64,000 bases of DNA from Candidatus Gugararchaeum adminiculabundum (GTDB taxonomy: Archaea; Micrarchaeota; Micrarchaeia; Burarchaeales; Gugararchaeaceae). A program made the position numbers and the translations under genes. The number at the start of each line of letters is the position of its first letter. Position 1 is the first letter of the stretch. The notes under the pieces are model-generated. The model ran no database searches and had not been told where the DNA came from. It saw only the letters and a program-made list of their open reading frames with translations. Positions 1 through 64,000 of the stretch are shown here, piece after piece. The stretch is taken from the NCBI GenBank assembly GCA_902384795.1, contig CABMDC010000012.1, forward strand, positions 197,970-261,969, written 5' to 3'.

Positions 1-437
1 ATGCGAATTTGAAGCACTATAAATTAGTCTCGCATAGGCACAGGCCGGAAATTGAGAGGCACCTTTCGCTTGCAAGCGGAAAGGACGTGACCCTGAGCTT
101 CACCCCCATGCTTGTGCCCATTGCTCGCGGAATTGTTTCCACCTGCCATGTGGGCTATTCAAAACTGAATGATGATTTGTTCGAGTTGTATTTGAGGAAT
201 TACAAGGATGCCCCGTTTGTGCGAGTGCTGGACGAAATTCCGACGATTGCGCCGGTGATCGGGACCAATTATTGCGATGTTTTCGCAGCCATTGACGAGC
301 ATGCGAAACAAATAATTGCGATTGGCGCAATTGATAACTTAATTAAGGGGGCAAGCGGACAAGCTGTACAAAATATGAATTTGATGTTTGGTTTCAAGGA
401 AACAGAAGGATTGAACTTTATAGCCGGAAGAGTTTGA
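1..437 (+). CDS. argC: N-acetyl-gamma-glutamyl-phosphate reductase, C-terminal part
   Basis: The gene enters from before the window, so only about 145 C-terminal residues are visible and the true start is missing. The frame is open from base 3. The enzyme makes the semialdehyde from N-acetylglutamyl phosphate with NADPH. Visible family features are the segment HRHRPEIE, the SFTPMLVPIARGIVST stretch near the active site, and the C-terminal AVQNMNLMFGF/ETEGL region. It lies 10 bp upstream of argB on the same strand, so the two are an arginine operon. In some archaea such pairs also act on LysW-linked lysine precursors, which cannot be excluded here. Confidence 0.9.
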   Translation, partial: ANLKHYKLVSHRHRPEIERHLSLASGKDVTLSFTPMLVPIARGIVSTCHVGYSKLNDDLFELYLRNYKDAPFVRVLDEIPTIAPVIGTNYCDVFAAIDEHAKQIIAIGAIDNLIKGASGQAVQNMNLMFGFKETEGLNFIAGRV

Positions 438-447
438 GTGATGAAAA

Positions 448-1293
448 ATGGAAGATTTAATCAAAAAAGCAGACGTAATCATCGAGGCTCTTCCTTACAT
501 TCAGAAATATGAGAATAAGGTAATTGTTGTGAAATACGGCGGGAATATTCCTGCTGACAAATTGGAAAGTGTTGCGCGCGATATTGCCGCTTTGAAGGGA
601 ATGGGCCTGCGGCCGCTTGTTGTCCATGGGGCAGGGCCGCAGATTTCCGAGGAAATGCGCAAGGCGAAATTGGAGCCTAAATTCGTGAATGGCCTGCGCG
701 TGACGGATAAAGAGACTGTGAAAATCGTTGAGAAGGTTTTTGCTGAAATGAGTTCTGATATTATTACCCTGATTAAGAAATATGGGGAAAAGGGGAAGGC
801 TGTTTCCGGCTCCAATGATGGAGTGATACTGGCGCGCATGAAAGACCCTGCGCTGGGCTTTGTTGGGGAGATACGCAAAATTAATCCGCTCTATTTGAAA
901 AAATTGCTTAGGTATGATTATGTGCCCGTGGTTTCCCCTCTGGGAATTGACACCAAGGGAAGAATTTACAACATTAATGCTGACACAGCTGCAGCTGCGA
1001 TTGCCGGAGCTTTGAAGGCTGAGAAATTGACAGTTATTACCAATGTGGATGGGGTGATGGAAAACGGGAAGCTCCATCCAACGCTCACCATACGGCAGGC
1101 GAACAAGAAAATCAAGAGCGGAGTGATCAGCGGCGGGATGATTCCAAAAGTCGAAGCCTGTATTCATGCGGTGAAAGCAGGCATTCCCAAGGCCCACTTA
1201 ATCAACGGGTCGGTTGACCATGCACTGCTGATTGAGCTGTTTACCCAGAAAGGAATTGGCACTGAGTTTGTGAAGAAAATCGAGAGAAAATAA
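448..1293 (+). CDS. argB: Acetylglutamate kinase
   Basis: The amino-acid kinase fold protein phosphorylates N-acetylglutamate, the step before ArgC. It is 281 residues, within the usual length. The nucleotide-binding start VVKYGGN (about residue 27), the VVHGAGPQ loop (about 58) and the INADTAAAAIAGAL segment (about 175) are typical of ArgB rather than of the shorter LysZ type. The ATG at 448 follows the argC stop closely and is probably translated from the same mRNA. Substrate specificity for acetyl-glutamate over LysW-linked substrates is inferred from the long N-terminal helix region (IEALPYIQKYENK). Confidence 0.92.
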   Translation: MEDLIKKADVIIEALPYIQKYENKVIVVKYGGNIPADKLESVARDIAALKGMGLRPLVVHGAGPQISEEMRKAKLEPKFVNGLRVTDKETVKIVEKVFAEMSSDIITLIKKYGEKGKAVSGSNDGVILARMKDPALGFVGEIRKINPLYLKKLLRYDYVPVVSPLGIDTKGRIYNINADTAAAAIAGALKAEKLTVITNVDGVMENGKLHPTLTIRQANKKIKSGVISGGMIPKVEACIHAVKAGIPKAHLINGSVDHALLIELFTQKGIGTEFVKKIERK

Positions 1294-1333
1294 AGGGATT
1301 GTTGGGGAGTTCCCCAACAAAAAGAAAACCGCC

Positions 1334-1343
1334 TTATATTTAA
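1334..1343 (+). promoter_or_regulatory. Archaeal TATA box for the winged-helix membrane protein
   Basis: The sequence TTATATTTAA lies about 36 bp before the ATG at 1374, and a GGTGG Shine-Dalgarno core stands just before that ATG. This gives the gene its own promoter, separate from argCB. Confidence 0.6.
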
Positions 1344-1373
1344 AAGTCCATATACTTACCTAAGGTGGTTTGA

Positions 1374-2675
1374 ATGAAATTTGCGATATTTACTTTGATT
1401 GGATTGGTGCTGTTGGCAGGGATTAATTTCGCCTGCGGCAGCGATGATATAGTGGCCTATGCCTCGGTGAGAGGCTCCACTTATACTGTATCAAATGGTT
1501 CCTTGGATGTTGCAAAACTTGAAAGCGCGCTAAGGGAAGTCGGCTATGACCCGGTGACCGTGAAAGTTGAATATGCTAGGGACTATCCGGTTTATTTCGG
1601 GAAAGAAAGTGAGTGGGATACGAAGGAGACCTATTATGTAAATGAGTCTCGGGACAGTGAATATAAGACAGTGAAATTGGATGAACCTATTTTTAAAACG
1701 ACTTTTGCCTATGGAAAAATGGAGATAAAAAATTCCCGTGGAGAACTTGTCAATCAGGACATGAATGTTACTATTTGGAGCATGAAGGACAGGCCGACGG
1801 TATTTTCAATCAGGGGAAGCCCGGGCGTAGTTGAAAGACCCAAAGCTGAAAACACGATAAACTGGACAGACTCGGATTGGGAAGCATATAACAAAAAACA
1901 GGAAGAGTATGTTTTGAAGCTTGCGGAGAAGCAGAACGAAACCAAGAAAGAGCTTAGCGGACAGCTGAAAACATACATCCAGCTTGCTGTTGAAGGGGGG
2001 GCTCTTGTTTATGCTGGGAATATCTCGAATGTTGAAGTTTCCCTGAGCGGCGCGGATTGTGATATCGCGCTAAGGGAATTGAAATGCAAAAATTACGGAG
2101 TTCCGGACGTGGAATACTTTTTGGGCGTAAAAAACGAAACAGTCCTCTGCCCGCCAACAGAGATAAACGGGACAGAGGTGACCAAAAGCAGCTTTGTTTA
2201 TAGCTGCATGCAGGGATGCGGAGACACTGCGATTGGAGGAGTAGTTCTCATTGTGCAGGACCCGCTTTCAAAGCTTCCGAAAAATGAAGAGCCAGTGGCG
2301 GTAATAGGGATAGAAAATAGGGGAGTTTCTGGAATTTTGGTTATAGGTGCGGGCATTCTGCTCATTGCATTTGGAGCGGTTGCAGTCATCAGAACACACC
2401 CGTTCGGGTTTGGCGCGGCCCCATCGGATGTCGGAGTGCACAAGGCATTGTCCAATGACACGCGCGTGGGCATATTGAAGGAGCTGAATCAGGGTGACAG
2501 AATTGTGACGGATTTGGGAGAGAGATTGGGAAAGGACAAGTCCACAGTACATGAGCACCTGGAACTTCTCTTGAAAGAAGGGCTCGTGGAAAAAATAGAG
2601 CAGCCCGGGAAAAAGTTTGTATTCTACAGGCTCACTAGAAAAGGAAAAGAAATAGTAAAGGGAAGCGCGGCCTAA
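1374..2675 (+). CDS. Membrane-anchored winged-helix regulator with extracytoplasmic domain
   Basis: A 433-residue protein of unusual layout. Residues 1-22 form a signal peptide. Residues 23-315 are a predicted outside domain, with several N-glycosylation-type sequons and scattered cysteines. About 317-339 is one transmembrane helix. Residues 355-430 are a cytoplasmic ArsR/MarR-like winged helix, with ALSNDTRVGILKELNQGD, then KSTVHEHLELL as recognition helix, then a wing ending YRLTRKGKEIV. The topology suggests a one-component receptor that senses an outside signal and binds DNA at the membrane. I do not recognise the outer domain. The gene has its own TATA box and is convergent with asd. Confidence 0.75.
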   Translation: MKFAIFTLIGLVLLAGINFACGSDDIVAYASVRGSTYTVSNGSLDVAKLESALREVGYDPVTVKVEYARDYPVYFGKESEWDTKETYYVNESRDSEYKTVKLDEPIFKTTFAYGKMEIKNSRGELVNQDMNVTIWSMKDRPTVFSIRGSPGVVERPKAENTINWTDSDWEAYNKKQEEYVLKLAEKQNETKKELSGQLKTYIQLAVEGGALVYAGNISNVEVSLSGADCDIALRELKCKNYGVPDVEYFLGVKNETVLCPPTEINGTEVTKSSFVYSCMQGCGDTAIGGVVLIVQDPLSKLPKNEEPVAVIGIENRGVSGILVIGAGILLIAFGAVAVIRTHPFGFGAAPSDVGVHKALSNDTRVGILKELNQGDRIVTDLGERLGKDKSTVHEHLELLLKEGLVEKIEQPGKKFVFYRLTRKGKEIVKGSAA

Positions 2676-2693
2676 ACCGCGCTTTTATCTTTC

Positions 2694-3779
2694 TTAGATT
2701 TTGCCCTTTTTCACCAGATATTCCGCAACGAGCACTGCCCCTTTTGCGGCCCCTGCCTTGGTGTTGTGCGAAACAAGCACGTACTTGATTCCGTTTTCAA
2801 GCGCATTGTCAACGCGGATTCTTCCAACGCTGGTGGTCATTCCGCCGTCGGCATCCCTGTCAATCCTTGGCTGGGGCCTGAACGGGTCCTCGTGCAGGGT
2901 GATGAATTTCTTTGGCGCGGATGGAAGGCCGAGCTTGGTCAGCTCCTTGCCCGCATCCTCAAACGCCCTTTTCACGTCATCAATGCTCGCCTTTTTCTTT
3001 AAAGAAACGAACGCCGCTTCTGTGTGGCCGTCAAGCACTGCCGCCCTGGTGCAGGTGCAGCTTACCGCCAAATCAATCGGATGAATCTTGTCGTGCTCGA
3101 GCTTTCCGAGGATTTTCTGGACCTCTTTCTCGACCTTTTCCTCTTCGCCCCTTATGAAGGGGATTATGTTGTCAAGAATATCCAGCGCAGGAACGCCCGG
3201 GCTTCTGCCGGCTCCGCTCACTGCCTGCATGGAAGTCATGAGCACTTTGTTTATGCCGAACTCATCGTAGAGCGGCTTGAGGGTTGCGACTAAACCAGTG
3301 GTTGTGCAGTTGGGAATGGGTGTTACGAACCCTTTCCAGCCGCGCTTCTTTTTCTGCGCTTCCAATAGCTCGGTGTGCTCTAGGTTTACACCTGGAATTA
3401 TGATTGGCACATCGTCCTCGTACCTGAAGGCGCTTGCAGTGGAAATGACCGGTTTTTCCTTGGCGTACATGGGCTCGAGGATTTTTGCAGCATCGCTTTC
3501 CAGCGCCGTGAAAACCACATCGTACTGGGAAACGTCGATCTTGCTTCCGTCCTCTACCTTGATTTTGCCCACTCGCTCGTTCAATTGCTCGGTGCACCAC
3601 CAGCGCATGGCTCCTGAGCTTGGGTCTTTTAGCGCATCGCTATAGGATTTGCCTGCGCTTCGCTCGCTCGCAGCCAAACCCGTAATGTCAAACCACGGGT
3701 GGTCCTGCAAGGCGGCTACGAATTGCTGGCCGGCGATGCCGGTTGCGCCTACAATAACGGCTTTCTTTTTGTTTACCAT
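2694..3779 (-). CDS. asd: Aspartate-semialdehyde dehydrogenase
   Basis: The enzyme reduces aspartyl phosphate to aspartate semialdehyde, the branch point to lysine, threonine and methionine. The N-terminal Rossmann motif is GATGIAGQQF, the catalytic cysteine lies in TPIPNCTTTGL, and the substrate region HEDPFRPQPRIDRD is conserved with the archaeal/fungal class. I chose the ATG at 3779 because an AGGTGG ribosome site precedes it. A GTG five codons upstream (3794) is also in frame. A TATA-like ATATTTATA lies near 3813-3821, giving a very short leader. No other gene of the aspartate pathway is nearby. Confidence 0.92.
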   Translation of the reverse strand: MVNKKKAVIVGATGIAGQQFVAALQDHPWFDITGLAASERSAGKSYSDALKDPSSGAMRWWCTEQLNERVGKIKVEDGSKIDVSQYDVVFTALESDAAKILEPMYAKEKPVISTASAFRYEDDVPIIIPGVNLEHTELLEAQKKKRGWKGFVTPIPNCTTTGLVATLKPLYDEFGINKVLMTSMQAVSGAGRSPGVPALDILDNIIPFIRGEEEKVEKEVQKILGKLEHDKIHPIDLAVSCTCTRAAVLDGHTEAAFVSLKKKASIDDVKRAFEDAGKELTKLGLPSAPKKFITLHEDPFRPQPRIDRDADGGMTTSVGRIRVDNALENGIKYVLVSHNTKAGAAKGAVLVAEYLVKKGKI

Positions 3780-3856
3780 ATAGACCACACCCACCTGGAG
3801 AATTTTACGCCTATAAATATTATTAAGGTATTGACCCCTAAAGATAGAACCTAAAT

Positions 3857-3964
3857 CCCATCGTAGCTCAATGGCAGAGCGCTCGACTGTAGTATGTTAA
3901 ACAAAAACACTCCCAAACGGGATTGGAAATCGAGCGGTTAGGAGTTCAAGTCTCCTCGATGGGA
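3857..3964 (+). tRNA. tRNA-Tyr (GTA) with a 36-nt intron
   Basis: The acceptor stem CCCATCG pairs with CGATGGG (3957-3963), and the C1-G72 pair with discriminator A fits archaeal tRNA-Tyr. The D arm is GCTC/GAGC. The anticodon stem CTCGA pairs with TCGAG (3930-3934), and the loop carries anticodon GTA. The T arm is AGGAG-TTCAAGT-CTCCT. The anticodon loop is interrupted after position 37 by an intron at about 3893-3928, which has a small internal hairpin. This is the standard archaeal intron site cut by the splicing endonuclease. Confidence 0.9.
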
Positions 3965-4204
3965 CTTTCCAACCAATTAAAAACTTGGGTGGAGCAATAG
4001 ATAGTAGTAAATGCCGCTTTGGCGGCCCAGCGAGTGGCTGCGAGCAAACTCGATTTGCGAGCAGTTCACGAGCGCGTCCCTTGTTCGCTATTGGATTGGG
4101 GGTTGCAGGGCCGATACAAGAAACTGCGGACAGTGAGATATTGGATATCCGCACCCTGAAAAGGAGAGTAGGGGTGCGGGGCGAGAACCTTCGGTTCTTG
4201 CCCT
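3965..4204 (+). other. Hairpin-rich spacer between tRNA-Tyr and tRNA-Asp
   Basis: No convincing gene is seen in these 240 bases. They hold several strong inverted repeats: 4013-4026 (GCCGC/GCGGC with loop TTTG), 4038-4064 (two short helices around a GA/GA internal loop), 4106-4158 (CAGGG/CCCTG outside, TGCGGA/TCCGCA inside, with a 14-nt one-sided bulge), and 4179-4203 (11 bp, ending exactly at the tRNA-Asp). No TATA box is obvious just before tRNA-Asp, so the spacer may be part of a tRNA-Tyr to tRNA-Asp transcript. Some hairpins could be processing signals or a small guide RNA. Confidence 0.45.
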
Positions 4205-4287
4205 GCCTTGATGGTGTAGTGGTCTAGCATACCGGCCTGTCGAATCCTTCGGGATAGCAGAGAGTCGGCGACCCGGGTCCGAATCCC
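4205..4287 (+). tRNA. tRNA-Asp (GTC) with a 20-nt intron
   Basis: The acceptor GCCTTGA pairs with TCAAGGC and the discriminator is G (4287). The anticodon stem CCGGC pairs with GTCGG, and the anticodon GTC is at 4239-4241. The T arm is CCGGG-TCCGAAT-CCCGG. A 20-nt intron (about 4243-4262) sits at position 37/38 and folds as ATCC-TTCG-GGAT, a minimal stem for the splicing endonuclease. A T-rich run directly after 4288 is a likely terminator. Confidence 0.9.
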
Positions 4288-4357
4288 GGTCAAGGCGCTT
4301 CTTTTTTATTTTCTGGGATAGTGAACGAGAGGAAGGTGGCGGAGGAGGGGAGAAAGG

Positions 4358-4365
4358 CTTATAAG
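4358..4365 (+). promoter_or_regulatory. TATA box before the 480-residue unknown gene
   Basis: CTTATAAG lies about 50 bp before the ATG at 4414, which carries a GAGGTGA ribosome site at 4402-4408. Together these favour 4414 as the start over upstream in-frame codons. Confidence 0.5.
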
Positions 4366-4413
4366 TGGAGAATACGCAATAAACCATGGTTAAACACAGT
4401 TGAGGTGAAGTTT

Positions 4414-5856
4414 ATGAAAACCGCACAGGCACCGCGCGCAGAGACATCAAACGCACAAAAAAGGGTAGAATATCTAATTCCAAGATCATTCCGCGTTGGA
4501 GGCCGCTATGGTACCTATGGCCTCGGGCGTTTTAACGGCAGTGCGTACGGATGGATTGGGAATGACGGGTTTAGCGGCGACACTCCTCCGGAAGCAGCGA
4601 TTAAATACGGCCCAAAGAAGGACTCCAAAATGCTCACGCTTGCCGAGGTCCTTTTGATATCCGATAACCTGCAGTATGAAAATAGACCTGGGGATTTGGT
4701 GGAGAGGATGAGCTGGGATCTCGAAAAGAACTTGTTTCTGGACGCAAAACCCATAGTTACCAGAACCCTGGTAGCCCTCATTTCAGAACTGCCGCTTGCT
4801 GAATCGCTTCAGAAAGAAAGGATAAAAAGTGAGAGATGCTTCTTCCTTGTTGATAACTCGTATTACTGTGATAGTGACCATAAGGAGAAAAGGAATGACT
4901 GGAGGTGCCAGATACCAACGAAGCTCGCTCTAAAATACTCTGGGAAAACAGACCTGCTTTTTGTAGTTGAAAACGGGGATATAGAAACCGTCAGGGAAGG
5001 AAAGAACTCGTTCACTACTTTTATTGGCGCGGAAAATGATATGCGCGTTGGCATTATTCCGAAAGATAGCCTGTGGAATAAAACAGCCAAATTCTCGCAC
5101 CTTTTGGGCAGGGGAGTGAGGGGAGATCACACAAGCATCGAAATTCCGGACGGAAAGGGCGTTGTTAAAGTCGGCCTTGCTGGATTTGGCAATGGGAGAG
5201 GGGCGTGCTACAGTGAGGCGCGCAGCGAGGACTATGTCCTAACCCCCATGAATCCGCGCATGAATGGCGGGGTGCTGGTATACGCCGTGAATAGAAAGGA
5301 AGCAGAAGCAGTAAGAATGGCGATCAATAAAGTGGAGCGCTTTGCAGCCCAGAATGTACCGGCAAACGAATGGGCAGGGGAAACAGTTGATAATTATACG
5401 CAGAAATTCCCGCGAAGCGTTAGGGATACGTTGCGAGAGCGCATGGGGATTAGGGCAGTAATCGAAAAAAATATCATGGATGCGGCGCGCGCAGCAGGCA
5501 TCGATACGGCAGGGTATATTAAACGAGGGGGAGGAGCGGCCGCAGGAGTTGATATGCTGCAGATGATTGCAATTGAAAAGAGCTGGGGCGAAGCGCAGAA
5601 GGTAAGGAAGAAATGCCTGCCAAAAACCCAGGAACTGGCGAATAAGCGCTTTGACAAAATTTCGAGTTACATTGAAATACTCCGCCGGGGAGGAGACGGA
5701 TTTGAGCAAATAGACGGCCTAATCCGGGATGCCATGGATAGGGAAGGCATTGACCGCGCAGTAATAAGGAAAAACATGCCGAGATGCTCGCCCGACATGC
5801 AATACGTGCTGCAGGAAATGCTTGATGAGGAAAAAGGGAGACTAGGCAGATTCTAG
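4414..5856 (+). CDS. Unknown 480-residue protein
   Basis: I do not recognise this protein. It has no signal peptide or membrane segment and is probably cytoplasmic. The N-terminal quarter is rich in Gly and Tyr (GRYGTYGLGRFNGSAYGW). The middle has two cysteines near CDSDHK and RC that could bind metal. The C-terminal third is helical and charged. A Gly/Ala-rich linker (RGGGAAAGVD) comes about 80 residues before a helical end. The frame opens upstream to 4321, but the GAGGTGA ribosome site points to the ATG at 4414. It stands alone between tRNA-Asp and a convergent gene. Confidence 0.6.
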   Translation: MKTAQAPRAETSNAQKRVEYLIPRSFRVGGRYGTYGLGRFNGSAYGWIGNDGFSGDTPPEAAIKYGPKKDSKMLTLAEVLLISDNLQYENRPGDLVERMSWDLEKNLFLDAKPIVTRTLVALISELPLAESLQKERIKSERCFFLVDNSYYCDSDHKEKRNDWRCQIPTKLALKYSGKTDLLFVVENGDIETVREGKNSFTTFIGAENDMRVGIIPKDSLWNKTAKFSHLLGRGVRGDHTSIEIPDGKGVVKVGLAGFGNGRGACYSEARSEDYVLTPMNPRMNGGVLVYAVNRKEAEAVRMAINKVERFAAQNVPANEWAGETVDNYTQKFPRSVRDTLRERMGIRAVIEKNIMDAARAAGIDTAGYIKRGGGAAAGVDMLQMIAIEKSWGEAQKVRKKCLPKTQELANKRFDKISSYIEILRRGGDGFEQIDGLIRDAMDREGIDRAVIRKNMPRCSPDMQYVLQEMLDEEKGRLGRF

Positions 5857-5893
5857 CTGTGCGGTCAAGGCGAGCTATTTTTTGTTTGCACAG
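5857..5893. terminator. Hairpin between convergent genes
   Basis: CTGTGC (5857-5862) pairs with GCACAG (5888-5893) around a T-rich loop. It lies between two convergent stop codons and may end transcription from one or both sides. Confidence 0.35.
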
Positions 5894-5899
5894 TTAAGT

Positions 5900-6817
5900 T
5901 TACTTCTTTCCCATGAACTGCGGTCCGCCTGCGATTGCGGCTTCAAGTGTCGAATAAAATTCGAAGAGGCCCAGCATGTGGCAAAGCCCGCATATTTTCA
6001 GAAACTCCGGCTTTGCTATCACTAGCCTGAGCGGAACACCCCAATATTTAGCACTGGACCCTAGCTTGCTCAACAACGCCCAGCCCTCGATATCAATGCC
6101 CTCGACATGCTGGAGATTGAGTATGATGCCTTTTGCTTGGCTTTTTTCAGCTTCAGCCAACAGGTCTGCCAATACTCCGCTTGCAGGCGGCGGTTCGCCG
6201 AGAGAGACGGGGTAGAAGATTTCCAGTGGCTCGTCTGTCCATGGCTTGACAAAGTTCACGATTGCCCAGCCGTTCTCCTGCAGGGAAAACAAGGTGCGCT
6301 CGTTTATTTTCTTAGGGCCGCTGGCTGCGGAAGAAAGTTCGTCCGATTCCAGCAGGCGGCCCTGGAGCTGGGCATTGCCTGCGAACGCGGTTTCCAGCGT
6401 TGGGTAGATTTCCGATGCCCTGAGGAAGCCGGAAAGTATCAGCTCATTGCGAAGGGATCTTGCGGGTGCCAAAACCCTTGACGGGATTTTTTTCTCAGCA
6501 GACAGCTTGCCCGCCTCAAGCATCGCCCACCGGGCAGAGCTGCGCGTCATAAAGTTAAAATCCGAAAGATCGAGCACAACTCCCTGCAATCCTTCTTTTT
6601 CGAATATTGCCCGCAGCTCTTCCCTGAAATCAGTCAGAGTGCAGCGCTGGCATTTCGATGATTCTATGGCATTGAGCGCCAGGAGTTTTATGACCGCAAA
6701 GCCGTTTTCCATCACTCTGGTTTCAAAGTATCCGCCGATGGAGCGGACTCCTTTGGCAGCGGAAGCGCCATTTGCCGGAGTCCGCGGCCCGGGCCCCTGC
6801 TCTTTTATTTCAGCCAT
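5900..6817 (-). CDS. Protein with two STAS domains (anti-sigma-antagonist-like)
   Basis: The 305-residue protein has a disordered start (about 1-28) and then two STAS-like units, about residues 30-147 and 175-297. Each shows the SpoIIAA-type beta strand and helix. The first has VVLDLSDFNFMTRSSARWAML, where the serine that is phosphorylated in SpoIIAA would fall in RSSA. The second has IILNLQHVEGIDIEGWALL, which lacks that serine. Each ends with a similar FYSTLEAAIAG/IYPTLETAFAG segment, so the halves are a duplication. STAS proteins bind anti-sigma kinases in bacteria. The nearby sigma-70-like gene makes that link worth testing, but no kinase gene is seen. Confidence 0.72.
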   Translation of the reverse strand: MAEIKEQGPGPRTPANGASAAKGVRSIGGYFETRVMENGFAVIKLLALNAIESSKCQRCTLTDFREELRAIFEKEGLQGVVLDLSDFNFMTRSSARWAMLEAGKLSAEKKIPSRVLAPARSLRNELILSGFLRASEIYPTLETAFAGNAQLQGRLLESDELSSAASGPKKINERTLFSLQENGWAIVNFVKPWTDEPLEIFYPVSLGEPPPASGVLADLLAEAEKSQAKGIILNLQHVEGIDIEGWALLSKLGSSAKYWGVPLRLVIAKPEFLKICGLCHMLGLFEFYSTLEAAIAGGPQFMGKK

Positions 6818-6842
6818 GGAATCATCTGATGCTCTGGTTTTT

Positions 6843-7730
6843 CTAGGACTTTAGTTTTGACTGGACTATTTCCCTGTCTTCCGGATACTTGAAGCTCAAT
6901 GCGACGTTTGGGTCGCGAACCTTCACTATGCCTGCCTTGCATTTCATTTGTTTTAGGATGTCCTTTAGTATATCTTCGGTGATTGTTTTCTCTCTTGCTA
7001 TTCTGAGAAAAATAGGTGTTGGTATTTCCTTTGCAACATTGGCTGCTTTTTGCCCTGCCTTTGCCAAATTCCCGAGAATTTTTATAATATTGCCTTCGAG
7101 AATCGTGCTAAAATTGTCTTTAAGCCAATAAACGCTGGTGATGATGTTCAAATTGTCCAAAAGGCTGCCCGCGAATGCGACGGTGCTGCCGCCAAACATG
7201 AATTTGTCATTGCCTTTTCCCAAAGGCTTTTGTGCCGCGTGCATAGCGGAGTAAATTCCGGTTGCGCAACTTACTGGAACGATCGGAATCGCAAAATCGA
7301 GCTTCTGCGCCAAGACTTGTTCCTTTATCTGCAAAAGCGTTTCAGTCGAAACAGTGCAGCTGTCCCCGGGGGGTATTATAACCAGAGTGTTTCTTCCAAA
7401 TGTGTCGGCCATGTGTTTTATGGTCGGAGATAGCGCGTCTCCGCTTACTTCTTTTGTTTCAAAAATGTCAAGCCACGGGCGCTCGCCTTCGCCCCTTAAT
7501 TGATTGGCTATATCGGGGTGGCAGGAAAGCGTGACTCCGGCTATTTTCCTTTCGTCCAGCGCTTGTTTGGCATTGCCAAGAACAATGCAAAGCGGATTGG
7601 TAACACTGCCGTCTTTTAGATCTAGTGAAAAAAGGCAGCGGTTGCCAAATGGCAGAACTGTGCCCGGAGGCACATCTTTAGGCGCGCTCGTAGCTGCGCC
7701 AATAAATAAACGTGGAAGAGGTCCTGCCAT
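6843..7730 (-). CDS. Possible nucleotidyltransferase-fold protein
   Basis: A 295-residue soluble protein that I cannot name firmly. Several segments resemble the MobA/NTP-transferase fold: an N-terminal AGP-R-GAATS loop followed by GTVLPFGNRCL (compare the usual AGG-GTR-PK-L-pattern), a PPGDS segment where GD-P is usual, DFAIPIVPV, and a late FKYPEDREIV resembling the common D-PEDL end. The classical Gly-rich loop is degraded, so activity is doubtful. The TATA-like TTATATG about 20 nt before the ATG suggests a leaderless message. The STAS gene follows on the same strand 25 bp downstream, so they may be co-transcribed. Confidence 0.4.
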   Translation of the reverse strand: MAGPLPRLFIGAATSAPKDVPPGTVLPFGNRCLFSLDLKDGSVTNPLCIVLGNAKQALDERKIAGVTLSCHPDIANQLRGEGERPWLDIFETKEVSGDALSPTIKHMADTFGRNTLVIIPPGDSCTVSTETLLQIKEQVLAQKLDFAIPIVPVSCATGIYSAMHAAQKPLGKGNDKFMFGGSTVAFAGSLLDNLNIITSVYWLKDNFSTILEGNIIKILGNLAKAGQKAANVAKEIPTPIFLRIAREKTITEDILKDILKQMKCKAGIVKVRDPNVALSFKYPEDREIVQSKLKS

Positions 7731-7823
7731 ATTACACTACCGCATATAATTCGGCTGGGATGTTTAAAAAGATGACGGGATGTGGAAGAAGGCGCGGGCG
7801 GGGCGGATTGGAAAGATAGCCGA

Positions 7824-8285
7824 TTATAGCTTCCTGAAATGGTACACCAGCAAAAGCAGCGTGAACACCAGGAAGGAAACTCCGAAAGACCATGCCCCCA
7901 TGGAGGAGTAGAGGGCGAGCGAGATGGAAAGGAAAACCGCAAGCCCGAATGGTATGAAGCCTAGCACCATGAACTTGTGGCTTCGCATGATGAACTTCTC
8001 CTTTTTGGTATAGGGAAAGTGGGAGTGGTGGTAGAGCACTGGCAGGGAAAAGAGAAGCATGGATGAGGCGCTGGCAACAAGCGCGAACAACAGGAGGAAC
8101 ATCCTGACCGGCTCGAGCCCTTTGTCAATAATTGACGCGCTTAGGAGAAATCCGAAAAGTATGCCGACGAAACCGGTCATGGCGCGCGATTCCCCGAGCA
8201 CATCGGAAAGGTTCTCGGACATGTCAAAGTCAAAGTGGCGCGGGTTGTCTAGCAGTTGGTTGCTAGGCGGTTGGTTGCTTGCCAT
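7824..8285 (-). CDS. Four-helix membrane protein, DUF6328-like
   Basis: A 153-residue protein with four predicted transmembrane helices (about residues 37-57, 62-85, 107-127, 130-150). A short charged hairpin (SHFPYTKKEKFIMRSHK) lies between helices 2 and 3. The order E-R, GFLFGFLLS, then a Pro-x-x-x-HH loop before charged residues resembles the DUF6328 family of small archaeal and actinobacterial membrane proteins, whose function is not known. The N-terminus is Asn/Gln-rich and cytoplasmic. It lies among the same-strand accessory genes without close coupling. Confidence 0.55.
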   Translation of the reverse strand: MASNQPPSNQLLDNPRHFDFDMSENLSDVLGESRAMTGFVGILFGFLLSASIIDKGLEPVRMFLLLFALVASASSMLLFSLPVLYHHSHFPYTKKEKFIMRSHKFMVLGFIPFGLAVFLSISLALYSSMGAWSFGVSFLVFTLLLLVYHFRKL

Positions 8286-8324
8286 TGGAGTGGATATTCA
8301 CATAACAGTATTTATAGCTTGAGT

Positions 8325-9572
8325 TTAGATGAACAAAGGCCGCTCTGCGAACGGATCTATTTGTTTTGTTTTTCCCTTAAAGCGGGCGAGCTTTCCTGTA
8401 GCTTCGGTTATTAGCACAGTTGGACGGAGCTTGTCATTTGCTTCCATTACCCGGCCGCTCATGACCTCCCTCAGCTTCCCATTATCCTCAGTCTGAACAA
8501 TCACTGCCTCATCCTTGGCAAATGGTTTTATGATTTCGAAGAATGCGCTGAATGCCTCTGCGTCTGGGCCGGATTCTTGCCTATTCGAATAAAGCCGCGC
8601 AAGAGTCTTCAAGCGTGGCTCGGAAGCAGAATACTCGTCCCATTGGTCTGCGATTGGAAGGATTGAGGTGAAAATGTTCGGGGCTACTTTCTTCTTGTCT
8701 TTTTGCACATGATGGTCCCGCACCAATACCCGCGTAAGGAAATTATCGGAAAAATGTTTCTTGATCAGCTCCCAGCTTTCCTGCCCGTGATTGCCCACCT
8801 CTTTCGGAGGCTTCTGGGAAAAACATAGGGCGGCATAGTCTTTGGGAGAGAGAAGCGCAAGCGAAGCGTCATGGAAAAGCGCGCCAAGGAATGCGCTGAA
8901 AACCGTTTCCGGGATTTCGACCTGCTCCACATCACCAAATAACTGCCCTTCTCGCATGCTGGCCAGCGGATAGGTTTTTTGGGGTTTGTTGTTGTAAGGG
9001 TCGCCGGGTTTCCATATTTGCCTGCGCTCGTTTGCCAAGGCGAAAGTTGCTGCGAAGATGAGCGCTGTGTTTGCCATGTGGTCAAGGTAGTGCTCCAGGG
9101 GGCGCAGATCCGCCTCTCCCAGGGCAAAATTTTTCAAATTCTTGTGCCACAGGTGGGTTGCAAAAAGCTGGCCAAGCAGGGCATGAATATTTTTTATCTC
9201 GGAATTGGCCCCTGAGTCCAGGTTCAGGTATCTTTCAAGGTAGTAATGGAAAAGGTCCGCATACTCCCTTAGGGTGAGATCGGATTTGGAGGCTTCGCCT
9301 GCCGCGAAATCCGAATTTGAAGTGACTGTTATTACGTAATTGGGATCTTTGTTGTATTTGTCCTCACCCAGCAATAGTTCCACGTGCTTTAGTGTGAGCT
9401 CGACTGCCCCGCTGCCGGTTACGGCGCGTGCCCGGGTTTTAGGGCCAACGGGTATGTTTGACAGGCAAAAGAGGCGCTCCCCATTTTCTAGCCTTCTTTC
9501 CAGCTCCTTCAGAGTGACGAGCTGGTGCTCGGCCGCCTTTGCCCGGATGTCTTGACGAGTAGCAAACCTCAT
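8325..9572 (-). CDS. HD-GYP-like HD-domain protein
   Basis: The 415-residue protein carries metal-binding motifs in the order seen in HD-GYP phosphohydrolases: His in LEHYLDHMANT, the HD pair in GALFHDASLAL, His-His in LVRDHHVQKDK, and Asp in LPIADQWDEY. The GYP motif after the HH pair (usually HHE-DG-GYP) is missing, so cyclic-di-GMP hydrolysis is not assured. The N-terminal 150 residues include a NIPVGPKTRARAV segment and helices I do not recognise. I chose the ATG at 9572, since CTATATTATTA upstream fits a TATA box about 20-25 nt away. An ATG ten codons upstream (9602) is also in frame. Confidence 0.65.
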   Translation of the reverse strand: MRFATRQDIRAKAAEHQLVTLKELERRLENGERLFCLSNIPVGPKTRARAVTGSGAVELTLKHVELLLGEDKYNKDPNYVITVTSNSDFAAGEASKSDLTLREYADLFHYYLERYLNLDSGANSEIKNIHALLGQLFATHLWHKNLKNFALGEADLRPLEHYLDHMANTALIFAATFALANERRQIWKPGDPYNNKPQKTYPLASMREGQLFGDVEQVEIPETVFSAFLGALFHDASLALLSPKDYAALCFSQKPPKEVGNHGQESWELIKKHFSDNFLTRVLVRDHHVQKDKKKVAPNIFTSILPIADQWDEYSASEPRLKTLARLYSNRQESGPDAEAFSAFFEIIKPFAKDEAVIVQTEDNGKLREVMSGRVMEANDKLRPTVLITEATGKLARFKGKTKQIDPFAERPLFI

Positions 9573-9653
9573 AATAATCCATAATAATATAGATTTTAAC
9601 ACTTTTAATACTTTGCCCTGCTTGCGGTTTGTGGAAGAATTAGATTACTTGGA

Positions 9654-11315
9654 TTATTCCAGCGGATAGGCGTTCTTGAGCGCTTTAAAATGAGGGGAGC
9701 GCTGGAGCTTGGGAAGGAACTCGCCATTGAACTTTGGCTCGATTGCCTGCCTGCTGAATCCCAATTTTTTCCCGATTTCCCCGAAAGTGACATCAGGCTC
9801 GTCCGGCCGGGCCCAAAAGCGTTCGTGCATGACAAACTCTTCTCTTTCGGTAAAGTCTGTTTTCTCCTTTGCATCCTGGAAATCCAATCTCCTGATCACT
9901 TCATCCAAAGCATCCGGCCCGCCAAAGCCAAGCCTTTTGTCCTCGAGCAGGCCGAGCATGGTGGATGAATCCGTAAGGAGCATATTCTGCAATGGCGCAT
10001 CCAGCTCATCCATTCGTGCCTGGTGAAGAATTCTCCTAAGATCGGTGATTGTTTGCGCCGTGACATCCTTGCGGGTGACCCAGCGTTTTTGGATGTGTGC
10101 CGCTATTTCTTCAGGGGTCGCATGCGGCCCGAGGAAAGAAACCGTTGCATCATAGATCTGTTTCAAATCATAAATCGGAGAGGACATTTGCGCGTAGGGG
10201 GAGTTGTCGCGGTAATTGTCGCTGGTCCCGTTGGTGATGCTTGAGCGCGCATAGGTGCTGAACGCGGCTCCCCTCCAGGGGTCATATTTGTCAACTGCGA
10301 TTGTAAGCCCGAGCATTGCGGACTGGAATGCGTCTTCCAGGCTTCCGCCGGTATGCTTAAGGGCTCCCGTCAGGGCAAGGCGCAGATTGGAATGGATGAT
10401 TGCGTCCCTTAAAGCTGTGAACTGCGGTTCGTAGTCGCTTCCCAGCGCCTCTGTCGCCCTTAATCCGATGAAAAGCGCATTTGCTTCTTCAGAATTGGGC
10501 ACGTCACGTATATACATCTCGTGTTCCAGGGCTTTTTTGGAATTGGCGAAACTCGGAACATAGCCCTTGAGCTCCAAATCCAGGTTTTTCTTTTTTATTT
10601 CGCACCCGAGTTTTTTCAGGATTTTTATCCCTTCGGCCACTTCCGCCTCGAGCTGCGGGGAAATCCAGCCTGCGATGTCCCTGCGCGTTTCAAACGCCCC
10701 AAGGAATTTCGGGAACTGCATTTTCGGGCTGACCCCGATCACCAGGAAATCTCCCATCACTTTCTTAATTCGCTCCAGGCTATGGCCGGCCTTGGTCAGC
10801 GCCTTGGCCTGGTAATCGGCAAAGCCGAAATCTCTCCTGAGCTTTTCGCACTTGAGCCTCGCGGCATCCTCCTGCTTGTAGATTCTTTTCAGCTCAACTG
10901 CGAAGTAGGTGTTGAGAAACCAGCGGAGTGGTTCGCCAGGCTGTGCTGATTTTTTCCTGGTCTTTTTTAGGTAGAGGTCTCGTATCGGGGTTACTGCGCC
11001 GCCGAGATTGTGCCTCACCAAATCATTCAGGCTTACCTGGTCCGGAGTTTTCCCTGTCTGTTTTGCCGTAAGCTTGATTGCTGCTTTTATGGTTTTGGCG
11101 CTCCAGGGGATTACTACTAGCGTGCCGTGGGTAGTTGGCGATTTGGCCAGCGCGCCGAGCAGAACTGGCTTAAGGTTGAAGCTTTGGTTCGGGTCAAGCA
11201 TTGATTGGGGGATAGGATTCGCGTCCTTTGCCGCGCCCTTGCCTGCGCTTGGCACTTCCCTTAATCCCATGCTGTTGTTTTCATTGTTTCTATTTCCATT
11301 GCTCAAATTACCCAC
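9654..11315 (-). CDS. Sigma-70-like transcription factor
   Basis: The 553-residue frame has a clear sigma-70 core in its second half. Region 2 is about residues 300-375, with LEDAFQSAMLGLTIAVDKYD and WRGAAFSTYARSSI, the core-binding pattern of bacterial sigma factors. Region 3 is about 381-430, with the PEEIAAHI motif. Region 4 is about 485-545, with TEREEFVMHERF, then VTFGEIGKKLGFSRQAI as helix-turn-helix. Region 2.4, which would read the -10 element, is strongly altered (aromatics lost). The first 300 residues are unknown, basic and helical. The likely start is TTG at 11306, with AGGTGG just before it; GTG at 11315 is also in frame. A TATA-like GTATATAATA lies near 11328. Archaea normally use TBP/TFB, so this is exceptional. 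Confidence 0.8.
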   Translation of the reverse strand: MGNLSNGNRNNENNSMGLREVPSAGKGAAKDANPIPQSMLDPNQSFNLKPVLLGALAKSPTTHGTLVVIPWSAKTIKAAIKLTAKQTGKTPDQVSLNDLVRHNLGGAVTPIRDLYLKKTRKKSAQPGEPLRWFLNTYFAVELKRIYKQEDAARLKCEKLRRDFGFADYQAKALTKAGHSLERIKKVMGDFLVIGVSPKMQFPKFLGAFETRRDIAGWISPQLEAEVAEGIKILKKLGCEIKKKNLDLELKGYVPSFANSKKALEHEMYIRDVPNSEEANALFIGLRATEALGSDYEPQFTALRDAIIHSNLRLALTGALKHTGGSLEDAFQSAMLGLTIAVDKYDPWRGAAFSTYARSSITNGTSDNYRDNSPYAQMSSPIYDLKQIYDATVSFLGPHATPEEIAAHIQKRWVTRKDVTAQTITDLRRILHQARMDELDAPLQNMLLTDSSTMLGLLEDKRLGFGGPDALDEVIRRLDFQDAKEKTDFTEREEFVMHERFWARPDEPDVTFGEIGKKLGFSRQAIEPKFNGEFLPKLQRSPHFKALKNAYPLE

Positions 11316-11400
11316 CTAAGAAGTAGCTTATTATATACGTTCATGGATTTATTAAGGTTGCGCATTTTGCCCCTGAATCCGCTGTTTTTGTTTCCATCTT

Positions 11401-11676
11401 CTACCTTTTCCCGGTCAGCTTGATGAGATGATAGCCGAACTGGGTTTTCACAGGGGCCGAGACTTCGCCTTCCTTGAGCGCGAATGCCGCGGTTTCGAAT
11501 TCCTTCACCATCTGCCCTTTTCCGAAAAAGCCCAAATCGCCTCCTTGCGACTTGCTCGGGCAGGAGGAGAATTTCTTCGCGAGGTCTGAGAAGCTCTTGC
11601 CTGACTTGAGCTCGGAAAGAACTGAATTTGCCTCGTCTAAGTTTGATACCAATATGTGGCTTGCCCTAATCATCAT
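11401..11676 (-). CDS. Parvulin-type peptidyl-prolyl isomerase
   Basis: A single-domain parvulin of 91 residues, close to the size of bacterial PpiC. It begins RASHILV, has [21 protein letters not shown] in the middle, the [11 protein letters not shown] helix, and ends with [12 protein letters not shown]. These are the family's substrate pocket segments. There is no signal peptide, so it works in the cytoplasm, speeding proline isomerisation during folding. An AGGTGAT ribosome site precedes the ATG pair at 11676/11673. Confidence 0.93.
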
Positions 11677-11703
11677 GAAATCACCTTGAATTTAATTTTT
11701 TTC

Positions 11704-11856
11704 TTACGCCTCTTCTGCGAATTTCTTTATGGCCTCGAAATTCTCCACAATCAGCTGGGCCTTTTTCTTGCCGAACTGAAACGGGAAATTGTCGTCCTCG
11801 TTCCTTTTCAGGATTATCATCTTGTTGCCTTTGTATTCGCCATAATCTACGGTCAT
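11704..11856 (-). CDS. Small conserved-looking 50-residue protein
   Basis: A 50-residue reading frame begins with ATG at 11856 after a strong AGGTGG ribosome site and ends with TAA at 11704. It starts MTVDYGEYKGNKMIILKR and continues with DDNFPFQFGKKKAQLI and a charged helix. The pattern 'G-KMI-LKR-DD-FPF-FG-KA-LI' looks like a small folded archaeal protein seen in many genomes, but I cannot assign a function. It sits 27 bp upstream of the parvulin gene on the same strand, and the two may share a message. The opposite and shifted frames in this interval are not better. Confidence 0.7.
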   Translation of the reverse strand: MTVDYGEYKGNKMIILKRNEDDNFPFQFGKKKAQLIVENFEAIKKFAEEA

Positions 11857-11903
11857 GAAAAACCACCTGCTGGCTAATAATCGGGATTAAAGGTATTTAT
11901 TTG

Positions 11904-12506
11904 CTATGTTTTCTTCTGCGCGTGCTTCGGAGTAACCACCTGCACGTATTCCCAGCCATTCTGGTTCGCTATTTGCTTGATCAGGAATTTGACGTCCATG
12001 GGATTGAAGCTGTAATCATAGATTTTTTCCAGTTTTCTGTCCTTGCCTATGCTCCACAGGACTCCGCGCTCCTTTTGGAAAAGCTGGACTCCCTGGAAAG
12101 AGTAGGCGTGGAAGCCGAAGCCGGCGCCGGTGAAGCCTGCGCTCCGTTCGCTTATCATTTCGCAGATGCGCACTGTCTTGCGCTCGTCATCCGCGTACAG
12201 CCAGGCATGGTAGCGCTTGTTCAGCCAGCTCGTGCCCAGGAGCCATTTCTCATTCACGATTTCCCAGTCGATTTCAAAATCGCTTTTTTGCGAGGGGGTT
12301 ATTTTGAATGGGTTTGCTGGATTGGAAAGCACGCCCAATTTTGCAAGAAGTTCTTTTTTAGGAATGGGCTTTTTTCCAGGGGGGATTTTGCTTCCGCCCA
12401 AATACTCGAAATAGCCCAGGGCGCGCAGGGCGACATAAACCCCGATGAGCGCTGCCAGAATTCCTATGCCGGCTCCGGCAATCATGATGGCTGTGTCCGA
12501 GTCCAT
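11904..12506 (-). CDS. Single-pass membrane protein, unknown
   Basis: A 200-residue protein with one N-terminal transmembrane helix (about residues 6-32) followed by a proline/lysine-rich linker (SKIPPGKKPIPKKE) and a soluble cytoplasmic domain with mixed alpha/beta character. Features are FEIDWEIVNEKWLLGTSW, WLYADDERKTVRI and a C-terminal helix with NQNGWEYVQVVTP. No enzyme motif is recognised. It is followed upstream by two further membrane or secreted protein genes on the same strand (12517 and 12853), separated by 10 and 3 bp, so the three probably form an operon. Confidence 0.65.
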   Translation of the reverse strand: MDSDTAIMIAGAGIGILAALIGVYVALRALGYFEYLGGSKIPPGKKPIPKKELLAKLGVLSNPANPFKITPSQKSDFEIDWEIVNEKWLLGTSWLNKRYHAWLYADDERKTVRICEMISERSAGFTGAGFGFHAYSFQGVQLFQKERGVLWSIGKDRKLEKIYDYSFNPMDVKFLIKQIANQNGWEYVQVVTPKHAQKKT

Positions 12507-12516
12507 GCTATGGGTA

Positions 12517-12849
12517 TTACTGCTGGAGAAATAAACCTATCGCCAGGGAGATGAAGTTGGCGGCAATGGCAGCGAGCGCTGCGATTTTTGCATTGGTTCT
12601 TTTGAAAATTTTTATGTAGAGGATTGCCTCGATGCCAAAGGCGAAAATTTCCGAGAGGGCGAGCTGGTGCCAGTAGGGGAATGGAAGCTGTGGAAAAATA
12701 AACCAAACGAAAGGAAGCGTCAGTGCGTTCAGGAAAAGGACTGCTGCCAGGATGCGCTTTGGCTCTTCGGTTTTCCATAGGAAAAAATAGGCAACCGGCA
12801 TTTCCAATAAGTTTGTCAAAATAAACGCCAGGGGGAAAGTCAGTTCCAT
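12517..12849 (-). CDS. Small four-helix membrane protein, unknown
   Basis: A 110-residue protein made almost wholly of hydrophobic helices (about residues 4-24, 32-53, 62-80 and 86-108), with charged turns such as KTEEPKR and KIFKRTNAK. No family is recognised. It lies between two other membrane or surface genes on the same strand with gaps of 3 and 10 bp, which suggests one cell-envelope operon. Confidence 0.6.
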   Translation of the reverse strand: MELTFPLAFILTNLLEMPVAYFFLWKTEEPKRILAAVLFLNALTLPFVWFIFPQLPFPYWHQLALSEIFAFGIEAILYIKIFKRTNAKIAALAAIAANFISLAIGLFLQQ

Positions 12850-12852
12850 TAA

Positions 12853-13392
12853 TTAACGCCTTACAAAGAATGCCGCGCCAAGCAATCCGACCGGGATGAA
12901 CCACAGCCCGCATAAACCATTTTTTGGCTGCGGGGGAGCTATGTCGCCCGTATTGTTGACTGTGCTGTTTGCTACTTTGCAGCCATTCGCCCCGCCAGGA
13001 GTCACGTCCAAGGTGAATGTGTAGGTGCCTGCTTTTTCCAGCGAAACCTCATCGCTGGTGAAAGTTTGCCCGTTCACAATTGCCTGGAATTTTCCTGATG
13101 AGTAAAAGCACTGGTTGAATTTGTAGTACCAGCCGCTATTTGTGCAGATTCCTTTTTCGCATTTCAACTCAAGGTCATAGGGAGCCACCGAATTTTGTGG
13201 GTTTTCATTCCGGTCAGTTGCTTTGGAACACAGGTAAGTCACATTGGCAGGCCCGCTATAGGTTGCGCCGTTTGAAACCAGGGTGAGCGTGAAGGATGGT
13301 GGGTCAGGGCCTGGGCCGATGTCGGCGGAAATCAAATTGGAAAAAAAGAAAACCGCAACTAAAATCGCGCATGCGAAAAACATTTTTGCCAT
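12853..13392 (-). CDS. Secreted or surface protein with C-terminal membrane anchor
   Basis: From the ATG at 13392 the protein is 179 residues with a signal peptide (MAKMFFACAILVAVFFF), a beta-rich Ig-like outside domain with six cysteines (for example LCSKATDRNENP and LKCEKGICTNSGWYYKFNQC), sequons such as NVT, NST and NNT, and a C-terminal hydrophobic segment ending VRR. The last part resembles archaeal cell-surface sorting tails (polar linker PPQPKNG, helix, basic end). The frame is open about 100 codons further upstream, but that part is made of the hairpin array. A GGAGATGG ribosome site and a TTTATTAA box about 40 nt upstream support 13392. Confidence 0.7.
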   Translation of the reverse strand: MAKMFFACAILVAVFFFSNLISADIGPGPDPPSFTLTLVSNGATYSGPANVTYLCSKATDRNENPQNSVAPYDLELKCEKGICTNSGWYYKFNQCFYSSGKFQAIVNGQTFTSDEVSLEKAGTYTFTLDVTPGGANGCKVANSTVNNTGDIAPPQPKNGLCGLWFIPVGLLGAAFFVRR

Positions 13393-13519
13393 GGGAACCA
13401 TCTCCGTTGATTGTTTGGTGGTTTGGGGTATTAATAAATCCATGTTTTTGTTCGGCGCGGGCCAAACAAAGCGCGGCAGCGACTCCACCGAAATCATTGG
13501 CAGCAACGCGCCCAGCGCT

Positions 13520-13710
13520 GCGCGATTTGTCCTCGCGGGACAAATGCGCCCATTTTTCGGTTCGCCGAAAAATCGGGCCGCCAACGAGCGGCGACTTTCT
13601 CGAGAAAGTCGGTCGCACCTAGAGTGCGACCAATTGCGTTCGAAGCGCAATTGCCGCGGGCGCAGCGCTGTAGTTGGCGGCGTTGCTGCCCGCGAAGTTT
13701 TCTGCAAAAC
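13520..13710. repeat. Array of abutting perfect inverted repeats in a 365-bp gene-free stretch
   Basis: The interval 13393-13757 has no convincing gene. Within it I read these hairpins, nearly end to end: 13525-13532 with 13538-13545 (8 bp, extendable by GCGC/GCGC), 13552-13560 with 13565-13573 (9 bp, TTCG loop), 13577-13581 with 13588-13592, an 18-bp perfect palindrome at 13593-13610, 13611-13618 with 13624-13631 (8 bp), 13631-13638 with 13646-13653 (8 bp), 13655-13661 with 13688-13694 (7 bp), and 13697-13701 with 13706-13710. Stem sequences all differ, so this is not a simple tandem repeat. It lies between divergent genes. Confidence 0.85.
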
Positions 13711-13757
13711 CAACAAGAGCCATAGGATTAATAAAACCGGCGAGCGTAGGAATAGCC

Positions 13758-14384
13758 ATGGCAGGGGAAATGATGGTTGACCCGCAGACTCTCGGGATTT
13801 TCATAACGATTTTCATCTCATTCCTAGTGATAATGGACCCGTTTGCCAGCGCCGCCTATTACCTTGCGATTTCTCGGAAATTCAGCGACAAGGAGAAAAA
13901 GGATGCGGTGAAAACTGCAACGCTCATGGCCGGAATCACGCTGCTGGTGTTCTTTGCCATAGGCCCGTTCCTGCTCCAGGTGCTGGGCATAACCATGTCG
14001 AGCTTCCAGATTGCGGGCGGGATAGTTCTCATGCTCATTTCCATCAAATTCATAATGGGCGGAAACGAAAAAGACGGGAAAGGAACGAGCAAGGATGCCG
14101 CGATCATGATTATAGGAGTGCCCATGATCACCGGGCCGGGTGTGCTCACAACCGCAATTTTGATGGTCGGGGCGTATGGATACCCGATACCCGTGGCGGC
14201 TGCCACGTGCGCGCTCATTGTTACCTGGATTATACTCAAATTGTCAGACAGGATGCACTCGATAATTGGCGACAAGGGAATGGAAATTCTTTCCAGGATG
14301 ATGGGCCTGCTATTGGCGGCGATTGCCGTGGAAATGGTGAAAAAGGGAGTTTTCACAACCCTGCAGGGAATGAAATTAATCTGA
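13758..14384 (+). CDS. MarC-family integral membrane protein
   Basis: A 208-residue protein with six predicted membrane helices. Family features are FLVIMDPFASAAYYLAIS after helix 1, the helix around QIAGGIVLMLISIKFI, and PMITGPGVLTTAI in the second half, which mirrors the first as in other MarC/YchE proteins. The family was once linked to drug resistance, but its substrate is not settled. The TATA-like ATTAATAAAA (13728-13737) lies about 26 nt before the ATG at 13758, which suggests a leaderless message. In-frame ATGs at 13770 and 13773 are alternatives. Confidence 0.9.
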   Translation: MAGEMMVDPQTLGIFITIFISFLVIMDPFASAAYYLAISRKFSDKEKKDAVKTATLMAGITLLVFFAIGPFLLQVLGITMSSFQIAGGIVLMLISIKFIMGGNEKDGKGTSKDAAIMIIGVPMITGPGVLTTAILMVGAYGYPIPVAAATCALIVTWIILKLSDRMHSIIGDKGMEILSRMMGLLLAAIAVEMVKKGVFTTLQGMKLI

Positions 14385-14424
14385 TTTGGATTGAACAGAT
14401 CGAGAGTCCGAGCGGCAGCGAACA

Positions 14425-14434
14425 CTTATAAATA
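14425..14434 (+). promoter_or_regulatory. TATA box of the toxin-antitoxin pair
   Basis: CTTATAAATA lies 30 bp before the antitoxin ATG at 14464, and a GGTGGTT ribosome site is between them. The intervening GCATATAATGATTATGG is A/T-rich with partial dyad symmetry and could be an autoregulatory site. Confidence 0.6.
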
Positions 14435-14463
14435 TAGCCGCATATAATGATTATGGTGGTTAT

Positions 14464-14640
14464 ATGCCAACTACAATAGCTATAGGGACTTCCACGAGAG
14501 AGTCTTTGAGGATGTTCGGGCGCAAGGGAGAGACCTACGACGAGATAATAAAGAAGCTCATGGGGGTTGCCAGGCTGCATGGCTTCCTTGAGGAGCAGAA
14601 GAGGATACTTAGGGAAGAAAAGTTTGTCCCGCTTGATTGA
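14464..14640 (+). CDS. Antitoxin-like small protein (VapB/DUF7557 type)
   Basis: A 58-residue protein that starts MPTTIAIGTSTRESLRMFG and continues with GRKGETYDEIIKKLM. The leading beta strand followed by RKGETYDEII is the pattern of the small archaeal antitoxins paired with RelE or PIN toxins. The C-terminal helix (EEQKRILREEKFVPLD) would wrap the toxin. The stop codon lies 2 bp before the toxin ATG, so the two are translationally linked. It should bind the promoter DNA as a dimer and repress the operon; that role is known for the family and inferred here. Confidence 0.8.
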   Translation: MPTTIAIGTSTRESLRMFGRKGETYDEIIKKLMGVARLHGFLEEQKRILREEKFVPLD

Positions 14641-14642
14641 GT

Positions 14643-14921
14643 ATGAACTTCAATATTCTTATTTCTGAAAGCGCCAACAGGTTTCTTTATTCCCTGGAAA
14701 CGCGCATGCGAGTCAGGCTAAAGGAGGGGATGCGCAACCTGAAAGAAGACCCGTTCAGGGGAAGGCCTGGAGCGGACATAAAAAAACTGGCCAGCTCGCG
14801 TGATCCGCCTTTTTACAGGCTTAGGGTCGGGGATTTCCGGGTCGTTTACGCGATAGAGGGAAAAGACGTCAAAATAACAACCATAATTCACCGGAGCAAA
14901 GGGTACAAGTGGCTTGAGTGA
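14643..14921 (+). CDS. RelE/ParE-family toxin
   Basis: A 92-residue protein with the RelE fold signature: NILISESANRFLYSL at the start, the central RLKEGMRNLKEDPF, and the strand pair FYRLRVGDFRVVYAIEG with IIHRSKGYKW at the end. RelE toxins cut mRNA on the ribosome. Basic residues and the C-terminal aromatic (RSKGYKW) that take part in catalysis are present. The pair with the upstream antitoxin is a typical chromosomal toxin-antitoxin module. Confidence 0.9.
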   Translation: MNFNILISESANRFLYSLETRMRVRLKEGMRNLKEDPFRGRPGADIKKLASSRDPPFYRLRVGDFRVVYAIEGKDVKITTIIHRSKGYKWLE

Positions 14922-14945
14922 AATTAATCTGATTTCCGGGAAGTG

Positions 14946-16049
14946 ATGCCAACTAATTTATTTCCAGCCGCAGCATTACCACTTATGCGCAGGGCAATTC
15001 TGTTTGAAAAGCTCGAGGGCGAGTTCGTCCGCTGTACGGCATGTGCGCACTATTGCAGGATTATGAACGGCATGAGCGGAGCGTGCGGGGTGCGCAAGAA
15101 TATCGGGGGTGAGCTCTACCTTTCAACCTATGGAAAGGCGGTGGCAGCGAACAATGACCCGATTGAAAAAAAGCCGCTGAATCATTTTCTTCCAGGGACA
15201 ACTGTTTTTTCAATTGGAACCCTGGGATGCAATTTCTCCTGCGACTTTTGCCAGAACTGGGATATTTCCCAGGCCATGAGATTATTGAGGGGGCAGGCAA
15301 AGGGAGGCGTGCAGCAGGCTGAAACCATGCTCCAAAGGGCTGCCAATGACGGAATGGATTTGCCGCCGGAAAGGATTGTGCAGGAAACGAAATTGCATGG
15401 GTCGAAATCCATTGCCTTCACTTACAATGAGCCGACCATTGCCTTCGAGTATGCCCGCGACACGTTTATTTTGGCGAAAAAAGAGGGGCTGAAAACCGTT
15501 TTTGTTTCCAATGGGTTCCAGTCAAAAGAATGTATGGAGGCGCTGAAAGGATGCGGCCTGGATGCGATAAGGATTGATGTGAAATCCTTTAATGAGAATT
15601 TTTACAGGGATATTTGCAAGGCGAGGCTGGAGCCGGTTCTTGAAAGCGTGAAGCTGGCGCACAGGCTCGGGCTGTGGGTTGAAATAATCACACTGGTGAT
15701 TCCAGGGAAAAACGATTCTGATGAGGAGCTGAAGCAGATTGCGGAATTTGTGGCAGGCGTTGACAAGAGCATGCCCTGGCATGTGACCGCGTTCCACCCT
15801 GATTACAAGATGGCCAATGTGCCGGCAACGCAGAAGGCGAAATTGGAAAGGGCGTGGAAAATCGGCAAGGACGCAGGGCTGGAGTACGTATATATTGGGA
15901 ATGTGGATGCAGGAAAATATGGGGATACCTATTGCCCGAAATGCAATGAGCTGCTGATTAAAAGGGATGGATTTTCAGGGGAGAAAATTGGATTGGTGGA
16001 TGGCATGTGCAGGAAATGCAAAAATAAGATTGCAGGTGTTTGGTCATGA
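14946..16049 (+). CDS. amrS: AmmeMemoRadiSam-system radical SAM enzyme
   Basis: A radical SAM protein whose cluster cysteines are in GCNFSCDFCQNWDIS. Upstream are cysteines CTACAHYCRIM and GACGVRKN typical of this family. The C-terminal end has CPKC and CRKC, a zinc-ribbon-like finish. It belongs to the radical SAM group found beside MEMO and AMMECR1 genes, whose reaction is not established. The stop overlaps the next ATG by 4 bp. The family usually begins near the methionine at 14985 (MRRAILFEKLEGEF), so the 14946 start is uncertain. Confidence 0.92.
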   Translation: MPTNLFPAAALPLMRRAILFEKLEGEFVRCTACAHYCRIMNGMSGACGVRKNIGGELYLSTYGKAVAANNDPIEKKPLNHFLPGTTVFSIGTLGCNFSCDFCQNWDISQAMRLLRGQAKGGVQQAETMLQRAANDGMDLPPERIVQETKLHGSKSIAFTYNEPTIAFEYARDTFILAKKEGLKTVFVSNGFQSKECMEALKGCGLDAIRIDVKSFNENFYRDICKARLEPVLESVKLAHRLGLWVEIITLVIPGKNDSDEELKQIAEFVAGVDKSMPWHVTAFHPDYKMANVPATQKAKLERAWKIGKDAGLEYVYIGNVDAGKYGDTYCPKCNELLIKRDGFSGEKIGLVDGMCRKCKNKIAGVWS

Positions 16050-16852
16050 GTGGCATGAGATTTCCGGCAGTTGCCGGGACATTTTACCCGGATGAGGAAA
16101 AGGAATTGCGCACAATGATTGGAGAATATTTGCAGGAGGCGGAAAAGGAGATGGCAAAACAGGGGGCGCTTGCCATTCCTGGAAAATTGCGTGCGCTGGT
16201 TGTTCCCCATGCAGGCTATGTTTACTCAGGGCCTGTTGCTGCCTATGGCTATGCCCTTCTGAAAAAGGAGAACCAGAAAAAGAAATTTTCCAATGTGCTC
16301 ATGATTGGGCCTTCGCACTATGCCTATTTTCCTGGCCTTGCGTGCTCTGGCGCCGAGGGATGGGAGACCCCGCTGGGAAGGGTGAGGGTGAAGGAGCCGA
16401 AAGCTCCTGGGATTGTTGTTTCTCCTGAAGCGCACAAGCCAGAGCACTGCCTGGAAGTGCAGGTTCCGTTTTTGCAGAGCGTGATGGATGAAAAGGAGTT
16501 CACTATTACACCGTTGCTGGCAGGAGATATTTCGCCCCAGGAAGCGGCTGGGATTTTGAAGCCATTGATTGCCAAGGATTCGCTTCTGCTGGTCAGCTCG
16601 GATTTGAGCCACTACCACCCCTATGAAAGGGCGAAGAGAATTGACGAGAATGCGAATAGGAGCGTGCCGCATCTGGATTTCTCATTGGTGGAAAATTTCG
16701 AGGCATGCGGGAAGATTGGAATTCTGGCTCTGATGCTGATTGCTAGGGAAATGAAATGGAAGGGGAAACTTTTGTGCTACAAAAATTCCGGGGATACGGC
16801 AGGGGACAGGGGCAAGGTTGTGGGCTATGGGTGCTATGCGTTTTATGAGTGA
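16046..16852 (+). CDS. amrB: MEMO-family protein
   Basis: MEMO proteins have a dioxygenase-like fold whose metal site is made of histidines. Here the matching segments are VVPHAGYVYSGPVAAYGY, IGPSHYAYFPG, AHKPEHCLEVQVPFLQ and SSDLSHYHPYERA, with length close to 270 residues as usual. The ATG at 16046 overlaps the radical SAM stop codon (ATGA) and has an AGGTG ribosome site just upstream, so it is coupled. Its reaction in archaea is not known; association with AmrS and AmrA is conserved. Confidence 0.93.
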   Translation: MSGMRFPAVAGTFYPDEEKELRTMIGEYLQEAEKEMAKQGALAIPGKLRALVVPHAGYVYSGPVAAYGYALLKKENQKKKFSNVLMIGPSHYAYFPGLACSGAEGWETPLGRVRVKEPKAPGIVVSPEAHKPEHCLEVQVPFLQSVMDEKEFTITPLLAGDISPQEAAGILKPLIAKDSLLLVSSDLSHYHPYERAKRIDENANRSVPHLDFSLVENFEACGKIGILALMLIAREMKWKGKLLCYKNSGDTAGDRGKVVGYGCYAFYE

Positions 16853-16903
16853 TAAGCGATGGAGGATGGAAGGCGGGAGAAAAAGGAATTGATGGTGATT
16901 TTC

Positions 16904-17491
16904 ATGGCAACTGTTTTGCAAAAGGATGACAAGATTGCGCTTTTGAAGCTGGCGCGCGAGGCGATTTCAAACGCTCTGGATGAAAAGCCGCTCCCCATGC
17001 CGCCCAGGAAAGAGATTTTCCTGGAAAAAATGGGCGCATTCGTCACTCTGAGCATCGATGGCGCACTGCGCGGGTGCATCGGCTCGCTGGAGGCAGTGAA
17101 GCCTTTGGGCGAGTGCGTTGTGTACAATGCAGTGAATGCCGCTTTTGATGACCCGAGGTTTCCGCAATTGTCCAAGGAGGAGTTTGACTGGATTGAAATC
17201 GAGATTTCCGTGCTGACAACTCCCGAGAAACTTGAATTCAAGGGGGAAGATGATTTGCTCAGGAAACTGGTGCCAGACAAGCATGGGGTGATTTTGCAGT
17301 GGGGGAACAGGAGGTCCACTTTTCTTCCGCAGGTCTGGGAGCAATTGCCGGACAAACGGGATTTCCTCGGGGAGTTGAGCATGAAGGCGGGCATGCAGCT
17401 GGGCGCGTGGAAGGATGCGCGCGTTTTCACCTATGAGGCGATTGTTTTCAATGAGGCGGAATTCCTGCCCCAGCTAAAAAAGAGAAAGTGA
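16904..17491 (+). CDS. amrA: AMMECR1-domain protein
   Basis: The AMMECR1 core is clear: GAFVTLSIDGALRGCIGSLE, where the conserved LRGCIG motif holds the active-site-like cysteine, then NAVNAAFDDPRFPQL, and the late FLPQVWEQLPDKRDFL and LSMKAGM. At about 195 residues it is a whole single-domain protein. I chose the ATG at 16904, since GGTGATT stands 5 nt upstream; ATGs at 16859 and 16892 are in frame. It follows MEMO by about 50 bp and completes the three-gene set. Function is unknown, although the trio has been tied to unidentified small-molecule or protein modification. Confidence 0.93.
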   Translation: MATVLQKDDKIALLKLAREAISNALDEKPLPMPPRKEIFLEKMGAFVTLSIDGALRGCIGSLEAVKPLGECVVYNAVNAAFDDPRFPQLSKEEFDWIEIEISVLTTPEKLEFKGEDDLLRKLVPDKHGVILQWGNRRSTFLPQVWEQLPDKRDFLGELSMKAGMQLGAWKDARVFTYEAIVFNEAEFLPQLKKRK

Positions 17492-17547
17492 AAGCTGGGA
17501 ATGAGAGAAGAAAATAAAAAGAAAAAAAGGAAAAAACTGAAAAACGC

Positions 17548-17937
17548 CTATTCGTCTTTTGACAGCTTGTATACGGATCTCAGGGCAGGTATCAGAACCG
17601 CGCCTGCAACGAAGATTCCGAATACGGTGAATGCCTGGGTTATTCCTGCGCCAAAGCTTACGGTCGACGGGTTTCCCACCAGCCATTTGCCAAGGTTTGC
17701 AAGTGCGATTGCACCCACGTTCAGGCCGATTGCGGCTATTACAAAGCTGTCGGTCTCCTTGTCGGTTATATTGAGCGCCCCTACGAGCAGGCCGAGCACG
17801 GCAAGGGCGATTGCCATTGTTCCCATTGTGTCAGCCGCCATGTTGGAGAACCCTGCTCCGATCCCTACCAGCAGCGAGAGCACTACGCCTCCGATAAAAG
17901 CCCAGGCGCCTATTTTTTTCATTGTGTCTTCGGACAT
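17548..17937 (-). CDS. Four-helix membrane protein, unknown
   Basis: A 129-residue protein with four predicted helices (about residues 8-28, 36-58, 65-82 and 93-116). It is rich in Gly/Ala, with a central charged turn NITDKETDSF. The end is charged and cytoplasmic (RSVYKLSKDE). It looks like a small conserved archaeal membrane protein, but I cannot name a function. The GAGGTGTTTGATTT sequence before the ATG provides a ribosome site. It is convergent with the AMMECR1 gene and divergent from the next small gene. Confidence 0.65.
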   Translation of the reverse strand: MSEDTMKKIGAWAFIGGVVLSLLVGIGAGFSNMAADTMGTMAIALAVLGLLVGALNITDKETDSFVIAAIGLNVGAIALANLGKWLVGNPSTVSFGAGITQAFTVFGIFVAGAVLIPALRSVYKLSKDE

Positions 17938-18073
17938 AAATCAAACACCTCTGTGGTTCTACTACATAAATGACGCGGGTGTTTAAATTTGTTGCGTAAA
18001 AAAGGCCGGGTTGCCCCATTACCGGCAATATTAAATACCCGAAGCTGCGACTAACAAAGCAAAGGTGGTTTTA

Positions 18074-18292
18074 ATGGGCGGAATTTGCAAAATAATAAAG
18101 GGAGTTTTCTTTCTGGCCGCAGGAGGGGCGCTTTTAGCCGGCGCACTGGGCAGCCTGGATGGAAAGCTTGCAACGGAAATCGCAGGCGCATTGATAGCGC
18201 TGAATGGATTGTCTATGATCTGCCATGCAATGGGCATGTGTTCCATGTGCAACAGCTGCTGTGGAAACGACAAGAAAGGCGGATGCTGCTAG
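18074..18292 (+). CDS. Small membrane protein with Cys-rich tail
   Basis: A 72-residue protein with two hydrophobic segments (about 6-27 and 33-51) followed by a tail with eight cysteines and a histidine: the pattern is CHAMGMCSMCNSCC and then a terminal CC. The tail could bind copper, zinc or an iron-sulphur cluster close to the membrane. No family is recognised. A GGTGG ribosome site lies 4-9 nt before the ATG at 18074, and an ATATTAAAT TATA-like box is at about 18028-18036. Confidence 0.65.
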   Translation: MGGICKIIKGVFFLAAGGALLAGALGSLDGKLATEIAGALIALNGLSMICHAMGMCSMCNSCCGNDKKGGCC

Positions 18293-18322
18293 AGAACTGG
18301 AAATCGGTAGCAAAACCGGAAT

Positions 18323-19489
18323 CTAGCCATACTCGAAAATTTCGGAAGCGCCCAGCGCTTCCGTTACTATTTTTTCCATTTTTATTTTTTCCTCGAAAAC
18401 TTTCAGGTCTTTTGCGTGCGAGCTGGTGGCGGGCGAGGAGGGGTTGAAAAGAGTGCAGCAGTCGGTGTATTTCTGCAGGGAGATTTCATAGGTGCCGAGC
18501 TTCTGCGCGAGCGCTATAATCTCCTGCTTGTCATAGGCGAGCAAGGGGCGAAGCATGGGGAGCGAAACGCTCTCCTGCACGCTGGCCAGATTGGAAAGCG
18601 TCTGGCTCGCGACCTGGCCCAAACTTTCGCCGGTGGCGATCGCCTTGGCGCCTTCCTTTTCCGCGATTGCCTGGGAAGTCAGCGCCATGAAGCGCCGGAA
18701 GCTCAGGAGGCGGTAGCGGTCAGGAACCAGGTGCGAGGAAATCTGGAACGGGTAATAGGGGACGAAGTAGCATTTTGTTTTGATTAGCCAGGGGGTTAGC
18801 GAGGAGATGAGCGCCTCGATTTTCGCAATTTTCTTTTTTTCTTTCCCTATTTCCTTGAACGAGTGGAAGTGCACGAAAACTATTTCGCACCCGCGCTTGG
18901 CAAGAAGCCAGGCGGCTGCCGGGGAATCTATGCCCCCGGAAAGCAAAAGAACGATTTTGCCCCCCGAGCCGACGGGCAGTCCGCCGGGGCCGGGAAATTT
19001 CCCGGTGAAGATGAGCGCCTTGTTCCCGGTGACCAGTTCCACATTGACTATTGTCTGGGAATTTATCATCCCCTCAATGCCGGTCTTTTTTGTGATCAGC
19101 TCGGCCACTTTTTTTCCGAACGCGCTCCGCTCGATTTTCAGGCCCTTGTCCGAGCGCTTCACAATTATGTAGAATTCGCGCGCCTTTATTTCCTTGAGAA
19201 CTTTGGATGCTTCCTGGGCGACTTTTTCCTCGTCAATTTCCGTGAGGATGCAGGGGGCCGACCAGGAGATGCCGAAAACTTTGGAAGTGAGCTCCGCTGT
19301 TTCCTTTGCATTGCTGGAAGCGGAGACGGAAATTAGAAGCCGTTCCTGAAGGGTGGTGACCTTTTCCGCGCTCTTTCCCAGCGTGTGGCGCACATTGGAT
19401 TTCAATTTGCTTACAAATGCCGAGCGGTTGCCGCCCTTGGTGCCGATCTCGCCGGAAAAATGCGCATTGACGAATTTGTACAGGGGCAT
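18323..19489 (-). CDS. thiI: tRNA 4-thiouridine synthetase
   Basis: ThiI activates uridine-8 of tRNA with ATP and inserts sulphur. The order is a NFLD-like domain with EIGTKGGNRSAF (about residues 13-24), a THUMP domain (about 60-165), and a PP-loop ATPase with the ATP loop LLLSGGIDSPAAAWLL. The late segment QKYTDCCTLFNP has paired cysteines. There is no rhodanese domain, as in other archaea, so sulphur must come from another donor. The ATG at 19489 lies about 26 nt after a CATAAAAG box, consistent with a leaderless message. A TTG at 19510 is in frame upstream. Confidence 0.93.
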   Translation of the reverse strand: MPLYKFVNAHFSGEIGTKGGNRSAFVSKLKSNVRHTLGKSAEKVTTLQERLLISVSASSNAKETAELTSKVFGISWSAPCILTEIDEEKVAQEASKVLKEIKAREFYIIVKRSDKGLKIERSAFGKKVAELITKKTGIEGMINSQTIVNVELVTGNKALIFTGKFPGPGGLPVGSGGKIVLLLSGGIDSPAAAWLLAKRGCEIVFVHFHSFKEIGKEKKKIAKIEALISSLTPWLIKTKCYFVPYYPFQISSHLVPDRYRLLSFRRFMALTSQAIAEKEGAKAIATGESLGQVASQTLSNLASVQESVSLPMLRPLLAYDKQEIIALAQKLGTYEISLQKYTDCCTLFNPSSPATSSHAKDLKVFEEKIKMEKIVTEALGASEIFEYG

Positions 19490-19543
19490 GCAGCTATTGG
19501 GGAAGTGCAAACTTTTATGGATGATGCACCGGCCTGGGAGAAA

Positions 19544-19744
19544 CTAGAGAAGCTTGGCTTCGCTCCTTTTCCCGTTCGCATCATATTTGTAGAGCTTGCC
19601 TTCCTGCTCGTCCAGGGTCTTCATGTGGCTCCCGTCGCAGAAGGGCTGGTTTTTGCTGAGCCCGCAGCGGCAGATGCGCCTGGTTTCATTGCCCACCTTT
19701 ATCTCAATCGGGCCTTTTGCCTCGTGTATTATGACTCTTGCCAT
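19544..19744 (-). CDS. CDGSH iron-sulphur domain protein
   Basis: A 66-residue single-domain protein with the cluster motif CRCGLSKNQPFCDGSH, the three cysteines and one histidine that hold a [2Fe-2S] cluster in mitoNEET relatives. The first half forms the beta strands (IEIKVGNETRRICRCG). There is no signal or membrane segment. The gene is divergent from the neighbouring surface protein, with about 60 bp between the starts. Confidence 0.95.
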   Translation of the reverse strand: MARVIIHEAKGPIEIKVGNETRRICRCGLSKNQPFCDGSHMKTLDEQEGKLYKYDANGKRSEAKLL

Positions 19745-19775
19745 GGAATCACCGGAAATCTTACGCTACAAACTT

Positions 19776-19783
19776 TTTTATAC
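19776..19783 (+). promoter_or_regulatory. TATA box 26 nt before the surface-protein ATG
   Basis: TTTTATAC is centred about 26 nt before the ATG at 19806. That spacing would place the transcription start at the start codon, giving a leaderless mRNA. The same arrangement recurs at many genes of this window. Confidence 0.6.
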
Positions 19784-19805
19784 AATTAGAGCGACAAATT
19801 TGTGC

Positions 19806-21182
19806 ATGAAGAAAATTTCGCTGTTTATTGCGCTGTTTGCCGTGGCGGCCATGCTGGCGCTCGGCCCGCTTGTTTCTGCGGCTTTCACCGAGCATAAAAG
19901 GGTCGTGGTGGAAGGGCTGGATGGAAGCCGGGTCATTAATGCGACGGTTGTGTACAAGTTCCAGACCAATGACTGGTACAGCTATGACGGGAAGGGAGAG
20001 ACGGTCACGGGCAAGGACGGCACGGTGAATGTCACGCTCTATAATATAGTCCCAAAGGACCAGCAGAAAAATGAGGCCTGGTTCCAGGCGACCTATGGAA
20101 AGGTTTCCAGCGGCTGGGTGAGCTGCAACTATGACCTGGATCCGGATTATGATGACTGCGTGCTCTATCTCCCGGTCTATGAACTGAGGGTTTATGTCAG
20201 GGACCACAATGAAAGGCCGCTTGAGGGAATGCCGGTTTCCGTTGACAACGGGCTCGCGTATACGGATTCGGGCGGGCAGGTGAAGGTTTTCGCCACCAAG
20301 GGAGTGCACGATGTGAAGGTCCAATTCGGTGAAATTGTTGAGCAGCAGACGGTGGATTTGCAGAAATCCGAAACCCTTGCCATGGAGATCAAGCTGAATG
20401 ACCTGGTTGTCAATGTGAAGGATGACAAGGGGCTTCCGCTCAGGGATGCGATTGTTATTGTGCGCGACATGGAATTCACCCCGGACATAAACGGGGTTGT
20501 GAAGATCGGAAAGTTCGATGCCTATACGACCGAGGTGCGCGTGAGGTACCAGGGCGAGGAGAAGAGCGCGATTGTGGATGTCGCCTCTGAGCCGAACTAC
20601 AGTTTCCTTTTTGATGTGAACCCTCCGCTTATTTCGAACGTGCAGGTTTCCGAGGACAAAACAATTCTTGTCGGCGCAAATGTGCAGGACCAGAATGAAT
20701 TCGGCTCGGGCATGGGAGTGGGCGCGAGAGTTGAGCTTACCTATGCGATTGATGGGGCGTGGAGAACGCAGGAAATGTTCCGATCAGGCCTCACAGGCTA
20801 TCAGGCGACAATTCCCCTGCAGCCCGCGGGCACGCAAATACAGTACAAGGTGAGGGCAAAGGATTTGGATGGCAACTGGGCCGAGACCCAGATTTATACT
20901 TACACTGCGAGCAAGGGCGGAGTGGCCCCGAAGCCTCCGAATGGCCAGAATGGAACCAATAATAATGGCAACAATGGCGGGAATGGAAATGGCGGAGGGT
21001 TCAAGCTTGAATTGCCGAGCATCGGGCTGAACGTTGATACCAATAATCCAGTGTGCCTTGGCGGGCTCGGGCTGGTATTGGTGATTGTTGTGCTTGTTTT
21101 CCTGAAAAGAAGGAAAGAGGACGCTGAAGACGACATATTGACGCCCATGCCTGAAACCCCGAAACCAGAGGAAAAGAAGTAA
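19806..21182 (+). CDS. Large surface protein with Ig-like repeats and C-terminal anchor
   Basis: A 458-residue protein with a signal peptide (residues 1-25, MKKISLFIALFAVAAM), then a beta-rich outside region. Carboxypeptidase-regulatory-like units are visible, for example LRVYVRDHNERPLEGMPVSV followed by GLAYTDSGGQVKVFATKG, and VVNVKDDKGLPLRDAIVIV followed by DINGVVKIG. A late segment (GYQATIPLQPAGTQIQYKV) resembles another Ig-like domain. Then come a low-complexity Asn/Gly linker (about 385-400), one membrane helix (about 415-436) and a cytoplasmic tail with RRKEDAEDD. I infer a surface-exposed adhesin-like or structural protein. Confidence 0.75.
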   Translation: MKKISLFIALFAVAAMLALGPLVSAAFTEHKRVVVEGLDGSRVINATVVYKFQTNDWYSYDGKGETVTGKDGTVNVTLYNIVPKDQQKNEAWFQATYGKVSSGWVSCNYDLDPDYDDCVLYLPVYELRVYVRDHNERPLEGMPVSVDNGLAYTDSGGQVKVFATKGVHDVKVQFGEIVEQQTVDLQKSETLAMEIKLNDLVVNVKDDKGLPLRDAIVIVRDMEFTPDINGVVKIGKFDAYTTEVRVRYQGEEKSAIVDVASEPNYSFLFDVNPPLISNVQVSEDKTILVGANVQDQNEFGSGMGVGARVELTYAIDGAWRTQEMFRSGLTGYQATIPLQPAGTQIQYKVRAKDLDGNWAETQIYTYTASKGGVAPKPPNGQNGTNNNGNNGGNGNGGGFKLELPSIGLNVDTNNPVCLGGLGLVLVIVVLVFLKRRKEDAEDDILTPMPETPKPEEKK

Positions 21183-21234
21183 ATGCCGGATGAAAACGGT
21201 TAATAAATCCGGGCGCTAAAATAGGACTAATTAT

Positions 21235-21408
21235 GCAGGGATGGCAGAGCTTGGTCAAATGCGCCAGACTCAAGTGAAATCCTTTTCTTCCCGTAGAAAA
21301 GGCTTTCGACCCAAAAGAAAGGGTTTTGAGAAATCTGGACGCAAGTCCAAAAAAAGATAAGATATCTGGTGGCTTAGGCCTACGTGGGTTCAAATCCCCC
21401 TCCCTGCA
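21235..21408 (+). tRNA. tRNA-Leu (CAA) with an 89-nt intron
   Basis: The acceptor GCAGGGA pairs with TCCCTGC and the discriminator is A. The anticodon CAA lies at 21271-21273 after CCAGA, and the 3' half of the stem (TCTGG) is at 21365-21369. The type II variable arm is TGGCTTAGGCCTACG. The intron (about 21275-21363) sits at position 37/38 and contains three hairpins, one closed by a GCAA tetraloop (GGAC-GCAA-GTCC). A decoy TCTGG is inside the intron, so the exact splice assignment rests on pairing. One T-stem pair (T-C) is a mismatch. A TTAATAAAT box (near 21200-21209) is upstream, and T-run termination follows. Confidence 0.88.
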
Positions 21409-21471
21409 CTTGTTTTTTTCTTTCAAAGAAGAGTGCAAATGTTTTTATTTTACCCGTGGTTAACCACATCC

Positions 21472-22278
21472 ATGAGAATGGGCATTGTTTTGGTTTTGGT
21501 CATCGCGCTTTCGGGAATTCTGCTGGCAGAAACAGTTTGGCTGGTCGAGCCAATGAAAAAGCAGCTGGGCAACGGCGATGTGGTGGACATCGGTCCCATC
21601 GGGCCGGGGCAGACGGTTTTCATTGAAATCGAGCCCATAATAAAGGAAGGGGAGAACAAGGGGCTTACCTGGGATTTGCTGAATGTCACTAAACTGCCAA
21701 GCGGATGGAAGGGCGAGAAAAGCGCATTGTACGGAAGGCCGACATTGCAGGCGAAAATAACCGCATCTGCAGAAGCCAAAGATGGGAGTTACCCGGTAAC
21801 GCTGGAAGCGATCGGGGGAGAAAAACTGGGGGGCCCGGTTTCAATCAAGGCGAATGTGCAGGTGAAAAAAGACGTGGTCAATGTTGACGTGCAGCCAAAG
21901 AGCAGGAAGGTCGGCGCGGGCCAGCCTGCGGTGTTTTACATTACTATCCAGAATACGGGAATTACAAGCGATGTGTTTGAAGTGACCGCAACCGGGAAGC
22001 TCGCCTGGGATTTGAACAAAAAGGCGCTGATACCGGCCGGCGGAATAAAGGAAGTGCGCTATGAGGTGGGTTCCGAAGAGGGGGGAAATATTGCGGTTGA
22101 CCTGAATGTCAAATCCTCGTCAAGCCCGCTGATTTCGAAAACAGAAAGGGTGAACGTTGACGTGGAGACTAATTTGATAAGCGACTACAAGGCGACCAAC
22201 AACGGGTTGATGATATTCCCGATAATGGAACAGCCGGTCTATTCCCTGATGGGATTGATTTCGAACCTGTTTAACTAG
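21472..22278 (+). CDS. Secreted protein with NEW3-like beta domains
   Basis: From the ATG at 21472 the protein is 268 residues. The signal peptide MRMGIVLVLVIALSGILLAE is followed by two beta-rich units. The second has VNVDVQPKSRKVGAGQPAVF and ITIQNTGITSDVFEVTATG, which resembles the NEW3/CARDB Ig-like domains of archaeal surface proteins. The end (about residues 245-268) is hydrophobic (GLMIFPIMEQPVYSLMG) but does not look like a full helix anchor. TTTTTATTTTA lies about 25 nt upstream, so a leaderless message is likely. Binding partner unknown. Confidence 0.65.
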   Translation: MRMGIVLVLVIALSGILLAETVWLVEPMKKQLGNGDVVDIGPIGPGQTVFIEIEPIIKEGENKGLTWDLLNVTKLPSGWKGEKSALYGRPTLQAKITASAEAKDGSYPVTLEAIGGEKLGGPVSIKANVQVKKDVVNVDVQPKSRKVGAGQPAVFYITIQNTGITSDVFEVTATGKLAWDLNKKALIPAGGIKEVRYEVGSEEGGNIAVDLNVKSSSSPLISKTERVNVDVETNLISDYKATNNGLMIFPIMEQPVYSLMGLISNLFN

Positions 22279-22290
22279 TTGGTTTTTGGA

Positions 22291-22755
22291 ATGTGGAACA
22301 GACCTTTTTGCAGCATTTGCAAAAAACGAATTGAGAAGCCTTCTGATGCAATAGCTAAACCTGTACCGTTAGTTGTGCGCGGGCTGAAACCTTTTGCACA
22401 TACAGAATGCTTGAGAAAAGGAATGGTCGCTGACCAGGAATTTAGGCAAGGCGCGGGAAAAATCGTTAACGCAACTTTGAGGATACAGGAGGAAAAAGAC
22501 ATGCGAACCATTGCAAGAGTAGAGCTTCAGAAGCAGATGAGCAAGGCGAATGTTGGGCAGATGCTCGCGGCAGTGATGATGGGGGCTCTTCCTGCGATTG
22601 GGCTCCTTAATTTCCAACGACTAAAATTAGACGCTCTTCAGTGGATAGGATTCTGCATACTGACGCTTTTGGCAGCGCTATTTCTCGTAAATGTAGCGCT
22701 TTATCGGTATTATCTGCATGGGCTTTCAGGAGAAATAAGCAGGGAAGAAGACTGA
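22291..22755 (+). CDS. Two-helix membrane protein with zinc-binding N-terminus
   Basis: A 154-residue protein. The N-terminus has cysteines CSICKKRI followed about 30 residues later by HTECL, a four-ligand set (Cys-Cys-His-Cys) for zinc. A charged helix follows, then two transmembrane helices (about residues 91-107 and 120-140) and a short cytoplasmic end. No family is recognised. It is 12 bp downstream of the secreted NEW3-like gene and probably co-transcribed. Confidence 0.6.
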   Translation: MWNRPFCSICKKRIEKPSDAIAKPVPLVVRGLKPFAHTECLRKGMVADQEFRQGAGKIVNATLRIQEEKDMRTIARVELQKQMSKANVGQMLAAVMMGALPAIGLLNFQRLKLDALQWIGFCILTLLAALFLVNVALYRYYLHGLSGEISREED

Positions 22756-22784
22756 ATTCTCGCTTTTTATAATTTGGCGGACAA

Positions 22785-24392
22785 ATGGTTAGCATGGACT
22801 CGGAAAGTGCGAAGAGGGAAGATGCTGCAAAAGAAGCCGCAAAGCTGGTTCTTGCAAATCCTTCGCTGGATTTGGAGGATTTGAAAAAGAGGCTGTGCGA
22901 GAAATACAGAATAGCGGATGCGCTCAAGAGCAGTGAAATTTTGGCGAAGATTCCCGAGGGGGAAAGAACAGTGGCAGTGATGAAAGCCCTGCGCCTGCGG
23001 CCTGTGAGAACTATTTCAGGAGTCACGCCAATCGCGATTATGAGCTATTCAGACTGCCCCCATGGAAGATGCACCTATTGTCCCCGGGGAGAATACGCGG
23101 CACAGAGCTATACTGGCAGGGAACCGGCTGCGTTAAGGGCGATTCAGAATAAATTCGATTCCGGAAAACAGGCGCTGAGCAGGATGGACCATCTGGAGGC
23201 GATTGGGCACAAGGTGGAGAAATGCGAGCTAATCGTCATGGGCGGAACTTTCAATTCCCAACCCAAGGATTATCAGGAGAATTTCATGAAAGGCGCGTTT
23301 GATGCTTTCAATGGGTTTGAGAGCGCGAGCCTGCGGGAAGCCATTGATGCAAATGAGAAAGCGAAAAGAAGAGTTGTGGGTGTGACTTTTGAAACACGGC
23401 CGGATTGGTGCAAGGAAAAGCATATTGACGAAATTCTGGAAATGGGCGGGACAAGAGTGGAGATGGGAGTGCAGGTGCTGAATGACGCGATTTACGAGAA
23501 GGTGCACCGCGGGCATTCGGTTCAGGATGTGGTGGATGAAACGCGAATTCTGAAGGATGCGTCCCTCAAAGTTTTGTACCATATGATGCCGGGCTTGTAT
23601 CAAAATGAAAAGGAGGATGTCGCCATGTTCAGGCAGCTTTTTTCAGATGAGCGATTCAGGCCCGATATGCTGAAAATTTATCCTACGCTGGTGATACCTG
23701 GCACGCAATTGTATGAGGAATGGAAAAAGGGCGAGTTCAGAACCTATTCGAGCGAGGAAGCCGCGGCAGTGATTGCCGAGGCGAGCGAATATATTCCGAA
23801 ATATGTACGCGTGATGAGGATGCAGAGGGATATTCCGGTGCAGTTGATTGCAGGCGGGATGAGAAAGAGCAACCTTAGGCAGCTGGTTGATGCGGAGATG
23901 AAGAAGAAAGGTGTGAAATGCAAGTGCATCCGATGCCGCGAAAGCGGATTGAGCAGGCTGAAGAATTTGGGAGAAGTGGATGAAAAAAGAGTGAAAATGG
24001 AAAGGATTTCGTATGATGCGAGCGGAGGGAGAGAGGAATTTCTTAGTTTCGAGGATGAGGCGAATGAATTGCTGCTGGGATTTGTGAGATTGAGAATTCC
24101 AGGGGAAGTGGGGAAGAATAGGCCGCACAGAAAGGAGATTGATTCCAAGACTGCGCTGATTAGGGAGTTGCATGTTTATGGGCAGGAAGTTGCTGTTGGA
24201 AAAGAGGCTGACAACGAATTGCAGGTGCAGCACAAGGGGTATGGACTGAAATTGTTGCGCGAGGCTGAAAGGATTGCCAAAGAAGAATTTGACAAGAAGA
24301 AAATGATTGTGATTTCAGGCGTTGGTGCGCGGGAGTACTATTACAAGTTCGGGTATAAACTGGAAGGGCCATACGTGAGTAAGTTTTTATGA
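22785..24392 (+). CDS. elp3: tRNA wobble-uridine modification enzyme Elp3
   Basis: A single-subunit archaeal Elp3 of 535 residues, which adds the carboxymethyl group at U34 of tRNAs using SAM chemistry and acetyl-CoA. The radical SAM cluster cysteines are in CPHGRCTYCPRGE (CX4CX2C). The C-terminal 150 residues form the GNAT acetyltransferase domain, with the acetyl-CoA loop HKGYGLKLLREAE and the end YYYKFGYKLEGPYVSK. A zinc-binding CKCIRC pattern lies between the domains. TTTATAAT lies about 20 nt upstream of the ATG, so the message is probably leaderless. Confidence 0.96.
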   Translation: MVSMDSESAKREDAAKEAAKLVLANPSLDLEDLKKRLCEKYRIADALKSSEILAKIPEGERTVAVMKALRLRPVRTISGVTPIAIMSYSDCPHGRCTYCPRGEYAAQSYTGREPAALRAIQNKFDSGKQALSRMDHLEAIGHKVEKCELIVMGGTFNSQPKDYQENFMKGAFDAFNGFESASLREAIDANEKAKRRVVGVTFETRPDWCKEKHIDEILEMGGTRVEMGVQVLNDAIYEKVHRGHSVQDVVDETRILKDASLKVLYHMMPGLYQNEKEDVAMFRQLFSDERFRPDMLKIYPTLVIPGTQLYEEWKKGEFRTYSSEEAAAVIAEASEYIPKYVRVMRMQRDIPVQLIAGGMRKSNLRQLVDAEMKKKGVKCKCIRCRESGLSRLKNLGEVDEKRVKMERISYDASGGREEFLSFEDEANELLLGFVRLRIPGEVGKNRPHRKEIDSKTALIRELHVYGQEVAVGKEADNELQVQHKGYGLKLLREAERIAKEEFDKKKMIVISGVGAREYYYKFGYKLEGPYVSKFL

Positions 24393-24413
24393 GTTAAGTG
24401 AGTTGGTTTAGGC

Positions 24414-25736
24414 ATGTATTCCAAGGAAATTGATGGGGCATTGAAAAAAATAGGGGCGGAGATAGGGGACCGGATAAAGACTGGCGAATATGAGGGGCTA
24501 TTGATGCCCAAGATTGAAAGCGGGGACCCCAACGCGCTGGTCATCAAACTGGATAATGGGTATAACATTGGAGTGAAAATTGACACAGGGAAAAAGATTG
24601 AGCTTGTGAGTAAGGGAGAGAAGATTGGGCACAAGGCAAAAGGGGATTCGGGCAAAGTAAGCGGGGCCATTTCCATTCTTGGGTGCGGAGGAACCATCAC
24701 CTCGCGCGTTGAGTACAAAACTGGCGCAGTGTTCCCTGAATTTTCACCCTCTGATTTGCTTTCCAGCTTTCCTGAATTAAAGGAGTTCGGGGATATCGCG
24801 GGAAGAAAATTATTCTCATTGCTTTCAGAGGACATGAATTCCGCTCACTGGAAAATCATTGCCCATGAGGTGGAAAAGGAAATCAAGGATGGCGCGCGCG
24901 GAGTGGTTCTGATGCATGGAACGGATACCATGGGCTACACTTCTGCGGCTCTTTCATTCATGCTCCAGAAACTGCCTGTGCCGGTTGTGCTCGTTGGGGC
25001 GCAAAGGAGCAGTGACCGGGGGTCAAGTGACAATAAGATGAACCTGATGTGCGCAAGCGCGGCTGCTTCTTCGGAAATTGCTGAAGTTGGCCTGTGCATG
25101 CATGCGACCATGAGCGATGACTATTGTTATTTGCACAGGGGAACACGGGTGCGGAAAATGCACACCAGTAGAAGGGATGCGTTCAAGAGTGTTAATGCGA
25201 GCCCGCTTGCTAAGATTGACTATTCCAGCAGAAAAGTGGAAGTGCTGGATAAGAATTGCCACAAAAGAGGGGCGAGCAAGAAAGTTGAATTGAGAGCTGA
25301 TTTGAGCGACAAGGTTGCTTTGCTGTTTACTTACCCAGGGATAAAGCCGAAACTGATTGAGAGCTATTCAGACTATGATGGATTGGTGCTTGCTACTACC
25401 GGGCTGGGGAATGCGCCTGCGAACCCGTTCGGGGACAAGAATGCGTATAGCATAATTCCTGCTGTGAAATCACTTGTTGACAGCGGGGTGGTTGTGGTGA
25501 ATTCACCGCAAACTCTCTATGGAAGATTGGACATGAATATTTACACCGCAGGCAGGATGCTGGATGAGATTGGCGTGATTGGCAATTACTGCGACTGGCT
25601 GCCTGAAACGGCGTATGTGAAACTGATGTGGGCGCTGGGGCAGACCAAGGACAAGAAGAAAGTGAAGGAATTGATGGTTGCGAATATTGCAGGGGAAATT
25701 TCAGAAAGGAGCTTGCAGAATGATTCTTATGAATAA
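24414..25736 (+). CDS. gatD: Glutamyl-tRNA(Gln) amidotransferase subunit D
   Basis: GatD is the L-asparaginase-like subunit that frees ammonia from glutamine or asparagine for GatE. Residues about 1-80 form the small N-terminal barrel. The asparaginase motifs are the first threonine in LGCGGTITSRVEY and the second in MHGTDTMGYTSAALSF, and the late Asp/Lys of the family follow. At 440 residues it is normal length. It overlaps gatE by 17 bp, so the two are one operon, which supports the archaeal indirect route to Gln-tRNA. Confidence 0.96.
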   Translation: MYSKEIDGALKKIGAEIGDRIKTGEYEGLLMPKIESGDPNALVIKLDNGYNIGVKIDTGKKIELVSKGEKIGHKAKGDSGKVSGAISILGCGGTITSRVEYKTGAVFPEFSPSDLLSSFPELKEFGDIAGRKLFSLLSEDMNSAHWKIIAHEVEKEIKDGARGVVLMHGTDTMGYTSAALSFMLQKLPVPVVLVGAQRSSDRGSSDNKMNLMCASAAASSEIAEVGLCMHATMSDDYCYLHRGTRVRKMHTSRRDAFKSVNASPLAKIDYSSRKVEVLDKNCHKRGASKKVELRADLSDKVALLFTYPGIKPKLIESYSDYDGLVLATTGLGNAPANPFGDKNAYSIIPAVKSLVDSGVVVVNSPQTLYGRLDMNIYTAGRMLDEIGVIGNYCDWLPETAYVKLMWALGQTKDKKKVKELMVANIAGEISERSLQNDSYE

Positions 25737-27567
25737 GCTAAAGTGCGGCATTGAAATCCACCAAAGGCTAGTGGGGAGGGGAGAAAAATTATTTTGCTCT
25801 TGCCCATCCGAATTTTCTGAAGATGCAAAACCTTTGTATGAGGTAATACGTAGGCAACACACAGTAGTTAGTGAATTAGGGGAGACGGATGCTGCTGCGC
25901 AATTCGAAGCATTGAAGAAAAAAATATTTGTTTATCAAGTCTTTGAAAACGATTGCGCGGTAGAACTTGATGAAGAACCCCCACACGAAATGAATCCTTA
26001 CGCGCTAGCGAGTGTAGTAGAGATATGCAATCAACTAAATTGCAAAGTGGTCGACGAGGTTCAGGTCATGCGCAAAACAGTGATTGATGGAAGCAACACT
26101 TCTGGATTTCAAAGGACTGCTATTGTTGGGATGAATGGGTGGCTTGAATCTTCCCAGGGAAGAGTAAGTATACAGACAGTCTGCATTGAGGAAGAAAGTG
26201 CGGGTATTGTTTCACAGGCAGATGATGGAAGCGGGAGAATTGTCTATAGATTGGATAGACTTGGAGTGCCGCTTGTGGAAATTGCCACTGGACCTGAAAT
26301 TGTTTCTGGAAAGCATTGTCTAGAAGTAGCGAAAAAAGTTGGAGATATGATGAGAAATGCGGAAGCTATAGAGAATGGAATTGCTAGTAATAAGGAGATC
26401 GCACAGAGAGGGATTGGCACCATTAGGCAGGATTTGAATGTTTCTGTTGAAGGAGGTGCGCGCGTTGAGATTAAAGGCGCGCAGCAGCTGGGATTACTTG
26501 AAGAATGGGTTGAAAGCGAGGCGAATAGGCAGAAGAAGATGCTGGAAGTTTACGAGGAGATCGTGGGAAAAAAGGCTGAGCCGGCCAGTGAGAAGGAGAT
26601 AATTGATTTGACTGATGCTTTCACTGGAACCCAGTGCGGGCTGATTTCCAAGGGAGTTTCTGCTGGAGCTAAAGTGCTTGGAATGAGGATGAAGCATTTT
26701 GCAGGGATTCTTGGAAAGGAAGTGCAAAAGGAAAGGAGATTTGGAAGCGAGTTGAGCGACTATGCCAAGGCGGCGGGAGTTAAGGGGATAATTCACAGTG
26801 ATGAGGATTTGGCAAAATACAAGATTTCTGAGGGAGAAGTTGCAAAGTTGCGCGAGAAGTTGAAAGTTGAGGGAACTGATGCGTTTGTGCTGGTTGTAGA
26901 AAAGGAGAAAATTGCACATGAAGCGCTGAAAAGAGTTATTGCACGCGCCAAAGTACTGAGTATTCCTGGAGAAACAAGAAGGGCGCTTCCGAATGGCTCT
27001 TCTGCTTACATGAGGCCGATTCCAGGGAGAGCGAGGATGTACCCTGAAACGGATATTCCTCCGGCTCTACCAGCTAATATTTTTAGGAAAGGAGTTACGA
27101 AAGTAGAAGTAAGAATTATATCGTCAGAAGAAATAAAAAAAGAGCTAATACACCTGCTGAAGAACGAACAGATGGCTGATAGGATTCTGAAGGGTAGAAA
27201 TCTCTTTATGTTCCAGAGGCTGGCAGATGAGTTTGAACCAATGGTTGTTGCCACTACGCTGGAGGAAACGCTGGTGGCACTGAGAAGAGAGGGAGTGGAA
27301 TTCGAGGAAGTAAAAGAAGTGGTGGGCTCGGCTCTTGAATTGTACAAGAAGGAGAAAATTGTGAAGGCGGCTATTCCTGATGTTCTGAGGGCGATTGCCA
27401 AGGGGGAAACAGTGGAAGGGGCTGCGAAGAAATTTGCGCGAATAAAAGAAAAGGAGCTGGAGAAACTGGCTAAGGAGAAGAATTACGATGTTGGCGCGAT
27501 TATGCGCGAGTTCAGGCTGAATATTGATGCTTCTGAACTGCAGGAAATCTTGAAGAAAAAGAAGTGA
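25720..27567 (+). CDS. gatE: Glutamyl-tRNA(Gln) amidotransferase subunit E
   Basis: GatE phosphorylates Glu on tRNA-Gln and adds ammonia to make Gln-tRNA. The GatB/E kinase domain has CGIEIHQRL, LFCSCPSEFS, DGSNTSGFQRT and RIVYRLDRLGVPLVEIATG, and the Yqey-like end has KGETVEGAAKKFA. The protein is about 615 residues, with the GatE-specific insert of about 100 residues (EKKIIDLTDA region onward). I chose the ATG at 25720 since AAGGAG lies about 9 nt upstream. ATG 25729 is the alternative, and an upstream in-frame start at 25678 lies inside gatD. Confidence 0.96.
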   Translation: MILMNKLKCGIEIHQRLVGRGEKLFCSCPSEFSEDAKPLYEVIRRQHTVVSELGETDAAAQFEALKKKIFVYQVFENDCAVELDEEPPHEMNPYALASVVEICNQLNCKVVDEVQVMRKTVIDGSNTSGFQRTAIVGMNGWLESSQGRVSIQTVCIEEESAGIVSQADDGSGRIVYRLDRLGVPLVEIATGPEIVSGKHCLEVAKKVGDMMRNAEAIENGIASNKEIAQRGIGTIRQDLNVSVEGGARVEIKGAQQLGLLEEWVESEANRQKKMLEVYEEIVGKKAEPASEKEIIDLTDAFTGTQCGLISKGVSAGAKVLGMRMKHFAGILGKEVQKERRFGSELSDYAKAAGVKGIIHSDEDLAKYKISEGEVAKLREKLKVEGTDAFVLVVEKEKIAHEALKRVIARAKVLSIPGETRRALPNGSSAYMRPIPGRARMYPETDIPPALPANIFRKGVTKVEVRIISSEEIKKELIHLLKNEQMADRILKGRNLFMFQRLADEFEPMVVATTLEETLVALRREGVEFEEVKEVVGSALELYKKEKIVKAAIPDVLRAIAKGETVEGAAKKFARIKEKELEKLAKEKNYDVGAIMREFRLNIDASELQEILKKKK

Positions 27568-27568
27568 A

Positions 27569-28384
27569 TTAGCAAATCTTCACAGAATATCCTTTTACTT
27601 TGGCGAGCGGATCAATGTTCTTGGTAGTGAGCATGTTTTTTGCTGAACCCTTACGAGCATCGGAACCCATGAATTCGTTTATTGCATTTGTGGCTTCTTT
27701 TTCTGCCATTTCAGTCAGCCGGCCTAATTTGGCTTTTTCGGCAGCCGCGGCTATTGTGTGGGAATCTTTTTCATCAGAGTTATGCGTTTCATAATAGCGC
27801 CTGCGCGCGAATTTGGAATGCACTTCCGAAGGCCTTAACTCTGGAATTTCGAGACGGTCAAAAACATCTGGCCATTTTGGGCAGTCGAGAAGCTTGCACA
27901 GTGCGTTGGCAGAACGTATGGAGGTGTTGCCTCCATCGCGCTCAATGCGGTAGAACTCGTCCCAGGCGGTCTTGGTGGCTTTTCCCACTTCCAGAGATTT
28001 GGCCCATTTGATAAAAAATTGGGAATTCTTCTTTTTGAGGTCCGAGGCGCCATCCGCTGAAGTGCAGGATGCAACAAACTCCGTGTATGGCCCGGTCAGA
28101 TGGCGCAGGGCGGAATAGGACCGCAGGAGAGGGATGTTTTTGTATTTGGTCGCCCGTTTGGCTTTTTTTGGATCTTGTTCCAGGGCTTCGGCATACTCGT
28201 CTTTTAGGCTTTGGATATGCGCGTCCCATCCGACAGGACCGTCTGGGGCGCAGCCGAATTTCTTGACATATTTTTTGAGAACCTCAAGGTTGGCACTTTT
28301 GATGGAGTCAATTTCATCTGGAGAGAGCGAGGCATGGTGCGGATTTATTCCTTTCCGCTTTGAACTTTCGACTAATCTGGACAT
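27569..28384 (-). CDS. Repeat protein of unknown family (paralogue A)
   Basis: A 271-residue soluble protein related to the next gene upstream (28443-29447). Each has units that begin LSPDEIDSIKSAN-like and go on with a pattern of aromatic residues: here about residues 21-105 with WDAHIQSLKDEY and LLRSYSALRHLTGPYTEF, and about 118-178 with FFIKWAKSLEVG, AWDEFYRI, IRSANALCKLLD and WPDVFDRLEIPE. The pattern (aromatic-W-D near the start, L-S-AL-LF-W-F near the end) resembles the homing-endonuclease-associated repeats of phage and organelle proteins. The last 70 residues are charged helix. I infer DNA or RNA binding; no catalytic motif is seen. Confidence 0.55.
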   Translation of the reverse strand: MSRLVESSKRKGINPHHASLSPDEIDSIKSANLEVLKKYVKKFGCAPDGPVGWDAHIQSLKDEYAEALEQDPKKAKRATKYKNIPLLRSYSALRHLTGPYTEFVASCTSADGASDLKKKNSQFFIKWAKSLEVGKATKTAWDEFYRIERDGGNTSIRSANALCKLLDCPKWPDVFDRLEIPELRPSEVHSKFARRRYYETHNSDEKDSHTIAAAAEKAKLGRLTEMAEKEATNAINEFMGSDARKGSAKNMLTTKNIDPLAKVKGYSVKIC

Positions 28385-28442
28385 TGCTAAGATTACAGCG
28401 TTTAGATTTTAATAGGTTTCCACTTATAGCCACATAGCTCGA

Positions 28443-29447
28443 TTAGCCCATGCCAGTGAAACTTATCTTTTGTTTGGTTGCGGCAGGTTTAGCTTTTGAA
28501 TTTTTATTGCCAGTGGAAGCCTGATTGTGGCGCACCCCGTCCTGTATCTCATCCCGTAGTTCTAACAACCTTAACTCTGCTGCACGACGGTCAACGGACT
28601 TTTTTGGGAAAACAAAATCTGATTTCTCTTCTTCAGGAAGATTGCGCGAATTGTGAATTGAGCTTGCTGGCCTTGACCGTTTCTCGGGGCGCTGGAGGTC
28701 AAATAGATCGAAAAGTGCATCCCATTCTTTTACCCCAAAGAGCTCAAGCAATGGCGCAATGGATAGAAGGTCTGGGTTGGTCTTTTTCTGGCGATTTTTG
28801 TACTGATTCCAGGCCCCTCGATTGGGGATGCGAACTTGGTTTAAGCTGGGCGGGTTTAGGCAAAAATCAACGAAATCCAGGAATCCTTCCTTATTGACTT
28901 TCTTCAAACGGTCAGTTTCTTCAGGAGAAAGGTCTGCTAAGATTGACCTATGCCCTATTTTGGAATCAAAACCGCATTCCTCCCTGAATACTGCCCAGCT
29001 TTTGAAAAGTTTGGCCAAAGCCTTTGAATTTAACAGGTCCGGGATCTCTTCATGCTCTGCGATATGCTTGTCCCAGTCCGTGGTTGTGCCGCTCCCTCTT
29101 TCTTCATTGACCCATTTTTGGTACTCCTGGATATTGGCATCCTTTATTTCCCTCACTCTTGCCTTGGAAAGCGGTTCCTTGGCCCGCACCTTGTGCGAAA
29201 TGCCTTGAGGGCGGGCTGGAAGATGGCATTCATCTTCCACAAATTGGTTCCAGGTGTCCATGCCATAGGAGCTCATTAAAGCCCCTGGAGCCTTGAGCAG
29301 GGTTTTTTTCTTCTTGTTTTTTTCCCCGACAAATTCTTTCCATTCGGTGTAGGACGGGGTGTGATGCAGCTTTTTTGCAAGTTTTTGGAAAGCATCTACA
29401 TTAGCTTGGAGGGTTTTTGCTTTTTCTTCTTCTGATTGGACTGGCAT
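28443..29447 (-). CDS. Repeat protein of unknown family (paralogue B)
   Basis: A 334-residue protein with three units like those of the neighbouring gene: about residues 17-75 (FQKLAKKLHHTPSYTEWKEF, MSSYGMDTWNQFVEDE), 96-160 (LSKARVREIKDANIQEYQKW, LLNSKALAKLFKSWAVF), and 174-250 (LSPEETDRLKKVNKEGFLDF, LLELFGVKEWDALFDLFDL). The spacing of the tryptophans and the leucine-rich end recur in each. The C-terminus (about 255-334) is basic and low in order. It lies 58 bp upstream of its paralogue on the same strand, so the pair arose by duplication. No membrane segment. Function is unknown; sequence-specific nucleic-acid binding is my guess. Confidence 0.55.
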   Translation of the reverse strand: MPVQSEEEKAKTLQANVDAFQKLAKKLHHTPSYTEWKEFVGEKNKKKKTLLKAPGALMSSYGMDTWNQFVEDECHLPARPQGISHKVRAKEPLSKARVREIKDANIQEYQKWVNEERGSGTTTDWDKHIAEHEEIPDLLNSKALAKLFKSWAVFREECGFDSKIGHRSILADLSPEETDRLKKVNKEGFLDFVDFCLNPPSLNQVRIPNRGAWNQYKNRQKKTNPDLLSIAPLLELFGVKEWDALFDLFDLQRPEKRSRPASSIHNSRNLPEEEKSDFVFPKKSVDRRAAELRLLELRDEIQDGVRHNQASTGNKNSKAKPAATKQKISFTGMG

Positions 29448-29513
29448 GGTTAATATTGGTACTTTCAGGTTTTTAATGCTTTCACATTTATTGCCACAAA
29501 TAGAATCGACTAA

Positions 29514-30299
29514 CTATGCCTTTTCCCAGAGCTCTTCCAGCGCCTTTTTGCTCAGCAGGAATTGCTTCCTGTTTGAGGAGTGGTCTTCAACGGTGATGGT
29601 GCCGTCGTATTGCTTCTTGAGGAGCTTGAGGGATTTTTTCCAGTCGATTCCGCCGTTCCCGATTCCCAGGTGCTCGTCCTTTTCTCCGTTGTTGTCATGG
29701 GCGTGCACATGGATGATGCGGTCCTTGAATTCTCCCAGGTAGTCTGCCAGGTAACGGTTGTCAATTTGAGGAATGTGGCAATGGCCCACATCCAGGGTCA
29801 TTTTGCAGTCAACTTCGCTGAAAAGCCGCTGGAAATCCGCAAACCCGAATGATGCCGCGTTGTAATTTTCTATGCAGAAGGTGAGCCCGAGGTTTTTGGC
29901 AAATGAGTTCATGTGGTCAATGGCATCGATGGTGCGCGAGACCAGGATTTCCCTCTGCTCCCGCTTGTAAACAAAGGGCATTGGGTCCGAGTGGAATGTC
30001 ACCTGCTTGGCGTTTATTTTGGCAGCCGCTTCGATGATTTTCTCCGCTTCCTTGAGCGAGGCATTGCGGATGGAATCATAGGGGCTGGCAGGGAAAAGGA
30101 ACCAGGCAGCGTGGGAAACAAGGCCCAGCGAATAGGTTGAAAGAAGGTCATTGATTTCCTTTTTGCTGGCGATTACCAATGAGGGAAGGGATTTGGGATA
30201 TTCGATTGTCAGTTCCAGGAAATCGCTTTCAAATTCTCCTGCCAGCTCTATTTCCTTTAGCAGCTCGTTGTTCGGGTTGTTCATGAAGCCGATTAGCAT
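29514..30299 (-). CDS. Sugar phosphate isomerase/epimerase family TIM barrel
   Basis: The AP-endonuclease-2/xylose-isomerase-like barrel is shown by metal-ligand segments VTFHSDPMPF, FCIENYNAASFG (Glu), TLDVGHCHIPQ (Asp, His), IIHVHAHDNNGEKDEH (His) and TVEDHSS (Glu). Length 262 residues is normal. The substrate is unknown; such enzymes act on sugars, inositol or other small molecules. I chose the ATG at 30299 (MLIGFMNNPN). The TATA-like TTAAAATC about 25 nt upstream supports a leaderless message. The second such barrel in this window is at 34275. Confidence 0.85.
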   Translation of the reverse strand: MLIGFMNNPNNELLKEIELAGEFESDFLELTIEYPKSLPSLVIASKKEINDLLSTYSLGLVSHAAWFLFPASPYDSIRNASLKEAEKIIEAAAKINAKQVTFHSDPMPFVYKREQREILVSRTIDAIDHMNSFAKNLGLTFCIENYNAASFGFADFQRLFSEVDCKMTLDVGHCHIPQIDNRYLADYLGEFKDRIIHVHAHDNNGEKDEHLGIGNGGIDWKKSLKLLKKQYDGTITVEDHSSNRKQFLLSKKALEELWEKA

Positions 30300-30338
30300 A
30301 GGGAATCTATTGGGAAGAGAAGATTTTAATGGGTTGAT

Positions 30339-30376
30339 AAAACGGGCGAGCGCGCTTTGTGCGCGAGTCCCGTTTT
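30339..30376 (-). terminator. Terminator hairpin after the lipoprotein gene
   Basis: AAAACGGG (30339-30346) pairs with CCCGTTTT (30369-30376), with a further GCGCG/CGCGC helix inside. Read on the minus strand it follows the lipoprotein stop and ends in a T run. It sits directly upstream of the next gene's promoter. Confidence 0.5.
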
Positions 30377-30639
30377 TAGCTGGCGGAATCAATCTTGGGA
30401 CAGGGTTCGGTGTAATTGTATCCGCTTGAGCAGCTCACTGTGAGCGCGCGGTATCCGCCTACACATTGGAGGTACTGGGTTATGCAGCTGTTTCCCGGGA
30501 CCCCTGGCGAATCGCGCACCAGCGCAGAGGAGGTGTCGGCCCCGCTGTCTTGCGCAGTTGACCTTCCGCGGGAAAGGGTGCACCCGGAGGTAAGCACTAT
30601 TAGGAAAATTAGGCATGCGAATAGCGCTTTTGAACCCAT
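30376..30639 (-). CDS. Small lipoprotein with conserved cysteines
   Basis: An 87-residue exported protein. The signal segment MGSKALFACLIFLIVLTSGC has a lipobox (LTSGC), so the N-terminal cysteine is probably lipid-modified. The mature part has about four more cysteines (CITQYLQCVGGYRAL, VSCSSGYNYTEPC), enough for two disulfides. No family is recognised. An AAGGTGGG ribosome site precedes the ATG. It is divergent from the pilin-like pair at 30707. Confidence 0.65.
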   Translation of the reverse strand: MGSKALFACLIFLIVLTSGCTLSRGRSTAQDSGADTSSALVRDSPGVPGNSCITQYLQCVGGYRALTVSCSSGYNYTEPCPKIDSAS

Positions 30640-30706
30640 AAACCCACCTTTTCTACAATAACTCTGCCGTTCGGGTTATATAATAATTGTGGTCTAATGC
30701 TAGACC

Positions 30707-31186
30707 ATGGACCTGGCACTGAGGAGTGTTGCCTATATCATGCTCGCGCTCATAAGCATCGGGCTGCTTCTATTGTTCGTAGGGAGGCTGCAGGAGGCCG
30801 GGAAACAGCAATATTGTGATGGGTACAAACAGGCGCTCCAGCTTTCGCCTGATGAGCAGATTCCTTCCGAGTGCGTGAAATACCTTAATGATGCCAGCCA
30901 GGGGACCAGGAATCTGATGGGAACCGGGGATAGTGTGGGCCAGGAAATCGCTGCCAATGCCGCAGCCTGCTGGAAACTGACCGGTGCGCGGGGAATCGCA
31001 GACTCAAGGGGCTGTGGAATTTTGTATGTGGAGAAGCTGGACGGAAACGTGAGCGAGGCCAAGGTCAGGCAGGTTCTCCAGTCCAATGGGCAAGAGTTTA
31101 AATTGAACTGGAAGGCAGATATCAAAGAGAAGTCGCTGGTAAAAATCGACTATGATGCGGATGCCAAGGCGGTTGTGATTTCATGA
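30707..31186 (+). CDS. Membrane-anchored small protein, pilin-like start
   Basis: A 159-residue protein with one N-terminal hydrophobic helix (about residues 5-27, AYIMLALISIGLLLLFVG), preceded by only a few residues, then a soluble domain. The domain has four to five cysteines (YCDGYKQ, ECVKYLND, ACWKLTG, GCGILYVEK), likely disulfide-bonded outside. The topology resembles minor pilins but no class III cleavage motif is clear. The next gene overlaps its stop (ATGA), so they are translated together. Confidence 0.6.
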   Translation: MDLALRSVAYIMLALISIGLLLLFVGRLQEAGKQQYCDGYKQALQLSPDEQIPSECVKYLNDASQGTRNLMGTGDSVGQEIAANAAACWKLTGARGIADSRGCGILYVEKLDGNVSEAKVRQVLQSNGQEFKLNWKADIKEKSLVKIDYDADAKAVVIS

Positions 31187-31611
31187 AGGGAGACATGGCG
31201 CTCGAGACCATTGCGAAATTGTTCATTATCCTGGTAGTGCTGGCGCTGTCCATTTCGCTCATTTACAAATTCTACAATGATGCGCAAAAAATCGACCTGA
31301 CCAATGGGGGCGGGAAAGGCGCTGGCACAGGGTTGCAGGTGCTTAGGCTCGCAACCGCTGACAATGCGAAAATCGCAGCGCTCGCTGACGAGTGCTATGA
31401 AAGGTTCCTGAAGCAGGCCGCGAAAAAGCAGCTGGAAGACTGCTATGTGGTGAATTTGGACAATGGGAAGTTCTCTGATTTTTTGACTTTGGACGGATTG
31501 AAAGCTAACATGAAGAACCCTACGAAAATCCAGCTCGGGACGATATACACGCAGACCGTGCTCATCTCCTATGATTTGACCAGCGACAAGGTAGTTGTTT
31601 CGGCTTCCTAG
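31183..31611 (+). CDS. Membrane-anchored small protein, partner of the upstream gene
   Basis: A 142-residue protein with an N-terminal hydrophobic helix (ETIAKLFIILVVLALSISLIYKFYNDA) and an outside domain with cysteines in DECYERF and LEDCYVVNLDNG. The two-gene unit (30707 and 31183) shares topology and similar N- and C-terminal parts (final strands KVVVSAS against KAVVIS), so they are probably paralogues. The start may be ATG 31183, which overlaps the upstream stop, or ATG 31195, with AAGGGAG just before it. Type IV pilus-like or secretion-linked assembly is a guess. Confidence 0.6.
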   Translation: MKGDMALETIAKLFIILVVLALSISLIYKFYNDAQKIDLTNGGGKGAGTGLQVLRLATADNAKIAALADECYERFLKQAAKKQLEDCYVVNLDNGKFSDFLTLDGLKANMKNPTKIQLGTIYTQTVLISYDLTSDKVVVSAS

Positions 31612-31707
31612 GGGAGCGGAAAGGCAACATAACCTTTAAAGAAGTTAGGGGAGTAAACATAATCAGAAGAAAGCACTTATTTTGATGCTTTATTTTAGGT
31701 GAAAAAT

Positions 31708-32247
31708 ATGGGATTGAGGCCAGCTCATACCTGCAGGGACCTGAACAAAACGCCCTGGAGCAGGTTTTCGAAAAAGAAACCGAAGAAAAGTTTCGTGAAA
31801 TCCATGCCGCATGCAACGCTGCATGTCTACAACATGGGAACCGTAAAAGCGGATTATGACACGCTGGTTGAAGTGAGCGCCGCCGCCGACATACAGATCA
31901 GGGACAATTCCCTGGAATCCGGAAGGCAGGCGATCAACAGGCACCTGGAAAAGGCCTTAACCGTTGGCGGATTCCAAATGAAGCTTCTTGTATACCCGCA
32001 CAATGTGATCCGGGAAAACAAAATGATTACAGGCGCAGGGGCCGACCGTCTGCAAAAGGGGATGAGAAAGTCCTTTGGCAGGGCGACAAGCAGGGCCGCG
32101 CGGATCAGGCAGGGGCAGATTGTTTTCACCGTCAGGTGCAGGAAAGCGAACATTCCCGTGATAAAAGAGGGAGTGAAGCGCGCCCAGCTGAAGATGCCCG
32201 GCAAATTCGTGATTGAAGTCAAGAGCCTGGCGCCGAAAGCGAGCTAG
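31708..32247 (+). CDS. rpl10e: 50S ribosomal protein L10e (L16 type)
   Basis: The archaeal/eukaryotic L10e that sits near the peptidyl transferase and tRNA sites of the large subunit. It begins MGLRPAHTCRDLNKTPWSR, carries SMPHATLHVYNMGT, RDNSLESGRQAINRHLEK, and the later loop with GADRLQKGMRKSFGRA. Length 179 residues is normal. The ATG at 31708 follows an AGGTGAA ribosome site; a GTG three codons earlier is unlikely. Basic residues dominate the second half as in the family. Confidence 0.97.
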   Translation: MGLRPAHTCRDLNKTPWSRFSKKKPKKSFVKSMPHATLHVYNMGTVKADYDTLVEVSAAADIQIRDNSLESGRQAINRHLEKALTVGGFQMKLLVYPHNVIRENKMITGAGADRLQKGMRKSFGRATSRAARIRQGQIVFTVRCRKANIPVIKEGVKRAQLKMPGKFVIEVKSLAPKAS

Positions 32248-32307
32248 GTTAAGGGGCCAAATTCTACGGGAGAACCTTCCTCGGAGCCAGCCTGGCCCAG
32301 GAGCAAG

Positions 32308-32317
32308 CTTTATATAC
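32308..32317 (+). promoter_or_regulatory. TATA box of the coiled-coil gene
   Basis: CTTTATATAC lies about 85 bp before the ATG at 32400. If transcription begins about 25 nt downstream, the mRNA would have a leader of roughly 60 nt, longer than for most genes in this window, and with a GGAGGT ribosome site at its end. Confidence 0.55.
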
Positions 32318-32399
32318 ACTAATAACCATAATTCTACACTATAGCGGCACAGGAGCGGTTATTAGATTTAACGCCGCAATTTTAGTGGGAGGTTATGGC

Positions 32400-34202
32400 A
32401 TGTCCGAGGAACTAATCAAAACCGACGTTGACGTCATCATTAGGGCACTCAAGAGATCGGGCCACATGGAACTCTCGCAGCTGGCAAAGGAATCAGGCCT
32501 GCCTTCAAGGCACGTGGAAAAATGGACCCACATCCTGGAAGACAATGGAATGGTAAGGATTGACTACAGGCTCACAAAAGTTTACGTCACCTGGGTCGGA
32601 AGCGGAACCCTGGACATCGAGGATATTACCAGGGCGGAGGAAAGGACGTCCAAAACGACTCCAGGGCTCGGGGTAAGCATTTCAAGCGAGGAAATCGAGG
32701 AGCACAAGAAAAAGAGCGAGCAGATCAAATCAAAGGCCTCCAAGTTCGAGGAGGACATGGGTTCTGTTTTTAGAAGGGACAAAGTTGTTCCGAAGCAAAA
32801 AGAGCCGGAAAAAGTGAAGGAAAAACCAAGGGAAATCCCGGCCGCTGTTACCATTGCCAAGGAGATTGCAAAGAAAAAGGAAATTCCGCTTAAAGCTGTG
32901 AAAGCAGTGAAGCCAAAGGCTGTTGCCAAGGCCATTCCGGTTGAGAAGGAAGCGATTGAAATCATTGAGCAGGGGCTGAAGGAAGTCCCTATTGAACCGG
33001 AATCCATTGCCAAGGCCGTGGAGAAAATTGAGAAAATCACGCTAAAGAAAGCTGGCAAGGCGAGCAGCAAGCTCGCTGAGCGCGAAAAGGCGTTCATGAG
33101 CCTGTCCAACAAGCTCAGGCAGAAAATCGCTGAAATCAACAAAAAAACGTATGAGATTGCAGAGATGAAAAAGGACAAGACAACGCTTTTTGAAGAGAGC
33201 TACAAGCCGGTTGAGCGCAGGTTTGACGCCGAGATTGAAACCATCCGCGACATTCTGCTTTTGAAGGAAAGGAAAATAATCGAGCTCCAGGAGCTGGCTG
33301 TCGGAATTCCCGAGAAAGTGGAGAGCGTTGAGGAAGGCGTGTTGCGCCTGCGCGAGATCGAGCAGGAGGCGAAAAAAGTCCTGGACGATTCCACGGTGAT
33401 GATTGAGGAAACCCTGAACGAGCTGCGCGAGGTTGCCCAGGAGGCAGAAGGCAAGCTCGAGAACGCCAGGGGAAGGATGTACAGCAAGATCGAGAAGCTT
33501 GACCAGCTGGACAAGACGATCGTAAAGGTAAAGGAAGTCGAGCAGAGCGTTTCGCAGAAGATTTCCGAATCCAAGCAAAGGCTTGAGGAAGAGCAGAGAA
33601 GCATAGAGCAGCTCGAAAGGGAAATCGTATTGGTGCGCGAGGCCAAGAACGAGGTTGAGGCCGCCATGGTCGAAGTGAAGGCGATTGTGGACACCGAAGC
33701 CTCAAGGATGCTTGATATCGAGGATGCGCTTGCCAAGGTCACCAAGATTGACAAATGGGCGCGCGAGAACCAGAAGCAGTTCCAGGGGAAACTGCAGGAA
33801 TTCATGACTTATGTGAAGGACAGCGAAGGCGAATATTTGCGCCTGAGGGAATCGGTTGAAACAGGGTTTGTGCGCAAGTACCTGAAGGAACTGCGCGAGA
33901 TCACCGATGCCCATGAATTCGAGGTCAATGAGATTGCTGGAATGGAAAAGAGCATTGATGTTAAGATTGAGGAAAGCAAGACCGAATTGAAGCGCCTGAT
34001 GGATGAGAGCAGGCAGCTCGCTGAGAAATACGAGGGGATAGTGAGGAAAAAGGAAGCGAGGATTGACGTGAGCAAGGATATTGCCGCACTCCAGGAGAAA
34101 GGGGAGGAGCTGGTGGACGAGCTCGCCACAATCAAGAAGAAAAGGGAAAAGCTCATTGAGGAAATAGAGGACACGGTTGAAAAGAAGGAAGGGAGAGAGT
34201 AA
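32400..34202 (+). CDS. Winged-helix protein with long coiled coil
   Basis: A 600-residue protein. About residues 5-68 are a winged helix (MELSQLAKESGLPSRHVEKW, then DNGMVRIDYRLTKVYVTW). Residues about 85-200 are Lys/Glu/Pro-rich and probably unfolded. Residues about 210-600 are heptad-rich helix with many Glu, Lys and Arg, broken only briefly. The pattern suggests a rod-like dimer bringing together DNA sites, as SMC-like or chromosome-organising proteins do, but it lacks an ATPase head. A poly-T region follows at 34203. Its own promoter and leader suggest it is expressed at a controlled level. Confidence 0.7.
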   Translation: MSEELIKTDVDVIIRALKRSGHMELSQLAKESGLPSRHVEKWTHILEDNGMVRIDYRLTKVYVTWVGSGTLDIEDITRAEERTSKTTPGLGVSISSEEIEEHKKKSEQIKSKASKFEEDMGSVFRRDKVVPKQKEPEKVKEKPREIPAAVTIAKEIAKKKEIPLKAVKAVKPKAVAKAIPVEKEAIEIIEQGLKEVPIEPESIAKAVEKIEKITLKKAGKASSKLAEREKAFMSLSNKLRQKIAEINKKTYEIAEMKKDKTTLFEESYKPVERRFDAEIETIRDILLLKERKIIELQELAVGIPEKVESVEEGVLRLREIEQEAKKVLDDSTVMIEETLNELREVAQEAEGKLENARGRMYSKIEKLDQLDKTIVKVKEVEQSVSQKISESKQRLEEEQRSIEQLEREIVLVREAKNEVEAAMVEVKAIVDTEASRMLDIEDALAKVTKIDKWARENQKQFQGKLQEFMTYVKDSEGEYLRLRESVETGFVRKYLKELREITDAHEFEVNEIAGMEKSIDVKIEESKTELKRLMDESRQLAEKYEGIVRKKEARIDVSKDIAALQEKGEELVDELATIKKKREKLIEEIEDTVEKKEGRE

Positions 34203-34274
34203 GTTTTCTTTGTTTTTATTTGCTTTTTTTTAGTTTGTTTTTTATTTTGTTTTAGTTGTTTTGTTTATTTTTGC
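34203..34274 (+). terminator. Long T-rich tract after the coiled-coil gene
   Basis: About 70 bases on the plus strand are mostly T, with runs of four to eight, directly after the stop. Archaeal RNA polymerase ends at such runs, so this is the likely terminator. It lies between convergent genes. Confidence 0.6.
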
Positions 34275-35129
34275 TTATTTTTTATTCTCTAGTTTATCAT
34301 AGAGATTTTTCATCTTTAGGGCGTCTTTTTCCGTGAGCGGTGATTCGCAGATGATAGTTCCGCCATAGCCGTTTTCCTCCCCTTTTTCAGCCAATAGTTT
34401 CATGAATGGTTTCCAAGGCGGAGAGTCTGAATCAATGGGCAGGTGCTTTCTTTCGCCTTTTTCGCCGAATTCCACTCCGGAGAAATGAATGTGGATGTTT
34501 TCCACTGCTTTTTTTCCTGCTGATTTTTCAATCTGCTCGAAAACTTTTAGGTAGTCGTTTTCGCCCTTCAGCACACCACCCTGGCGCGCGTGCAAATGGC
34601 AGAAATCAATGCAAAAACTGGTGTTGTCCAATTCATTTGAGAGCCAGAGGATTTCCTCCAAACTGCCCCATTCGCTCACCGCCCCGGCGGTTTCAGGCGC
34701 AAGAAGAACCCCTTTTACTTTTCTTTCCTCCATTTTGTCTAAAATGCGCTGAAGAGTTGATTTGATTAATTTCCCGCAGGTTTTGGAATCTCGCCCCATG
34801 TAATAGCCCGGATGAAAAACGATTTTCTTGACTCCGAGCCATTGGGCGGCCTGGGCGCTGGCAAAAATGTGGTGAACGCTAAGGTTGATTTTTTTCTCCT
34901 CTTTTCCGCAGCAGTTTACCCAGTAGGGGCAGTGGATTGAAAGGGAGATGTCTTTTTCCCTGGAGGCTTTGGCTGTTTCCTCTGCCTGCTCCTCTTTTGT
35001 CATGTAGACTCCGCGGACGAATTCCACTTCCATCGCAGCTAGACCGAGGCGCGAGCACTCTTTCACTCCTGCTGCCGTATCCTCGCCTTTTGCAGATGAG
35101 GGGATGCCGGCCGGGCCGAATCTGAACAT
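34275..35129 (-). CDS. nfo: Endonuclease IV-like AP endonuclease
   Basis: The family cuts DNA at abasic sites using three zinc ions. Ligand segments present are SIHCPYWVNCC (His), KKIVFHPGYYMGR (His), LLAPETAGAV (Glu), CIDFCHLHARQGG (Asp, His), IHIHFSGVEFG (His) and IICESPL (Glu). Length 284 residues is normal. The start MFRFGPAGIPSSAKG fits archaeal members. It lies 4 bp after the MtrA-like gene on the same strand, so the two are co-transcribed. Confidence 0.88.
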   Translation of the reverse strand: MFRFGPAGIPSSAKGEDTAAGVKECSRLGLAAMEVEFVRGVYMTKEEQAEETAKASREKDISLSIHCPYWVNCCGKEEKKINLSVHHIFASAQAAQWLGVKKIVFHPGYYMGRDSKTCGKLIKSTLQRILDKMEERKVKGVLLAPETAGAVSEWGSLEEILWLSNELDNTSFCIDFCHLHARQGGVLKGENDYLKVFEQIEKSAGKKAVENIHIHFSGVEFGEKGERKHLPIDSDSPPWKPFMKLLAEKGEENGYGGTIICESPLTEKDALKMKNLYDKLENKK

Positions 35130-35133
35130 AAAA

Positions 35134-35772
35134 TCAACCTTTGGATATGACGAGGTTTTTCCTCAAGTCAAGATAAACGTTTCCTGCAATGTGGGATAGG
35201 TGGGCCGGGAGTTTTGCTTTCGCAGCCTTCTTTTGTTTCTCTTCCTTTTCTTTGACATACTCGACTTCAATCATGGGCTTTCCGAATGAACCCGGGTCGC
35301 GGAGAGCCAGTCGCGAGGCGGTTGATTGGATTTTTTCCGCACTTGTTTCGCCAATCAGATCAACCAATTCAACTTGTTTGCTGAAACGGGAGATTGCTTT
35401 TTTTGAAATATTCTGGATGAAAGGGAAGGCGCCTTTGGAGCCGATTACCCTCTGTTTTGAGTCTATGCCCTTGGAATGCAGCGAAAATAATGTTTGGCCT
35501 GGCCAGTGGCCCTGCACATCCTTTCCGCAAACCAGGATGAAGCGGATGTTCGGGTTTGCCAGAACATTTGCCAGGAGGCGTTCTATGCCTAAATTCTCGG
35601 TTGTGAGTTTTCCGAGTGCTGAGTAGAGCGAACGGTTTGCTGGCGCCAGCTCGATTTCGCTGGAAAGGGTCACTATTGCCACTGGAGAATAGGGGTCGCC
35701 TGTTTCAAATTGGCCGGGCATCAGGGGCCAGCGCTTTAGCTTGGTTTTCCTTGGCTTGGTTTTGGCGCTCAT
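35134..35772 (-). CDS. MtrA-like corrinoid-domain protein
   Basis: A 212-residue protein that matches the soluble domain of MtrA, the cobamide-carrying subunit of the methanogen methyltransferase Mtr. Visible segments are GDPYSPVAIVTLSS, LTTENLGIERLLANVLANPN, and CGKDVQGHWPGQTL, where the histidine would hold the cobalt. The later QVELVDLIGETSAEKI also fits. The membrane anchor of MtrA is missing and no other Mtr gene is seen. The C-terminal half is charged with a KEKEEKQKK linker. A role in corrinoid methyl transfer is inferred. The ATG at 35772 follows an ATTAAATTA box. Confidence 0.75.
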   Translation of the reverse strand: MSAKTKPRKTKLKRWPLMPGQFETGDPYSPVAIVTLSSEIELAPANRSLYSALGKLTTENLGIERLLANVLANPNIRFILVCGKDVQGHWPGQTLFSLHSKGIDSKQRVIGSKGAFPFIQNISKKAISRFSKQVELVDLIGETSAEKIQSTASRLALRDPGSFGKPMIEVEYVKEKEEKQKKAAKAKLPAHLSHIAGNVYLDLRKNLVISKG

Positions 35773-35811
35773 AGGGAGAATTTGGGAGTGGGATAATTTA
35801 ATCATAACTTA

Positions 35812-35921
35812 GGTAAAATGGGCGAGCAGGCTATGCATGCGAGCCTCATTTTACCAGTATCCTTGGTTTTTCTGGTATCGTGAGGGGTGCGGGGCCTAGA
35901 TTGGAAAATATCGTTGGCCCC
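35812..35921. other. Hairpin cluster in a divergent intergenic region
   Basis: The 200 bases between divergent genes hold GGTAAAATG (35812-35820) pairing with CATTTTACC (35847-35855), ACCAG (35853-35857) with CTGGT (35872-35876), and GGGGCC (35891-35896) with GGCCCC (35916-35921). No protein-coding frame is evident. They may be a small RNA or attenuator-like structure; the nearest promoter-like AT-rich segments lie on both sides. Confidence 0.5.
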
Positions 35922-35970
35922 GGTTGCTAATATTATAAGGTTATAAGAGTTGTAGGGGAAATTATTCCCT

Positions 35971-36627
35971 ATGAAATTCAAGGCAGTGATTTTTGACATT
36001 GATGACACGCTTTTCCCCAGCACCGAGTTTGCGGAAAAGGCCAGGAAAAACGCGGTTAATGCGATGGTTGAGGCCGGCCTGAATGCGGACGAGCACGAGG
36101 CCTATGCGCAACTGAGGAAAATAATCGAAAAAGTCGGGTCGAACTATGACGCGCACTTTGATGACCTGTGCGAATTTTACAAAAACAGGAAGAACAGGGC
36201 GAAAATCATTGCCGCCGGGATTGCCGCCTATCATAATACCAAATCCAGCATAAGGCCGTACCCGAGCGCGGCGAGGACTTTGTTGAAATTGAGGGACGAT
36301 GGCTGCAAGATTTATATTGCAAGCGAAGGGATTGAGGTAAAACAATGGGACAAATTGTTCAGATTGGGCCTGTACCTGCTGGTTGACGAGGTGTTTGTCA
36401 CGGCCGAGAAAAATGCCGCGTTTTACAGGGGAATGCTGAAAAAGCTGAAGCTAAAGGGGAGCGAGTGCCTGATGGTGGGCGACAGGGTCGACAAGGATGT
36501 GGAGCCTGCGAAACAGGCGGGCATCAGGACCGCGCTATTGATGCACCAGTTCAGGAAGCAGGAAGGAAAGATTAAAGCTGATTTCCGGATAAAAAAGATT
36601 GACGAAGTTCTGAAAATTGTGCGGTGA
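35971..36627 (+). CDS. HAD-superfamily hydrolase
   Basis: A 218-residue phosphatase-like protein. The nucleophile motif is FDIDDTLFPSTEF (residues about 8-20), motif II is IYIASEG, motif III lysine is in KKLKLKGSECLMVGDR with the Asp pair VGDRVDKDVEPAKQAG (motif IV). A helical cap follows motif I. The substrate is unknown. It resembles the TIGR02253-type archaeal HAD proteins. TATA-like TTATAAGGTTATAAG lies 25-35 nt before the ATG, and no clear ribosome site, so the message is probably nearly leaderless. Confidence 0.9.
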   Translation: MKFKAVIFDIDDTLFPSTEFAEKARKNAVNAMVEAGLNADEHEAYAQLRKIIEKVGSNYDAHFDDLCEFYKNRKNRAKIIAAGIAAYHNTKSSIRPYPSAARTLLKLRDDGCKIYIASEGIEVKQWDKLFRLGLYLLVDEVFVTAEKNAAFYRGMLKKLKLKGSECLMVGDRVDKDVEPAKQAGIRTALLMHQFRKQEGKIKADFRIKKIDEVLKIVR

Positions 36628-36632
36628 TTTGA

Positions 36633-37604
36633 TTGGCAAAGCATGAACACGAACATGGTGAAGATGACGAGCATGGGCACAGTGGACATGAACACGAAGA
36701 AGACGAGGAAGAATTCAATTTGGAGAAATACCGCAAGGCAGGGAAAGTTGCCGCAGAAGTGCTGGATGACGCGAGAAAACTGATGATGGTCGGCGAGAGC
36801 GTGCTTGAGATAGCTGAAACCATTGAAGCAATGATAAAGGAAAAAGGCGCGGACATTGGATTTCCGATTAACATTTCCATCAACTCGGATGCGGCGCACT
36901 ATACCCCGGAGAACGGGTGCACACGCGAATTGGGGGAAAAGGATTTGGTGAAGCTGGACATTGGCACACACGTTGATGGATTTATCGGCGATGCTGCGAT
37001 TACGGTTGATTTGAGCGGCGAATACGCAAAACTGGTGGAAGCGAGCGAAAAGGCGCTGGAAAACGCGGCTGCGCTGCTGAAGCCTGGATGCGAAACAAGC
37101 GCCATTGGGGCGATGGTTGAAGAGACGATCAAAGGTTATGGCTATAAGCCGATTTCAAACCTGACAGGCCATAGCATCAACCGCTGGCAGGTGCATTCGG
37201 ATATTTCCATTCCCAATATCAAGACCAAGGATTCGGTGAAATTGGAAGAAGGGATGGTTATTGCACTTGAACCGTTTGCCACTGACGGGATTGGAAGAAT
37301 TAAGGAAGGCCAGGATGTGGAGATTTTTTCCCTGGTGGCAGAGGTGCCGGTTAGAATGAGGGAGACACGCAGGCTCATGAATTACATTAAAAAAGAATTC
37401 CAGATTCTGCCGTTCGCGGAAAGATGGCTGTTCAAGGAGTTCAAGAGCAAGCTGCTGCTGAATGCCGCGCTCAAGGAACTTGTGATGAGTGGCGCGCTCC
37501 AGCAGTACCCGGTGCTAAGGGAGGAGGAAGGCGGGATGGTTTCCCAGGCAGAGGCGACATTCTATATTACTGCGGATGGCGCGGAAAGGCTTACCAAGAA
37601 ATAG
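36633..37604 (+). CDS. map: Methionine aminopeptidase, type II, with His-rich N-terminus
   Basis: The enzyme removes the starting methionine from new proteins. Metal ligands are Asp in KLDIGTHVDGFIGDAA (two Asp), His in LTGHSINRWQVH, Glu in MVIALEPFATDG and Glu in EATFYIT. The insert typical of type II enzymes is present. The first 28 residues are very unusual: HEHEHGEDDEHGHSGHEH is packed with His, Glu and Asp and could bind nickel, cobalt, zinc or manganese. A GGTGAT ribosome site sits 4 nt before the TTG at 36633, so the tail is likely translated. It follows the HAD gene directly. Confidence 0.92.
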   Translation: MAKHEHEHGEDDEHGHSGHEHEEDEEEFNLEKYRKAGKVAAEVLDDARKLMMVGESVLEIAETIEAMIKEKGADIGFPINISINSDAAHYTPENGCTRELGEKDLVKLDIGTHVDGFIGDAAITVDLSGEYAKLVEASEKALENAAALLKPGCETSAIGAMVEETIKGYGYKPISNLTGHSINRWQVHSDISIPNIKTKDSVKLEEGMVIALEPFATDGIGRIKEGQDVEIFSLVAEVPVRMRETRRLMNYIKKEFQILPFAERWLFKEFKSKLLLNAALKELVMSGALQQYPVLREEEGGMVSQAEATFYITADGAERLTKK

Positions 37605-37649
37605 AAGCGCAGGGCTTGGGTCAGGCGAGCGAATGTTAATGTTTTTGAA

Positions 37650-38909
37650 ATGAATGGAACAAAACTGAATAAACCAGGCGATTTTGTGGATATGTTTGAT
37701 GTCATAATTGTGGGCGCAGGGCCATCGGGCTCCTCGTGCGCAGCCATGCTTGGCAAAAAAGGGAGAAAGGTCCTGCTTCTGGAAAAGGCGAAATACCCCA
37801 GGGACAAGACCTGCGGGGATGCGATTAGCGGGAAAAGCATGCGCGCAGTGAAAACGCTCGGGTTGCAGGCGCAGCTCGAAGCCTCGCCCCAGGCAGATGT
37901 GTGGGGCGTGAAATTCTCCTCGCCCAATGGCGCGATTGTGGAAATCCCGTTCCCGAACAAGGATAAGACAAGGGCGCCGGGATTCTGCTGCCGCAGGGAA
38001 ATTTTTGACAACATGCTTTTTCAGGAAGCGAAAAAGAATGCCAGGCAGACGATTGAGGAATTCCAAGTGAGTGAAGTGATTATTGAAGATGGATTTGCGG
38101 TTGGAGTAAAGGGAACCGACCTTAGGAGCAAGAGGCAGATGGAATTCAGGGCGAAACTCATAATCGGCGCTGATGGCGCGAACGGGGTTGTGCCCAGGGC
38201 GCTGGGGGTTGACACCCTTCCTGAAGGCGACAAGTGCATGGCATTGCGCGCCTATTACAAGGGAGTGAAGGGGCTCGGAAAGAATATTGAATTGCATTTT
38301 ATTGATGAGATTCTGCCGGGCTATTTCTGGATTTTCCCATTGGATAACGGGCTCGCGAACGTGGGAGTTGGGATGATTGGCAGTGACATTCGAAAAAAGA
38401 AGGTTGATTTGCGCAAGGCGATGCTGAATGCGATTGAGAGAAACGAGATGTTCAAGCAGAGGTTTGCTGGCGCGCAGATTGTGGGCGAAATAAAAGGATG
38501 GGTGCTGCCCTTTGGCTCGCACCACAGGAAAAATTATGGCAATGGTTTCATGCTGGTCGGGGATGCGGCGAGTTTGGTTGACCCGTTCACTGGAGAGGGA
38601 ATTGGGAATGCGACCACCAGCGGGATTATGGCTGCGAAGATTGCGGATGAGGCGCTTGCGGCGCGCGATTTCAGCGAAACTTTCCTGAAAAGGTATGACA
38701 GGGAATTGTTCGAGGAGATCGGGCCTGAGCTGAAAACCTCCAAGATGCTCCAAAAAATGGGCAGGTTCAAATTTTTGCTTAATCTTATTATTGGCAAGGC
38801 GAGCAGGAACGAGGAGATAAGGAATACCATTTCAGGCATGCTGGCGAACGAAGTTGCGAAGAAGCAGATAATTTCGCCTTCGTTCATGCTAAAAGTTCTA
38901 TTCGCCTGA
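37650..38909 (+). CDS. Geranylgeranyl reductase family protein
   Basis: FAD-dependent enzymes of this family saturate the isoprenoid chains of archaeal membrane lipids. The FAD motif is IIVGAGPSGSSCAAML (residues about 20-35), the conserved KTCGDAISG lies near the start, and VGDAASLVDPFTGEGIGNA is the late FAD motif. Length about 420 is normal. The domestic start could be the ATG at 37650 or the one at 37692 (MFDVIIVGAGPSG), which is closer to the FAD motif as in relatives. The end overlaps the convergent TPR gene by 26 bp. Confidence 0.9.
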   Translation: MNGTKLNKPGDFVDMFDVIIVGAGPSGSSCAAMLGKKGRKVLLLEKAKYPRDKTCGDAISGKSMRAVKTLGLQAQLEASPQADVWGVKFSSPNGAIVEIPFPNKDKTRAPGFCCRREIFDNMLFQEAKKNARQTIEEFQVSEVIIEDGFAVGVKGTDLRSKRQMEFRAKLIIGADGANGVVPRALGVDTLPEGDKCMALRAYYKGVKGLGKNIELHFIDEILPGYFWIFPLDNGLANVGVGMIGSDIRKKKVDLRKAMLNAIERNEMFKQRFAGAQIVGEIKGWVLPFGSHHRKNYGNGFMLVGDAASLVDPFTGEGIGNATTSGIMAAKIADEALAARDFSETFLKRYDRELFEEIGPELKTSKMLQKMGRFKFLLNLIIGKASRNEEIRNTISGMLANEVAKKQIISPSFMLKVLFA

Positions 38910-40032
38910 GCCCTGCGAGCGCGTCCGAAGTTGAGCGCATCATTTCCTCGTATTTTCTATTCTCCGGGCTTAGGCTGGACGCTTTTTTGAAATGATTGAG
39001 CGCATAGAGCATTTTTCCCTGTGCCAGGTAGGTGTTGCCCAGATTAAAGTGCGCCTCGTGCTCTTTGGGGTTTAGCTTGATTGCCTGGAGGTAGCATTTC
39101 ATTGCCAGATCATACTTGCCCTGCAACTCGTGGATATTGCCCAGGTTGGTGTGCGCGAGCGCGAAAGTCGGATCTACTTTGAGCGCGTGGCGGAGTTCGA
39201 CCAGCGCGAGGCTGGCTTTGTTTTTCTTCATGTACGCGATTGCCAGATTGTTGTAGGCTTCCGGGTCGTTTTTGAAAATGCCTATCCCGTGCCTGTATTC
39301 CTTTATTGCCAAATCGTACTTCCCCTGTTCCAGGTAAACGTCGCCCAGGTCATTGTGCGAAGTATAGGAGTTGGGGCTGAAAAGTATGGAATTCTTGAAT
39401 TCCGTTGTTGCCAAATCGTATTCCTTGCGCATGAGGTAATAGGTGCCCCTGTCCGCATAGTAGGAACTGGTGGCTTCTGCGTCAGAGAAAACCCGCACGT
39501 CCCTGTGCTGGATGCCGAATTTCCTGTAAACCGGGTCAATGAGGACGAGGTGGAGATTGCGCGCATCTTTTACCCCGAATTTCTTCAGGGTTGCACTGCG
39601 GAAACTCTTGTCTTTTTCAAATTTCACGAATGCGCCGTCAGGCCGCTTTTGTTCGCTCAACAAAACGCCTGCGCAGGCATGGTCAACATGCCCGCCTTTT
39701 TCGTCGATGTTTACGTAAATCACGCGCGAGTCAATTGCTGCAATGCGCGCCATCATTACCAGTAGGTAGGAAATTTCTATGCAATCGCCTTTTCTGAAAA
39801 AGAATGTGTCTATTCCGCGGAAAGCAGGCTTTTCCGTGTGGTCGTGCGCCGCTTCGTAGCGGATGGAGGTTTTCAGGTAATTGAGGATTGCCCTGCATTT
39901 CTTTATTTTTGAATTGCTTCTGGAAACCGTTCTTGAAACGGCTTTCTCGATTTCCCGGAAAACCTGGATTTCTAATTTGTCGCCTAGTTTTTGCGGGGCA
40001 TTGAAGCGCAACGGGTCTTCAAACAGGGGCAT
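38884..40032 (-). CDS. Transglutaminase-like domain plus TPR repeats
   Basis: A 382-residue protein. About residues 40-170 look like a transglutaminase-type papain fold: Cys in FFRKGDCIEISYLL, His in GGHVDHACAGV and Asp in LVLIDPVYRK form the catalytic triad order. Residues about 195-370 are five or more TPR units (SYTSHNDLGDVYLEQGKYDL, AYNNLAIAYMKKN, AHTNLGNIHELQGKYDLAM, AHFNLGNTYLAQGKM). No signal peptide is seen, so it is likely cytoplasmic. Whether it is a peptidase or an unmodified scaffold is not known. Its 3' end overlaps the geranylgeranyl reductase gene. Confidence 0.7.
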   Translation of the reverse strand: MPLFEDPLRFNAPQKLGDKLEIQVFREIEKAVSRTVSRSNSKIKKCRAILNYLKTSIRYEAAHDHTEKPAFRGIDTFFFRKGDCIEISYLLVMMARIAAIDSRVIYVNIDEKGGHVDHACAGVLLSEQKRPDGAFVKFEKDKSFRSATLKKFGVKDARNLHLVLIDPVYRKFGIQHRDVRVFSDAEATSSYYADRGTYYLMRKEYDLATTEFKNSILFSPNSYTSHNDLGDVYLEQGKYDLAIKEYRHGIGIFKNDPEAYNNLAIAYMKKNKASLALVELRHALKVDPTFALAHTNLGNIHELQGKYDLAMKCYLQAIKLNPKEHEAHFNLGNTYLAQGKMLYALNHFKKASSLSPENRKYEEMMRSTSDALAGLRRIELLA

Positions 40033-40096
40033 GGTTAGCTCTTGGGTAAAGGGAGGATATAAAAGTGACTATTCCGGCTGGCTGCGCTTGGCTCAG

Positions 40097-40810
40097 CTAG
40101 CACTTTTTAAGGCGCGAGAAAAACGCCAGCAGGCTGCGCACCTCATCGTCGGTGACCATGCTCCTGCCAAGAACGCGCCGGAATGCCGCCTTTATTTTCT
40201 TCGGGTTGCTAATGCCCTTTTGCGCTTCTGCAATCTCATCGAAGTATTTGAGAAGCTGAAGTTTTTCCCTTGCCAGCGGCTTTGCAGGAATTTTGAATGC
40301 CATTTTTTTGCTTGCATTTTTCTGGGATGAGAAAATTTCGTAAAGAACAACTGCTGCTGCATGGGAGAGGTTCATTATTGGGTATTTGGTGCTTGTGGGG
40401 ACGTGGATTAGGAAATCGCATTTGTTCAGTTCTGCTTCGCTCAGGCCGATGCCTTCCCTTCCGAACAGAATTGCGTACTTGGTGGAGGAGGAAGCGGAGC
40501 TGAGCTTGCTGATGAATTCCTTGAGCCTGAGCGGGTTGCGGATTGTTTTTTTGTGGCGGTTGATTACCCCGCTTGTACCGACGATGAAATCGCAGCCGCC
40601 AATCGCCTGCTCCAGCTTCTTGACTGTCTTGGCTTTTTTCAGGATGCCTTTTGCATGCTTGGAAAACATTTCAGCTTCGAACCCCTTGGCTTCGCATTTC
40701 GGGTTGACTAAAACTAGCTCGGAAAAATTGAAATTTGCCATTGCCCTACAGACAGCGCCTATGTTCAAAGGGTACTCAGGCTCGACCAAAACTATGCGAA
40801 AACTTGGCAT
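40097..40810 (-). CDS. trmJ: tRNA (cytidine/uridine-2'-O-)-methyltransferase TrmJ
   Basis: A SPOUT (SpoU/TrmH) enzyme that methylates ribose at position 32 of tRNA. The start IVLVEPEYPLNIGAVCRAM, then FGREGIGLSEAELNKCD, and the knot segment HVPTSTKYPIMNLSHAAAV are clear. The C-terminal helical extension (about 160-237) is that of TrmJ rather than other SpoU proteins. It follows the next gene by 2 bp in one operon with a Sua5 and an N6-glutamine-type methyltransferase gene, all for tRNA or translation. Confidence 0.88.
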   Translation of the reverse strand: MPSFRIVLVEPEYPLNIGAVCRAMANFNFSELVLVNPKCEAKGFEAEMFSKHAKGILKKAKTVKKLEQAIGGCDFIVGTSGVINRHKKTIRNPLRLKEFISKLSSASSSTKYAILFGREGIGLSEAELNKCDFLIHVPTSTKYPIMNLSHAAAVVLYEIFSSQKNASKKMAFKIPAKPLAREKLQLLKYFDEIAEAQKGISNPKKIKAAFRRVLGRSMVTDDEVRSLLAFFSRLKKC

Positions 40811-40812
40811 GA

Positions 40813-41490
40813 TTAGATTTGCGTGCTAGCGCTTAAAAGTTGCGCGCTGCCCTTGCCCTTGGCACTTATCTTTGGCTTTGTTGCCTCAAGAACGCACAGG
40901 GACTCTTCTCCGATGTTCTTTTCCTCTAGAATTTCCACTTTAAATCCTAGGTGCCTGAGCGCAAGGACTGTTTTTTCAGTGTCTGCCAGCGAGGAATGGA
41001 GCATGAGCAATTTGCCGCCGGGAGCGAGGAACGGGCTGAAAAGCGCGAGGAACTTGTCAATTACCGCCCTGCCGTCAGAGCCGCCGTTCCAGGCCAGGTC
41101 AATCGGGCCTTTGGTAACCTCGTCCGGTGAAGTTGGCAAATAGGGAGGATTGAAAATTATGGTGTCAAATTCGCCTGAAACTTTGCTGAAAAGATCGCTG
41201 TGAATCACTTCGCACTTGCAATTGTTCAGGGCGCAGTTGTACCTGGCATTCTCAACCGCTTTTTCATTGATGTCCACTGCCACTGAGGCATTGGCGAAAA
41301 TCGCCTGGATTCCGGAACCGGTGCCAACGTCGAGAATTCGGCCCGAGGCGCGGCTGGCGGAATATTTCGCAAGCATGAAGGAGTCCTCTGCCGGATTGTA
41401 AACGTCCTTGAAAATTTTGAAGCGCTTTCCCGAAAACTCAAATTCAGCAGCCGGTTCCTGCTGCTCCAGCCTTAGGGTTGGTTTCTCCAA
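40813..41490 (-). CDS. HemK-family protein methyltransferase (eRF1-type, Mtq2-like)
   Basis: The SAM motif DVGTGSGIQAIF and the catalytic FNPPYLPT (NPPY) are clear, as is the acidic D in VAVDINEKAVENA. Length (225 residues) fits the archaeal/eukaryotic release-factor methylase more than bacterial PrmC, which has an N-terminal domain. The target is presumably Gln in the GGQ loop of aRF1. The start is a TTG at 41490 inside the Sua5 gene, giving a 47-bp overlap; no other good start is seen in frame. Confidence 0.85.
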   Translation of the reverse strand: MEKPTLRLEQQEPAAEFEFSGKRFKIFKDVYNPAEDSFMLAKYSASRASGRILDVGTGSGIQAIFANASVAVDINEKAVENARYNCALNNCKCEVIHSDLFSKVSGEFDTIIFNPPYLPTSPDEVTKGPIDLAWNGGSDGRAVIDKFLALFSPFLAPGGKLLMLHSSLADTEKTVLALRHLGFKVEILEEKNIGEESLCVLEATKPKISAKGKGSAQLLSASTQI

Positions 41491-42076
41491 GCTTCATCGC
41501 CCCTTTTCTCAAAATTTTCTCATCTACCAAATCTACTACAGTGGAAGGCTGCGCGTGCATGCACTTGCCACCGTCTATGATTATGGCGACTCCTTCTCTT
41601 ATGCTTTTTGGAATGCTTTCAACTGTGAAAGGAGCGGGCTGGCCGCTCAAATTGGCGCTCGTGCCTGTGATTGGGAATCCCAGTGATTTCACCAATTGGC
41701 GCAGGAAATTATTCTCTGGAACGCGCACTCCGACTTTGTCTGTGGCGGAGACTGGGAGAAGTTTGCCCTTTTTTTTCTTTAGGACTAGGGTGTAGGGGCC
41801 GGGAAGGAAATTAACAACTTTGTCCTTTTGCGCGGGCGTGAGCTCAACGTATTCCTCGAGCATTTGGAGCGAGGAGACAATGATGGAAATTGGTTTCTGC
41901 TCTCCGCGGCCTTTTAGCTCCTGAATTTTCGCTACTACGCCAGCATCTAATGCGTTGCCGCCGATTCCGTAAAGGGTGTCGGTTGGGTAGATGATTAGCT
42001 CGCCAGCGAGAATTGCCTTCTTGGCTTCGGCCAGTGCGAACGGGAAATCCTTTTCCAGATTGATTGTTTTGGGCAT
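41444..42076 (-). CDS. sua5: Threonylcarbamoyl-AMP synthase (Sua5/YrdC)
   Basis: The enzyme makes threonylcarbamoyl-adenylate for t6A37 of tRNA. Motifs: YPTDTLYGIGGNA, KGRGEQKPISI (nucleotide-binding), LPGPYTLVLKKK and GTSANLSGQPAP. At 210 residues it is the YrdC-type length, without the Sua5 extension. It is the first gene of the operon with the methyltransferases. The frame ends within the next gene's N-terminus. Confidence 0.92.
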   Translation of the reverse strand: MPKTINLEKDFPFALAEAKKAILAGELIIYPTDTLYGIGGNALDAGVVAKIQELKGRGEQKPISIIVSSLQMLEEYVELTPAQKDKVVNFLPGPYTLVLKKKKGKLLPVSATDKVGVRVPENNFLRQLVKSLGFPITGTSANLSGQPAPFTVESIPKSIREGVAIIIDGGKCMHAQPSTVVDLVDEKILRKGAMKLGETNPKAGAAGTGC

Positions 42077-42112
42077 GGATAGGATTGGGGAATGTAGATT
42101 TTTAAGGGCTGT

Positions 42113-42625
42113 TCAGTTCAGGGTTATACCGGTGAACCCCAGGTTCGCCCCATGGAAAGCTGGTGTGAGAAGCTCCTGCACCCAGCCCGGAATTTTATCT
42201 AGGAACGCATTGGGGACGGTATCGAAAATTCCGTCTATGAACTGCATTTTCTTAAAAGAAATGGTCATTGGTTGCGAGTTGACAGATATGACGGCAATCT
42301 TCGTATTGAATTCTCCCTTTATGTCACGCAAATTCCCAGTAGAGAGGAGGGGAAAGCTAGTTTCAGGAATAAGGAGAACTTCGCAGGGATTTTTCCCTAG
42401 GTATTCTTTGATTGAATTGGAAAAATCATGGTAAGACTGCGTCTTATTATGCACCGTAAGAACAGTGACATTTGAGAAGCCCTGGCTGCGGAATTTTTCC
42501 GCAATTCTTTTGCAAAAATCAATGTGCCACGAAAATTGTTCTACTGCGATTGTTATGCGCTTTTCAAACAAAGTTTTCTGCCCGCCGTTTTGCGGAGAGA
42601 CAACCATCCTCGAATTTCCGTTCAT
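42113..42625 (-). CDS. Small alpha/beta protein, receiver-like, unknown
   Basis: A 170-residue soluble protein with alternating strands and helices: KRITIAVEQFSWHIDFCKRIA, FSNVTVLTVHNKTQ, PCEVLLIPETSF, KIAVISVNSQPM, IDGIFDTVPNAF. The repeated beta-alpha order and lengths recall response-regulator receivers or related Rossmann-like units. No conserved Asp acceptor can be fixed. The ATG at 42625 is preceded by TTGGTGATTTT, a ribosome site. It is the last of three such genes on the minus strand (see the next two), separated from the middle one by 114 bp. Confidence 0.5.
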   Translation of the reverse strand: MNGNSRMVVSPQNGGQKTLFEKRITIAVEQFSWHIDFCKRIAEKFRSQGFSNVTVLTVHNKTQSYHDFSNSIKEYLGKNPCEVLLIPETSFPLLSTGNLRDIKGEFNTKIAVISVNSQPMTISFKKMQFIDGIFDTVPNAFLDKIPGWVQELLTPAFHGANLGFTGITLN

Positions 42626-42739
42626 AAAATCACCAAAAATAACTTGGAAAATAAATGCGTATAAATGTTGTAGCTCGTGGCTTGACGTTGTATGACATCC
42701 GACGAAGTTGGACACTTGACGAGCAACTTTAATCTTCGC

Positions 42740-43633
42740 CTAAAGAGCTTTCATTTGCGCAGCGAATTCGAGACTTTCTGTGACTGCTGCGCACAGCCCG
42801 GGCTCGCTTGGAATTGCGGTGAAAATGTGCTCGAACATTTTTTTGGCAGGGTCGCCATCAGCTAGAGGTTTGTCGCCTTCTGAAATGACTAATATGCCCA
42901 AAAGATGTTTGTTTGACTCTCTCGCCGCTTTGAATAGGTCAATTCCGCTTGCAAACTCTTTGCCTGTTCCTGAACCAGGCGGGACGTGAACTACCTTACT
43001 GCTGGCTATCAGCAGGTCGGCGCCTCTTGCCACAAGCTCTGCATCATTCCTGAATGTCGCGATTTCAACGTTCTTGAAGCCTTCCCGCGTAAGAGCACAC
43101 GCAACTTCAGAAGAATTCCCTGTGAGATTGGTAGAGCCCAGAAAAGGATTTGAAACAATAACTACTATTTTCGCCTGCCTTATGTCGGTTTCAGTTTTCG
43201 CTATTTCATCCGCAATGGGCTGCTGACTGAGGATGTCGTCCGATGCGCGTCTTATCGCAGCTGCGACTGCATCGTTTTTGGAAGCACGAAAAGGAAGCAC
43301 TTCGAATGGTTCGTGCTTGATTATCTCATCAGGATTGTCAGAGAGTATTATTATGTGGATTTTTGGGTTTGCTTGCCTTAGCAAGAATATGATAGTCTCT
43401 GTTTCTGCCAGGGATTCCTTTGGGCTGAGCACTGCCACGTCAAAAGCCTGCACTTCTTTGAGAAGAGCGATTACTTCAGTAGGCCATTGAGCCCCCGAAA
43501 CCGTTGGTTTTACCTTGTTGTCTAGAAGACTCGCAGTTAGGCGCGCGAAATCTTTTGATGGATCATAATAGAGAACTCTAAGCTGGGCTGCTTGCCTAGC
43601 GGCCGAGTTTTGTGCGAAAGTTGGTTCACCCAT
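42740..43633 (-). CDS. Two-unit receiver-like protein, unknown
   Basis: A 297-residue protein with two alpha/beta halves. The first (about residues 18-135) begins LRVLYYDPSKDFARLTASLL like a receiver, has FDVAVLSPKES where the phospho-Asp would be (here absent), and HIIILSDNPDEI with the Thr/Ser position. The second half (about 155-297) has AKIVVIVSNPFLGSTN and GADLLIASSKV, similar in fold. It looks like a degraded receiver or a related sensing domain. It starts 4 bp after the next upstream gene's stop, so they share a message. I cannot give a function. Confidence 0.5.
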   Translation of the reverse strand: MGEPTFAQNSAARQAAQLRVLYYDPSKDFARLTASLLDNKVKPTVSGAQWPTEVIALLKEVQAFDVAVLSPKESLAETETIIFLLRQANPKIHIIILSDNPDEIIKHEPFEVLPFRASKNDAVAAAIRRASDDILSQQPIADEIAKTETDIRQAKIVVIVSNPFLGSTNLTGNSSEVACALTREGFKNVEIATFRNDAELVARGADLLIASSKVVHVPPGSGTGKEFASGIDLFKAARESNKHLLGILVISEGDKPLADGDPAKKMFEHIFTAIPSEPGLCAAVTESLEFAAQMKAL

Positions 43634-43637
43634 GGAA

Positions 43638-44213
43638 TCACTTCCTGTCTGTTATTGGCTCCGGAAATAGCAGCGCGCTGATTTGATTGCTGAGCCTGGG
43701 AGCGGAAACTTCGCCCACGAGAATTGAATCAAAGCTTTGGAGAGAAATCTTTGGACTATGAAGCCCCCCTCTGGGGACAGACCGCATCAAGGAAAGCGCT
43801 GAAAGCACCTTTGCCTTGGCGAGTTCGTCCTTGGCCATCAGGATGAACTTGGTGCCTATGCTTAAGCTTTGGCACATTTTTTTTGCAAGAAAAAAACTCT
43901 CTGCAACTTCCCTTGCGTCCATTTCGGTGGTAAGGACAATTACGGAGTAGGGATTGCCTGCTTCTATTTGCTGGCGCACTGCGAGAACAAGCGTGGTGCA
44001 GTCGCCTGCAACTTCAACCTGCCAGGATTTGGCGCCGTGGGGCGCCCTGGACTTGGAGTCAAAGGGCGCATTTTTTTCGAAAAAAGGGGATGCATTCGTG
44101 AAAGAATGAAGGACAAGAATCTGCGGGATTAGCGCCCTGACTGGCGGTTGCTCGGTTTTGCGGTCAGCAGCAGACTGGAATGCGCTCTTGCCAGAATAGC
44201 GCGGATTTAGCAT
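43638..44213 (-). CDS. Receiver-like protein, unknown
   Basis: A 191-residue protein of the same alpha/beta type as its two downstream neighbours (ILVLHSFTNASPFFEK, YSVIVLTTEMDAREVA, TKFILMAKDELAKAKVL, FDSILVGEVSA). It heads the three-gene unit and is divergent from the XRE-type regulator of the mevalonate operon, sharing the 150-bp promoter region. A TTTAAA box lies about 27 nt before its ATG. The set may sense or pass on a signal to that operon, but this is only position-based inference. Confidence 0.5.
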   Translation of the reverse strand: MLNPRYSGKSAFQSAADRKTEQPPVRALIPQILVLHSFTNASPFFEKNAPFDSKSRAPHGAKSWQVEVAGDCTTLVLAVRQQIEAGNPYSVIVLTTEMDAREVAESFFLAKKMCQSLSIGTKFILMAKDELAKAKVLSALSLMRSVPRGGLHSPKISLQSFDSILVGEVSAPRLSNQISALLFPEPITDRK

Positions 44214-44309
44214 GGCATTATATATGCAAACACTGCTTTAAATAGATTACCACATGTTCCTGGGAAAAGCAGACCCGAAGAAACCGGACTCTCCGACGGA
44301 GAACTAAAA

Positions 44310-44319
44310 CATATATAAA
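44310..44319 (+). promoter_or_regulatory. TATA box of the mevalonate-entry operon
   Basis: CATATATAAA lies about 50 bp before the ATG at 44364. A partial dyad CGAACATATATTCG (44327-44340) just downstream could be an operator for the regulator encoded by the first gene. Confidence 0.55.
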
Positions 44320-44363
44320 CGTTTGCCGAACATATATTCGTCAAGTTCAAGGTGGGGTAAAAT

Positions 44364-45050
44364 ATGACAGGCGACAAACTTTCCGCAAGGATTGCAGGTG
44401 AAATTGCGCTTAGCGAAGCGCCCGGCTCCACCATGAAAAAGTGGAGGGAAATTTTCGGAATCACCCAGGCCGAGCTGGGGAATCATCTGGGAATTTCGCC
44501 CAGCACCATCAGCGACTATGAGGGGAATCGAAGGAAAAGCCCGGGAATCGGGATTGTCAGAAGGTTCGTGGACGCGCTTACGAAAATTGATGAGAAAAAA
44601 GGGGGTCATATACTTGAAAAATTCACCCAGGAAGAAGAGCCGAACAAATTCTTTGAGCTGCATGAATTCGCAGGCGGGATTACAGGTGTTGATTTCGCAA
44701 AAATGCTGGGCGCAAAGGCGATTGTAAACCAGGAATTGCTGGAGAGCAAGAAAATTTACGGCTATACGCTCATTGATTCGATACGCGTAATTTTGGAAAT
44801 GCCGCCAAACGAATTTCCGAAATTGTATGGGAGCGTTGGGGAAAGGGCGTTCATTTTTACCAAAGTTTCAACCGGAAGAAGCCCGATGGTCGTAATTCGG
44901 GTTTCGCCCATGAAGCCGAGCATGGTTGTGCTGCACGGAATCAGCGAAGTGGACAAATTGGCGATTAAGATTGCGCAAAAGGAGCAGATTCCGCTTCTTG
45001 TGACGAAAAAGGACATTGGAAAGATTAAAGAGGAATTGAACAGAATCTAA
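44364..45050 (+). CDS. XRE-type transcriptional regulator of the HMG-CoA synthase operon
   Basis: A 228-residue protein. Residues about 25-75 are an XRE/Cro-type helix-turn-helix (MKKWREIFGITQAELGNHLG, ISPSTISDYEGNRRKSPG). Residues about 90-228 form a ligand-binding-like domain with GYTLIDSIRVILEMPPNEF and MVVIRVSPMKPSMVVLHG. The same regulator stands before HMG-CoA synthase in many archaea, which fixes the role: control of isoprenoid entry. Ligand unknown. An AGGTGGGG ribosome site lies just upstream of the ATG. Confidence 0.87.
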   Translation: MTGDKLSARIAGEIALSEAPGSTMKKWREIFGITQAELGNHLGISPSTISDYEGNRRKSPGIGIVRRFVDALTKIDEKKGGHILEKFTQEEEPNKFFELHEFAGGITGVDFAKMLGAKAIVNQELLESKKIYGYTLIDSIRVILEMPPNEFPKLYGSVGERAFIFTKVSTGRSPMVVIRVSPMKPSMVVLHGISEVDKLAIKIAQKEQIPLLVTKKDIGKIKEELNRI

Positions 45051-45086
45051 AACATTTTGGTGCAAATATTCTACTGAGGTAATGTG

Positions 45087-46136
45087 ATGATTGCAGGAAT
45101 TATCGGCTATGGCGCTTATGTTCCTAGGTATAGAATCAAGGCCGAGGAAATTGCCGCTGTCTGGGGGGAAGAGCCGGACAGGATAATCAGCGGGCTGAAC
45201 ATCAAGGAAAAAAGCGTGCCTGCGACTGATGAGGATACGGTCACATTGGCGGTGGAAGCTGCGCGCAATGCGCTAAAGCATTCGGGAATTGACCCAAAGG
45301 AAATTGGCGCGCTCTATGTGGGAAGCGAATCGCACCCCTATGCAGTGAAGCCGACTGCGAGCATTGTAGCCGAGGCGATTGGCGCAACCCCGAACCTGAC
45401 TGCGGCTGATTTGGAATTCGCATGCAAGGCAGGAACAGCGGCCATTCAGATGTGCATGGGGCTGGTTGCGAGCGGCATGGTCAAGTATGGCATGGCAATC
45501 GGGGCTGACACGAGCCAGGGAAGGCCGGGGGATGCACTAGAATATTCCGCAAGCGCTGGCGCGGCCGCGTACATTATTGGAAAAAAGAAGGAGGAAGCAA
45601 TTGCTGAAATTATTGACACTTATTCATTTACCACAGACACGCCTGACTTCTGGAGAAGGGAAGGCGCGGATTTCCCCCAGCATGGCGGGAGATTCACAGG
45701 TGAGCCTGCGTATTTCAAGCATGTGATTAGTGCCAGCAAAGGCATGATGGAAAAGACGAAGATGAAGCCAGAGGAATTCGACTATGCTGTTTTCCACCAG
45801 CCGAACGGGAAATTCCCGCTTCAAGCTGGAAAGATGCTGGGCTTCAGCTCAAAGCAACTGGAAAGGGGGCTGCTCACTCCGATTATCGGGAATACTTACA
45901 GCGCTGCTTCGCCGCTCGGATTGGCGAATGTGCTGGATGAGGCAAAACCTAACAAGAAAATTCTGCTGACAAGCTTTGGAAGCGGGGCTGGAAGCGATTC
46001 GTTTGTGATTAGGACAACGGATTTGATTGACAAGAAGAGAAAGGGAATCACGCCGCTGATGGATTATGTTAATGACAAGCAGTATTTGAGCTATGGATTG
46101 TATGTTAAGCACAGAAGGAAATTGAAAAGTATGTAG
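45087..46136 (+). CDS. Hydroxymethylglutaryl-CoA synthase
   Basis: Makes HMG-CoA from acetyl-CoA and acetoacetyl-CoA, the first committed step toward archaeal lipids. The catalytic Cys is in [14 protein letters not shown], the His in [11 protein letters not shown] and the early Glu in [12 protein letters not shown]. At about 349 residues it is the archaeal length. GAGGT lies about 7 nt before the ATG at 45087. It follows the XRE regulator in an operon with thiolase and DUF35, forming the known archaeal complex that channels acetyl-CoA. Confidence 0.94.
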
Positions 46137-46203
46137 ATTATAGGTAATGATGATTGAAAATTAGGTAAAAGATAGGAAGAGATTGGATTTGGAGATGATG
46201 GTC

Positions 46204-46461
46204 ATGAAAAAGAAAAATGAAAAGGGATTGCTGGAATCGCGCGGGCTAAGCGAGAGCGTTGCTGCAAGGCATGCGAAAGTTATTGAGCAGAATCTTTTCG
46301 GAAAAAGAATAACTGCTGCCAGCATTGAAGAAATGATGGAAACCCAGAAGGAAGTCGAGGGCGAGGATACGGAAAGGGTTTTTTGCGCCGAGGGCGTTTC
46401 CCTGCAGGAAAAGAACAAGGAAGCTTTTGGAAAAAGATGGAAGCTGAAAAGCAAGGAGTAA
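46204..46461 (+). CDS. Small charged protein inside the mevalonate operon, unknown
   Basis: An 85-residue helical protein starting MKKKNEKGLLESRG, with a run of acidic and basic residues (MMETQKEVEGEDTERV) and one Cys. The ATG at 46204 follows GGAGATGATG. It lies between HMG-CoA synthase and thiolase, a place normally without a gene. It could be a small helper of the complex or a chance insertion; nothing in its sequence decides. Confidence 0.5.
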   Translation: MKKKNEKGLLESRGLSESVAARHAKVIEQNLFGKRITAASIEEMMETQKEVEGEDTERVFCAEGVSLQEKNKEAFGKRWKLKSKE

Positions 46462-46496
46462 GAAGGATGAATTGCGATTAGAAATGAGATGAAAAT

Positions 46497-47660
46497 ATGC
46501 GAAGAGTTGCCATAATCGGAGTGGGAATGAGCAAATTCGGCGAGGTTTGGGAGCGGGGCTTCCGCGAGCTTGTAGCCGAAGCAGGGCTCCGTGCAATCGA
46601 AGACGCGAAAGTGCAGGGAGAGGAAATTGACGCGCTTTTCGGCGGAACAATGGCCGCAGGAAGATTGATTGGCCAGGAGCATATTGCCGCGCTGATTGCT
46701 GATTACATGGGAATTAACCCAACTGCTGCTACGCGTGTTGAGGATGCATGCGCAAGCGGCGGAGTCGCCCTGAGAACAGGAATGATGGCCGTGGCGAGCG
46801 GGCTCCATGACATGGTGGTTGTTGGAGGCGTGGAAAAAATGACCGATGTCGCGGTGGGAGATGCGACCAGCGCGCTGGGAGGCGCAGGCGACCAGGAATG
46901 GGAGCTGTTCATGGGCGCGACTTTCCCGTCGCTTTACGCGTTCATTGCCCAGAGGCACATGAAAGATTACGGGACCACCGAGGAGCAGATGGCCGCAGTG
47001 GCAGTGAAAAATCACGCCAATGCTTCGAAAAATAAGTACGCGCAATATCAAAATGAGATTACCATTGAGCAGGTGATGAAAAGCAAGGTGATTGCTTCGC
47101 CGCTCAAGTTGTTTGATTGTTCACCGATTACCGATGGGGCCGCAGCGGTTGTGCTTTGCCCGCTGGACAAGGCGAAAAAATATACGGACACGCCGATTGA
47201 AATTATTGGGACCGGGCAGGCAAGTGATACTATTGCGCTCCATTCACGGGAGAGTTTCACAACACTGAAAGCGACTAAGATTGCTGCCAAAAAAGCCTAT
47301 GACATGGCAAAGGTTGGGCCCAAGGACATCAAAGTTGCTGAAGTTCATGATTGCTTTACCATTGCCGAATTATTGGCAATTGAGGATTTGGGCTTTTTCA
47401 AAAAAGGAGAGGGAGGCAAGGCGACTGCGAATGGCGAAACCGCGCTCAACTCGAAAATCAGCATAAACACCAGCGGAGGGCTGAAAGGATGCGGCCATCC
47501 GGTGGGCGCAACAGGAGTGAAGCAGGCGGTGGAAATCGCCTGGCAATTAAGAGGGGATGCAGGGGCAAGGCAGGTGAGCGGCGCCGAGTACGGGCTGACC
47601 CAGAATGTGGGCGGTTCGGGCGCAACCGCGGTTGTCCACATCTACAAGAGGGCTGACTAA
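46497..47660 (+). CDS. Thiolase (acetyl-CoA C-acetyltransferase)
   Basis: Condenses two acetyl-CoA to acetoacetyl-CoA. The nucleophile Cys is in [13 protein letters not shown], the His in [12 protein letters not shown], and the C-terminal CGHPVGATG is the active-site loop. The length (387) is the archaeal type. It is the partner of HMG-CoA synthase in a complex held by the DUF35 protein encoded just downstream, 1 bp after its stop. Confidence 0.93.
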
Positions 47661-47661
47661 A

Positions 47662-48063
47662 ATGTTTCCAGGATTACCGCTAATGTGGAGAAGGATACCT
47701 GAAAGGTACAGGATGGCAGGCAGCCTGTGCGAGAATTGCAGGCAGAACTTTTTCCCGCGCAGGACTTTCTGCCCAATATGCAGGAGAAAGGGGAAAATCG
47801 TTGACAAGCAGATGTCCGGCAAGGGGAAAGTTTTTGCCTATTCGCTGGTGACCGCTCCGCCCGTTGGCTATGAGGGGGAAATACCCTATATTTTGGCAAT
47901 TATTGAGTTAGATGAAGGGCCGAAAGTGACGGCACAAATTGTGGACTGCAAGTGTGACAAACTGGAGATTGGAACCAAGGTGAAGAGCGCCTTTAGGCGG
48001 ATTACCGAGGACGGGGATGAGGGGATCATCTACTATGGGTTCAAGTTCAAGCTCGATAAATAG
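47662..48063 (+). CDS. DUF35 zinc-ribbon OB-fold protein
   Basis: A 133-residue protein. It has rubredoxin-like zinc cysteines in SLCENCRQNFF and RTFCPICRRKG, then an OB fold (KGKVFAYSLVTAPPVGYEG, LAIIELDEGPKVTAQI). It is the scaffold that joins thiolase and HMG-CoA synthase in archaea. The ATG at 47662 is 1 bp after the thiolase stop, so translation is coupled. It ends the mevalonate operon. Confidence 0.93.
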   Translation: MFPGLPLMWRRIPERYRMAGSLCENCRQNFFPRRTFCPICRRKGKIVDKQMSGKGKVFAYSLVTAPPVGYEGEIPYILAIIELDEGPKVTAQIVDCKCDKLEIGTKVKSAFRRITEDGDEGIIYYGFKFKLDK

Positions 48064-48175
48064 GGAGGAATGGGCGGGGTTCGGGGAGAAATGGCCTCCC
48101 GCAAACGATTTAAAGTTATAATGGCTAAATAGAAGCAGAGTGAAGTAAAACTAGCTCTTATTTTGGGGTGTTAGA

Positions 48176-48358
48176 ATGAAGGAAGTTCAGCTTAATCATT
48201 TCGAAAAAACCAGGATCATCGGCGCGCGCGCATTGCAGCTCGCTAGTGGCGCACCTCCATTGGTGGAGATAACGGAAGGGACCATTGACCCGGTGCAGGT
48301 CGCCTACGATGAATTCGAGAAGAATGTGATTCCGCTCGTAGTGGTCAGGACGCATTAA
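48176..48358 (+). CDS. rpoK: RNA polymerase subunit K (RpoK/Rpb6)
   Basis: A 60-residue subunit that holds the clamp base of archaeal RNA polymerase. The key stretch RIIGARALQLASGAPPL is that of the family, preceded by HFEKT and followed by IDPVQVAYDEFEKNVIPLVVVR. Length is normal for archaeal RpoK. GGGGTG stands just upstream of the ATG, and TTTAAAGTTATA (about 48109-48120) gives it its own TATA region. It is separate from other RNA polymerase genes. Confidence 0.96.
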   Translation: MKEVQLNHFEKTRIIGARALQLASGAPPLVEITEGTIDPVQVAYDEFEKNVIPLVVVRTH

Positions 48359-48391
48359 CTAAAAACTAAACATCTGTTTCTGTTGCCCAGA

Positions 48392-49141
48392 TTATTGCGG
48401 GCATTGTTTTTCAGTCCCATTAGCGGAGACGCAGGTCATATTGAACGGCGCGCCAATGAGCTCGAACTCGCTTTCGTTTGAGCTGGAATAGAGAATTACC
48501 CGCTTGTCCTGGTCGACATAAATCATCTGGCTTGGGATGTCTGTGCTGGAAATGCCGCGCTCGTTTGCAAAAAACGAGGAGAACTCCACTTTGAACGCAT
48601 CGCGGCCCTTGAATTTCTCGGTTCCAAGCACCTTGAAATTGAGCACCAGGGTCTGATTGAACGGATAGTCTCCGGTTACCATGCTGGTGGTGTTGTGCTG
48701 CCAGACAAATCCGTCCTTTAGGGACATGGTCAGGTCTGAGAAAAAGAAATCAACGCTTGCATTGGTCAGGAATGAGCCGTTCTGGGAATTGACCAGGATC
48801 TGGGACGGCTTGCCGGAACTCTTGCTCAGGCAGGTGGAAATGGAAACACCCAGCTCAGGCACTTTGCCCTGAACTGGGGCGCAGGACTGGGATGTGCTGT
48901 CTTTGATCGAGTATTCGGTGCGGACCGGGCTTTGGGAAGGGCCCCGGAATTCGTAGGTATAATTTTCTCCGCCAAGAAGCGGAAAATCTTTTGTTGGCGA
49001 AAGGCGGGAGAAAGAAATGGAAGTCTCATAGGTCGGCGGCTTTAGGGTCAGGAACACATAGCCCATCATTAGGATGAAGATGAGAACCGATGCCCCGATT
49101 ATGAGCATGGTGTCCCGGCTCATTAGGTCGCTGATTTTCAT
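48392..49141 (-). CDS. Surface protein with N-terminal membrane anchor, unknown
   Basis: A 249-residue protein. Residues about 10-33 (DTMLIIGASVLIFILMMGYV) form a single helix, and the rest lies outside with many sequons (NYT, NGS, NAS, NTT, NQT, NES, NMT) and four cysteines in two pairs (SCAPVQG with STCLSKSS, and MTCVSANG with KQCPQ). The signature is a beta-rich domain of unknown family. It overlaps the gene upstream (49138-50820) by ATGA, so the two are translated together. Confidence 0.65.
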   Translation of the reverse strand: MKISDLMSRDTMLIIGASVLIFILMMGYVFLTLKPPTYETSISFSRLSPTKDFPLLGGENYTYEFRGPSQSPVRTEYSIKDSTSQSCAPVQGKVPELGVSISTCLSKSSGKPSQILVNSQNGSFLTNASVDFFFSDLTMSLKDGFVWQHNTTSMVTGDYPFNQTLVLNFKVLGTEKFKGRDAFKVEFSSFFANERGISSTDIPSQMIYVDQDKRVILYSSSNESEFELIGAPFNMTCVSANGTEKQCPQ

Positions 49142-50820
49142 AGGCTGGATATTCTCTTTAAAATGCTATTAATCCTTTCCTTGGCATGGGAGCGCCGGGA
49201 ATGTAAATGGCGAACGGAGCTGGTTGTGAATTTTATTTTTGCATTTATGATTGGGCGTGCTTCTTTTGCATTTGCGCGGGCGCGAGTTTGTATTAACGGA
49301 ATTTGATGCCTGCGCGCAGCTGGCCCCAGGGTGATTTGCTTTACTGCGCCGGGTGCAGTTAGAACGAATTTGCTCTCGCCTGATTTTTGTTCTTTTGCCA
49401 TTTCTGCTTTTTGCGCTTCAACTTTTCCTCTTATTTTGCGCGCGCGGATTCTGGGCCTGAGCCCTATCACTTTTGCCAGGGGAACCGCTTCCCTTGCACG
49501 CATAATTTGCAATTGCCGCGTGTTTTTGGAAGCCGCGACCTCGCTCACAACCAAAGCTTCGGCTTCGCTTTCCATAGCTGGTCCGGGGATGGGGGAAGAG
49601 AATATTGCAGGCGCTGGCAGGGATGATGCGATTGAAGCCCTGGCCCGGATTGGCGGATTTAATTCGCTAAAAGCGGAAATTGCAACTGGCGATTGCGCCA
49701 GGATTGGGGTGTGCTGGAAATCTTTGATCCCTGCATTTGAAAGTTCCATTGCTTTTGCCCTGTTTGCGAAAAGATAGGAAACCTTGTTGCTGTTGCTTTG
49801 GAGCACTGTTTCCCTGATTCCGTTGCTTGTGACTATAAAAGAGGAATCGCGCTGGCGGATTGGGAGCAGGAAGGAATCGGCAATGGGTGACTTCTGCCTT
49901 GCCGGAATTCCGTTCAGGATTCCGGTGGCGGATGCAATTGCCAGGGGGAGTTTTATGGGAATTAAAAATGAAACGCCATGTTGGATTCCGTTTGCCTTTG
50001 CCATTGCTTCTGGTTTTTTCGCGCGGATTGACGGTGTGGGGGCGATTGTGGTTAATTGCTGCTTGATGGAAAAGTTTGACTGCCTTTTCAGATTGCTTGC
50101 GCAGGTCAGGGCTGCCCCGGAAAATGCCGCATCAAGCCATTTCATGGAAGCGCCCCTGCGCTGGAATAGGTTGTCTCCGGAAATTCGCTGGAAAATCGCC
50201 TGCTGGGTTTCGCGCATTGGATCGCGAAGGCTGATGAAGCCGACAAATTCAGGGAAGATTAGGCCTGCCTGCAATTTTTGGATAAACCCCCAGGTCAGGT
50301 CGTCCCAGTTTACCTTGAAGCGGTTGACTTCCGAGCACGCGTCAATGTCGCAGGGAGCGCGGTCAAAGCTTGCGAGAATCCGCATCCCGTTTCTTGCCTT
50401 GACATCCCCAATGCCCAGGTAATAGATCTCGCCGCCATTGTCAAATGCCAGGAGGCCGAGAATTTTCCCATGCGCATCAACAATGTAGAATTGAAGGCCC
50501 TCGGAGCCATACTTCGCTATTTTTGAGGGATCGCCATGGTGAAGCACCCCGTCGCTTGATTCTGTCCAGCCCTCAAACTCGCTTATGTGGTCCCCGAGAG
50601 TTGCGTGGTGCCGTATTTTTATTCCCGGAAACATTTCCTTGATGGCCTGGAGAATCGTGAGGTTTCTTCCCTGGAGGTCAAGCTCTTTGTATTGCTGCAC
50701 GCCATTGCGGTCGGTATAGACCACGGAAAATTTGTCATCGGACAGGCGGGCCGTGATTTTTTGATCAATGGAGCCGGAGGCGACTCTCAACTGCACTTCG
50801 CGTATTTCACCAGGAGGCAT
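49138..50820 (-). CDS. Large basic protein, unknown
   Basis: A 560-residue frame. Residues about 1-170 look folded: VQLRVASGSIDQKITARLSD, LTILQAIKEMFPGIKI, and LQFYIVDAHGKILGLLAFDN are beta-rich. Residues about 170-290 have several Cys and Trp (RAPCDIDACSEVNRF). From about 300 on the protein is strongly basic and low in acidic residues, Ala/Ser/Pro/Arg-rich, and looks disordered or simply divergent. I cannot exclude a frame change there. The ATG at 50820 follows a CATATAAC box by about 30 nt. No signal peptide is seen. Confidence 0.45.
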   Translation of the reverse strand: MPPGEIREVQLRVASGSIDQKITARLSDDKFSVVYTDRNGVQQYKELDLQGRNLTILQAIKEMFPGIKIRHHATLGDHISEFEGWTESSDGVLHHGDPSKIAKYGSEGLQFYIVDAHGKILGLLAFDNGGEIYYLGIGDVKARNGMRILASFDRAPCDIDACSEVNRFKVNWDDLTWGFIQKLQAGLIFPEFVGFISLRDPMRETQQAIFQRISGDNLFQRRGASMKWLDAAFSGAALTCASNLKRQSNFSIKQQLTTIAPTPSIRAKKPEAMAKANGIQHGVSFLIPIKLPLAIASATGILNGIPARQKSPIADSFLLPIRQRDSSFIVTSNGIRETVLQSNSNKVSYLFANRAKAMELSNAGIKDFQHTPILAQSPVAISAFSELNPPIRARASIASSLPAPAIFSSPIPGPAMESEAEALVVSEVAASKNTRQLQIMRAREAVPLAKVIGLRPRIRARKIRGKVEAQKAEMAKEQKSGESKFVLTAPGAVKQITLGPAARRHQIPLIQTRARANAKEARPIINAKIKFTTSSVRHLHSRRSHAKERINSILKRISSL

Positions 50821-50879
50821 CCAAAATTCACTTCCACACAATAGAAATTGTTATATGGATGATTCATCCAGCTTATTAT

Positions 50880-51476
50880 GTGCTTTCGGATTCATCCAGC
50901 CTCTATAAAGGAAAGGGTTTCGGGCCCAGGCCCAGCTTCGGCCAGTCTGACATTTTCCGGCTTTTGTGGAATGTGAAAAAAAGGGCCGGAAGGCAGAGGC
51001 TGGCGCGGGCGCTCGGGGTTGGCGAAGGAAGCGCGAGGACCATGATTGAAAGCCTGCGCAAAAAGGGGCTGGTCGACTGCGCGCCCATGGGAGTGAAGCT
51101 GACTGAAAAGGGCGCGAAGGTGGCCGGGAAAATTGACGCGGGAATTGGCGAAGAGGGCTGGGTGGCCGCAGGAAAACTGAGCTATGGGAAAAAAGCCTAT
51201 GGAATCAGGTTGAAGAAAAAAATTTCCAAAGTTATCGGGCTGCGGGATTACGCAATCAGGGTCGGGGCGGAGGGCGCTACTTTTCTGGAGGCTAAAAACG
51301 GGAAATGGATTCTCCCGGGCTGGGGGGCTTCGACCTATGTTGCCGAGCTGGAGAAAATGGGGAAGAGATTCGAGCCCAACGGGATGCTGGCGATAATTTT
51401 CGGAAAGGAGGAAAAGGAAACTGAAAGGGCCGCCTGGGCGACTGCGTTGCGCGCAGCGGGAATAATTAGCGGGTGA
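50880..51476 (+). CDS. DUF4443-type protein with winged helix
   Basis: An archaeal protein of about 198 residues. The N-terminal half is a winged helix preceded by the family's GFGPRPSFG: QSDIFRLLWNVKKRAGRQRL, ALGVGEGSARTMIESLRKKG. The second half is alpha/beta with WILPGWGASTYVAELEK and MLAIIFGKEEKETERAAW, as in DUF4443. Function unknown; a nucleic-acid-binding or metabolite-sensing regulator is likely. The start is uncertain: ATG 50859 or GTG 50880, the latter lying about 27 nt after a TTATATG box. Confidence 0.65.
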   Translation: MLSDSSSLYKGKGFGPRPSFGQSDIFRLLWNVKKRAGRQRLARALGVGEGSARTMIESLRKKGLVDCAPMGVKLTEKGAKVAGKIDAGIGEEGWVAAGKLSYGKKAYGIRLKKKISKVIGLRDYAIRVGAEGATFLEAKNGKWILPGWGASTYVAELEKMGKRFEPNGMLAIIFGKEEKETERAAWATALRAAGIISG

Positions 51477-52056
51477 AGGTGGAGGCGTTTCTCCAGAGAA
51501 TTGTGTGTATTTTCACAGCTTCGCCACTTGGAAGGGTCGCGGTGCGGTCAACGCTCACTGATTCGATCGCATTGGTTGGTCGGGCGCCGAATATGCATGG
51601 ATTTATGCAGGGATCGTTATTGTCGCAGCATATGAGGGAGTTGGGGTTTGAGGCAGAGCCGGCGGGGTAGGAAACATTTTCGATGGTGATGTAGAACTCA
51701 TAGTTCTGCGCGCCGAGACTCTTTTTGATGTCATTATAATTGCCAGTGATTGGCCGGGTCAGGGAGAGAAACCGTTTTGCTTTGTATATATCTAGTTTCT
51801 GATAGGTCCAGTTTTTCATCAGCCCGTATTGCCCGGCTACTGCCCCCGGGTCGGCCCAATTAGTTGGAGCGCCCGGTGTCATCAACAGGTCGGAAACACG
51901 CAAAGTGGCCAGGTACATGTTTTCGCGCGTGTCGTCAAAGCTGTTGCGGATTCCCCACCAGTAGGTCGTAAGCAGGAAAAGCGCGATTAGGAAAACGACC
52001 GCGCCCATTATGACGTCAAATGAAAAAAACTGTCCGCGTTTCAAGGTGTGGTGCAT
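51466..52056 (-). CDS. Type IV pilin-like protein (third of the cluster)
   Basis: A 196-residue protein with an N-terminal KRGQFFSFDVIMGAVVFLIALFLLT: a basic head, a class III-type site (GQ, then a helix), and a hydrophobic helix. The rest is outside, with conserved-looking paired cysteines CCDNNDPCINPC. It overlaps the next gene (52041) by 16 bp. The three cluster members differ in sequence after the helix and could form one filament or assemble as minor pilins. No pilus ATPase gene is in the window. Confidence 0.75.
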   Translation of the reverse strand: MHHTLKRGQFFSFDVIMGAVVFLIALFLLTTYWWGIRNSFDDTRENMYLATLRVSDLLMTPGAPTNWADPGAVAGQYGLMKNWTYQKLDIYKAKRFLSLTRPITGNYNDIKKSLGAQNYEFYITIENVSYPAGSASNPNSLICCDNNDPCINPCIFGARPTNAIESVSVDRTATLPSGEAVKIHTILWRNASTFTR

Positions 52057-52553
52057 GTTTGATCAACTCTTATTTCTCCTCCAACGTTTGTGAGTATTAC
52101 GCATGGCTCGTCTGGTTTCAGATTTATAATTTTGAGGTCAGTGGTAGAACCAATGGCGATCATTGCGGCATCTGCAGTTATGTTGATGGATGAGAGAGGG
52201 GCTAGCGCGAAGCAGGTCATGCCGCCTGTTGCTGAAATCACTTCGCAGTCCCCTGCCCACTGGCCGCGCACATATCCCCCGTCTGAACCGACCTCGATGG
52301 TGAGGCTTGTGAGCCCGTAGCTCGAGCCCGTGTTTATGCGGTAGATGAATCCGTCTCCCAGGCGCACGGCCGTGTTGATCGCATCGGCGTATTTCTGCAC
52401 CACGGCCTGCTTGAGCTCCGCATCGCGCACTTTCAGGTCAACGAGCTGCTGGCTGGAGAAATAGGCGAAGAACGCCGTGAAAAGCAGGAGAATGAATCCG
52501 AAGTAGACCATGAATTCGATCGCCGCTTGTCCGTGGGAAGTTTTTTTCGCCAT
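52041..52553 (-). CDS. Type IV pilin-like protein with class III signal (second of the cluster)
   Basis: A 170-residue protein. The start MAKKTSHGQAAIEFMVYFGF has the G-QAAIE class III cleavage site followed by a helix, as in archaeal pilins. The outside region has GDCEVISATGGMTC and the end DEPCVILTN with paired cysteines. It starts 4 bp after the upstream stop. Prepilin peptidase would cut after the glycine. Confidence 0.85.
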   Translation of the reverse strand: MAKKTSHGQAAIEFMVYFGFILLLFTAFFAYFSSQQLVDLKVRDAELKQAVVQKYADAINTAVRLGDGFIYRINTGSSYGLTSLTIEVGSDGGYVRGQWAGDCEVISATGGMTCFALAPLSSINITADAAMIAIGSTTDLKIINLKPDEPCVILTNVGGEIRVDQTCTTP

Positions 52554-52557
52554 AAAA

Positions 52558-53130
52558 TCACGCGTGCATTATTATGATATCACTGCCGTTGTTTGTTATA
52601 TTAATCCTTTGAAGGATCGGATTTGTGAAATGGTTCAGGTTGTAATCACCGAAATCAGGGTCGCTGAACTCCGGCATGGTGACGTTTCCCACGGTCATGG
52701 AAATCATGTCCGTCAGCCCGCTGATGGTGTCAATGGTAAGCACTATTTCGTGCTTGGTGGAAATGGGAGTCCCTCCGACGGGAATCGGCTCTGTGGAAAC
52801 CCCGCCTATGGAAATGTTCTGGATCCGCTGGGGCATGAACACCTCGATGGTTGCAGTGGAATTAGGGCCGGAGATATAAACCTGGTCCGCTGTCTCTGCG
52901 AGCTTGCGCGCAAACTGCTCGGAATTGTAGAGCGAGACGTCCGAAGCCTTGTTGCTCGTGGTCCGGAACATGATTAGGAATAGCAGGCTTGAAAGCATGA
53001 GGATGAAACCGAGTATCAGGAGCATTTCGAGCGCCGCCTGCGCCTTTCGGCTCCTTCGCCCGACTTCGCCGAAAGCGCGGCGCATTTGCCCGCTGGCAAA
53101 TCGCGCCTGCGCCTTAATAAATTTTGGCAT
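52558..53130 (-). CDS. Type IV pilin-like protein with class III signal (first of the cluster)
   Basis: A 191-residue protein. The long basic head (RRSRKAQAALEMLLILGFIL) ends in the K-AQAALEM cleavage motif and then a hydrophobic helix with TSNK after it. The head of about 33 residues before the cut is longer than usual. The outside part has a series of beta strands. I chose the ATG at 53130, since an ATTTATAC box about 25 nt upstream points to a leaderless message. Confidence 0.82.
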   Translation of the reverse strand: MPKFIKAQARFASGQMRRAFGEVGRRSRKAQAALEMLLILGFILMLSSLLFLIMFRTTSNKASDVSLYNSEQFARKLAETADQVYISGPNSTATIEVFMPQRIQNISIGGVSTEPIPVGGTPISTKHEIVLTIDTISGLTDMISMTVGNVTMPEFSDPDFGDYNLNHFTNPILQRINITNNGSDIIIMHA

Positions 53131-53158
53131 GGTAGAACATTCCAATCTTAGAGTATAA

Positions 53159-53812
53159 ATGCTTTCGGGTGGTTGCACGCAAAAAAAGCTTCTGATTGTG
53201 GCCCTTTTGGCAGTGGGTTTGCTGGTTTTCGGGTGTTTGGATAATGGGCAGCCACCGGCAGGCAACAACAGCAGCAGCAAATATTCCGAGGGGAACGCGA
53301 GCGCCGCAATTATCGTAACTGTTTACAGCGATTTTCAATGCCCTTTCTGTGGAGTTTCCGAGCCCCAGGAAAACAAGTTCCTGCAGGACCACAGCGCGGA
53401 GGTGAAAATGGAATTCAGGAATTTCCCGCTGGGCATGGAGTGCAACAGTTTGCTGCAGTATGAGATGCACCCGTTCGCGTGCAAGGCCGCCGAGGCCGCG
53501 GAATGCGCGGCTGACCAGAAGAAGTTCTGGGAATACCACCATATGCTTTTTGCGAACCAGGGGAACCTGGGAACCGCCGACCTGAAAAAATATGCCGCTG
53601 ATTTGGGATTGGATTCCGCGCAATTTGACCAGTGCCTTGATTCTGGCGTGAAAAGCGAGGCCGTGAAAAAGGACATCGCCCAGGGGATTGTGCTGGGGAT
53701 TGACAGCACGCCGACAATTTTCATGAACGGGAAGAAAGTCGAATTCAGCAGGATAGACCAGGTGTATGCCGCGCTGGATTCGGCGCTCGCGGATGCGAAA
53801 AAGGGAAACTAA
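53159..53812 (+). CDS. DsbA-like thiol-disulfide lipoprotein
   Basis: A 217-residue protein. Residues about 10-27 are a signal with a lipobox (LLVFGC), so it is anchored outside the cell. The thioredoxin fold has the active CPFC in VYSDFQCPFCGVSEP, the helical insert with MECNSLLQYEMHPFACKAAE, and the cis-Pro loop GIDSTPTIFMNGKKVEF. It is likely to oxidise or isomerise disulfides in surface proteins, many of which in this window have paired cysteines. It is divergent from the pilin cluster; the start regions nearly overlap. Confidence 0.92.
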   Translation: MLSGGCTQKKLLIVALLAVGLLVFGCLDNGQPPAGNNSSSKYSEGNASAAIIVTVYSDFQCPFCGVSEPQENKFLQDHSAEVKMEFRNFPLGMECNSLLQYEMHPFACKAAEAAECAADQKKFWEYHHMLFANQGNLGTADLKKYAADLGLDSAQFDQCLDSGVKSEAVKKDIAQGIVLGIDSTPTIFMNGKKVEFSRIDQVYAALDSALADAKKGN

Positions 53813-53848
53813 ACTTAATTAATTGTTAGAGAGATAAGTTTAGCAGAA

Positions 53849-53953
53849 GCCAGGTTGACAGATAGGCTATGTGCCCGCCTGCAGAGCGGGATAGGGGGGT
53901 TCAGGCCCCTTTTTCTTTGAAAAATCGGCCGCCTAAGATTCCCTCACCTGGCT
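53849..53953 (+). tRNA. tRNA-Cys (GCA) with a probable intron in the T-loop
   Basis: The acceptor GCCAGGT pairs with ACCTGGC (53946-53952), and discriminator T (53953) is the hallmark of tRNA-Cys. The D arm is ACA/TGT with a GG-bearing loop. The anticodon stem CCCGC pairs with GCGGG, and the loop CTGCAGA carries GCA. The T-stem GGGGG pairs with CCCTC with one G-T pair, but the T-loop is interrupted by about 34 nt (53903/4-53936/7). That insert folds as GGCC/GGCC then TTTTT/AAAAA. Removing it gives TTCGATT or TTCAATT, both normal T-loops. A CTTAATTAATT box lies about 30 nt upstream. Confidence 0.75.
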
Positions 53954-54025
53954 TTCTAATTTTTTAGGGGTTAGACCTCCGGCTGAAGGGCAGTTGAGTA
54001 TACATAAATAGACACTAATAACAAC

Positions 54026-54035
54026 CTTTATATAT
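54026..54035 (+). promoter_or_regulatory. TATA box of the orphan radical SAM gene
   Basis: CTTTATATAT is centred about 26 nt before the ATG at 54056, so the message is likely leaderless. Confidence 0.6.
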
Positions 54036-54055
54036 GTCAACTGAGTAAGTATTGC

Positions 54056-55219
54056 ATGCCTAGAAATGACGATCTTCGGAGGATTGACTCTGAGCTCACA
54101 CTCATAGTTGATATGTTCAACATAACCAATGCCTGCTTGAATTATTGCTCTCACTGCCTCTCGAAGGCAACTAAAAATGGAGGGCATCTGAAATTCTCGC
54201 ATATCGAACCGCTTCTTGATTCAGACCGATTGCTTTTTGGGTATGAGTATAATGGACGCGAATTGCAGAGAGGCAAGAAAGGCACAAGCACAACTCTCAG
54301 CGTCGGTGACCCCTTAGAATACGACTCAGAAGGAAAGAACGTGGGAGAGGTTGCTCGCTTAATGCACAAAAAATTTTCATACTTTGATGAGAGTGTTTTT
54401 AGATGTATATTGAAGGAGTTTAAAAATAAAACATACACGCAGCTGGAAACATACGCGCGGCTGCATTCTACATACACTCACACCACTTCTATATTAACTG
54501 CAGTCATAATGCCTGATGACAAGTTCAAGCGCTCGGTGATAGGAAATCTCGCAGAAATAAAAGAAATGGTGCAAATGACCTTGAGCATTAACCTATATCG
54601 CCTAAGGCCAAAAACAGGCTTTGGGATTGAGGAATACAAACGGGCGCTTGAATACACTGTAGAATTGTTAGCTCCGTTTAACCCGGATTTTAATGTGCGC
54701 TTTGATAATTCAAATAAAGACGAAACATTCCAACTTGCAGGGGAGATTACTGGCAAAAAAATCATTGACACATTGGAGGCTTCGCGCTCGGGCAACAATG
54801 AGGATGAAGGGATTATAGCTCGGCAGATAACTCGAGCTGGGTGGGCGAGGTGCTTCAGTGAAAACCGATTTGATGAAACAGGAATAAATAGAAATAATGT
54901 CCAGAGAGCTATGGGATATGAAAGACCTTATGTTGACATAAACGGGGATTACTCGATAACGCTTGCAAATTGTGACCTGCACGGTCCGGAAGGTATTTTT
55001 ATCGGAGATGTCCGCACCCACTCTTCAGAAGATGTAATACAGGAATTGCAAACATTCAAGGAGATTATGCTGAGGAAGCTGGAGGAGGCAGGACCAGCGG
55101 CAAAAGGACGCTCTAACAACATTTACTATGAGAATTTGAAAGAGATAAGAGGGGAGATGCAAGCTGCACGCGAAAAACGCGGTTTCGTTCCTTCCAAAAA
55201 TCCGATTTTGAAAGTTTAA
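54056..55219 (+). CDS. Orphan radical SAM protein
   Basis: A 387-residue protein with a radical SAM cluster motif in ITNACLNYCSHCLSKAT (CX3CX2C, residues about 27-34). The C-terminal part has YVDINGDYSITLANCDLHG followed by IFIGDVRTHSSEDVIQ, like the start of SPASM or auxiliary-cluster regions, although only single cysteines remain. The middle is helical and unrecognised. Codon choice looks less G-rich than its neighbours, and it lies directly after tRNA-Cys, so I suspect transfer. No obvious substrate peptide gene is next to it. Its reaction cannot be told. Confidence 0.65.
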   Translation: MPRNDDLRRIDSELTLIVDMFNITNACLNYCSHCLSKATKNGGHLKFSHIEPLLDSDRLLFGYEYNGRELQRGKKGTSTTLSVGDPLEYDSEGKNVGEVARLMHKKFSYFDESVFRCILKEFKNKTYTQLETYARLHSTYTHTTSILTAVIMPDDKFKRSVIGNLAEIKEMVQMTLSINLYRLRPKTGFGIEEYKRALEYTVELLAPFNPDFNVRFDNSNKDETFQLAGEITGKKIIDTLEASRSGNNEDEGIIARQITRAGWARCFSENRFDETGINRNNVQRAMGYERPYVDINGDYSITLANCDLHGPEGIFIGDVRTHSSEDVIQELQTFKEIMLRKLEEAGPAAKGRSNNIYYENLKEIRGEMQAAREKRGFVPSKNPILKV

Positions 55220-56136
55220 TGTCTAAAAGCATCGTAGCCAGAGCTTTCCACCGGAACTCCCAAAAGGCGGACTCCTTTTTTCTTCACAACTTTTCCGATT
55301 CTAATCAGCTTGAATTTTTTGCTTAATTTTTTGAAGCTCTCCTCGCTGGTTGTTAGAAGCAGTTCGTAATCCCCGCCGTAATCAGCGAGCCCGAGCAAAC
55401 CCAAATCATGCTTTGAGGCGAACATGCGCACGCGCGGGCTAATTGGAAGAAGATCGATGTCAATGCCGACTTTGCTCCTGTGCGCAATCTCGCAGCACGA
55501 GAAAATCAAACCATCGGTGATGTCCACGCCCCCTGCGCCCTCTTTTGCTGCTGCGAGTGAAATTTTCACGCGCACAGGGGGTTCCATGAATGATTTTTCC
55601 AAATCCTTTTGGTTCAGCCCTTTTTGAAGTGAAAATTGCCCGCAGGTCGCCTCGCCCAGATTGCCGGTTGTGAAAACTACCTGCCCGGGCTTTGCGCCCG
55701 AGCGCAGGATCGGATTCTCGCGCTGGGTGCCGATTGCCGTTCCGCAGATGGTGAGCTCGCGCGCGCATTTCATGTCACCGCCGGCGAGCACTGCGCCATG
55801 GCGCTTGCACGCGCGTTTTATGCCTGCGACTATTTCAAGCACCTGTTCCTCGGTGAAAATTTTCGGGACCGCGATGGACGCGAGGAACGCGAGGGGCTGG
55901 GAACCCATGGCAGCCAAATCGCTGAAGTTGGAAACCGCTGCCCTGAAGCCCACTGCTTCCAGCGGAAGCGAGGGCGGGAAATGCGAGGATGCGATCATTA
56001 TGTCCGTTGAAACGGTGATTTTGGATTTGCCTGCAACAAGCACCGCGGCATCGTCGCCCGGAGGAACCAGGAGAACGCGGTTCTTGCCGCACTGGGATAT
56101 TATTTTGTCCACGACACTGCGTTCGGATAGGGGCAT
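55216..56136 (-). CDS. thiL: Thiamine-monophosphate kinase
   Basis: Phosphorylates thiamine monophosphate to the active diphosphate with ATP. Motifs: LVPPGDDAAVL, VSTDIMIASSHFP, FRAAVSNFSDLAAMG (Mg binding), GGDMKCARELTICGTAIG, VDITDGLIFSC and the end LADYGGDYELLLT. The ATG at 56136 gives the usual 306 residues; the frame remains open upstream without meaning. A CTTTAAAAC box is about 26-30 nt before it. It overlaps the radical SAM gene's 3' end by 4 bp, convergently. Confidence 0.93.
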   Translation of the reverse strand: MPLSERSVVDKIISQCGKNRVLLVPPGDDAAVLVAGKSKITVSTDIMIASSHFPPSLPLEAVGFRAAVSNFSDLAAMGSQPLAFLASIAVPKIFTEEQVLEIVAGIKRACKRHGAVLAGGDMKCARELTICGTAIGTQRENPILRSGAKPGQVVFTTGNLGEATCGQFSLQKGLNQKDLEKSFMEPPVRVKISLAAAKEGAGGVDITDGLIFSCCEIAHRSKVGIDIDLLPISPRVRMFASKHDLGLLGLADYGGDYELLLTTSEESFKKLSKKFKLIRIGKVVKKKGVRLLGVPVESSGYDAFRH

Positions 56137-56199
56137 GGATGAATTGAAGCCGGGATTGGTTTTAAAGGTTTCTTTGCCATAAGATGCTGGGTGAGATTT

Positions 56200-57279
56200 A
56201 TGGCTATTTACGACAGAATCCGCAAGGTCACTGTTTTTGATGCAGATGAGGATGTTGCAAAAGTAATCAACGCGCTCGGCAAAACAGGCACGTGCGTCGT
56301 CATTGCCAAGGGAAGGGATTACAAGGGGATAGTGGATGACAGGTGCATTGAATTTTTCAAGGCCGACCCGAGCAAAACCAAAGTTGACAAGGTCGCGATA
56401 AAGGCGCCGATCGTAAAACCGGAGCACTCGCTTCTGGATCTGGTCCATCTTTTCTTTGCAGGAAGATTCAAGGCGCTGCCATTTTACGAGGGAAAACTGC
56501 TCAAGGGAGTCATAACCAAGTCGGATGTGCTCGCCGAGCTGATTGCGAACAACGCGTTTGACCAGAAACCGGTGGCGGATGTGATGAGCAGGCCCGCACT
56601 GGCGGTCGTGGAAACAACAACCATCGCCCAGGCAAGGGCATTGATGCGCGACCACAATGTGAGGAGAATCGTGATCACCAGAAATGGAAAAATTGCAGGG
56701 ATACTTTCAACCTTTGATTTGGCCGCTGCGACAAACTCGCCCAAGGAAAGGGAGCCGCTAGTAAAAACAAAGGCGAGCATCGATGACAAGACAGTGGCGA
56801 GCTTCATGCGCGAGGAAGTGGAGACCATTGGACTGGGAGCTGGATTGCATGATGCGGCAAGGCAGATGGTTGCCAAGGATATTTCAGCGCTGGTGGTTGT
56901 TGATAACGCAAATGGAAAACCCATGGGCGTGATAACCGCGCGGGACTTGTTTGAAACAACGATGATTCCCGAGGAGCCGGATGTTTACATAAGCGGATTG
57001 CATGACAGTGAAAAGGAGAACGTGCCGGAGATCAAGGATGAATGCAAGAAATTGCTGGACAGGGTGGGCAAGAGCCTGGATGTGCAGTACATGACTTTGC
57101 ACATCAAGAACCATGGGAACAGGTATTCGGCGCGCGCAAGGCTCGCGACCGGGAAGAACATGTTCAACGTGAGCGCCACGGAATACGGGATAATGGAAAC
57201 CGTGAAGCACGTGCTCGAGGAAATCCGGAGCATGGTTGCCAAGGAGAAGCCGCAGAACATACATCATTTGCGGGGATAA
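56200..57279 (+). CDS. Four-CBS-domain protein with HPF-like C-terminal domain
   Basis: A 359-residue protein. About residues 1-265 form two pairs of CBS domains, each with the VITKSDVL / GILSTFDLA / GVITARDLF type end, which bind adenine nucleotides in relatives. Residues about 270-355 (VYISGLHDSEKENVPEIKDE, VQYMTLHIKNHG, SARARLATGKNMFNVSATEYG) resemble the ribosome-hibernation HPF/RaiA domain. That suggests an energy-sensing factor for idle ribosomes, which is my inference. GGGTGAG lies just before the ATG at 56200. It shares a TTTAAA region with thiL. Confidence 0.65.
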   Translation: MAIYDRIRKVTVFDADEDVAKVINALGKTGTCVVIAKGRDYKGIVDDRCIEFFKADPSKTKVDKVAIKAPIVKPEHSLLDLVHLFFAGRFKALPFYEGKLLKGVITKSDVLAELIANNAFDQKPVADVMSRPALAVVETTTIAQARALMRDHNVRRIVITRNGKIAGILSTFDLAAATNSPKEREPLVKTKASIDDKTVASFMREEVETIGLGAGLHDAARQMVAKDISALVVVDNANGKPMGVITARDLFETTMIPEEPDVYISGLHDSEKENVPEIKDECKKLLDRVGKSLDVQYMTLHIKNHGNRYSARARLATGKNMFNVSATEYGIMETVKHVLEEIRSMVAKEKPQNIHHLRG

Positions 57280-57376
57280 TGAAAAAAAGTTGGGCGCGAA
57301 GCAAACCGCGCCTTTAAAACTTTTTTCCACAAAAATAAACAAAATAGTAGTGTGCAAGTGCGACCAGTTTGATAAA

Positions 57377-58294
57377 ATGAAGAACATCCAACAGAAATTA
57401 TATTGCAGGAAATGCTGGGGAGAAATTGATGAAACGGGCAGCGTATGCACCATGTGCGGAGCTGAGAACGAGGCTTTTGAAGGAGTGGTGGACGAGGAGG
57501 AGTTTGAGAAGATTGAAGATAATGAAAAGCCCGTGAAGATGCCCGCTGCGCTGGATGCGACAGATGAGTTGACCGAAGAGGAGGAATCCATCCTTGAGGC
57601 AAAGCCCGCGACAGTGGCAGGCATGGTGGCAAAGGAAGCGCGGGATGAATGGGAAGAGGAGGAAAAGAAAAAGGGAGCTGCAAATGAGCGGCACAGGGAA
57701 ATAGAAAAGCAGGCCAAGGAGATTGAATCAAGGGAGAGCGCGGTTGAAGCCGAGGAAAAAATCGAGGAAAAGGGGGAAGCCAAAGAGCAGCCTGCGCGGC
57801 CATTCTTTGAGGAAATCAGGCGCGTTCTCACGGAAAACGGCTACATGCTTTCCCAGCACCCGTGCGAATTCAGGTTCCAGAATAAGATAATGAATTTCAG
57901 CCTTGTGGGAATTCACAAGGATTCGATTGTAAGGAATGAGCCTGAGATTATAATCGTGGAGGAATTGACGGAAAACCAGATTTGCACCACTGCCGCAGTG
58001 AGCAAAATTGAGGCCAAGGGCGCGTTCTTCATAAATTCCAGGGAACTGAAGCAGATGATTGACGAGGTGCGCGAGGAGCTGGGTGCTGTTGACAACGGAT
58101 TCTTCGGATTTTTCAAGAAGAAAACCGATTATGTGAATTTCCTGGATTGCGGGCAGGTTGAGATGGTAATAATCACAAAGAACGGGTTCACGGATGATGC
58201 GATTGAAACCGTGAGGAATTCCCCGCTAAAATTCAGGTTGTGGCATGAGAAGGAAACGGGGAATGCGGAAGAAGTGAACAGGAAAAAAGAGTAA
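57377..58294 (+). CDS. Zinc-ribbon protein with charged linker, unknown
   Basis: A 305-residue protein. The start has a zinc ribbon (LYCRKCWGEI, then VCTMCGAEN), then a Glu/Lys-rich helix (about residues 60-145) and a folded C-terminal part (about 150-300) with FFEEIRRVLTENGYMLSQHP, FSLVGIHKDSIVRNEPEIII and LDCGQVEMVIITKNGF. No family is recognised. The frame is open upstream; a GTG near 57350, about 30 nt after a CTTTAAAAC box, could be used instead, adding two cysteines (CKC). Confidence 0.6.
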   Translation: MKNIQQKLYCRKCWGEIDETGSVCTMCGAENEAFEGVVDEEEFEKIEDNEKPVKMPAALDATDELTEEEESILEAKPATVAGMVAKEARDEWEEEEKKKGAANERHREIEKQAKEIESRESAVEAEEKIEEKGEAKEQPARPFFEEIRRVLTENGYMLSQHPCEFRFQNKIMNFSLVGIHKDSIVRNEPEIIIVEELTENQICTTAAVSKIEAKGAFFINSRELKQMIDEVREELGAVDNGFFGFFKKKTDYVNFLDCGQVEMVIITKNGFTDDAIETVRNSPLKFRLWHEKETGNAEEVNRKKE

Positions 58295-58298
58295 ATTC

Positions 58299-60113
58299 CT
58301 ATTTTTTAGGGGAAAGAATTACTGTCCTGCCATTGCGCAATCTGAACGGGAAATGGTTCCCATTCGGGTCGACTAGTTCGCAGCCATCCATCTGCGATTC
58401 AGGTATGTTCAGCTCCTTGAAAAGATTGTTCTCTGAAATCATGAGCTCCACTGATTTTCCTGCAAACGGGATGAAGCCCAGTTCTGGAGAAACTTTTTTT
58501 GGCACTTCAATGGACGCGATTACCCCCTGGATGTTGCCGAAATTCCTCCATTCATTCGCAGCCAGGGTGTTGCACACGTTTGCGTAGGTGCTGACTATTG
58601 TCGGATAATTGGAAGCAAGGGAGGGGTCGGAAACGCTGAAAGCGAATGGAGAGGAGGCGGAACCTTCGGATTGCTCCAGCTCCTTCATGCGCGCTTCGAC
58701 TCCTGGAAGCTCTTCGTCAAAAATTATTCTCGGAGTTTCAATTATCAGTTTTACGCCTTTTTCCTTTGCAGCTGCGAGTGACTCTTCAGTTGCATCTTCC
58801 CAGTTAATCACGCAAAATGAGCCAGAAGAAAGGGATGAAATTTCCCTGGGGTGCTCCGGGAAAATGAATCTTGTTTCCTTGGAGGCGGAATTGGTAATTG
58901 GGAAAACGATTTTCTCTTTTGGTTTGAAGGGAAGCGCGCTGCGGATGCGCGAGGGCTTGATGCGCTTCAGGAAATCATCCTCGATTTCAGCCCTTTCAAC
59001 TTTGAAGAGCGTGTCGCCTCTTCGGAAGGATTTGATTTTCAGGATGCAGTTGCCTGTTCCCACTGGCACCTCTTTTTCATTTTTGTAAATCCTGAAAATT
59101 TCAATTATTTTGTTTGAACTGGATGCGCGGATGCTGTCTCCGACCGCCAGGGCGGCTGTGAGGCGCACTTCAGCGCCTTTCCGCGAAGTTTCGATCACTT
59201 CACCGATTTTTGTCCCTGAGAATGAGGGGGCTGCAGGGCTTGTGAGCCTGCTTTTGCGCGCTGCCCCGAAAAGATAGCCACCAGTGTAGGAGCGGGAAGT
59301 GAATTTGGAAAGGTCGGTTATTTGGCTGGTGTCAATGGCGCGCCGGTAGGCTTTTACGATTGTGCGTAAGTAGGCGGCGTCTCGCAGCCTTCCCTCAATC
59401 TTTACACAGTCAATTCCTGCTTTTGCAATTTCAGGGATTTTTTCCAGCGTGTTCAAATCCTTGGTGCTGGTGAGATGACCGTTGATTTCCGGAATTTGCT
59501 TTCCTTTGCAGAAAAGCTTCCAGGGAAGGCGGCAGAGCTGGGCGCAGGCGCCCCGGTTCCCGCTTCTTCCTGTTTGGTAATAGCTAAGAAGGCATTTGCC
59601 GGAGTAGGAATAGCAGAGGGCGCCGTGGCAGAAGGATTCGATTTCAATTCCTGAATTTTCCTTGATTTTTGCTGCCTGCTCCAGAGAGAGTTCACGCGCG
59701 AGCACTATTCTTTTGAATCCGATTTTCTTCAGCTTTTCCGCTGTTTTGGAATTGTGCACGGACATTTGCGTGCTTGCGTGCAACTTGAGGTTAGGGGCGA
59801 TTTCGCGCGCAATTGCCGCAACTCCGAGGTCCTGTATGATAAGCGAGTCTGCACCGTTTTCATAGATGAATTTGATGTGGTCCGCAACTCCTGCGAGTTC
59901 CTGCTCGAAAATGAGCGTGTTCAGCGTGATGTAGGATTTCACTTTTTCCTTTCTGCAATAGGCGAGCGCGCTTGCAAGCTCTTCTTTGGTGAAATTCCTT
60001 GCCCTCATGCGGGCATTCCAGGCGGAGCCTAAATAGACCGAGTCGGCGCCTGCTTCCACTGCTGCTTTCAGCGCTGCCGGGCTGCCTGCTGGTGCGAGTA
60101 GTTCGAGTGCCAT
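58299..60113 (-). CDS. U32-family peptidase-like protein
   Basis: The protein is about 604 residues. The family's early LLAPAGSPAALKAAVEAGAD and the cysteine block FCHGALCYSYSGKCLLSYYQ with GACAQLCRLPW are present, which in bacterial members hold an iron-sulphur cluster and act in tRNA or rRNA hydroxylation. A second half (about 350-604) is the extra domain seen in some archaeal forms. The ATG at 60113 (MALELLAPAG) is the best start. The gene is isolated; its reaction is likely prephenate-dependent RNA hydroxylation, but peptidase activity in archaea cannot be excluded. Confidence 0.9.
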   Translation of the reverse strand: MALELLAPAGSPAALKAAVEAGADSVYLGSAWNARMRARNFTKEELASALAYCRKEKVKSYITLNTLIFEQELAGVADHIKFIYENGADSLIIQDLGVAAIAREIAPNLKLHASTQMSVHNSKTAEKLKKIGFKRIVLARELSLEQAAKIKENSGIEIESFCHGALCYSYSGKCLLSYYQTGRSGNRGACAQLCRLPWKLFCKGKQIPEINGHLTSTKDLNTLEKIPEIAKAGIDCVKIEGRLRDAAYLRTIVKAYRRAIDTSQITDLSKFTSRSYTGGYLFGAARKSRLTSPAAPSFSGTKIGEVIETSRKGAEVRLTAALAVGDSIRASSSNKIIEIFRIYKNEKEVPVGTGNCILKIKSFRRGDTLFKVERAEIEDDFLKRIKPSRIRSALPFKPKEKIVFPITNSASKETRFIFPEHPREISSLSSGSFCVINWEDATEESLAAAKEKGVKLIIETPRIIFDEELPGVEARMKELEQSEGSASSPFAFSVSDPSLASNYPTIVSTYANVCNTLAANEWRNFGNIQGVIASIEVPKKVSPELGFIPFAGKSVELMISENNLFKELNIPESQMDGCELVDPNGNHFPFRLRNGRTVILSPKK

Positions 60114-60304
60114 GGTTATCATTAGGTTTTAGTTTATGCCTCAGTTGCTGTTGACCTCATCAAAATTCAGCGGTTGTTCATAACATCATAGGCGCTACTA
60201 TTAGGCACGAGGAAGGATATAAAGATGAGCTAGGGGCTGGGCACTATTCCCTTCGGAATAAACAAAGTACAAAGCTATTAATTTGCTGGGTGCCAATTTT
60301 TTGC

Positions 60305-60958
60305 GTGAATTATGACTTGGTTTTGCTTCTGCTGAAAAAAGGGGCGAACAGGGAATTTGTCGAGGTTTCCACCACCGCCCTGGCAGAGGAGCTGGAAGTT
60401 TCGCAGCAGACGTGCTCGCGCTGGTTGATTGAGGCCGAGGAGAGCGGGCTTGTGGAAAGGAAAATCGGAAAAGTGAAGCTCACAAAAAAGGCGCTACAGG
60501 GGCTGGATGATTTGAGGCAGACGCTGAAAGCGAAATTGGGGGAGGAAGGGGCGAGAGGGGCGCGGGCTGGCGGGGAAGTCATGGGAAAGGTTGTTTCAGG
60601 AATGCGCGAAGGCGGGTATTACCTTTCGCAGCCGGGTTATGTGAAGCAAATAGAGAAAAAATTGGGCTTTGAACCGTATCCCGGGACACTGAATTTGCAG
60701 CTAAGCGATTTGGAATTCAAACGAGGGCTGGAAGGGAGCGGGAAAGCGATCTGGATAAACGGATTTGAGATCGAAGGCAGGACTTTTGGGGAGATGGTGT
60801 GCTTCCGGTGCAAGGTTGCGGGGATAAGCGGCGCGATTGTGATTCCGAAAAGGTCGCACTATGGGAATGATGTGCTGGAGATAATCGCACCCCTGTGCCT
60901 GCGCGATAAAATCGGGCTAAAAGATGGCGATGAGGTCAAAGTGAAGGTTGAAAAATAG
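60305..60958 (+). CDS. ribK: CTP-dependent riboflavin kinase with winged-helix domain
   Basis: Makes FMN from riboflavin with CTP in archaea. Residues about 1-80 are a winged helix (STTALAEELEVSQQTCSRWL, LVERKIGKVKLTKK). The kinase part follows with GGYYLSQPGYVKQIEKKLG, PYPGTLNLQL and IPKRSHYGNDVLEIIAP. Fusion of the two is common in archaeal RibK and may link production to its own regulation. GTG 60305 lies about 27 nt after a CTATTAATTT box; GTG 60290 is an alternative. Confidence 0.93.
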   Translation: MNYDLVLLLLKKGANREFVEVSTTALAEELEVSQQTCSRWLIEAEESGLVERKIGKVKLTKKALQGLDDLRQTLKAKLGEEGARGARAGGEVMGKVVSGMREGGYYLSQPGYVKQIEKKLGFEPYPGTLNLQLSDLEFKRGLEGSGKAIWINGFEIEGRTFGEMVCFRCKVAGISGAIVIPKRSHYGNDVLEIIAPLCLRDKIGLKDGDEVKVKVEK

Positions 60959-61036
60959 TTCGAAGCAAAGAAATGGAAAGAAGTGCGGAAAATAGTGCGT
61001 GAAAAGTGCGGAAAGAGTGCCGAATTGAGGTGTAAT

Positions 61037-62242
61037 ATGTCCAGGAATGTCATTGTTGAAAATCCAAAGTTTACCCCGGTTGAGGAAAGGCGGGTGGAAT
61101 TGGTAGAGAGAAAAGGGCTCGGCCACCCGGACACGCTCATTGACGGCATAATGGAAGAAATCAGTAGAAACCTGTGTTTGGAATACAGGAAAGTTTTCGG
61201 CAGGATAATGCACCACAATGTGGACAAGGGGCAGATTTGCGGCGGAAGAACGCATGTGGAATACGGCGGGGGCAAATTTGTAAAGCCCATTTACATTCTT
61301 TTAAGCGGCAGAGCGACCAGTGATTATGAAGGGAAGACGGTCCCGGCAGAGGAGATCGCGCTGAGGACTGCAAGGGATTATTTGAAGAAAAACACCCGTT
61401 TCCTGGATATTGACGGGGACGTGGAAGTGGAATCAAGGATTTCCCAGGGAAGCAAGGACCTGATTGATGTTTTCATGAGGGCGCCGAAAATCCCGCTGGC
61501 GAATGATACCAGCTTCGGGGTTGGGTTTGCGCCGTTCACGGAAACGGAAGTGATTACAATCAAGATTGAGAAGATGCTGAACTCGCGCGACTATAAACAA
61601 AAGCACCCGGAAGTGGGCGAGGACATCAAGGTGATGTCGGTCAGGAACAACGAGGAAATCAGGATTACCATTGCCATTGCTTTTGTTTCCAAGTTTGTGA
61701 AGAGCCTGGATGACTACATCAAGAAGAAAGAGGAAGTGCTCAGGGATGTGCAGAAATTGGCCGGCACTTTGACGCGCAGGAAAGTTGAAATTGGCATTAA
61801 CACTGCGGATGATTACAAGACTGATTCGACTTACATCACCTTGACCGGAATGTCCATGGAACAGGGGGACGACGGCAGTGTTGGAAGAGGGAACAGGGTT
61901 TGCGGGATTATCACTCCTTCAAGGCCCATGAGCCTGGAAGCCGCTGCTGGCAAGAACCCGGTGAATCACGTTGGGAAAATCTACTCGGTGCTTGCATTCC
62001 AGATTGCCGAAGAGGCCGTGAAGCAGTATCCGCAGATACAGGAGTGCAATGTCTCGCTTCTTTCGCAGATTGGAAAGCCGCTGGATGAGCCGAAAAGCGC
62101 GGGCATTACGGTGCTCATGAAAAAAGGCGAGAGCTATGATGCGCTAAAGGGCAAGCTGGATTATTTGATGAACGAGCAGCTGGAAAGAGTGACAGAAATT
62201 ACGGAACTGATAATCCAGGGGAAAGCGAGCATTTACTACTAA
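61037..62242 (+). CDS. mat: S-adenosylmethionine synthetase, archaeal type
   Basis: Makes SAM from methionine and ATP. It belongs to the archaeal class, very different from bacterial MetK. Motifs: [65 protein letters not shown] and [14 protein letters not shown]. Length 401 is normal. The ATG at 61037 is preceded by GAGGTGT. It serves the several radical SAM and methyltransferase enzymes in this window. Confidence 0.97.
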
Positions 62243-62258
62243 TTAGAAATGCCTGTGT

Positions 62259-63287
62259 CTAATGACCAAACCAGCTTGAGAGCTTGCTCTGCGCGCCTTT
62301 TTCCTCTATATTTTCAATCATTTTGCCCAGCGCGCTTTCAACCCTTCCGCGGTCGAAATCATTCTCATCAACTAAAATTTTGAAAACATCCTCCTTGTTT
62401 GCCTTGGGGTAAACGATTTTGTCATGGGAAATGTTAGGGTTAAGGAAAATCTGCTCAACCTCGGCGGGGTCAACTTCAAATTCTCCCTTGCTTTCGCGCA
62501 CCACTTCTTCGAGTGATTTGCACTCTTTCACCAATTTGAGAGCTTTCTTGGGGCCTATTCCGTGCACGCCTTGATTGAAATCAGTGCCAACTAAAATTGC
62601 AATCCAAATGAGCTGTTGGCGCGTGATGCCCAAATCTCCGAGCGCTTTCTTTAGCTCAAGCAACTCTGGCACAACTTCCACATACTGATTTTTCCTTGGG
62701 AGTTTTCTCCTGCCGGTGATGGTTAAGTTTTTGATTAGGCGCGGAGCGCCGAATAGAAGCGAATCATAGTCCTGGCTTGCACAATAATCAACATCCCCAT
62801 TAAGGGCGAATTGCGCTGCCTGGGCTTCACCCTCGCTTGGCGCCTGGAAAACTGCAACCCCCATGGCAGTCAAAAGCAGCTTGCAATCGTTCACCATTTC
62901 CTTTGTCAGGCGTGAAGTTGCCTGGGCATAGGTGCGCGCCCTTTCCAAATCCTCCTTCTCCAATGCTTCTTTCCATTTTTCCCGCGCTGTTTCGCGCACC
63001 TGTTCTCTTTGCTGGAGAGTTTTCCTTTTCAGGTCTGGAGGCTTTCCATCAAAAACATAAACAGGGCGGATGCCCACATCAATCAATCTGCCTGTCCTAT
63101 AGAATAGACCTGAAAGATGGGAAGTGACCGCGCCCTTGGAGTTGGTGAGCGGGTTTCCGTCGGGCTGGCGGATGATGGACAAAAATTGGTAAATTGTATT
63201 GTAGGCGTCAATGGCAATGGTTGAGCCTGAAAGGCGCTCGAAAGTTAGGGGCTGCTTTTCAACAAGTCCGGAAAGGTGAACTCCCAT
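62259..63287 (-). CDS. fen: Flap endonuclease 1
   Basis: Cuts 5' flaps in replication and repair. Acid residues are in IAIDAYNTIYQFL, VYVFDGKPPDLKR, APSEGEAQAAQFA, DYCASQDYDSLLFGAPR and LVGTDFNQGVHGIGPKK. The C-terminus has a PIP box (QSKLSSWFG) for the sliding clamp. Length 342 is normal. The GCGATTTTATGG start has a weak ribosome site. It lies 31 bp downstream of MBF1 on the same strand and may be co-transcribed with it. Confidence 0.96.
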   Translation of the reverse strand: MGVHLSGLVEKQPLTFERLSGSTIAIDAYNTIYQFLSIIRQPDGNPLTNSKGAVTSHLSGLFYRTGRLIDVGIRPVYVFDGKPPDLKRKTLQQREQVRETAREKWKEALEKEDLERARTYAQATSRLTKEMVNDCKLLLTAMGVAVFQAPSEGEAQAAQFALNGDVDYCASQDYDSLLFGAPRLIKNLTITGRRKLPRKNQYVEVVPELLELKKALGDLGITRQQLIWIAILVGTDFNQGVHGIGPKKALKLVKECKSLEEVVRESKGEFEVDPAEVEQIFLNPNISHDKIVYPKANKEDVFKILVDENDFDRGRVESALGKMIENIEEKGAQSKLSSWFGH

Positions 63288-63318
63288 AAAATCGCCTGCT
63301 AAATATGATGTACGCTAA

Positions 63319-63792
63319 CTACTCGTCTCCCTTCTTTTTCTTTTTCAGGAATACGATATCGCCAAGCGTGACTCCTTTTGAGGAAGAACTGCCTGCTGGC
63401 GAGATCGAGTCCGAGACCTCCTCAAGCAATTTTATCCCCAATTCTTTTTGAAGCTTGAGCGCCAGCCCTTCTGGCGGCTTGGCATGGCCTGATTCGATTT
63501 TTTCCAGGAATGCCTTTTTCTCCGCTATTTTCTTTGCAAAATCCTCAACTGAAAATCCTGTCTTCATCCTTGCATTCTTGATTTTCTCTGCATAATCCTC
63601 GACCAAATCGAACTCCGGCTGGGTCCGGGCGTATTTCTTCTCGCCTGCGGCCGCTTCCTCTGCCCGCCTCTGGGAAGCAAGGGATACGAGCACTTTGCCG
63701 AACTTGGAGCAGCCATGGCAGACGGGGAGCTTCGCTCCCTCAACAAGCACTATGAATTCCGCCTCATTGTCACCGCAGATTTCGCATAGCAT
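63319..63792 (-). CDS. mbf1: Multiprotein bridging factor 1 (MBF1-type)
   Basis: The 157-residue protein has a zinc ribbon (CEICGDNEA, then PVCHGCSKFG) and an XRE-like helix-turn-helix in about residues 75-130 (KIKNARMKTGFSVEDFAKKI, AEKKAFLEKIESGHAKPP). The LALKLQKELGIKL end is typical. MBF1 links regulators to TBP in eukaryotes; in archaea it associates with ribosomes or stress control, the role not settled. The ATG at 63792 (MLCEICGD) is the family start. A long acidic/basic end (KKKKKGDE) is seen. Confidence 0.93.
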   Translation of the reverse strand: MLCEICGDNEAEFIVLVEGAKLPVCHGCSKFGKVLVSLASQRRAEEAAAGEKKYARTQPEFDLVEDYAEKIKNARMKTGFSVEDFAKKIAEKKAFLEKIESGHAKPPEGLALKLQKELGIKLLEEVSDSISPAGSSSSKGVTLGDIVFLKKKKKGDE

Positions 63793-63847
63793 AGGAGGAT
63801 ACTTTTGCAAGCAACATATTTATTGGTATTAGTAGTAAGCATAGCAA

Positions 63848-64000
63848 TGAAAAAATTCGAGGAGACTGCCGCACTCGCGCTCATCCTGCTTATTGCGGCG
63901 TTGTTCTACGGGGTTCTTTTGGTAAACACCAGTATCATGCTGAAGGTAGCCGCGGCTGTGCTGGTTCTCGGGATTGGCGGGGTTGCGCTCGGGAAGCTGC
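63848..64000 (+). CDS. Membrane protein, N-terminal part only
   Basis: The frame begins with ATG at 63848 and runs to the window edge, so it is incomplete (51 residues seen). It has two hydrophobic helices: ETAALALILLIAALFYGVLL and LKVAAAVLVLGIGGVALG. An ATATTTATT box is about 25 nt upstream. The family cannot be named. Confidence 0.6.

Follow-up and report, generated by a model that had tools for sequence, protein, structure and literature searches.

What does a bacterial-type sigma-70 protein do in the chromosome of an archaeon whose genome also encodes two TFBs? The question is raised by a gene of 553 codons in Candidatus Gugararchaeum adminiculabundum, lying in a window of 64,000 nucleotides (contig CABMDC010000012.1, positions 197,970 to 261,969), by which we mean the whole stretch of DNA analysed here. 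A preliminary description of this window had recognised the protein as a sigma factor and treated it as something exceptional. Below we ask how far it is a sigma factor, whether it belongs to the archaeon, which of its working parts are left, and which role these parts could still support. The features discussed are collected in Table 1.

Table 1. The sigma gene, its parts and its neighbours (feature; residues; window positions; strand; basis or remark)
Sigma-70 superfamily protein, 553 aa		9654..11315	(-)	GTG start; profile matches
N-terminal part, no recognisable family	about 290	10446..11315	(-)	Pfam and PDB sequence searches; model
Region 2	308-372	10200..10394	(-)	Pfam Sigma70_r2, 39.6 bits, cut-off 24
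Region 3.2 / sigma-finger-like stretch, RMDELDAPLQNMLLTDSSTMLGLLEDKRLGFG	434-465	9921..10016	(-)	SigA/RpoD alignment only, no HMM cut-off passed
Region 4, putative helix-turn-helix	489-525	9741..9851	(-)	Sigma70_r4, 15.4 bits, below cut-off 24.1
425-aa orphan protein, 51 nt downstream of sigma		8325..9602	(-)	no Pfam/NCBIfam match
DUF6328 protein, same-strand run		7824..8285	(-)	Pfam, 44.3 bits, cut-off 26.3
295-aa protein, same-strand run, no secure family		6843..7730	(-)
Double STAS-domain protein, last of run		5900..6817	(-)	PF01740, 50.4 bits, two stretches
PpiC-type peptidyl-prolyl isomerase, 85 nt upstream of sigma		11401..11676	(-)
TATATAAT, 14 nt before the sigma GTG		11330..11337	(-)	sequence; not found by promoter scan

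Sigma-70 homology

Our profile searches indicate that the protein is a sigma-70 homologue, the similarity running as one continuous stretch from region 1.2/2 to region 4 (residues 291-537). Over these residues a custom profile, for which phage sigmas retrieved by pattern were combined with E. coli RpoD, gives a single domain of 75.3 bits, and since 2000 shuffles reached at most 5.6 bits, the similarity is not due to chance. SigA and RpoD chains in the PDB match residues 305-548 (best E 4e-10), and the NCBIfam model RpoD_Cterm aligns over residues 304-547 (E 2e-13) in an alignment that spans region 3, while TIGR02937, the NCBIfam model of the sigma70-ECF superfamily, is passed narrowly (43.9 bits against a cut-off of 42.9). 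The earlier identification of a genuine sigma-70 homologue with its regions in the expected order therefore holds, with matches well above noise. Taken family by family in Pfam the support is divided: Sigma70_r2 clears its cut-off, Sigma70_r4 does not, and Sigma70_r3 gives no match in the protein at E<=0.1. DNA binding by region 4 stays putative because its match lies below the threshold. Two further in-frame starts, TTG at residue 4 and ATG at residue 16, follow the GTG, and the ATG is a possible start.

The N-terminal part is of a different kind. Residues 1-300 gave no Pfam match at E<=5 and no PDB sequence match better than E 1. A beta-helix-helix element is predicted with moderate confidence near residues 66-119, in a region of the model of which much else has low confidence; the element has the look of a candidate ribbon-helix-helix. 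The full-length model, for which an alignment of sigmas served as input, has a mean pLDDT of 64.7, with the confidence concentrated in the sigma region. The top Foldseek matches of this model are all sigma-A chains (E 3e-8), but the TM is low and, because the model was built on a sigma alignment, the match gives weak and non-independent support for the fold. A single-sequence fold of the sigma core (pLDDT 40) was uninformative.

Residues of the sigma core

To see which parts of the core remain we took as reference positions whose roles are known from E. coli sigma, namely the clamp coiled-coil contacts in regions 2.1-2.2, the melting aromatics W433 and W434, and the -35 readout residues R584, E585, R588 and Q589. 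The clearest change is in the melting region. Where sigma factors have TWWIRQAIT after FSTYA, the window protein continues directly with RSSIT; TWWI is thus cleanly missing after residue 356, the equivalents of both W433 and W434 are gone with it, and the reading frame is intact around the gap. The earlier remark that region 2.4 had lost its aromatics is borne out and can now be put more sharply. Among 15 micrarchaeal sigmas compared, the gap at TWWI occurs in the window protein only, W434 being kept in 12 of the 14 others and both tryptophans in several. Because TWWI is absent here, the melting function has probably been lost.

The clamp-contact positions give a mixed picture. L384, D403 (= D328) and Q406 (= Q331) are kept, while V387, L402, E407, N409 and M413 are changed, so the statement that the core-binding part looks kept survives our residue audit for D403 and Q406 and fails for L402, E407, N409 and M413. 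In region 4 the equivalent of R584 is the only one of the four -35 readout residues to be kept, those of E585, R588 and Q589 being replaced by Q, E and K. A stretch like region 3.2, which the preliminary description had passed over, is also recognisable (ELDAPLQ...TDSSTMLGLLEDK, also given as ELDAPLQNMLLTDSSTMLGLLEDK).

The polymerase clamp

Is there a place on the archaeal polymerase for such a protein? In all 13 micrarchaeal genomes aligned, R275, E295 and A302 of E. coli beta-prime correspond to I, L and H in the clamp helices of Rpo1', and because of these residues a bacterial-type docking site is missing. The 13 genomes comprise 7 with a sigma and 6 without, and no difference in the clamp was found between the two groups; we tried and rejected co-adaptation of the clamp to sigma, since the identity of the clamp with or without sigma gives no sign that the polymerase has adapted to it. 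Any binding may then go through contacts other than the residues that bacterial sigma contacts.

Residence in an archaeal chromosome

The gene is archaeal-resident and not a bacterial contaminant. It lies on a contig of 268 kb, from a genome of 1.47 Mb that is 93% complete, and the contig is placed in Micrarchaeota by the relatives of its AdoMet synthetase. RNA polymerase A' is encoded on the same contig (C12:148252-149244), about 58 kb from the sigma locus, and the window itself encodes FEN1, GatE, an aMBF1-like protein and the archaeal AdoMet synthetase, which confirms the earlier view that this is a genuine archaeal chromosome. The codon usage of the sigma gene matches that of the contig (z = 0.17) and thus shows no sign of recent arrival.

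Sigma-like genes, moreover, recur across the phylum, a fact absent from the preliminary description. Sigma70_r2 is above cut-off in 34 of 295 Micrarchaeota genomes (~12%; 35 at E <= 0.001) and in 2 of 19 genomes from the phylum of a Diapherotrites genome, and in 0 of 250 from the phylum of a Bathyarchaeota genome, where one weak, stop-broken match stays below it. In some micrarchaeal sigmas regions 2, 3 and 4 exceed or approach their cut-offs, and the gene is surrounded by archaeal ones, as at L125, where it stands between FtsZ and aMBF1/FEN1. Several are clearly chromosomal; others, on short contigs, could be contaminants case by case. Two tandem sigma-70 genes occur at L122:8231-10831; in the larger, each of regions 2, 3 and 4 clears its Pfam cut-off. 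Five sigma-like proteins (L027, L013, L016, L023, L126) have extra repeats, which in L027 weakly match the homing-endonuclease-associated HNH_repeat and in the others look similar by eye.

That a bacterial gene was misassembled or binned into the archaeal genome is the reading with the least to recommend it. The data are a MAG, and some of the other sigma matches in the phylum are on short contigs; against this stand the archaeal polymerase gene on the same long contig, archaeal genes on both sides of the sigma, its host-like codon usage, and the blank result for 250 genomes of another archaeal phylum in the same search. We consider contamination highly improbable and essentially refuted.

Within the phylum the protein stands apart. 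A survey of 301 Micrarchaeota found no orthologue, and IMG/VR and GTDB 220 contigs contained no close relatives. In a tree of sigmas the window protein sits on a very long, unplaced branch, and the tree holds too many long branches for placement.

Neighbouring genes and upstream element

The sigma gene is the first of a run of genes on the same strand, separated by gaps of 51, 39, 93 and 25 nt. Judged by this spacing only, the run 11315..5900 may be co-transcribed as an operon, perhaps one that regulates the sigma. The 425-aa neighbour has no orthologue in the 301 Micrarchaeota; by eye it looks like an HD-hydrolase, an assignment we dropped as HMMs give it no support. The double STAS protein, likewise found in no other of the 301 Micrarchaeota, scores 36.2 bits with the anti-sigma antagonist model TIGR00377, below the cut-off of 53.45. 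By eye, the serine of the phospho-site is kept in its first STAS domain (RSSA), while its second shows glutamate at that position (DIEG). A STAS protein near a sigma recalls partner switching in bacteria, but here the genome (93% complete) has no match to a HATPase_c_2 anti-sigma kinase, and a full partner-switch module is accordingly rejected.

Upstream, TATATAAT may represent a TATA element of archaeal type, or AT-rich sequence present by chance, and by its letters it would fit a bacterial -10 too. A scan for sigma-70-type promoters gave 9 sites against 5.4 expected and was uninformative.

Some features elsewhere in the window may be recorded here. Two adjacent proteins at 27569-29447 (-) have atypical codon usage (z about -1.8), and the second, at 28443-29447, matches HNH_repeat weakly. 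Codon usage also departs from that of the contig at 42113-43633 (-) and at 54056-55219 (+) (z about -1.9 to -2.1), the latter gene having only 43% GC. Two tRNA genes on the forward strand (3857-3964 and 4205-4297) are found by Rfam and not by ARAGORN; because they measure 108 and 93 bases, they probably have introns or long variable arms.

Comparison with known sigmas

Sigma factors in archaea were first described by Rinke et al. 2013, according to a 2018 review (PMC6126073). Castelle et al. 2021 (PMC8204110) reported sigma-70 genes in DPANN, particularly Woesearchaeota, ruled out mis-binning and found no anti-sigma factor with them. The open-licence papers that we searched contained no functional study of archaeal sigmas. 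As far as these accounts describe them, the sigmas of Rinke 2013 and Castelle 2021 resemble ours in being bacterial-type sigma-70 proteins in genomes where archaeal basal factors are present as well, with no anti-sigma factor found; the window protein differs from them in belonging to Micrarchaeota, in having its own N-terminal part of 290 residues, in lacking TWWI, and in heading a run that includes a STAS protein. Because archaeal sigmas were reported in 2013 and DPANN sigma-70 in 2021, and with about 12% of Micrarchaeota genomes positive here, the exceptionality implied earlier does not stand: the protein is an altered sigma variant and not the first of its kind, an unusually altered member of a puzzle already known.

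With bacterial RpoD and SigA (group 1-2 sigma-70) it shares the order of regions 2, 3 and 4, FSTYA, D403 and Q406, and the 3.2-like stretch, at about 25-30% identity over the sigma core. Unlike them, it has neither W433 nor W434, its -35 helix is altered, Sigma70_r3 is not detectable, and the N-terminal third to half is different. The sigma core is also like the phage sigmas of PHROG 351, which gave the top score among all libraries searched (84 bits, residues 303-525) and may hint at a phage-like source; the likeness is limited to the sigma core, and tblastn matches in phages span at most about half of the query. Nearer by taxonomy is a micrarchaeal clade of three sigmas (L014, L015 and L020, with L006 close by BLAST), which belong to the same phylum, have regions 2 and 4 and unusual N-terminal parts, and of which at least L006, L014 and L015 adjoin archaeal genes. 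These sigmas retain W434 and, for the most part, the RERxRQ of region 4; the window protein differs in this and is not grouped with them.

Discussion

Which role, then, fits a protein that has kept the order of a sigma factor and lost some of its central residues? We propose, with a probability of roughly one half, that it is an exapted regulator that binds DNA via region 4, is possibly tethered to the clamp, and brings about no promoter melting of its own, rather than a canonical initiation factor. It would be a divergent sigma-70 protein whose ancestor came from a bacterium or a phage and which has been in the Micrarchaeota chromosome for a long time. On this proposal the protein would not open promoters in the bacterial style; its region 4 helix-turn-helix would most likely bind DNA sequence-specifically and so regulate transcription, possibly with some help from the N-terminal part and from whatever grip region 2 retains on the polymerase clamp, while basal initiation would still be carried out by TBP, TFB and the archaeal polymerase. 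The downstream genes, ending in the double STAS protein, would perhaps contribute to regulation. Against the proposal it counts that D403 and Q406, the best conserved of the clamp contacts, and the 3.2-like stretch survive, all needless for a protein that does no more than bind DNA.

Could the protein still be a working alternative sigma, with region 2 on the archaeal clamp helices, region 3.2 reaching the active site like the B-reader of TFB, region 4 and the N-terminal part reading a dedicated promoter, and the STAS protein exerting control in the manner of a partner switch? The continuous homology through regions 2, 3 and 4 speaks for this, as do the retained D403, Q406 and 3.2-like stretch, the double STAS protein encoded last in the run and the existence elsewhere in the phylum of complete sigmas with all three regions. 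We nevertheless find it unlikely, with both melting tryptophans deleted, TFBs present, no HATPase_c_2 kinase in the genome, and clamp helices that lack the bacterial sigma contacts whether or not a sigma is there. At the other extreme, the sigma gene could have come in from a bacterium or virus together with its neighbours and now persist as a selfish or decaying remnant that drifts with no role in the cell, a reading which we rate equal to the working sigma. It would account for the very long branch, for the lost functional residues, and for sigma, 425-aa and STAS genes each of which occurs in no other of the 301 Micrarchaeota; but the frame of 553 codons is intact and host-adapted in codon usage, TWWI was lost in frame between flanks that align well, and genes of this kind recur in about 12% of the genomes of the phylum.

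More generally, one may speculate, though we hold it rather improbable, that Micrarchaeota domesticated a sigma-70 which docks on the archaeal polymerase and drives or redirects the transcription of a dedicated regulon in parallel to TBP/TFB, the window protein being a melting-deficient, STAS-controlled version. That archaea can have sigma genes has been clear since 2013; what is added here is the survey of Micrarchaeota (34/295 against 0/250) and the comparison of the clamp. Because the sigmas are recurrent, several of them are chromosomal, and the clamp is unchanged by their presence, a sharp comparison becomes possible between complete sigmas such as L015 and L006 and the melting-deficient one described here, on the same archaeal polymerase. 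An archaeal polymerase that uses a bacterial sigma would bear on how the two initiation systems diverged.
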